From assembly GCA_038093975.1 (NCBI GenBank), contig JBBPTG010000301.1:1-27164 (forward strand): a stretch of 27,164 nt of DNA, in the 5' to 3' direction. A model generated the notes under the pieces. The model worked only from the letters and a program-made list of their open reading frames with translations. It ran no database searches and was not told where the DNA came from. This DNA comes from Chalciporus piperatus. Lineage: Eukaryota > Basidiomycota > Agaricomycetes > Boletales > Boletaceae. Position 1 is the first letter of the stretch. Each line of letters starts with the position of its first letter. The translations under genes and the position numbers were made by a program. Positions 1-27,164 of this stretch are shown in pieces.

Positions 1-1512
1 TTATCTGACCGTAGAACAAAGTGGGCGTCGCGAAAACCCGCCGCGACCACAGCCAGAAGCGCGAGCTCGATCGCGACCATCTCGGCCCAGCCGATGTCGC
101 GGCCGTCGCCCTTCCAGTCTGGAACAAGACGCCAAGCGAGTACGCGGTCGCCAAACACGAAACCAATACCCCAAGACGAGGAAGCGTCAACGAATATTGG
201 GGAAGGGTGATGGAGCGGCCACAGGAAGGAAGGGAAAACTGTTCATGCCACCAGAGGATGTCGTCCAAGACGGCTTTCGGGATACGACGACGGGAGAAGG
301 GGGAAGAGTTCGTGAAGGAGGAGGCGAAGCGGTAGAGAGCCGGAAGGTGTGATCGAGCGCCGACGATAACCACGGCACAATGATTGAGCGTGCCTATCAA
401 AACCTCACAATCATGATGGCAGACAGTGGACTCGCTGGACCAAGAGGCAAGACGCGCCATGTACTTCAGGCGCTTACCGTCGGGCAGAGAGACGCGCTTG
501 AGATCGAGGTCCCAGAGGAAACCGAGATAAGGAAAACACGGGGCGAAGTCGATGAACTTCTTGGCTGCCCAGGGCCAGCCAAGATCTTCAGCGACCTGCC
601 AGATGAGCGAGGCGTCATAAGGGAACTGTGAGGACACAGACCAGGCAGTCGAAGAGGGTCAGAGGACACGTGAGGAAAGGAAGGGCGAGAAAAACCAACC
701 ACAGGTAGACCATCAACAAAGCGAGTAGGGTAGCGCAGAAAAACGAAGTCGTCGGCCCAATTGATGAGATCCTGGATGGATTTGAAGCGGTAAATGCACA
801 CGATACCATCCGCGCAATGACCAAAAATGCCGGAGGAGCTGCAGCATCCGAAACAGCAACAGTGGTCGATGTAAATCTTACCGTCCCACAGAATGCACAC
901 ATGCAAACGGTCGGCGGGAGCCACCGGCATGCGACGATGGGCAGCGTCGACATCAAAAACGGCGGCTTGAGCGCCAGCGGGCGCCCGAGCGACGAGGAGG
1001 AAGCAGTCAGAGAATGAACCCCAATCGCAGTGGAAAGAAGATGAATCGATCTCGGAGTTGATAGAATGAATGAGAGGATGATCACGAGGGAAAGAGTGGT
1101 CCTGAATCAGGCGGGGCTTGCCGGTAAGAGAGTGAAAAACGACGCCGAGAGGGGAAGTGCGAAAGGGACCGAATAAGGATTCGAATGAGGCCGGATCGAA
1201 AGGAGAAGAGTAGCGACCGGCTTCGAGTTCCTTCTCGATCTGGGCAGAAATAAAGGCTGAATTATCTATGGCAGACTTGTGATTGGGAGGCGTAAAGGAG
1301 GAAGAAATGACAGAGGAGACTCCAAGGGGAAAACCGAAACGAAGACCGTCGGGGATGTCAGAAAAACGTGACCAAACCGTGTCCCCACAGGCACGGAGCA
1401 TCTCTTCCCATTTATCCGGGATGAGAGGGGTCACGATCGGGAACACATCAGCCGGAAGGGTGCGACTGGGCGTTGTGATCGCCCGCACCGCACACGGAGC
1501 AGAGGTGAGCAT
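1..1512 (-). CDS. reverse transcriptase-RNase H polyprotein (pol), partial
   Basis: The RT frame is open upstream to 2043 and has an internal ATG at 1512 that overlaps the gag C-terminus. RT motif A (FDVDAAHRRMP) lies near 927-958 and motif C reads WADDF near 743-762, keeping the two catalytic aspartates in a divergent context. A 74-nt GT..AG intron at 699-626 joins the fingers/palm region to FPYDASLIW and GFLWDLDLKR, a join that fits related elements. Downstream, near 205, the frame slips by one base in a C-rich run. The next frame gives an RNase H-like start (FVDASSSWGIGF, then WAEMVAIELAL and LRSD) that runs off position 1. The polymerase and RNase H calls come from motifs; whether this copy is active is unknown. 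Confidence 0.65.
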
Positions 1513-3497
1513 GCTTGCACTCGACTGAGGAGGAGGCGCAGCCGCGAAGGCCGTTCCAGCTGTAGCAGTAAGAGCGGCCTTGGGTGTCGAGCCAGACACC
1601 CTTGGGGCTACGAGAGACCCAGCCGTTGGACGAGGCTGGGCACTCCTTGGTAAGGTGGGCACCAAGGCAGACGAAGCACTTCCCGTGCCTGTCGGCGGAG
1701 TAGGGGAAGGAAGGGCGTGGTGCTGCACGAAATCCGCTCGAAGAGGCTGAGGGGGCAGAGGAGGAGGAGCGCAGGGACGAGCTGCTTGAGACGCTTGGAA
1801 GGCTGGTCGAGCCGCTGAGGCTGGATGATGCGCCGCCAGAGGTGTAGGAGTTCCGAAAGGAACTGCGCGATTCGCGCGACTCGAGAAGTAGAAGGCGAGC
1901 CTCGAGGGAAGAATCCTTCTTCTCCTTGAGCTGCGAAGCGCAGAAGTTCCAGAGTTCCATATGGAAGTCGCCAGGGTTGAACACACCGGAATTCTGATGG
2001 TACATCTTGCGTAACTGGATGCAGTAGGTGCGCCAGATGTCAAATTTGCTGGTGAAGTTGTGCGAGGAAGTTACGAGCGCAAAGTGCTTATGGAACGCGT
2101 CCGCGATGGCCCCAGCATTAGGATTTGGCAGGTGAGCACGGATCAGGCGGGGGAAGATCGCCGCTGCCTCACGATACGCGTCCGTGGACATAAGAAACTC
2201 ATCCTCTTCCTTCACCGCTCGCGGCTCGCTAGTGAAGTGCAGGAGAGCGCGAGAGGAGGCGGTAGCGAGGCAATGAATGGGAATATGTGATGTCCACCCC
2301 TCCCGAAGCAGCCTCACGACATGGGGATGATCGATGAGGTCGTCGGGCGAGATGAGGCGAGAGAACCCAGAAGAAGGAGGGGCAGAGAGGGGAGGTGCCC
2401 GCGAGCGCGAAACGAGACCCAACAGTTGGGCAGGGTCCGAAATAAAGTCACGAGGAGAGGATACTAGAAGATAAGAGAAGTAAGCACAAGTAGGGCGTGC
2501 AGGAAAGTGCCAAGAAGCGGCAGGGAGGAGAGGCATATGGCAGATGCTCACAAGAAGGTAAGAACCCTGAAGGAGAGGGTGGTAAAAGCCCAGAGGCGAG
2601 CCCAGGCAGGCCAAGGAGGGATAAGACAGCGGACTGAAGATCCTCGCGCGAAATAGCACGAGGAGAGGAAGATGCAAGGGGGGAGGAGAATGAGGCATTA
2701 AGAGGAGCAGAGGCCCCAGGAGTCGAAGGTGCAAATAAAGTATGCGAAACTGACTGCGATCCGGGAGTCGCAGGAGTATATGCAGTGTTGAACGAGGATG
2801 GAACACCCGGAGTTGTTGGAGCGAATAGCGTGCTCATCGAGGAAGATGAACCAGGAGTTGCAGGTGCAACCGTGATGGTGGGGGGTGAGAACGCCCGTGC
2901 TTTACCTTTGTCGGCGGCGGTTGACTTCTTGGGAGAGCCCGCCGTCTTCCTTGGCGAAGCGGCTGGCGGTGCGGGAGAGATCTGCGAGTTGACTAACGTA
3001 GCAGAGGAAGTTGAAGAGGCGAGGAGGCTTGCAGCGGCGGCGAGCTTCTGGTCGGCAAGCTTCTGGTCGGCAAGCTTCTGGTCGGTGAGTCTCTGGTCGG
3101 CGAGTTTCTGTTCGGCGAGTTTCTGGTCGGCGAGTTTCTGGTTGACCTTGGCCACAGAGCGAGTTTCGCGGCTCCCGTTTGGGGAAACAGGAGCGGAGGC
3201 CTGGCGAGACCGCTTTGCGGGGGGAGGAACGGTCGGAGCCACAGAAGAGCCACCAACTACAGGAGGTGAGGGCTGTCTAACACGGCGAGAGCCTACCTGG
3301 GGAGACTGGAGAAGAGAGCTCCCAGACTCCAACAGAAGCGCTTCCATGTTAGAAGAATCAAAAACTTCGCCGGTGATGTCGTCGTCAAGAACACCGAATT
3401 CGGCGTCGTCGAAATTGGGGGTCAACCTCGCGCCCGCCGGGGCGGGAGCGCGATTAGGACGATGTGGGGGAGTGCGGGCGATGGAGGAAGAAGGCAT
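1448..3497 (-). CDS. gag-like protein of the retroelement, with Cys/His clusters
   Basis: The start ATG is at 3497. The N-terminal half is rich in Ser, Pro and Ala and carries seven tandem KLADQ-type repeats. The reading frame would stop at 2448, but a GTGAGC..CTTCTAG intron at 2551-2464 (88 nt) joins it, phase 1, to the next open frame, which runs to a stop at 1448. That second part has a helical gag-like stretch (motifs such as FDIWRTYCIQLRKMY), a serine-rich linker, then a C-x2-C-x3-H-x4-C cluster followed by a second Cys/His cluster ending CSVCGAGDHNAQSH. These probably bind nucleic acid. The stop falls just before the RT domain, which continues in the +1 frame. The intron is inferred from frame and splice-site agreement only. 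Confidence 0.6.
3042..3146 (-). repeat. 15-bp tandem repeat, seven copies, encoding KLADQ-type pentapeptides
   Basis: Seven contiguous 15-bp units occur, with plus-strand consensus gagtttctggtcggc. On the minus strand, inside the gag-like frame, they encode pentapeptides such as KLADQ, KLAEQ and RLTDQ. The unit length is a multiple of three, so copy-number change keeps the frame. The charged heptad-like pattern could extend a coiled coil. Confidence 0.9.
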
Positions 3498-3784
3498 GGA
3501 AATGGCGGGATGAGAAAAACGCGAGATAGAGCGTGGAGTATGGAGAGTATGATAGAGAGATAGTGGAGAAGGTGAATCAACAGAGATCTAGATATATGGG
3601 AATCGGAGTGATCCGAAGCCCGACATTTGCACGAGTCTCGGCTCTGTCCGAGCTCGTGCCTCGCCCTCAGAGCCTCATGCTTACGCAATCTGGACTGCAT
3701 TCCGCAAATGCCAAGGTCAGCCGGAGGCACAATAAGAGCAAGACCACATCAATACTAAATAGTAGTAGTACCCTCCAACTCACA

Positions 3785-5085
3785 ATGATTCACGAGGAGC
3801 AAAAGCTCTCTGAAGAATCCGTTCAAGACAGCTTCCACAGCTTCCTCAAGTCCTCGCTGACCCATGCAAAGGTCGAGCGATTACTCGAGCCCGAGGTACT
3901 CGCGAGCGCCGAAGGAGATCTCATGATCACAGGTCAGTTCTAAATTCCGAAATTCAAAGTCGAGTCTATCTCACCTCCGGATCCACTCCAGGACCAGCGC
4001 TCTGTCTCTATTTTGCCGCTCTGCGCTGCACCACCGTCCCACCCTCTGTACCACTCCCCCATAGCTCCAAGTCCGGCTCACCCCGTGAACTCACGGAAGC
4101 AAATTGCCCTCCAGCTTTCATCGGTTTCCTTCGCATCTGGGCATCCACAGTATCCAAGATCCAAGGCTTGGATCCAGCACACCAGCATGACCTCGCCCGT
4201 ATCATCTGCAGTCTTCCGCCACTCAGTGAACCAGCGAACCCGGCTGTCCCTGGGATCGCAGCGGATCTCCGTGCAGTAGCTATCGAGATATCGCAGCGAC
4301 GCTCCTTCCAAGACCGCTACGCATCCGATCTCCAAGCTGCGCTCGACGCAGGCTCCAGTGGCTCCACTCTCAAGGTTAAAGCCTCTTTTGTTCCTCCGCC
4401 TGTATACGACGGCCCACCCAGCTCGGATGCCAAATATGGGGGTAAATACTCCCCGCCTGCTTCACCGGCATCCGTGTTTCCTCCCAGAACGCCGTCTCCG
4501 ACGCTATTCCCGCACAACTCCCCTGCACTCGAGAAAATCCGCCAGGTCCTTTATGCAGCACTCGGGGACGTCCTTGCTGGAAATAGTACACTCGGTCGCC
4601 TCCTCAAACGGGACCCTCCCCGTGCCTACTTCGCATCTGTCTCTATGGCTATCCTCGAGGTCGGTACAAGGGCCGTAGAGCCGGATGGTACCATTGATGC
4701 AGGAGCTGGGATGCGAGTAACACTGAACGAGTGCCCAGAAGCGCTGAAGCCGTTGATGCTGGAACTTGGAAATGTCGGGAAACAAGCAAAGGCATTCAGG
4801 GATGAAGATACGGAGGCAGCTATTGAAGCAGCACAGAGAGGAGAAGAACCATCCATCCCACGACTGGAGCGGCTTAGAAGAATGCTACAGGAGGGCGTGG
4901 GTTATGATCGAGAGCATAACGATGGTTCCGGAGATTCACGTGTCCGGAGGGAGAGCCTTGAGGGGAGAACAGTCGCATTCTCTAATCGGATCAACACACT
5001 TGCGTTGAACATATCCAAGATCAAGACCTTTCGCGAAAGACAGAGTGAAGTGTTTGAAATCCTCTCGGCGGTTTGTGGAAGCTGA
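3785..5085 (+). CDS. uncharacterised 413-residue protein, two exons
   Basis: Exon 1 is 3785-3932 and exon 2 is 3992-5085. The 59-nt intron (GTCAGT..CCAG) restores one frame of 414 codons including the stop. I do not recognise the family. The N-terminal 50 residues are acidic and helical (SEESVQDSFHSFLKSSL). Residues of about 110-150 contain DPAHQHDLARIICSLPPLSE. A Pro/Ser-rich linker follows near residues 175-220, then a helical C-terminal half with ALEKIRQVLYAALGDVLAG and TLALNISKIKTFRERQSEV. No signal peptide, membrane segment or catalytic signature is visible. An ATG with an A at -3 is the first in frame. The gene lies just downstream of the retroelement, in the opposite orientation. Coding support is frame continuity and codon use only. 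Confidence 0.75.
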
Positions 5086-5931
5086 ATGGGGAGGCGATAT
5101 CAAAATGACCAGAAGCAGTATGACCACTTTGAATTCGTCCGAACAATCTGTATCGATATAACCTTCTCGCTGCCTTGCTTTGTTTCTGTAGCGTACGAGA
5201 GTTCGCTAGTACTTATTGATTATCCCCGCTATTGCTGAATGAATCGACTCACCTGTTCTCACTTACCTTGCAGGCTAACAGTAGAGCGGGTGTGTCAACA
5301 AAGCGGATGCCCCTGAGTTGGGCGACGTCGACGAGCTACAAAATGACAAGTACAAGCGTTATGACCAATACAGAGCCGGGAAACGGTACGGAAATATTGA
5401 GTGAATACAATTCCAACTGGTAAGACATTAATCTGGGTATGCACTCGTCAAACTCACTGGCGGTTCCGATTGAAAGACCTTACCCGATGCTATGAATGAA
5501 ACATGCAAAGTGCCAAGACGCCAAGCCGTGTAAGCCGGGAGTGCTCTGGAGTGCAGAAGAAGTCGATCAAGTTTGTCTGCCCTTCTGACTCGCAAACACC
5601 ATCGTTCTTACTGATGCTTCCTCAGGGGCTGAGATCGCCAACAATGTTTCAAGGAAAACGGTGTTGTCTTGAATGTTTGAACATTAACGCCCATTGATAC
5701 TCGTTGTTTCGGTTCGCCGCAGATTAACAACGTTGATGCCCCTTGAGCGTATCATGTGCGAGGAACAATTGGACCGGTCCCAGACGGATTTTCATACCCG
5801 ACATCGGGCAGAGTGCGGTGGAACTTTGGGCGCCGGCATGTCAACGTCGTGAAGGCCACTTTGTTCGCGCAACTTCCATTCAAACGTTCATTTATGTTGG
5901 TCACACGCACCGGAGATGCACCACGCTGGTG
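5086..5931 (+). other. gap between genes with isolated exon-like fragments
   Basis: No complete gene could be assembled in these 846 bases. Several short plus-strand stretches look coding: one at about 5306-5402 reading ADAPELGDVDELQNDKYKRY, one at about 5511-5570 with VLWSAEEVDQ, and one after a possible acceptor near 5625 with AEIANNVSRKTVLS. I could not join them into a single frame with a start and stop. They may be a decayed gene, untranslated exons or chance. Part of the region must hold the 3' ends of the two flanking genes, which converge here. Confidence 0.4.
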
Positions 5932-7038
5932 TCACTCGTATCCGCCCCAAGGGAACAACACAGGGACGGTCCTTTTGTTGACAAAGACAGTTTCAGGTGA
6001 AGAAAAGCGGGGAAAAAGCGGAAAACAATGCCCACTGTTTGTATTCCTTCCACTTGGGATCATCCCCAAATTTCTTGTTGCCCGCGCGCTCGAGCGGAGG
6101 TACGCCAGATGCCTGTCAACAATATAAAGGGGTCCATATATGCGCGCATACATCCTCTGAATGGGAAGAAAACGTACGTATCGAATGAGGAGGTATGTCC
6201 CAATGGGACTCGCTGTGCTCACTAGCACAGCCTGCCACGATAACGCTCCAGAAAGCACGGCAAGGCTCCACATACCCGTCCAAATCCCAACTTCGCTGAC
6301 ATAACTGGGAGTTGATGTGTATGAGGCGGCGCATATATCCAGGGCTGGGAGTCTGAACACGTGGAAGAACTTACTTCGGATGACGACTCCAGGCCCAGAG
6401 CCCCGTGGTGATAAACTTTTCATCGTGTTTCTTGGCATCGCGTGCACGACGCCAGGCAGATTTCTGCCTGTCGGCTATCACTTCGAGCGCGAAAGACGCC
6501 ACTACAAATGCCAACGCCGCGAAATCGCGCCCGCGGAGTGGAGGGTGTGACGAAGGAGGCACCAGATTCGACTATATGCGAAGAAAAATCAGTGTTTCAG
6601 ACGGGGTGTTGAGAGACTCGGAGCGCAAGACAAACAAGGTACACTGGTAGACCAACCACGAAGATCCATGTTGCCTGAGCGATCCAAGCGGCCGTGGACT
6701 TGGCCTTATCACGCTTGATCTCTGCGAAACGCGAGTCTCCGCCAGACTTGATAGCGCGTTGGGCGAGGAACGTACCCAGACGGCCCGTCCAGGCGGCGAG
6801 CGCAGCGGTGAGCAACAGCTGACGCGGTGCGAGGCTAAGAACAGGGTGTTGGATGTCCCCGAAGACGAGAACGAAGGAAGGGGTAATAAACGGATATGAG
6901 GGTGGTGGTCAGAAATCCTGCTGCACCGGAGAGGTCGTAAAACCTGTCCTCTGAGCGGGGAACGAAGATCGCCGCTAGGCCAAGCTGAACGGCGAACGAG
7001 GTTAAAGCTATTGGGATCAGACGCGAAAATAAGGACAT
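5932..7038 (-). CDS. DUF1295 (steroid 5-alpha-reductase-like) membrane protein, six exons
   Basis: Exons read leftwards: 7038-6892, 6818-6636, 6571-6375, 6304-6178, 6112-6036 and 5971-5932, giving 256 residues. The protein is hydrophobic with several membrane helices. It carries the family's conserved features: GGDSRF, a helix followed by DRQKSAWRRA, then HDEKFITTGLWAWSRHPNY, GEVG-type context (SEVGIWTGMW), and PPLERAGNKKFGDDPKWKEY with a VPVLFPW tail. This superfamily includes steroid and enoyl reductases and isoprenylcysteine methyltransferases, so an ER-membrane, NAD(P)H-linked reductase role is possible but unproven. Introns 2-5 are confident. Intron 1 (6891-6819) keeps frame but removes a conserved-looking YYP stretch that is coded within it. 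The gene is divergent from the F-box fusion gene. Confidence 0.85.
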
Positions 7039-7276
7039 GTTTGGTGCTTGTGGGCGCTGTCAAAATGGGATCAGCTGAAGGAGAAGTAGTACTTGGTTAG
7101 GAACCACATGCATCAAGTCAGTCTGTATTTCGCACACGTCCTTCACCGAGCCATCCCAACCCCATAATCCACACCAAAATTGCTGACTGCTGACTAGATA
7201 TGCGGGATCTGTGGTCAGAACAGAATTCAAGGTGCTGCCATGTACAAGCCATGTTCATCTGCAGAGCGATGCCGTT
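7039..7276. promoter_or_regulatory. shared divergent promoter region (238 bp)
   Basis: This short spacer separates the start codons of the minus-strand DUF1295 gene and the plus-strand F-box fusion gene, so both promoters must lie here unless the fusion gene starts at the later ATG (7382). I see no clear TATA box or named operator. The location is the only evidence. Confidence 0.4.
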
Positions 7277-10200
7277 ATGCAAGCGCCAAAACTATGCCGG
7301 ATCAAGGAGGCCTCACTGGGCGGCCCTCACCACAATGGCCGAGGCGCTGTAATACAGCATCCAACCAAACCCTCATCAGATATGCGCGATTCAGCGCATG
7401 TGTACGCAAAACATCTGCTATCAGGTCGGGGGTATCCATTGTGGACCCCTGAACCCAGCATCCAGCTCCTACTCTACCGGCCGGATGGTCTCAGGATTGG
7501 TGACGTCGGCGTTGTTAACCCTGTTAATGGAAGCTTCGATGTTTTCTTCAATATATGTCTTCCTCGAAACCATCCTTTCCATCGCGCTACCGGTGTCCCC
7601 GACAACTTCACTCATGTTACACCACTCGACATAGACTTTGCAACACATCCCACTGCAGAGAATGCTGGCTGCATCGTTTCCACCCCGTCTATTACTCAGG
7701 ATGAAACCCCGAGGACTGATGAGGTATCTTCTAGGTACGCCGATTTGAATTTGCCGATGAAGAGATGTGCTCTACTGACTGGACATCGTCAAGGGACGTA
7801 CCAAGTACTTTGAACTACGAGTTCAGGCTTCCCTCCACAGAAGGCGCACTTCTGATCCTCCCTCAAGGCGCGGAGAGTCACGAGCTTCGTAACCTAGACG
7901 TCTTCGAACACGTCGCGGCTCGTAACGGGATCGAGTGGTACGACTTTGCTAAGCGACGTCGTGGTCGAATGATTCGCGACGACGCACTCTATTTAATCAC
8001 TGGATTTCATAAAGCCTCCTCATGGTCTCTCGCCTCTTTTCAGAACACCAAAGGTCCGGGAGAATTCTCCGCTCGATTCAGGGCAACTCAGGTTGGGCCA
8101 GCTAATGTCGCAGCGACATACACGCGGCAGACTACCCGGTCATTGGATTGGCGCGTAGGGCCTGCCGACGGCGGTCATGGTCTCCAAAACCAAGCGGTAT
8201 TCGTACGCGGGTTCAAAATCGCCATAAGACAAGGCATTTTAAGGAAGCGTATCACGGTTGATGTGGATGTTCCGACCGTTCGGCCACAACCTTCAAAATT
8301 CTCCCGTGCAGTTGATCATCGCTCTTCACTTGCAAAGGTCGGCAGAGCGAAAATCAGCGGTGCTCGGTCAACGGACGCCGAAATGCAAGCCGCCAAGTTT
8401 GCAGTTGATCTCGCCAGCCCAACGAGAAGTACCCAGCCAAGTTCTGGAGCATCTGGCGACTCAGACTTCAACGTAGCGCATGACAATGTAAGTTCTTGTT
8501 TCCTCCAGTGCTTGAGCTGTGAATACCAATCAAAGGCTAGTTGCTTCAGGTTCACCCGTCTGATGTTATCAACCGTTACTTATTGAATAAGGTGTGTACG
8601 ACGTTGAATTCCTCCACAAATGTTCACTGGCTATAACTCTGCTGAATCAGGAGCCCTCTGCACCTATCGCCATCACACATGATAGTATTTGGGTCTCAAT
8701 GTTTGAAAAGGTGTGTCATCAGTCTTCGAGGTCGTTTCAAACTGAGTGATGTCACCCACTGGCAGGCGCTTGTAAAATTTGAAGATTTCAGGCAAGATAG
8801 CAAACTGGAGACCATTCTTTCCGCGAATTTTCGGTTGGTTTCCCAGGACGGTAAGTTTTTCCTGTGTTGTCCTTGCAACAACTCATATCCCTCAGATGCT
8901 GTGTTCCTGCAGAACATTGGGCGAGCCTTTTCCCTATGGACAACTCAGAACAGTCCAAACATCCAAGACTCTGGACCGGGAGGCATAGGCGCGCATCTCG
9001 AGGTCCATAATGAATACTATCAGGATGTCTCAAATCTGAACCAGTCATCGACCCACGATGAGCCAGCAGAGGACATGACCTCGATAGAAGCATCAGCTGC
9101 GGACAGCACAGAACCCCCTGGCCCACCGCTGACTTCATTGGAGCATCACAATGCCAAGCCGGTTTGCACACCCTCTAGTGCGCTCCGTCAAATCTCCAGT
9201 TTCTGTCGCTTACCCACCAGCGTACTTGAGCAAGTCGTCCTCGTGCTAAACGAGGATCATATGCACCCAAGCCAAATTTTACCTCTACTCCTCACTTGCA
9301 AAGAGGTCTACCTCTCTCTCAGTTTCACGACAAACAATCATCTCTATGCTCGGCTCTTTCTTCTTTACTTCGACTCGACTGCCGCTATCAGGCGGCACGG
9401 CGCGTCGTCATTGTATTCCCGGGTTCTCTCTACCCAATTACGAGTGAACTGGATTACTCTAAGAACCATCAACAGAGGTGATATATATGCAGATGGCATC
9501 CTTTCCAGTTTTTGGAACTGCTTCCGCATGATGACGGAGAACGATGGCAAGAACCGTTTCCACCTCGACGCCGCTGGCCTACCAGAATTTGTGGACAGGT
9601 TCGTATGCGAACGACTGTATGAGGATAGCGCATACGGGTGGCCTGCTGAAAACGAAATTAATTCTCTGGCCATGTGGCTGCTATGGTTCACAAGCACCCG
9701 AGGTAGCGTGATCCAATTCGTGTGTAACATTTCGACCTATCTGATTTCCTGGATTTTTTATCGCTCAGACCGTCTCACAACAGAGTCAACAGAAAAGCGT
9801 ATGGATTTGACACGACTCGTCTTACCGTACGTCCTCATGCCAGTTCGCGTGAGTATAAGGTTTCTTAGACGGTCAATTCCTAACCTCACAACTTTGAGAA
9901 TAGTATGCCAGCTACTACGCTTCTCCAACCTACTTCACGTTTCCCATCCCTATTCAGGCCTCGCACTCGTCCGTCGCCATCCATGGTCCTTATCCACCTG
10001 CGCGTAAGAGCTTCTCGAGGAAGATGATGTTTTATGCAGGTTCTGGGGTCGGCGTTCCACTTGCATCCCTTGCTGCCAAACTCGTCTACTTCTCCCGTCG
10101 AGATTTTGTTCCGGTAAATATTCCTCCACACCTACCCCTCACACGCGAACTTGCCATGTCACTTGGCATCACCACAGTGGGCCCTACCCAGGAGGATATC

Positions 10201-11435
10201 CGGGAGCTGAGTAACCATCGACCTGCCAAGCTTGTCCAACACACAGTATGGGATTGGACGAATGAAACTGAATTGGCCGAGCATTCTGTCAAGTATGTAC
10301 CCAGTGCGAGCTGGGACGATGATTGGAACCGCCTAGTCGACTGCAATTCCCCCTCCTTCCCGATCCCGGAGCGGCTGCATTATTCGCCTGGTCTGCTAAC
10401 TGGTCTTTGGCATGGGAGGATGCTAGTATGTCTTGGTGTTTCACTCCTAATCGTCATCATGAGAGTTTCTTCAGTGCCCCGATGGTGTCCTCTACGCAGA
10501 CGTCATGCTCACTTTGGAAAAGCCACCGATACTGAGCGAACAAACATTTGGGCTCACGGCCACTCCGGTTTATGTCCGCCTCCGAGAATACCACTGCATG
10601 GATGTCGATTCAAAGCAACCGATACCCACTGGCCAAGACGACACCAGCGGTTTCACCAATGCATGGTTTCCTAACCCGACGCGTTTCCAAAATGTGGAGG
10701 TATAGGATGTTATGGGTTTTACGTGTGTGACATTTGATGTTGAAATGATCTTTTTGACGCATAGGATGGCCTTCTTATCACGTCTGAGGAAGGAAGTTCC
10801 TGTGTCTATAATGAATACGTAGTCGGAGGGCCTGACCTTCACGACGAAAACAAGTGTCGACGATGTCAATATCACAGAATGTCGGAGTACGATTCCACGT
10901 ACCTTGATCTTGCGGGCGAGTTCTTGGCAGAGAACTCTGAAGATGATGCAATGGACGTGGACATCACTCACGATGAGACGAACAGTAAAGAGGCCAGCGA
11001 CCTGGTCGTTGAAAACAAGTGTAACGGCATTTTGGACATCGTCCTCATCGGCGAGGTGAGCAACTAATATTCATGGAAGAGGATTTGGCTATCTCAGCTC
11101 AGAAACACCGCCCTGGCAGACGGACGATCGCCATGGTCAGGCGTGGCAGCATTTCAAATATTATGGTCGTGTGCGCGAATGGGACGGACTTGTAGCCCTC
11201 GTCCGCGTTCCTGTAAGTGTACAAGTTTGAATCAGACGCACTCGTAAACCAACGGTTCCCCTCACTTCAGACCCTGCGATCGAGTTCGCTTGGTGTTTGG
11301 GTCTTTACTGGCTACGTCATTGGCGGCCAGAATTTCGTTGGAAACTGGCGCACCGTTGCCCATCCTGGTGATCCTGTGTTACTTGAATCTGCGTTTGTCA
11401 TGTCGAAATGCGATGACATGTGTGACCAGGTTTGA
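7277..11435 (+). CDS. fusion of an uncharacterised N-terminal domain and an F-box-like protein, 12 exons
   Basis: Exons: 7277-7734, 7794-8487, 8550-8591, 8651-8710, 8766-8850, 8896-9702, 9769-9848, 9904-10425, 10475-10699, 10765-11055, 11120-11212 and 11271-11435. They splice to 1174 codons without a break. Residues of about 36-446 form an Agaricomycete family of unknown function (HVYAKHLLSGRGYPLW, then IGDVGVV, EGALLILPQGA, ALYLITGFHKASSWSLASF, DVINRYLL, IAITHDSIWVSM). An acidic/Ser linker follows. From about residue 545 an F-box-like segment (LPTSVLEQVV..LLPLLLTCKEVY) begins a second mushroom family, ending with VYVRL, GETDDRHGQAW and GGQNFVGNWR blocks. F-box proteins usually recruit substrates to SCF ubiquitin ligases. 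The alternative is two genes, with the second starting near 9076. A later start at 7382 is also possible. The 45-nt intron 8851-8895 is frame-neutral if retained. Confidence 0.75.
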
Positions 11436-11694
11436 GTCGTGTAGTTGTGTATGTACATTTTTATTTGCATTGCCCCAGCTAAAGAGCAAAAGTGCGAGAT
11501 GTTTACCTACAGTGCGTACAGGGAGATGATGTATATGTACCATACAAACACCGGGAGGTGGTATCACAAAATGTCAAACGAAACATCGAGCGAAGAGTCA
11601 AGGAAACAACATATCACGGAAATCACAGAAACGATGAACATGGAACATGGATATGGATATGAAAACATACATCAACATCAATTCATCCCCAAAA

Positions 11695-13526
11695 TTACTC
11701 TGACGAATTCCACAGTTTCCGAGGGAGAAAAACGGAAGCGCTGATACCGATGCCCGCGAGGAGTAGTAAGTAATAGTAGGCGTACCACGCGTGTTCAGGG
11801 GTTTTAATGGAAATCGAGAACATGGATGTGGCGGAAGCGGGTCCGATGGCTCGCATGATCGAGACCAACAGCTGAGCGATTCCGTTGGTCGCTCCGAGCG
11901 AAGCGCGGTTGGGAGATGCCGCTGCGATGTAGATGAAGACACATGCTGTGATGGAAATCGTTTAGAAACGCTTGACTCGCGGTGAACGCGAAACCGTTGC
12001 TCACAGTATGCCAAATTCAAAATCATAGAGAGCGCGAGTTGCACTCCCACCATGGACCATACCATCGAACTCAGTCCCTGCGCTCTTGCCAGAGCATTGA
12101 TCAGGGGAAAGGTAAAAACAAGGGGGACACATGAAGCCATAGAAGCCGAGTAAATAACCTTGGATCCAAACCGATCGTGCAAATCCGCAAAGAAGAAAAT
12201 TTGGAACAATCCATTGACCACTCCATAGACGGAAAGGATATTGCCAATACGTGGTGGGTCGAGGCCAAGTCCACCCAGTTCCACCGGGGTCGCAAAGAAG
12301 AGCGGTTGTACAGCTCGGAACGCGATGTCTAGTAACGAGAGAGTTCCGTAGTTTCCTGCAGCGATGAGTACCTTTGGTATCAGGAGAGCACGCAACGGAA
12401 GGTGCTGGGAATCATCGTCTTTGGGTCGTTCTTCTAGAGTCTCACTGCCGAGAGTCTCACTCGACGAGTCAGGTGTAGCAGGTCTACTTTCCACCACGGA
12501 TTTCTTGCCAAACTTTTCCTTAATCAGTCGACCAAGTGGGACGCGATTAGGGAGAGTCTGTAAATCCCATCAGTATAGGAGAGTGAGCACATGTGAGTCA
12601 ACTCACCTCTTGCAAGAAGAGGTATGTTACGACCCAAGCAAGAGCAGAGAATGTCGCTGGTACAGCAGACGCCAAGAAGTATGGATATTCCTTGAAGAAG
12701 TTCCAATCCCCGAAAACGTTTGGGAACCGATCAACGGGCTTTGATAAGGAACCGCCAACGTAAGGTCTGCATAAACCGGTAAACTCCATCGAACATTCCG
12801 ACAGGCAAGAGGGGGTACTAACCCCAGGGTAGCACCGGACGCCCAAGCGATCGGCATATACGCATACGCCTGTGCGAGATTTGTGGAGTCTGTGATCTCC
12901 ACCATCATACTTTTGATCACACCTATATTTCCATTGAGGGCGCCATTCAGAGCACGACTTATATGAGCGTGGTGATAAGTAACTTCTTTATAAGAACGTG
13001 TGACATAGAAGGATGTGACTCACCTCATCACTAAACCCCAAAAGGTCTTCGATAAACCAAAACAATACATGGAGGCAGACAACCCGAACAAGCCTGTCAA
13101 GATTACAGGTTTTCGGCCGACATGGTCTGAAACTCGACTCCAGTGGAGGACAGTGAGGGCCTGGGTCGCAAAAAACAACGAATGCTGTGGAGATGTGAAA
13201 TGCGTTCAGACCCGAAACATTGCGAGAAAACAGAAATATATACCAGCATTCCAACATAAAATCCAACTTGTGTTTCGTCGCCGTTCGTAATACCGATGTC
13301 TCGTATGAGCTTGGACGCATCGTATGAGAGTGCTGCACTTGGATGCTGGAACGCAACCGCGACGTACCTGTGGAGCAAAGGGAGCGATGACTTGGGACGT
13401 GAGGGGCTCCGCGAGCTGAAGAAACAGAATAATAGAGAATTGACGCCAGGGCATCGGTGTCCTGCCCTTCTTCTGTTGCCGAGCCTGCAACAGCGGCGTC
13501 TCTTCATCTACCGTCTGCGAGGACAT
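11695..13526 (-). CDS. major facilitator superfamily transporter, seven exons
   Basis: Exons read leftwards: 13526-13368, 13309-13244, 13184-13024, 12957-12823, 12766-12607, 12557-12005 and 11945-11695, giving 494 residues. The N-terminus has an acidic di-leucine-like stretch (EETPLL), then APQLIRDIGITNG, a first helix pair, and the MFS motif A region SDHVGRKPVILTGL between helices 2 and 3. SRALNGALNGNIGVIKSM and LAQAYAYMPIAWASG follow. A hydrophilic central loop (Ser/Glu/Asp-rich, around residues 260-300) divides two six-helix halves. The C-terminal half has PRIGNILSVYGVVNGLFQ and ASLGATNGIAQL. It resembles the fungal ZIF-like/YCR023C group of MFS carriers, whose substrates are mostly unknown. 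It probably works as a proton-coupled carrier in the plasma or vacuolar membrane. It ends 259 bp from the convergent F-box gene. Confidence 0.93.
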
Positions 13527-13866
13527 GGTGGTTCGTGAGGAAAAGAGTGGACCGGTTGTGAGGATGGAGAGAAGTCAAGCCTTCTTCAAAATGTTCAGAA
13601 CTAGATGTGATCCTTTAATAATTTCACCTCGTGCACGAATCACATCTCCGGCTGATATTTTTGTATGCGGCATTACGATTGACAGAGCCTGCCGATTCAT
13701 TTTGATTGGAACGTTGGTAAGAGAGTAACAGGGAAGTACCACGGCCGATGATAGAGACGGCGCGCGGGAGGTCTTTATACCAGAGATTCTCACGGATAGG
13801 AGTGGACATGACAGCGATACGACTGCCATACATGTCTCCCTTGGGGTGAGTCAGTGTTTTAAGAAA

Positions 13867-13882
13867 CACGGGCTAGCCCGTG
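13867..13882. repeat. 16-bp perfect palindrome
   Basis: The sequence cacgggctagcccgtg is a perfect inverted repeat without a spacer, 340 bp upstream of the MFS start codon. A dimeric regulator could bind it, or it could be chance; nothing else supports a function. Confidence 0.5.
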
Positions 13883-14725
13883 GCAAGCCACAAATCCATG
13901 GATGGCGTCGCCATGGCCATACAACATGGCGGTGGCATTCCCAGGAAATGTCACGTGTCCGAGTGTAGGATTTGGGTACAAGTCGGACTAGTATTCGGAC
14001 TTCGTAGTTGCTAGTAGTGCTAACACTAGCCCCAAGCCAACAACAACAAACCACCATTATCACGAAACTGCTGTGAGGTTGTAGCTAGAGGTTCTCTGGT
14101 TCTGTTACCTCTTCCATGCTGGTGATTGTGGCGAGCAAATCAGCATCATTTTCACTAGAGATTTCGTCTGGCAAATGTTGTGGGGTGGTACGCGGCCACA
14201 GATGCTACTTTTCAGCCCTAAGTGTGGATTCATTGTCTGTCAATTCCAATGCAGTACTTAAAGCAGGGTTCAGTGCTCAGTGGCCATGAATAAACCATTC
14301 ACAGTGTTTGGGGGTTGGGTCCGGGCAGGAATCAAGTTAAAAATGATTACAGTTTTGTAGATATACTACGGACAGAGACCTGAAGGCCACTAGATCGTGC
14401 GTGATAACGCGGAAATTGCCTTGGATAAGATCGCATGCGAGCATCTATGACTGTGTGATCGCCACCGCCATGTTCGTGGCTTACGGCTTTTCCATGGGCT
14501 TGCTGCTGGGCATGGCATGTGGCGGCGGCTGTCCGCCCGTGGCACTTCAAACACTGGGGTGAGTGCTGTCCTGTGCCGTCTGGAGCGCGTCCCATGAGTC
14601 AATCAGACCCAAGACGAGCTCGGTTCAGACGGATCAACGATCCCTGGATCCCATCAAACTTCCTCAGCCAAGCCTCGGCTCATTACCTAATTGTGGAGTA
14701 TCGGCCCGGAGTTTGATTTCAGAAG

Positions 14726-14759
14726 CACGTGATCAACGCGTCAATTGAGATCGACGCGT
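14726..14759. promoter_or_regulatory. E-box and paired MluI-type (ACGCGT) sites upstream of the 14969 gene
   Basis: CACGTG at 14726-14731 is followed by ACGCGT at 14736-14741 and again at 14754-14759, about 210-240 bp before the start codon at 14969. In fungi CACGTG is bound by bHLH factors and ACGCGT by MBF-type cell-cycle factors. Clustering within 34 bp is suggestive, but the link to this gene is inferred. Confidence 0.4.
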
Positions 14760-14968
14760 CGTTGTTACTAACATTGTTAGACAAAGCAAAGGATTCCACT
14801 CACGCTTTGATAGTGGGTCCACACTCAATAAAGCAACAGTAACATTGATTGTTGGTCCACGATCATGTTATAAACGATGGCTCCACGCAAACTGAGAGTG
14901 TATCACCTCTTATTTATCCCCATTCCCCATATTGTACATTGCGCGCAAGTAGCTTCAAACATTTCATC

Positions 14969-16031
14969 ATGTCGGTTATCCACTCGCCTCGAATAGGCAG
15001 CAAGGCACTCCCAGTGATCCCTGTCGACACCGACAGTTATGCCACTGTGGCAGAGTACAATGTTCAGCCGTCAAAGTCACCACAGCATCAACCACCCTGG
15101 AACATGAATAAAGCGCTTCCTTCCATAAGCGTCGAGAACTCACTGTCAAGTGGTGAGATGGCTCGGCTGCATGATATCTGGAATGGCGCCGCCCTTAGTG
15201 CAGTGAGCGCCCTGTACCTCTATCCACGGCAGTTCGCTGATCATTCGGTAGCGTGCACACCGCCAGGGTGGGCGTGGTCAGGGGTCGAGGTTGTTCAAAG
15301 TCCCGGACCCGATTTCCGTTCCGGGTCCCCAAGACATTCCACCAGCTTTACCTTCCGCGAGTCTGTCCGTAAAGAGTACCACCCCATCAAGCACAGGGAC
15401 ACGGAAGCGCTGGGGGTTTCTCAGTGCGAGGTAAACACATTTCTGTGTTCAAACCGCGAGGTCTCATCTGGATATCTTCAGACCCCAATTTGAAACGCCA
15501 GAGATGGAGAAAAAGGTACCTAATGCACTCGAAGTTCTTCGCGTCAAGGCGCAAGAACGGTTGAAGAAAAAACTCAAGTACACCAAGTCCACCCCAAATC
15601 TTGGTCGCGGGCCTGAGAACTCTGAATCACCGGTCGAATCAGTGACCGCAGCCGAACCCGTCGTACCTACTCCTTGGGCTAAGGAAGGCAGTGTTGCAAA
15701 TAAGCTGTCCTCCGAAGCGGCTGGGAAGTCAGTCACCCTCGAAGAGCTAGAGGAGATGGATAGCAATGCCATCTACTTCACTCTTGATCCTTCCTGGCGT
15801 GACTCACAGGGAAGCTTACGGTTCAAGTTCATTACTCCCGTGCCCGACGACCACGGTCCGCTGGATAGGCCGGACTCTCCACTTCTACACAGGCGCCATT
15901 CCCTTGATCAACTCTCCTCAGCGGCGCAAGAATCCTCCGTCCATGCGAACTCGATGGAACTCACAGAGGTGCATTCAAGTGGAGGAGTTGCTCACCCAGT
16001 TGACGAACTCCACTCGTACCTTGAGTTCTGA
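14969..16031 (+). CDS. uncharacterised protein, two exons
   Basis: Exon 1 is 14969-15430 and exon 2 is probably 15504-16031, giving about 329 residues. I do not recognise the family. The N-terminal half includes ARLHDIWNGAALSAVSALYL, then YPRQF and a TPPGWAW segment. The second half has a basic helix (EVLRVKAQERLKKKLKY), a Ser/Pro linker and an acidic stretch (TLEELEEMDSNAIYFTLDP). The junction is the weak point. The donor GTAAAC at 15431 is good, but the nicer acceptor at 15481 leads directly to a stop, whereas the acceptor at 15503 (CCAGAG) keeps frame. If the first acceptor is used, the protein ends after about 157 residues. No targeting signal is visible. Confidence 0.55.
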
Positions 16032-16649
16032 AGAACCTTCGAATCGTTCTTTCGCCACGTTGCTACTTTGCGCCCAATTCGCGCGCCCCAATCATTTCCT
16101 TTCCACTCATTCCTCCAGCACCTGTATTGCCGTATTTGCCATGTGACACTCCTTTGTAGCGATAACTATTGTACTTACGATACAATCCTATTCAATTTCC
16201 TGTGGACCGTGTCCTAACAATCCGACAGTGGACGTGGCGACGTCTGGATGAGTCACCAGGCCTCAAGGCCTCATGGACGCTTTGTTGTCCTTGCTTGTCA
16301 ATTTCTTTGTAAAGGCGGTCGTATTGTCTCCGCGCTACTGGCAACGAGAAGCTGTACGCTTTGAGTGTCTGGCTTGCTTCGATACTGCTTTTCGCTTTAT
16401 TGTGGGGTCGAGAACAGCCCAGAATGGTGTCTTTATGTCCCATTGGTTGTCGGACGGTTGAGATGATGACAGACCCGATCGGTTGACACCTCCGCTCCGC
16501 ATGGCACAAGCACTGTCAGTGTCAAGCGGTGCAAAAGGACCCACCGTCGCCACATATATACGACAACGGCACCAAAACCTCAATCTCATCAACCACCTTC
16601 AACTTCTTGTACTCCACTGCATTCAATACTCTCTGTTTCTGTATTCTAA
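16032..16649. other. intergenic region carrying the 3' end of one gene and the promoter of the next
   Basis: No gene is supported in these 618 bases. The right end carries a TATA-like box and a pyrimidine-rich leader before the 16650 start codon. The rest shows no recognisable feature. Confidence 0.6.
16553..16560 (+). promoter_or_regulatory. TATA-like box of the 16650 gene
   Basis: The sequence catatata lies 90 bp before the ATG at 16650 and is followed by a CA- and CT-rich leader, a layout common in basidiomycete core promoters. Confidence 0.5.
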
Positions 16650-18578
16650 ATGATCTCTCCTCTTCCATCTCCAACTCTTTCAGCTACCCCGGACAAGCCA
16701 CACACTGAGAACGAAAATCCGGCTCTTTCTCCCAAAAGATCCTTTGCACAGCACGACGAGGATCACTTATCACAGCTCGAGGCCAAACGTCGTCACGTAC
16801 ATCCGGATGCGCAGCCCCCAAGACGGGCGCCGTTGGGTGAGTTGCAGTGCATCACGGTCGACCGAGATTGTGGCTTGAACTTCTGTGGTCTTCAATAGAT
16901 CCACTGTCTGCATCGGACTTGGAGAACAGGCGCCGGATTCTTTTTCACGCCGTCTTGAGCTCGTCCCAGCATTCGCTCGTCACCTCGTCCTCGCTCCCCG
17001 ATCTCCGGTCGTTACAGCCGGGTCTACCCGTGAGTTCGAGGTCAAGCGGGAAGCCACGAAGTCCTTCTGTTTGCTCATGGCCACCCATAATATCGACGCC
17101 ACCTCCCGACGGCTCATCGCACAGCAGCCCTGCGGGTCAATATGCATCGCCATGTGGTTCTTTGCAAAGCTCTGAGGAACGGAATGTGTCACGTGCCACA
17201 CTCTCCGAACCTACTAGTACTTCAACCTGGTACCCGTTGGATTCTTTAGACGCACAGCCCACGACAGCCATGGCGAAACCTCCGCGAACAACTGGGTGGA
17301 AATCTGATAATGTTCTCCAACCCATCAGATCACGCACCAGCTCCATGCCGTCCGTCCGTCGACCACCTGGGGATCTGTGGAGATCAGACTCGGGACCCAT
17401 GAAGACAACGCCGCGTGGGGTTGCGAGCGCTGCTGGTTCACCAACATATTCCACACCTCTCACTCCACCCGGCTTTCTACCTCGCCGGCCCGAGCTAAGG
17501 CGAAGTGACTCCGATTCTAATCTCATTTCACATCGTTCGGTATCTCTGTCTCTGGCTCCCGGAACACGGCCTTTATTGGCATCAGAACAAATAAAATCCG
17601 TATCTCCCATAGGGGCGGAACGGAGTAGGGTAGTGTCCATGACACCACTCAATTCACAATCTCGAAGCCCCAAACCAACTTCCGCGTACACGCCAAACGC
17701 CAACGATCCTTCCCCATCTCCTTGGTGCACCTCACTCCTTTCACCCAAATTGCAGGCAAAATGGAAGAACTTTTTAATGGAATCGTCCACTGGTCATGTC
17801 AAAGTCTCAAGGGAAGATTTCGACCGCTTGCTGCGTCAAGCTGCTCGGAACAAGTATGCGACCAAGATTATATCTCCACTGAGCCCTCTGCGTACGCCAT
17901 CCCCGGCTTTTTCTATGACCATCAATCCGGCGTATCAGCTGCGCATGCCCTCCCTGTTAAACAACCCTTCGCCCCGGTACTCCAAGTGTCCCTCGAGGCG
18001 AGCGCGAACGTACGTGACATATCCCCATTCTCTGCCACCCCCGCGACGCCACCGTAATCCCACTGAATCTCATCGTACGTCTTTCCCGTGTCCATTGTAG
18101 GCTTTGTGACAATTACCAGCCACTCAACTTCGACGCCACCTGCGTTCATTGCCAAGAGTGCAGACGGGACACGGTCGGGAAACGCTTGTTGGCATTCCGT
18201 TTTCGCCAGCAGCAGTCCCACGTTCTAGGTCATGCGAACCACATCTTTTCTTCGCGGGCGATGACGACGTCTGTCATTGAGGACCGAATCGTTCTCTCTG
18301 GCTGTGAGAGAGATGCGTTCGTGTTCGGAGGTGACGAGGAAGAGAAGACTTTGTGGGACGAGGTGGCTGCAGTCACCTCTACAGGACCTCTGCCCTTCTC
18401 TCGCACTGGTTCGACTTGCGCTGCCGTCGCCAACGGGAGGAGCCCTCCAGCTGCGCCTCGTCTCAAGGACCTCCACGACTTTGACGACGGGAACGACGAC
18501 GAATACCCCGAAATCCCCGACGAAGATTTCCTCACCAACGAGTCTGCGACTCTTTTTCGCGAAGTGAGCGTTTATTGA
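16650..18578 (+). CDS. serine/proline-rich protein of unknown function, three exons
   Basis: Exons 16650-16836, 16899-18009 and 18101-18578 join in frame to 591 residues. Introns are 62 and 91 nt, with GTGAGT and GTACGT donors. Most of the protein is disordered and rich in Ser, Pro, Thr and Arg, with many SP/TP sites (for example TPLTPPGF, RSRTSSMPSVRRPP), which suggests phospho-regulation. A helical block near residues 360-400 reads LSPKLQAKWKNFLMESS then VSREDFDRLLRQAARN. Exon 3 opens with a short cysteine cluster (LCDN, then TCVHCQECRRD) and closes with an acidic tail (DDGNDDEYPEIPDEDF). No enzyme motif is seen. The C-terminal exon could belong to a separate gene, but the splice phase fits exactly. 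Confidence 0.7.
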
Positions 18579-18895
18579 ATGTGGTTCAGACAAAATCCTT
18601 CCCCCCCAAATCCAAAGTAACCAAGTCACTTGTATCGATAAACCAAGACGAAATCGTCTTATTGCTTTTTTTCTTGTAGGCTATCTTATGCTGTTTATAT
18701 CGTTCTGGTCAAACAAATGTAGTACTTTCGTTTTTATCAAGTTCATACGCTGTCTGCTTCTTCAACTATACCTACAATCGTACAAGGACACAGAGTATCA
18801 TAGTAGTTACAATGGGCCAATCAATTTGACATTTTGAAATCTCTCACTCTTCTGGGACGAGTTGGCAGCAAGTTACTGTGAGCATGATTCCCACT
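18579..18895. other. convergent 3' intergenic region
   Basis: These 317 bases lie between the stop codons of the 16650 gene (plus strand) and urease (minus strand). They are AT-rich (poly-T near 18660-18680) and probably hold both 3' untranslated regions. No gene is seen. Confidence 0.6.
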
Positions 18896-21800
18896 TCAGA
18901 AGAAGTTATACCCCCTCCCGAGGGGAACGCTCGTCGCCACCCCAATGTCTGCCAACTTGCCATCCACGTACACGTCAAACGTCTCAGGATCGACAGCCAG
19001 CTTGGGTAGCGAATCGTTCCACTTCATGTGCTTCTTCGTCACCTTTCGGCAGCCGACCACCGGTCTGATACGTTTAGAGAGTTTGTAAGACTCGATCTTG
19101 CCATTGTCGATCGATATCTGCGAGACGAACGCCATGGAGTTGCGTGCTGCCGCTGCAGGGTAGGAGCCCCACATTGGACGACCGTACGCAGGTTGGACGG
19201 TCGATATGGATGCGTTGGCTTCACCGACCTTTGGGCGTTCGCGTTCACGTTCACGTGAGAGTGAGTTGAGAAGTCAGACGCGGTCGCAGTGCTCTATTAC
19301 TCACCTGGGCCCATACGATGACACCTGATTTGAGAACCATCTCAGGTTTGGCACCAAAGTTTTCGGGTTTCCAGAGTACGAGATCGGCGAGCTTGCCTTC
19401 CTCGATCGAGCCAACGTATTTGCTGATACCATGCGTGATCGCCCTGAAGGAACGTTCGATCATCAGATACAGTTTCGTGATCGAACGAGCAAGGCAATGA
19501 GATTAGTACTCACGGGTTGATGGTATATTTGGCAATGTACCGCTTCACGCGGCCGTTATCATATTCCGGTGTATCACAGAGCTCCGTGAGCGGACCCCTC
19601 GCCTCTTTGAGCTTGTCCGCAGTTCGCCAGGTCCTCGATATGACTTCTCCAACACGTCCCATGGCCTGCGAATCAGAGCTGATCATCGAAAGCGCGCCAG
19701 TGTCATGGAGAACATCTTCGGCCGCCACCGTTTCCTTTCGGATGCGGGAGTTTGCAAAAGCGACGTCCTCGGCGATGTTTTTGTCGAGATGGTGACAAGC
19801 AACGAGCATCTGAAGAAGTATGTGATGAATCAGAAAATGAAAATAGGGATGATTCTGAAGGACTCGGGGCGTACGTCGAAATGCTCGTCGATGGTGTTCA
19901 CCGCAAGGGGTCGAGTTGGGTTGGTGGAAGATGGGAGGACGTTCTCGAGTTCACAAACCACGATGATGTCCGGAGCGTGCCCACCGCCTGGTGAAATCCG
20001 AGTTCAAACAGGAACGAAATTGGGAAATACAGATGCGCGCACCGGCTCCTTCTGTGTGGTAGGTATGGATGGTGCGATCACCGAAAGCCTTGATGGTGTC
20101 TAGGAATGGGGTGAGTATCATGAAATATGGAAACGCTGAGAAACGCCGACCATACTTTGTACGAAACCGCTCTCGTTCAGACTGTCGGTATGAATGTTGA
20201 CCTGGACATCATAATCGTCTGCGACGTCGAGACAGTTGATAATTGCTGTCGGTGTAGTGCCCCAATCTTCGTGAAGCTTGAGCCCAGCTGCACCTGCCTT
20301 GACGACGTCTTCCAGGGCCGGACGTCCAGAATCACTTCCCTTGCCAGTGAAAGCAAAGTTCATAGGGACACCATCCGTAGCAGCCAACATTGTCTCGATA
20401 TAGAACGGGCTGGGCGTACACGTCGTCGCGTTCGTCCCAGCACTGGGACCACCAGTCCCGCCTCCGATCATCGTGGTCGTGCCGACAGCGAGGGCCTCAT
20501 TAATCTGTTGTGGACAAATGTAATGGACGTGCACATCTATGGCTCCAGCCGTGACGATTAATTGCTCTCCAGCGATGACCTCGGTCGACCCGCCGATGAC
20601 CAGTTTGGGGTGAACACCATCCATGATGTCTGGATTTCCGGATTTTCCGATGGCCTCGATGAGGCCTCCTTTGATACCAATGTCCGCCTGCAATGTCATC
20701 AGACACAGAAGTGAGGAATGGAAGCTGCCTTACCTTGTAAATACCGCTCCAGTCCACGATCACAGCATTTGTGATGATGAGGTCGACTGTATCGGCAGAC
20801 TTCCGTCCACAAGCTTGGCCCATACCATCGCGAATTGTCTTTCCTGGGTACTGGATGATGGAATGAAATTATCGTGCCAAAGATGCGACTTACCACCTCC
20901 AAATTTGACTTCGTCGCCATAGAAGCGTTCAGCCTGTACAAGATCAGATGCGGTGCGTGTGATAAAATAAATGACGTAACTTACCGCATCACTGTCGATC
21001 TTGATCCAAAGGTCTGTGTCTCCGAGACGAATACGATCCCCAACTGTCGGTCCAAACTTGGATATATAGTCTGCGCGAGTCAGGGTACACTGATCAATGG
21101 ATAAGGGAGCATCGGGCTGTGGCACATGACCAAATCCTTTGAAGATACTATCGTCGGAAATGCCCGCTGCCAAACTGGATAAAATGGATTCAGTGAGGCC
21201 GTTTCCACCCTTGACGACTTTGCTGCCTGCGACAGGAACGAGAGTTACTTCCGTTTCTGGTTCACCAGGTTCAAATCGCTTGGACGTTCCAGAGGCGATG
21301 TCGAGACGTTTTCCTGCAGCTATGCACCGATCAAACACCAGGCACTCGTTGACGTCGGCGAAAGGATAGTGTGAACCGATCTGGGCAGATCAGCATCTTG
21401 GCGTGGTATTTAGAGATATAGACTTACTTGGATGGCGCGGTCACCCTTGTTACAGACCTTGAGCTTGATTCGTTCTCTACCGGGATTGAGAACGATATCG
21501 CCTCCACCTGGGACTATTTCACCAGGAATCTTGGCGACAATCCGAGGGGTCTTGATCGGTGATGGGAAGGCCTCAGGCGGGGGGGTGGGCAAGAAGGAGC
21601 CGTATAACGCAGCCGCGATGTCGCCATCGTCAGTGCATATCGCATCCTCTACTGTTACTAAGAAGACACTGCGATACGAGATTCCACGATTATATCAGCT
21701 CGAATCAGATCCCCAAACCGAACACGAACCCGTCGGGCAAGGTACCCTCAACTTGGATTTCACGAAGTCTCGGAGCCACACCGTCAAGGACGTGTTTTCG

Positions 21801-22075
21801 TCCCAATAGCTTCTTCCCCATACTTTGCAGCTTTGGAACCATATGCTCATCCTCGTCGGACTTTTGAACGTCGCGCATAAACTCCTGGAGCTGAGACGCA
21901 ATCAATGCCGTGGCCTCATTGATGTTGAGTCTTAGTCCCCGAGCGAGACGCTTCTGAGCGAGGAAGCCCGCCTTTAGGTCGGAAGAGCTTGGTACGTATC
22001 AGCGAGCTTCGACGTGACAATTAGACGTACCTGATGGAGCAAGAGCTTGTCTTGCTCTCTCGGTAGAAGATACAT
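18896..22075 (-). CDS. ure1: urease, single-chain eukaryotic type, 12 exons
   Basis: Hydrolyses urea to ammonia and carbamate in the cytosol. Exons read leftwards: 22075-22031, 21971-21730, 21668-21428, 21380-20985, 20933-20894, 20843-20734, 20687-20156, 20099-20043, 19987-19875, 19809-19514, 19443-19305 and 19228-18896. All phases agree, giving 847 residues, the usual length. The order is gamma ([24 protein letters not shown]), beta ([28 protein letters not shown]) and alpha. Active-site elements are intact: HVHYICPQ (nickel-binding His near 411/413), GLKLHEDWG (Lys to be carbamylated, near 495), [34 protein letters not shown] and [12 protein letters not shown]. The C-terminus reads GRGYNFF instead of the more common RYFLF-type end. 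Nickel-loading accessory genes (UreD/F/G) are not in the window. Upstream GATA sites suggest nitrogen control. Confidence 0.98.
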
Positions 22076-22154
22076 GTTTTACTCCTACCAGTTGGTTCAA
22101 TTTCTTAGCGTGAGTCTTTCGATCGACTGGACGATGGTGAAAGCAATCAAAGCC

Positions 22155-22181
22155 TTATCTCCCCCAACTGATGAGTGATAA
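22155..22181 (-). promoter_or_regulatory. two GATA-factor-type sites upstream of urease
   Basis: TTATCT at 22155-22160 (AGATAA on the minus strand) and TGATAA at 22176-22181 both match HGATAR, the site of fungal nitrogen GATA activators. They lie 80-106 bp before the urease start codon at 22075. Nitrogen repression of fungal urease genes through such factors is known; use of these two sites is inferred. Confidence 0.45.
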
Positions 22182-22690
22182 CCGTCTTTATAGGCTCAAT
22201 CCTTCAAATGGAAATGGGCGTAAACTCGATCTAACCAGTACTCCACATACTCCACCTGTCAGTACTAATATTCGCAAGCTCGTTAACGAACCTATCCTGA
22301 TTCCCATCGATTTCCCGCCGTTCCGATCGTGAATGGTCGTGGCAATTTGGTGGCAATTCAATTAAAATCCAACATGCCTTAATATGGTAACCAGAAAGGG
22401 GTCACCATGTCATGTGACATCCCGTCATGCGTTTGACACAAAAAATAAAAATAAAAATAAAACCAAGTTTTTTTGTCTTCTTTGTGTCGAACCGTCATGT
22501 TGGACTTTTGTCTTGCCCTACCAATTCTGAACATCAGTATTGTTCTTCATTCCAAGTGTGGAGGTCCAAGATCTGGCCAACTCCGTCTCTGCCCAGGCCC
22601 ACCCTAAAGCGACGTTGATGGAACGGAACCGACGACCTGTTAACAGCAAACTCAATGCTAACACCTCGCGGCTAGACAAAAGTAGTTGCT
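22182..22690. other. upstream region of urease with an A-rich microsatellite
   Basis: No firm gene is seen. The stretch contains ATG-distal urease promoter sequence and an A-rich run near 22439-22462 built from aaaat/aaaaat units. Right of 22500 the sequence may include the 3' part of the uncertain minus-strand locus described next. Confidence 0.5.
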
Positions 22691-22730
22691 ACCTTGTCCA
22701 ACCATGACACGAAAACTCTGGGCCTCCACG

Positions 22731-23022
22731 TCATTTCTCCCCGGCGGCTCCCATTGCTTCTTTCGCTGCGATATCGTCATCAATTCCATAATGTGGGAGG
22801 TACGCATCAGCCGTTTGGTAAGCATCCCCGGCTTCTGAGTGTGGCCTTCCATTCCTCGGACGAAAAATGTAGTTTCGGAAGCAAACGCCACAGCTCTTGT
22901 CTAGAAATGGTCTCAATCAACTCTCGTTTATGGACATAAAGCTGTGCATTCGCGGCTTCCTGACCCTTTCTTTCATAGAATATGGCCTGATAGAGCCTCA
23001 GAAGCAATTCATAGTGAGTCAT
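22731..23022 (-). CDS. possible small minus-strand gene, structure unresolved
   Basis: From an ATG at 23022 the minus strand is open for 71 codons (RELIETISRQELWRLLPKL, then HFSSEEWKATLRS) and looks coding. After that the best-looking continuation (GDAYQTADAYLPHYGIDDD, ending AAGEK at 22731) sits in a different frame with no intron long enough to join them. A third frame is also open to about 22690, where a good donor (GTAGCA) and an acceptor near 22641 would add about 43 more codons. A plus-strand model with GTAAGC..TGTAG can be drawn through the same bases. This may be a frameshifted pseudogene or a mis-read intron. No family is recognised. Confidence 0.3.
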
Positions 23023-23262
23023 TTACATTTCGCTGCGCTCGATGTCATTCCGCGATGAAACAGCTGTGAACCCGTGGGAGCGAATCACAGAATATGGGCA
23101 TACAGGTTGATCACTTTGATCAGTCATCGTGCCCGATCCAATCTGCCCTCGTGTCTTTATAGAGGCGCGTTGTCCCAAGGTAGGCACTGCTTTTGTTTCG
23201 ACCACAGGATATCAATCCCTTTGTCCTGTTCTCCCGGGTTTCACATTCTTTCCACGTTACTT

Positions 23263-23937
23263 ATGTCTTCGCGCTCTGTCGTCAGCACTCCTGCACTTTC
23301 TTCAGCCTCCCGTAAGCGCACTTCGTCGTTTTTCGAGCCCTTGCCCCGAAAGACTTCCCGAACGATGCTTCGCCGTACCGAGTCTTTTCTCTTTTTATCT
23401 GACTACAACGACGAGAGCCACTTGGAAGGTACTTCCTTCCTCCACATGACCTCTTCGCCCTCTCGTGCCACCCCCTTCAACCGCGCGCTCCCTCATTATA
23501 AGGAGCAGCGAGCCAAACCCGGTCGGAAGCGTGCCGAGTTCACCATCGCCCCAGTTCAGCCCCGTCTCCCCAAGCGTGGAGCTCGCGTGCCACCCATGCC
23601 TTCATCGCGTCCCGCAGCGCCCCACATTCGCACCACCTCACCCCTCTCTCCGAGGCAGAAATTGCTTCCGCCTCGGGCATCCTTTCCACGCTCCAAGCCC
23701 GAGCCGGATCTTTACCGCTCGGCTCTTAAAGGCCAGATGCGTAGCTCCCCGGAGGGTGAAAAGATGCTCTGCATGGGGCCGCGCCTCGCGATCGCGATAC
23801 TCTCTGCCACTCGCGAGCTGGAACAGATTGTCTCATCATGCGAGGACGATGATGTCACGATGGGTGATGATACTGCCCAGTCTGCGGGATGGGGCTTAGG
23901 GCGCGACACTATGATGGTGTTCCCTTGTGGTGCTTGA
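23263..23937 (+). CDS. uncharacterised 224-residue protein, intronless
   Basis: The start is the first ATG (23263) that begins a typical Ser-rich basidiomycete N-terminus; the frame is open further upstream without another ATG. The protein is basic and disordered over its first 140 residues, with Arg/Ser/Pro-rich stretches (SRKRTSSFFEPLPRK, MLRRTESFLFLSDY). A helical block follows (EPDLYRSALKGQMRSSPEGE, then MLCMGPRLAIAILSATREL), then an acidic run (SCEDDDVTMGDD) and the tail GLGRDTMMVFPCGA. I recall similar small proteins in other mushrooms but no function. No signal peptide or catalytic motif is present. A nuclear role is only a guess from composition. Confidence 0.75.
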   Translation: MSSRSVVSTPALSSASRKRTSSFFEPLPRKTSRTMLRRTESFLFLSDYNDESHLEGTSFLHMTSSPSRATPFNRALPHYKEQRAKPGRKRAEFTIAPVQPRLPKRGARVPPMPSSRPAAPHIRTTSPLSPRQKLLPPRASFPRSKPEPDLYRSALKGQMRSSPEGEKMLCMGPRLAIAILSATRELEQIVSSCEDDDVTMGDDTAQSAGWGLGRDTMMVFPCGA

Positions 23938-25138
23938 GCACTGGATACCCAGCGCAATCGCGAACCCCTCTTTCATGCACACGTTCAACGACGCAAAGCG
24001 ATGGCAATACACAAGTATATTTATACGACGACACGAATGTTGTCTGCACTCGCACTGTATTTCATTTCCCCCACCCCCGGGTAACATTATCTCACATTCT
24101 ACCCCTTCGTGTCTAATATCTCTTTGGTAACTGTCCATAATGAGACTCTCACTCAAAGGTCTACACATAATTTCCTCGAGCTCTTGGTATTTCGTGTCTC
24201 ATATCATTTAACTGATCCCATATCTGTTACTGTACCTCCCTCATGCACATAAAGTACTCCCACATACTCACACAGCCCCCACCACTCCCTCACCCCTTGC
24301 TGCATTTCCGAGCAACGTTTTCATGACACGTCTTTGATCATGTCTCTCACACATAACGTTTTACCCACACGAACTCACCGTGCATCGCGCACCACTTCGC
24401 TCCTTTGATTTCGGAATCTCTTTCTTTTTTTTTTCGTTCCTTCGCATCTGATCGCATCGTCATTTTGACGCATATACCACCGGTTTCAAGTTCTTTCATA
24501 CCAGTTGTACAGTACTAGTCATGCTGTACCCCCTGCGCACCCCATGACGCGTGACGTTTTGGCCCCGTGTCATGTGTCTACTGTTGGTCTACTGCCAGGC
24601 ACTTTGAGCACGAGTCGTGTTGACGCGCTTCGGACGACTTACAGTGGTTTCACGTGTTCAGCTACTCCAGCTTGCCGTACGATCACACAACAGACTTTAT
24701 CTTGATTCTTGGCAGCAAGCCTTGACAGAGCTGTCGATCTGTCAGTAAACCACATGGAACCTGTCAACCACGTCAACCACGTCATGTGTACATGCATTGT
24801 TCGGCACCAAATGCCAGTGTGTTTCCGAGGACCGAAGGAGAGTGTTGCTGTAACTTGATTGCGATAGAAACTGTATCGAATTTCGAAACAGTCGATTCGT
24901 TCTTGTCGTGACTCGTGGCCGACCGCCCGTCGCCCGACACATTCAAAAATTTCGATATACCGAATAAAATCAAGAAAAGGCACAAATGGTACAAGGTTTG
25001 TTCTGAAGTCGATGGTATAGGAAACAAATCAAAAGTAATGATGGCTCGGTCAGGCCGAGGGTGAACAAGCACGGGAGGACGACGCATAAGCGTCACGATA
25101 AAGATACAGAATAAACATAATATTTACAAGGAGTCAAG
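23938..25138. other. 1.2-kb intergenic region
   Basis: This stretch lies between the stop codons of two convergent genes. Its sequence is pyrimidine-rich, with a long T run near 24421-24436 and a short direct repeat of gtcaaccac near 24766-24780. Open frames on both strands, such as minus 24983-24639, have neither family motifs nor coherent splice partners. I see no gene. Confidence 0.6.
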
Positions 25139-25898
25139 TTACCAGTCAGGGGACTAGAAGAATAGGAATAGCATGAGCACGCCAAATTCTACAGCTGAAA
25201 GCGGTCAAGAACGTACGCTGCCGCGCTTCCAGTCAGGAGGCTAAAGAGAGTAACATGAACACACCGAACCAGCTAAAGAGAGCAAGGACGTACGCTACTA
25301 CGCTTCCAGTCGGGGGGCTACGAGAATAGTGTGAACACACCGAGGACAACTGAACGAGAAAATGAACTTACGTATTGGCGCTCTTCAACTTGAACTTCAG
25401 CGCTTCGCTTCCAGTCAGAGGGCTAAGAGAATAGTATGAACACACTGGCACCCGACGCGGCCGAAAGAGAGCCAGGACATACGCTACGCTTCCAGTCTGG
25501 GGGCTACGAAAATAGCGTGAACACGTCGAGGGCAACTGAAGGAGAAAAAGAACATACACTTTGCCGCTCTTCAACTTCAGCGCTTCTCTTCCAGTCAGGG
25601 GGCTAAGAAAATGTATGAGCACACCCGGCACGGCTGAAAGAGAGCAAGAACATACGCTACTACGCTTCCAGTCAGGAGGCTACGAGAATGGCGTGAACAC
25701 GCCGAGGACAACTGAAAGAGAAAAAGAACTTACGCTTTGGCGCTGTTCAACTTCAGCGCGTTGCACTGGGGGATCCTAAAGATCCGAATTAGTCTCATCC
25801 CCTGACGTGCCGATCAGTGAATCGGGGTAACTCACAACAGGGGCGGCGATCACTGCAGCTGCAGCGGCGAGAATAAAGAATAGATGGGAGAACTGCAT
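25139..25898 (-). CDS. secreted Kex2-processed repeat peptide precursor built from micro-exons
   Basis: Nine exons read leftwards: 25898-25836, 25775-25734, 25679-25656, 25602-25558, 25503-25483, 25422-25372, 25317-25294, 25240-25217 and 25153-25139. Together they make 102 residues. Exon 1 is a signal peptide (MQFSHLFFILAAAAAVIAAP). Exons 3-9 each start with the core: PPDW five times, PSDW once and SPDW last. Exons 3-8 continue with Lys-Arg (a Kex2 site), then a short SS/S/GS tail or a long SAEVEERQS-type tail; the chain ends at SPDW. Cutting after KR would release peptides such as SSPPDW, SPSDW, SAEVEERQSPPDW and GSSPDW, all ending in DW. There is no Cys and no CaaX box, so it is not a classical basidiomycete lipopeptide pheromone. 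It could be a signalling peptide or RiPP precursor; no UstY-like modifying enzyme is seen nearby. Introns are 53-63 nt, all GT..AG and phase 0. Confidence 0.87.
25153..25775 (-). repeat. exon-plus-intron tandem array with an approximately 180-bp dimeric unit
   Basis: The exons alternate long (AEVE-type) and short, and the introns following them alternate between two related types: one beginning GTAAGTTC/GTATGTTC with ..TTGTCCTCGG..TTCGTAG, the other beginning GTATGTTC/GTACGTCC and ending ..TTCTTAG. A long exon, type-A intron, short exon and type-B intron make 173, 180 and 182 bp in the three successive copies (25775-25603, 25602-25423, 25422-25241), followed by one short exon, a B-like intron and the terminal exon. 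Coding and intronic sequence were therefore duplicated together. Confidence 0.85.
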
Positions 25899-25969
25899 CG
25901 TTTAGTCGCGTGTATGAGAGGAGCTCGAAGGGGGCAGTGGGTTGGGGTAGATTGGGAACGAAAAGGTCA

Positions 25970-25979
25970 CCTTTTATGC
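25970..25979 (-). promoter_or_regulatory. TATA-like box of the repeat peptide gene
   Basis: On the minus strand the sequence GCATAAAAGG lies about 72-81 bp before the ATG at 25898, in the expected position for a core promoter. The leader in between is pyrimidine-rich. Confidence 0.55.
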
Positions 25980-27164
25980 AGGGGATACTTTAGACTAGCG
26001 AGTATCAATGGGCCTGTCACACAAACGATCTATACAAAACTGGAGGACGTGCTGACACGGGGTTTTGTGGACTCAGCGGGAGTGAATGGATGGCCAATGT
26101 CAGTCAGCGTTGTCGGATGAGAGAGTACAGTAATGAGAAAGCCCCCGAGAAGGGCACCCGCGCACATCCGATCCACTCAATTACACTTTTTCTTCCTCAC
26201 TCCGTCGCCCGAGTATGTATTCCTCTGCCATCGCGCACGGAGTCCGCCGGGTTGCGAATCCGGGGATCCGTGACGTGCGCACGTATTCCTGAGTTCATCA
26301 CCACCTCAAAAAAAGAGGGTCAGCTGGATACATTCGTGAACGAGATCGAACTAGTACCATTGCCTCCACGTTGGGGATCTTGTGGATTTCTAACCCCTTT
26401 CATGGTTCACCGGTCAGGGAATCATCTCATCTCGAATATAGAGTGTTGATGTATGATGCATGATGCCCGATGCCACATGACCAATCTGTAATCATTATCT
26501 CCTCGACTTCGTCGGGTAGGCGGATGCAACAATCCTCGGTTGACAGTCCACTGGCATGTGCCATCTTGACGTCTGGCAGCCGGTCTCAGCCGGTACAACC
26601 CTGATCTTCTACTTACCGCGGCCGACGTGGTACCCCCAATTTTATTTCGAACATGGATCGTCGGTGGGTGCCCGGTGCGGCCATATTAGCTTTCCCAGCT
26701 TCACCGCCAAGGACGCGGATGGTGACACCGTCATGATCATGGGATGTAGACCACACCCACGATCTTGCTAAACGGGTGCGGATGCAGAATGCCTGCCGCG
26801 GCACTCAACACGGATCTATCAAACTATTATACGAGCATCCAATGAGAGCACGACGCGAACGAAATGAACGATACCGATAAGATCATTCGGCGAAGGGGCA
26901 CCCGCTTAAAGTATATGAACGAGGCCCGCCCCCCGCTCTAAACATGGGTAAGAAGTTAGTCTCGCAACCAGAAAGCGGAAGCATCGGGGTAACCAGACGT
27001 TGTGGATCCCGAGGCCATCCGAGGCGAAGACCAAAAAAGATGGTTACGAGGTGAGGTAAGAGAGGGTAAGAGTACTCAAAGTTCCTAGCAACATGACGTG
27101 GCCAAGTATCATGTGCTCCCAATACTCTGTACATGTAGGGATCGTCCAAGTCTGATCTACGCAC
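25980..27164. other. terminal region without a convincing gene
   Basis: This holds the upstream sequence of the repeat peptide gene and then about 1 kb in which I find no gene. A minus-strand frame from the right edge to a stop at 26883 is open for 93 codons (LGAHDTWPRHVARNF, then LVTIFFGLRLGWP). It has no recognised motif, so it may be an exon of a gene beyond the edge or chance. Confidence 0.45.

Follow-up and report, generated by a model that had tools for sequence, protein, structure and literature searches.

Do the short PPDW-coding stretches on the minus strand of this fungal contig belong to one gene, and if so, what would that gene release, and is it alone in its genome? The window analyzed here is the whole of contig C301 (27,164 bases). 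See Table 1 for the features of the locus.

A predicted nine-exon precursor with Asp-Trp-ended cores

Spliced by prediction, positions 25898 to 25139 of the minus strand form a nine-exon gene model of 102 residues that reads MQFSHLFFILAAAAAVIAAPV/DPPVQRAEVEQRQS/PPDWKRSS/PPDWKRSAEVEERQS/PPDWKRS/PSDWKRSAEVQVEERQY/PPDWKRSS/PPDWKRGS/SPDW-stop, with slashes at exon borders. The exons are 15–63 bp long (n = 9), and the introns are GT...AG introns of 53–63 bp (n = 8). All exon lengths are multiples of three, so each intron of the predicted model is in phase 0. The core exons start with the last four residues of one core (PPDW, PSDW, or SPDW) and end with the start of the next. Seven cores end in DW, and KR directly follows six of them, giving six dibasic Kex2 sites between the seven cores. 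A secreted, 102-residue Kex2-type repeat precursor with seven DW cores, six of them followed by KR, had been proposed in a first-pass annotation, and the splice model bears this out, with secretion judged by eye from the leader. As a control, exon 1 was held fixed, the remainder was dinucleotide-shuffled, and a relaxed intron rule (GTRNGY...YAG, 45–70 bp) was applied; the real sequence gave seven DW, whereas any DW appeared in 0 of 200 shuffles. A weight-matrix splice search returned the identical exon chain, which serves as a consistency check only, because the matrix was trained on introns picked by eye that include the gene's own eight. Judged by its sequence, the PPDW-core locus is a real, well-formed gene.

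Table 1. Predicted features of the PPDW peptide gene and its surroundings (window positions)
Feature	Position	Strand	Basis or remark
ATAAAA, TATA-like, 79 bases upstream of start codon	25972..25977	-	Seen at leader-bearing relatives too
Exon 1: start codon and predicted signal peptide MQFSHLFFILAAAAAVIAAPV	25836..25898	-	Leader exon at 14 genome places; signal peptide by eye
Exon 2: propeptide DPPVQRAEVEQRQS, single arginines before QS	25734..25775	-	Splice model
Exon 3: PPDWKRSS	25656..25679	-	Splice model
Exon 4: PPDWKRSAEVEERQS	25558..25602	-	Splice model
Exon 5: PPDWKRS	25483..25503	-	Splice model
Exon 6: PSDWKRSAEVQVEERQY	25372..25422	-	Splice model
Exon 7: PPDWKRSS	25294..25317	-	Splice model
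Exon 8: PPDWKRGS	25217..25240	-	Splice model
Exon 9: SPDW and stop	25139..25153	-	Splice model
Tandem duplication, period 176 bp, 2.7 copies, 82% matches	25275..25759	-	Tandem Repeats Finder

The 176-bp unit of the tandem duplication comprises two exons and two introns, with a short core (SSPPDW type) alternating with a long core (SAEVEERQSPPDW type). The gene likely grew through duplication of this exon-intron pair. Because all of the exons are symmetric, exon loss, gain, or skipping would keep the frame, and only the number and kind of peptides would change.

A near-identical copy of the gene, encoding the same protein, lies at C89:2264–3023. The two copies differ at 5 of 760 bases, none of them exonic (0/309) and all of them intronic (5/451), a placement with a chance of ~0.07 without constraint that is weak evidence when taken alone. 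The copies sit in a longer overlap, in which window positions 23847–27164 correspond to C89 1–4301 at ~99% identity, and C301 and C89 are probably either neighbors or two haplotypes. C89 is ~0.97 kb longer in this overlap; the extra sequence at C89:954–1920 is absent from the window (at 24796–24801) and represents an indel that sets the two copies apart. Within the window gene, the six KR-flanked six-codon units vary at 5 of 18 positions, with four silent changes and one Pro-to-Ser change. A pooled dN/dS of 0.03 over 15 units is biased low and carries little weight, and we set it aside because the units were collected with a pattern in which D, K, and R codons were obligatory.

Leader-sharing relatives in the genome

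We searched the genome (35.5 Mb in 484 contigs) for the leader exon and found it at 14 places, including eight on C89, two each on C163 and C324, one on C273, and the one in the window; a reversed-pattern control gave 0, and a similarity search returned the same 14 places. The cores behind these leaders diverge, so the gene is not a lone orphan. C163 and C273 have long stretches in common with C89 at 92–99% and are likely, in part, its other haplotype; the 14 places are therefore not a per-nucleus count. Of the 14 places, 10 were inspected for an ATAAAA element, and all 10 have it 74–86 bases ahead of the start codon.

The PDWKR pattern had 25 exact matches in the genome and 3 in the control. 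Eighteen of the 25 fall inside six leader-bearing genes or copies, namely the window gene, its C89 copy, C89:7988, C89:19902, C324:5673, and C324:18912, such that related KR-spaced precursors, whose absence the first-pass annotation would have counted against the gene, do occur in this genome. The other seven matches were considered as further DW genes and rejected, as they are scattered singles whose in-frame readings look unrelated. The ADWKR pattern had 13 matches, each on a different contig, against 8 in the control, and thus revealed no AADW-type repeat gene in this genome.

The cores of the relatives take several forms. C324:5673 ends in APSW, and both C89:31924 and C163:39639 carry DYIAGHADFIGDHEGH-[SP]KR repeats. 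Of these last two (C89:31924–31118 and C163:39639–38947), one has five full repeat copies and the other has three, within surroundings that are ~98.7% identical, and the repeat number may differ between haplotypes. Others among the leader-bearing relatives are short or eroded. Among the PDWKR carriers, C89:7988 is decaying, with one W lost (PPDRKR), the final DW lost, and an SPT end. C89:19902, which we read by hand from the sequence in place of an automatic splice model of 156 aa, has lost the W of its last unit and has the end PTDRK. Because some relatives are decaying, selection across the leader family is not uniform, as read from these sequences. A comparison of the window gene with C89:7988 gave 18/174 exonic and 33/221 intronic differences, with the exonic ones at 5, 3, and 10 by codon position, which suggests constraint only mildly.

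Could the window gene itself be a remnant that has lost its function or expression as the repeat cluster around it decays? Several neighbors are degenerate, and the peptide gene cluster is repeat-rich and rearranged. However, both the window copy and the one on C89 are intact and encode an identical protein, and we regard a remnant as very unlikely. A further reading, which we rate as less likely than not, is a cassette system, in which one conserved promoter and leader exon would drive arrays of symmetric phase-0 mini-exons that are duplicated, swapped, lost, or skipped in frame. The cluster could then rapidly yield new sets of Kex2-released peptides (PPDW, APSW-ended, and DYIAGHADFIGDHEGH) with which mycelia or partners would recognize one another.

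Conservation of the leader and promoter with changing cores among the 14 leader-bearing places would also suit defense or host-directed peptides, in which case the targets of the DW peptides would be rival microbes, animals, or a plant partner, and an arms race would diversify the cluster. Vogt et al. favor a role towards the biotic environment (PMC9769878). However, the DWKR end is kept in the PPDW genes, where change is mostly silent, and synthetic peptides from KEX2-processed repeat proteins (KEPs), a set that did not include PPDW peptides, were without antibacterial activity in published tests (PMC9769878). We consider a defensive or host-directed role unlikely, and less so the cassette system for recognition. 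On the margin of this cluster, C89:64379–68291 (minus strand) carries frames with NACHT/NPHP3_N and WD40 repeats, as in an NLR-like gene.

Predicted products and known KEPs

Our preferred reading, to which we give a probability of roughly 0.6, is that the gene encodes a secreted KEP, likely cut by Kex2 and trimmed by Kex1 to short, linear, Asp-Trp-ended peptides that are likely extracellular signals. We infer expression, splicing, secretion, and cleavage of the precursor alike. Signal peptidase would take off the leader, Kex2 would cleave after Lys-Arg, Kex1 would strip the Lys-Arg, and peptides with a free Asp-Trp end would be secreted. The genome holds a kexin-type gene, with a P_proprotein match on C2 and an adjoining frame that matches the solved kexin 1ot5 (E 1.2e-76), as well as a DPP-IV_N match on C65 (DPP-IV/STE13-type gene).

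Two classes of product would be expected: a short class with members such as SSPPDW, SPSDW, and GSSPDW and a long class exemplified by SAEVEERQSPPDW. The product list given at first omits the first core, which is preceded by single arginines (DPPVQR/AEVEQR/QSPPDW), not by Lys-Arg. All three long cores carry Arg-Gln before their end (EQRQS, EERQS, and EERQY), so an extra cut after the single Arg could give QSPPDW and QYPPDW, whose N-terminal Gln might then cyclize to pyroglutamate, a change reported in other KEP peptides from mushrooms. The Arg-Gln is kept in C89:7988, the second unit of C89:19902, and C324:18912, and it is missing in the first unit of C89:19902 (EALYS) and in C324:5673 (EQRWT). 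Vogt et al. describe many pyroglutamyl peptides as well as products apparently cut after a single arginine (PMC9769878).

The gene had looked undescribed in kind, a view that does not survive comparison with the literature. KEPs are a described class that has been surveyed fungus-wide (PMC6339444 and PMC7329392). Linear DW-ending KEP peptides have been detected, with SGTGEASAADW in Lentinula edodes and SGVAADW forms in Pleurotus having the AADW end in common (PMC9769878). The precursors of these peptides, L. edodes KEP 2599 and Pleurotus KEPs 1091723 and 1439342, resemble the window gene in having a signal peptide (here by eye), KR-spaced short cores, and a free Asp-Trp end (PMC9769878). However, their cores are AADW rather than PPDW, and the Pleurotus precursors have repeated STE13 dipeptides that the window gene is without. 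Coprinopsis cinerea KEP 490115 (QYKAPSW and QMRPPSW; PMC9769878) has Trp-ended cores whose Gln start leads to pyroglutamate, and the relative at C324:5673 likewise ends in APSW; unlike the window gene, KEP 490115 has RR sites and STE13 dipeptides. Expansion of KEPs within one genus is also on record, with type S-1 in Peniophora accounting for 37 KEPs in two strains (PMC7329392).

A query made of a published peptide of this kind plus KR retrieved at least four proteins of this design among 7992 candidates scored: P0121 (Lentinula edodes), P0124 (Lentinula aff. lateritia), P0122, and P0123. Core types among these relatives include AADW, GADW, GAEW, and GAQW. In P0121 (...SER/SGT) and P0124, as in the window gene, a single Arg precedes the first core. 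P0123 (JGI/ENA metagenome source) has a leader followed by AASW-KR, GADW-KR, GAEW-KR, and GAQW-KR, with W before KR and a changing neighbor, as in the window family; its cores are longer, however, and its pair E-value against the window protein is only 1e-5. Used as a database query, the 102-aa protein itself returned nothing at E <= 1 among 46 candidates; a urease control confirmed that the searched database does contain Agaricomycete proteins. Single-pair BLASTP of the window protein against the retrieved KEPs gave E values of 1e-7 and 1e-5, and because these are driven by the repetitive sequences, common descent with the Lentinula KEPs is not established. The P0123 protein as query had no match in this genome, which carries little weight since short exons escape such a search, and Pfam and PDB searches with the precursor gave nothing credible. 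The annotated P0121 protein leaves the repeat mid-core after the fourth SGTNEG and continues into unrelated sequence, as if the model had read into an intron, which hints that the L. edodes gene has mini-exons as well.

The proposed macrocyclization substrate fared poorly. A dikaritin-type RiPP would have its core Tyr or Trp crosslinked by UstYa-family oxidases encoded at another locus, as for ustiloxin, and like UstA and the other dikaritin precursors, the window gene encodes a Kex2-spaced repeat precursor. There are five UstYa matches in the genome, and a Tyr adjoins PPDW in one core. However, these matches are on C42, C78, and C71, and none is on C301, C89, C163, C273, or C324 (in an exon-by-exon search that a split gene could escape). 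UstYa neighbors are rare at basidiomycete KEPs (103/1680; PMC7329392), and the DW-ending KEP peptides known from mushrooms were found in linear form (PMC9769878). We judge crosslinking to be distinctly unlikely.

Even less probable, in our view, is an alpha-factor-like mating pheromone for a G-protein-coupled receptor. The alpha-factor-like design first noted for the precursor is evident in the gene model, which, like the yeast precursor, has a leader and KR-spaced peptide copies, and the related Pleurotus DW KEP 1091723 is placed among alpha-pheromone-like basidiomycete KEPs (PMC7329392 and PMC9769878). The peptide is a different one, however, and the window gene is, by prediction, split into mini-exons. 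It is also without the repeated STE13 spacer of alpha-factor: the residues after the six KR are SS, SA, SP, SA, SS, and GS, so that a single XA/XP dipeptide follows three of the six and is never repeated. The 102-aa model ends in SPDW and has neither a cysteine nor a CaaX box, in agreement with the earlier view that it is no CaaX mating pheromone. Furthermore, all 30 of the STE3 matches are on C92, C236, C480, and C32, away from the peptide-gene contigs (the search covered STE3-type receptors). On C92, several STE3-type receptor genes stand within ~24 kb of one another and probably make up the mating locus of pheromone receptors.

Mushrooms commonly have KEP peptides, and a role is known for almost none of them. 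Signaling is unproven for the class because six KEP knockouts in C. cinerea had no phenotype (PMC9769878). The predicted peptides have their Asp-Trp end in common with those detected in shiitake and oyster mushroom, which opens the idea of one receptor or processing rule for all of them to direct testing. To the known KEPs, this locus adds a PPDW core, a layout that gives each core end a very small symmetric exon to itself, and a cluster that keeps its leader and changes its cores. Three things look new: the PPDW core, the phase-0 mini-exons with their duplication in 176-bp units of two exons, and the clustered family with conserved leaders and variable cores. The main interest lies in this leader-conserved, core-variable cluster of symmetric mini-exons rather than in PPDW as such. 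We found no paper on a PPDW peptide among titles and the beginnings of abstracts, and supplementary tables, such as that of Umemura's 7878 KEPs, may contain PPDW. The mini-exon layout of KEP genes was likewise not found in searches of article text. In the accessible text, "exon" and "intron" are absent from PMC7329392, "exon," "splic," and "intron" are absent from PMC6339444, and PMC9769878 is without "exon" and has "intron" once, in its methods. A literature search combining mini-exons and Kex2 gave no fungal peptide paper among the matches listed. Gene finders can easily overlook or misread mini-exon genes, and for this reason, such peptides may be more numerous and more varied than is now apparent.

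Other features of the window

Long overlapping frames at 466–3587 (minus strand) have a retroelement-like reading and include a CFVCLGAHLTKEC stretch that we take to be zinc-knuckle-like; two frames tested from this region had no Pfam match. A frame at 11598–12569 (minus strand) matches the Major Facilitator Superfamily with 27.2 bits, below the cut-off of 33.4. A urease gene lies in pieces at 18896–21389 (minus strand) and is closest to Agaricomycete ureases, with a top identity of 64% to Flammula alnicola (best 120 of 8000 scored). Antisense to it, at 20495–20832 (plus strand), is an Rfam 5_ureB_sRNA match of 50.6 bits, which probably stems from conserved coding sequence and not from a small RNA.
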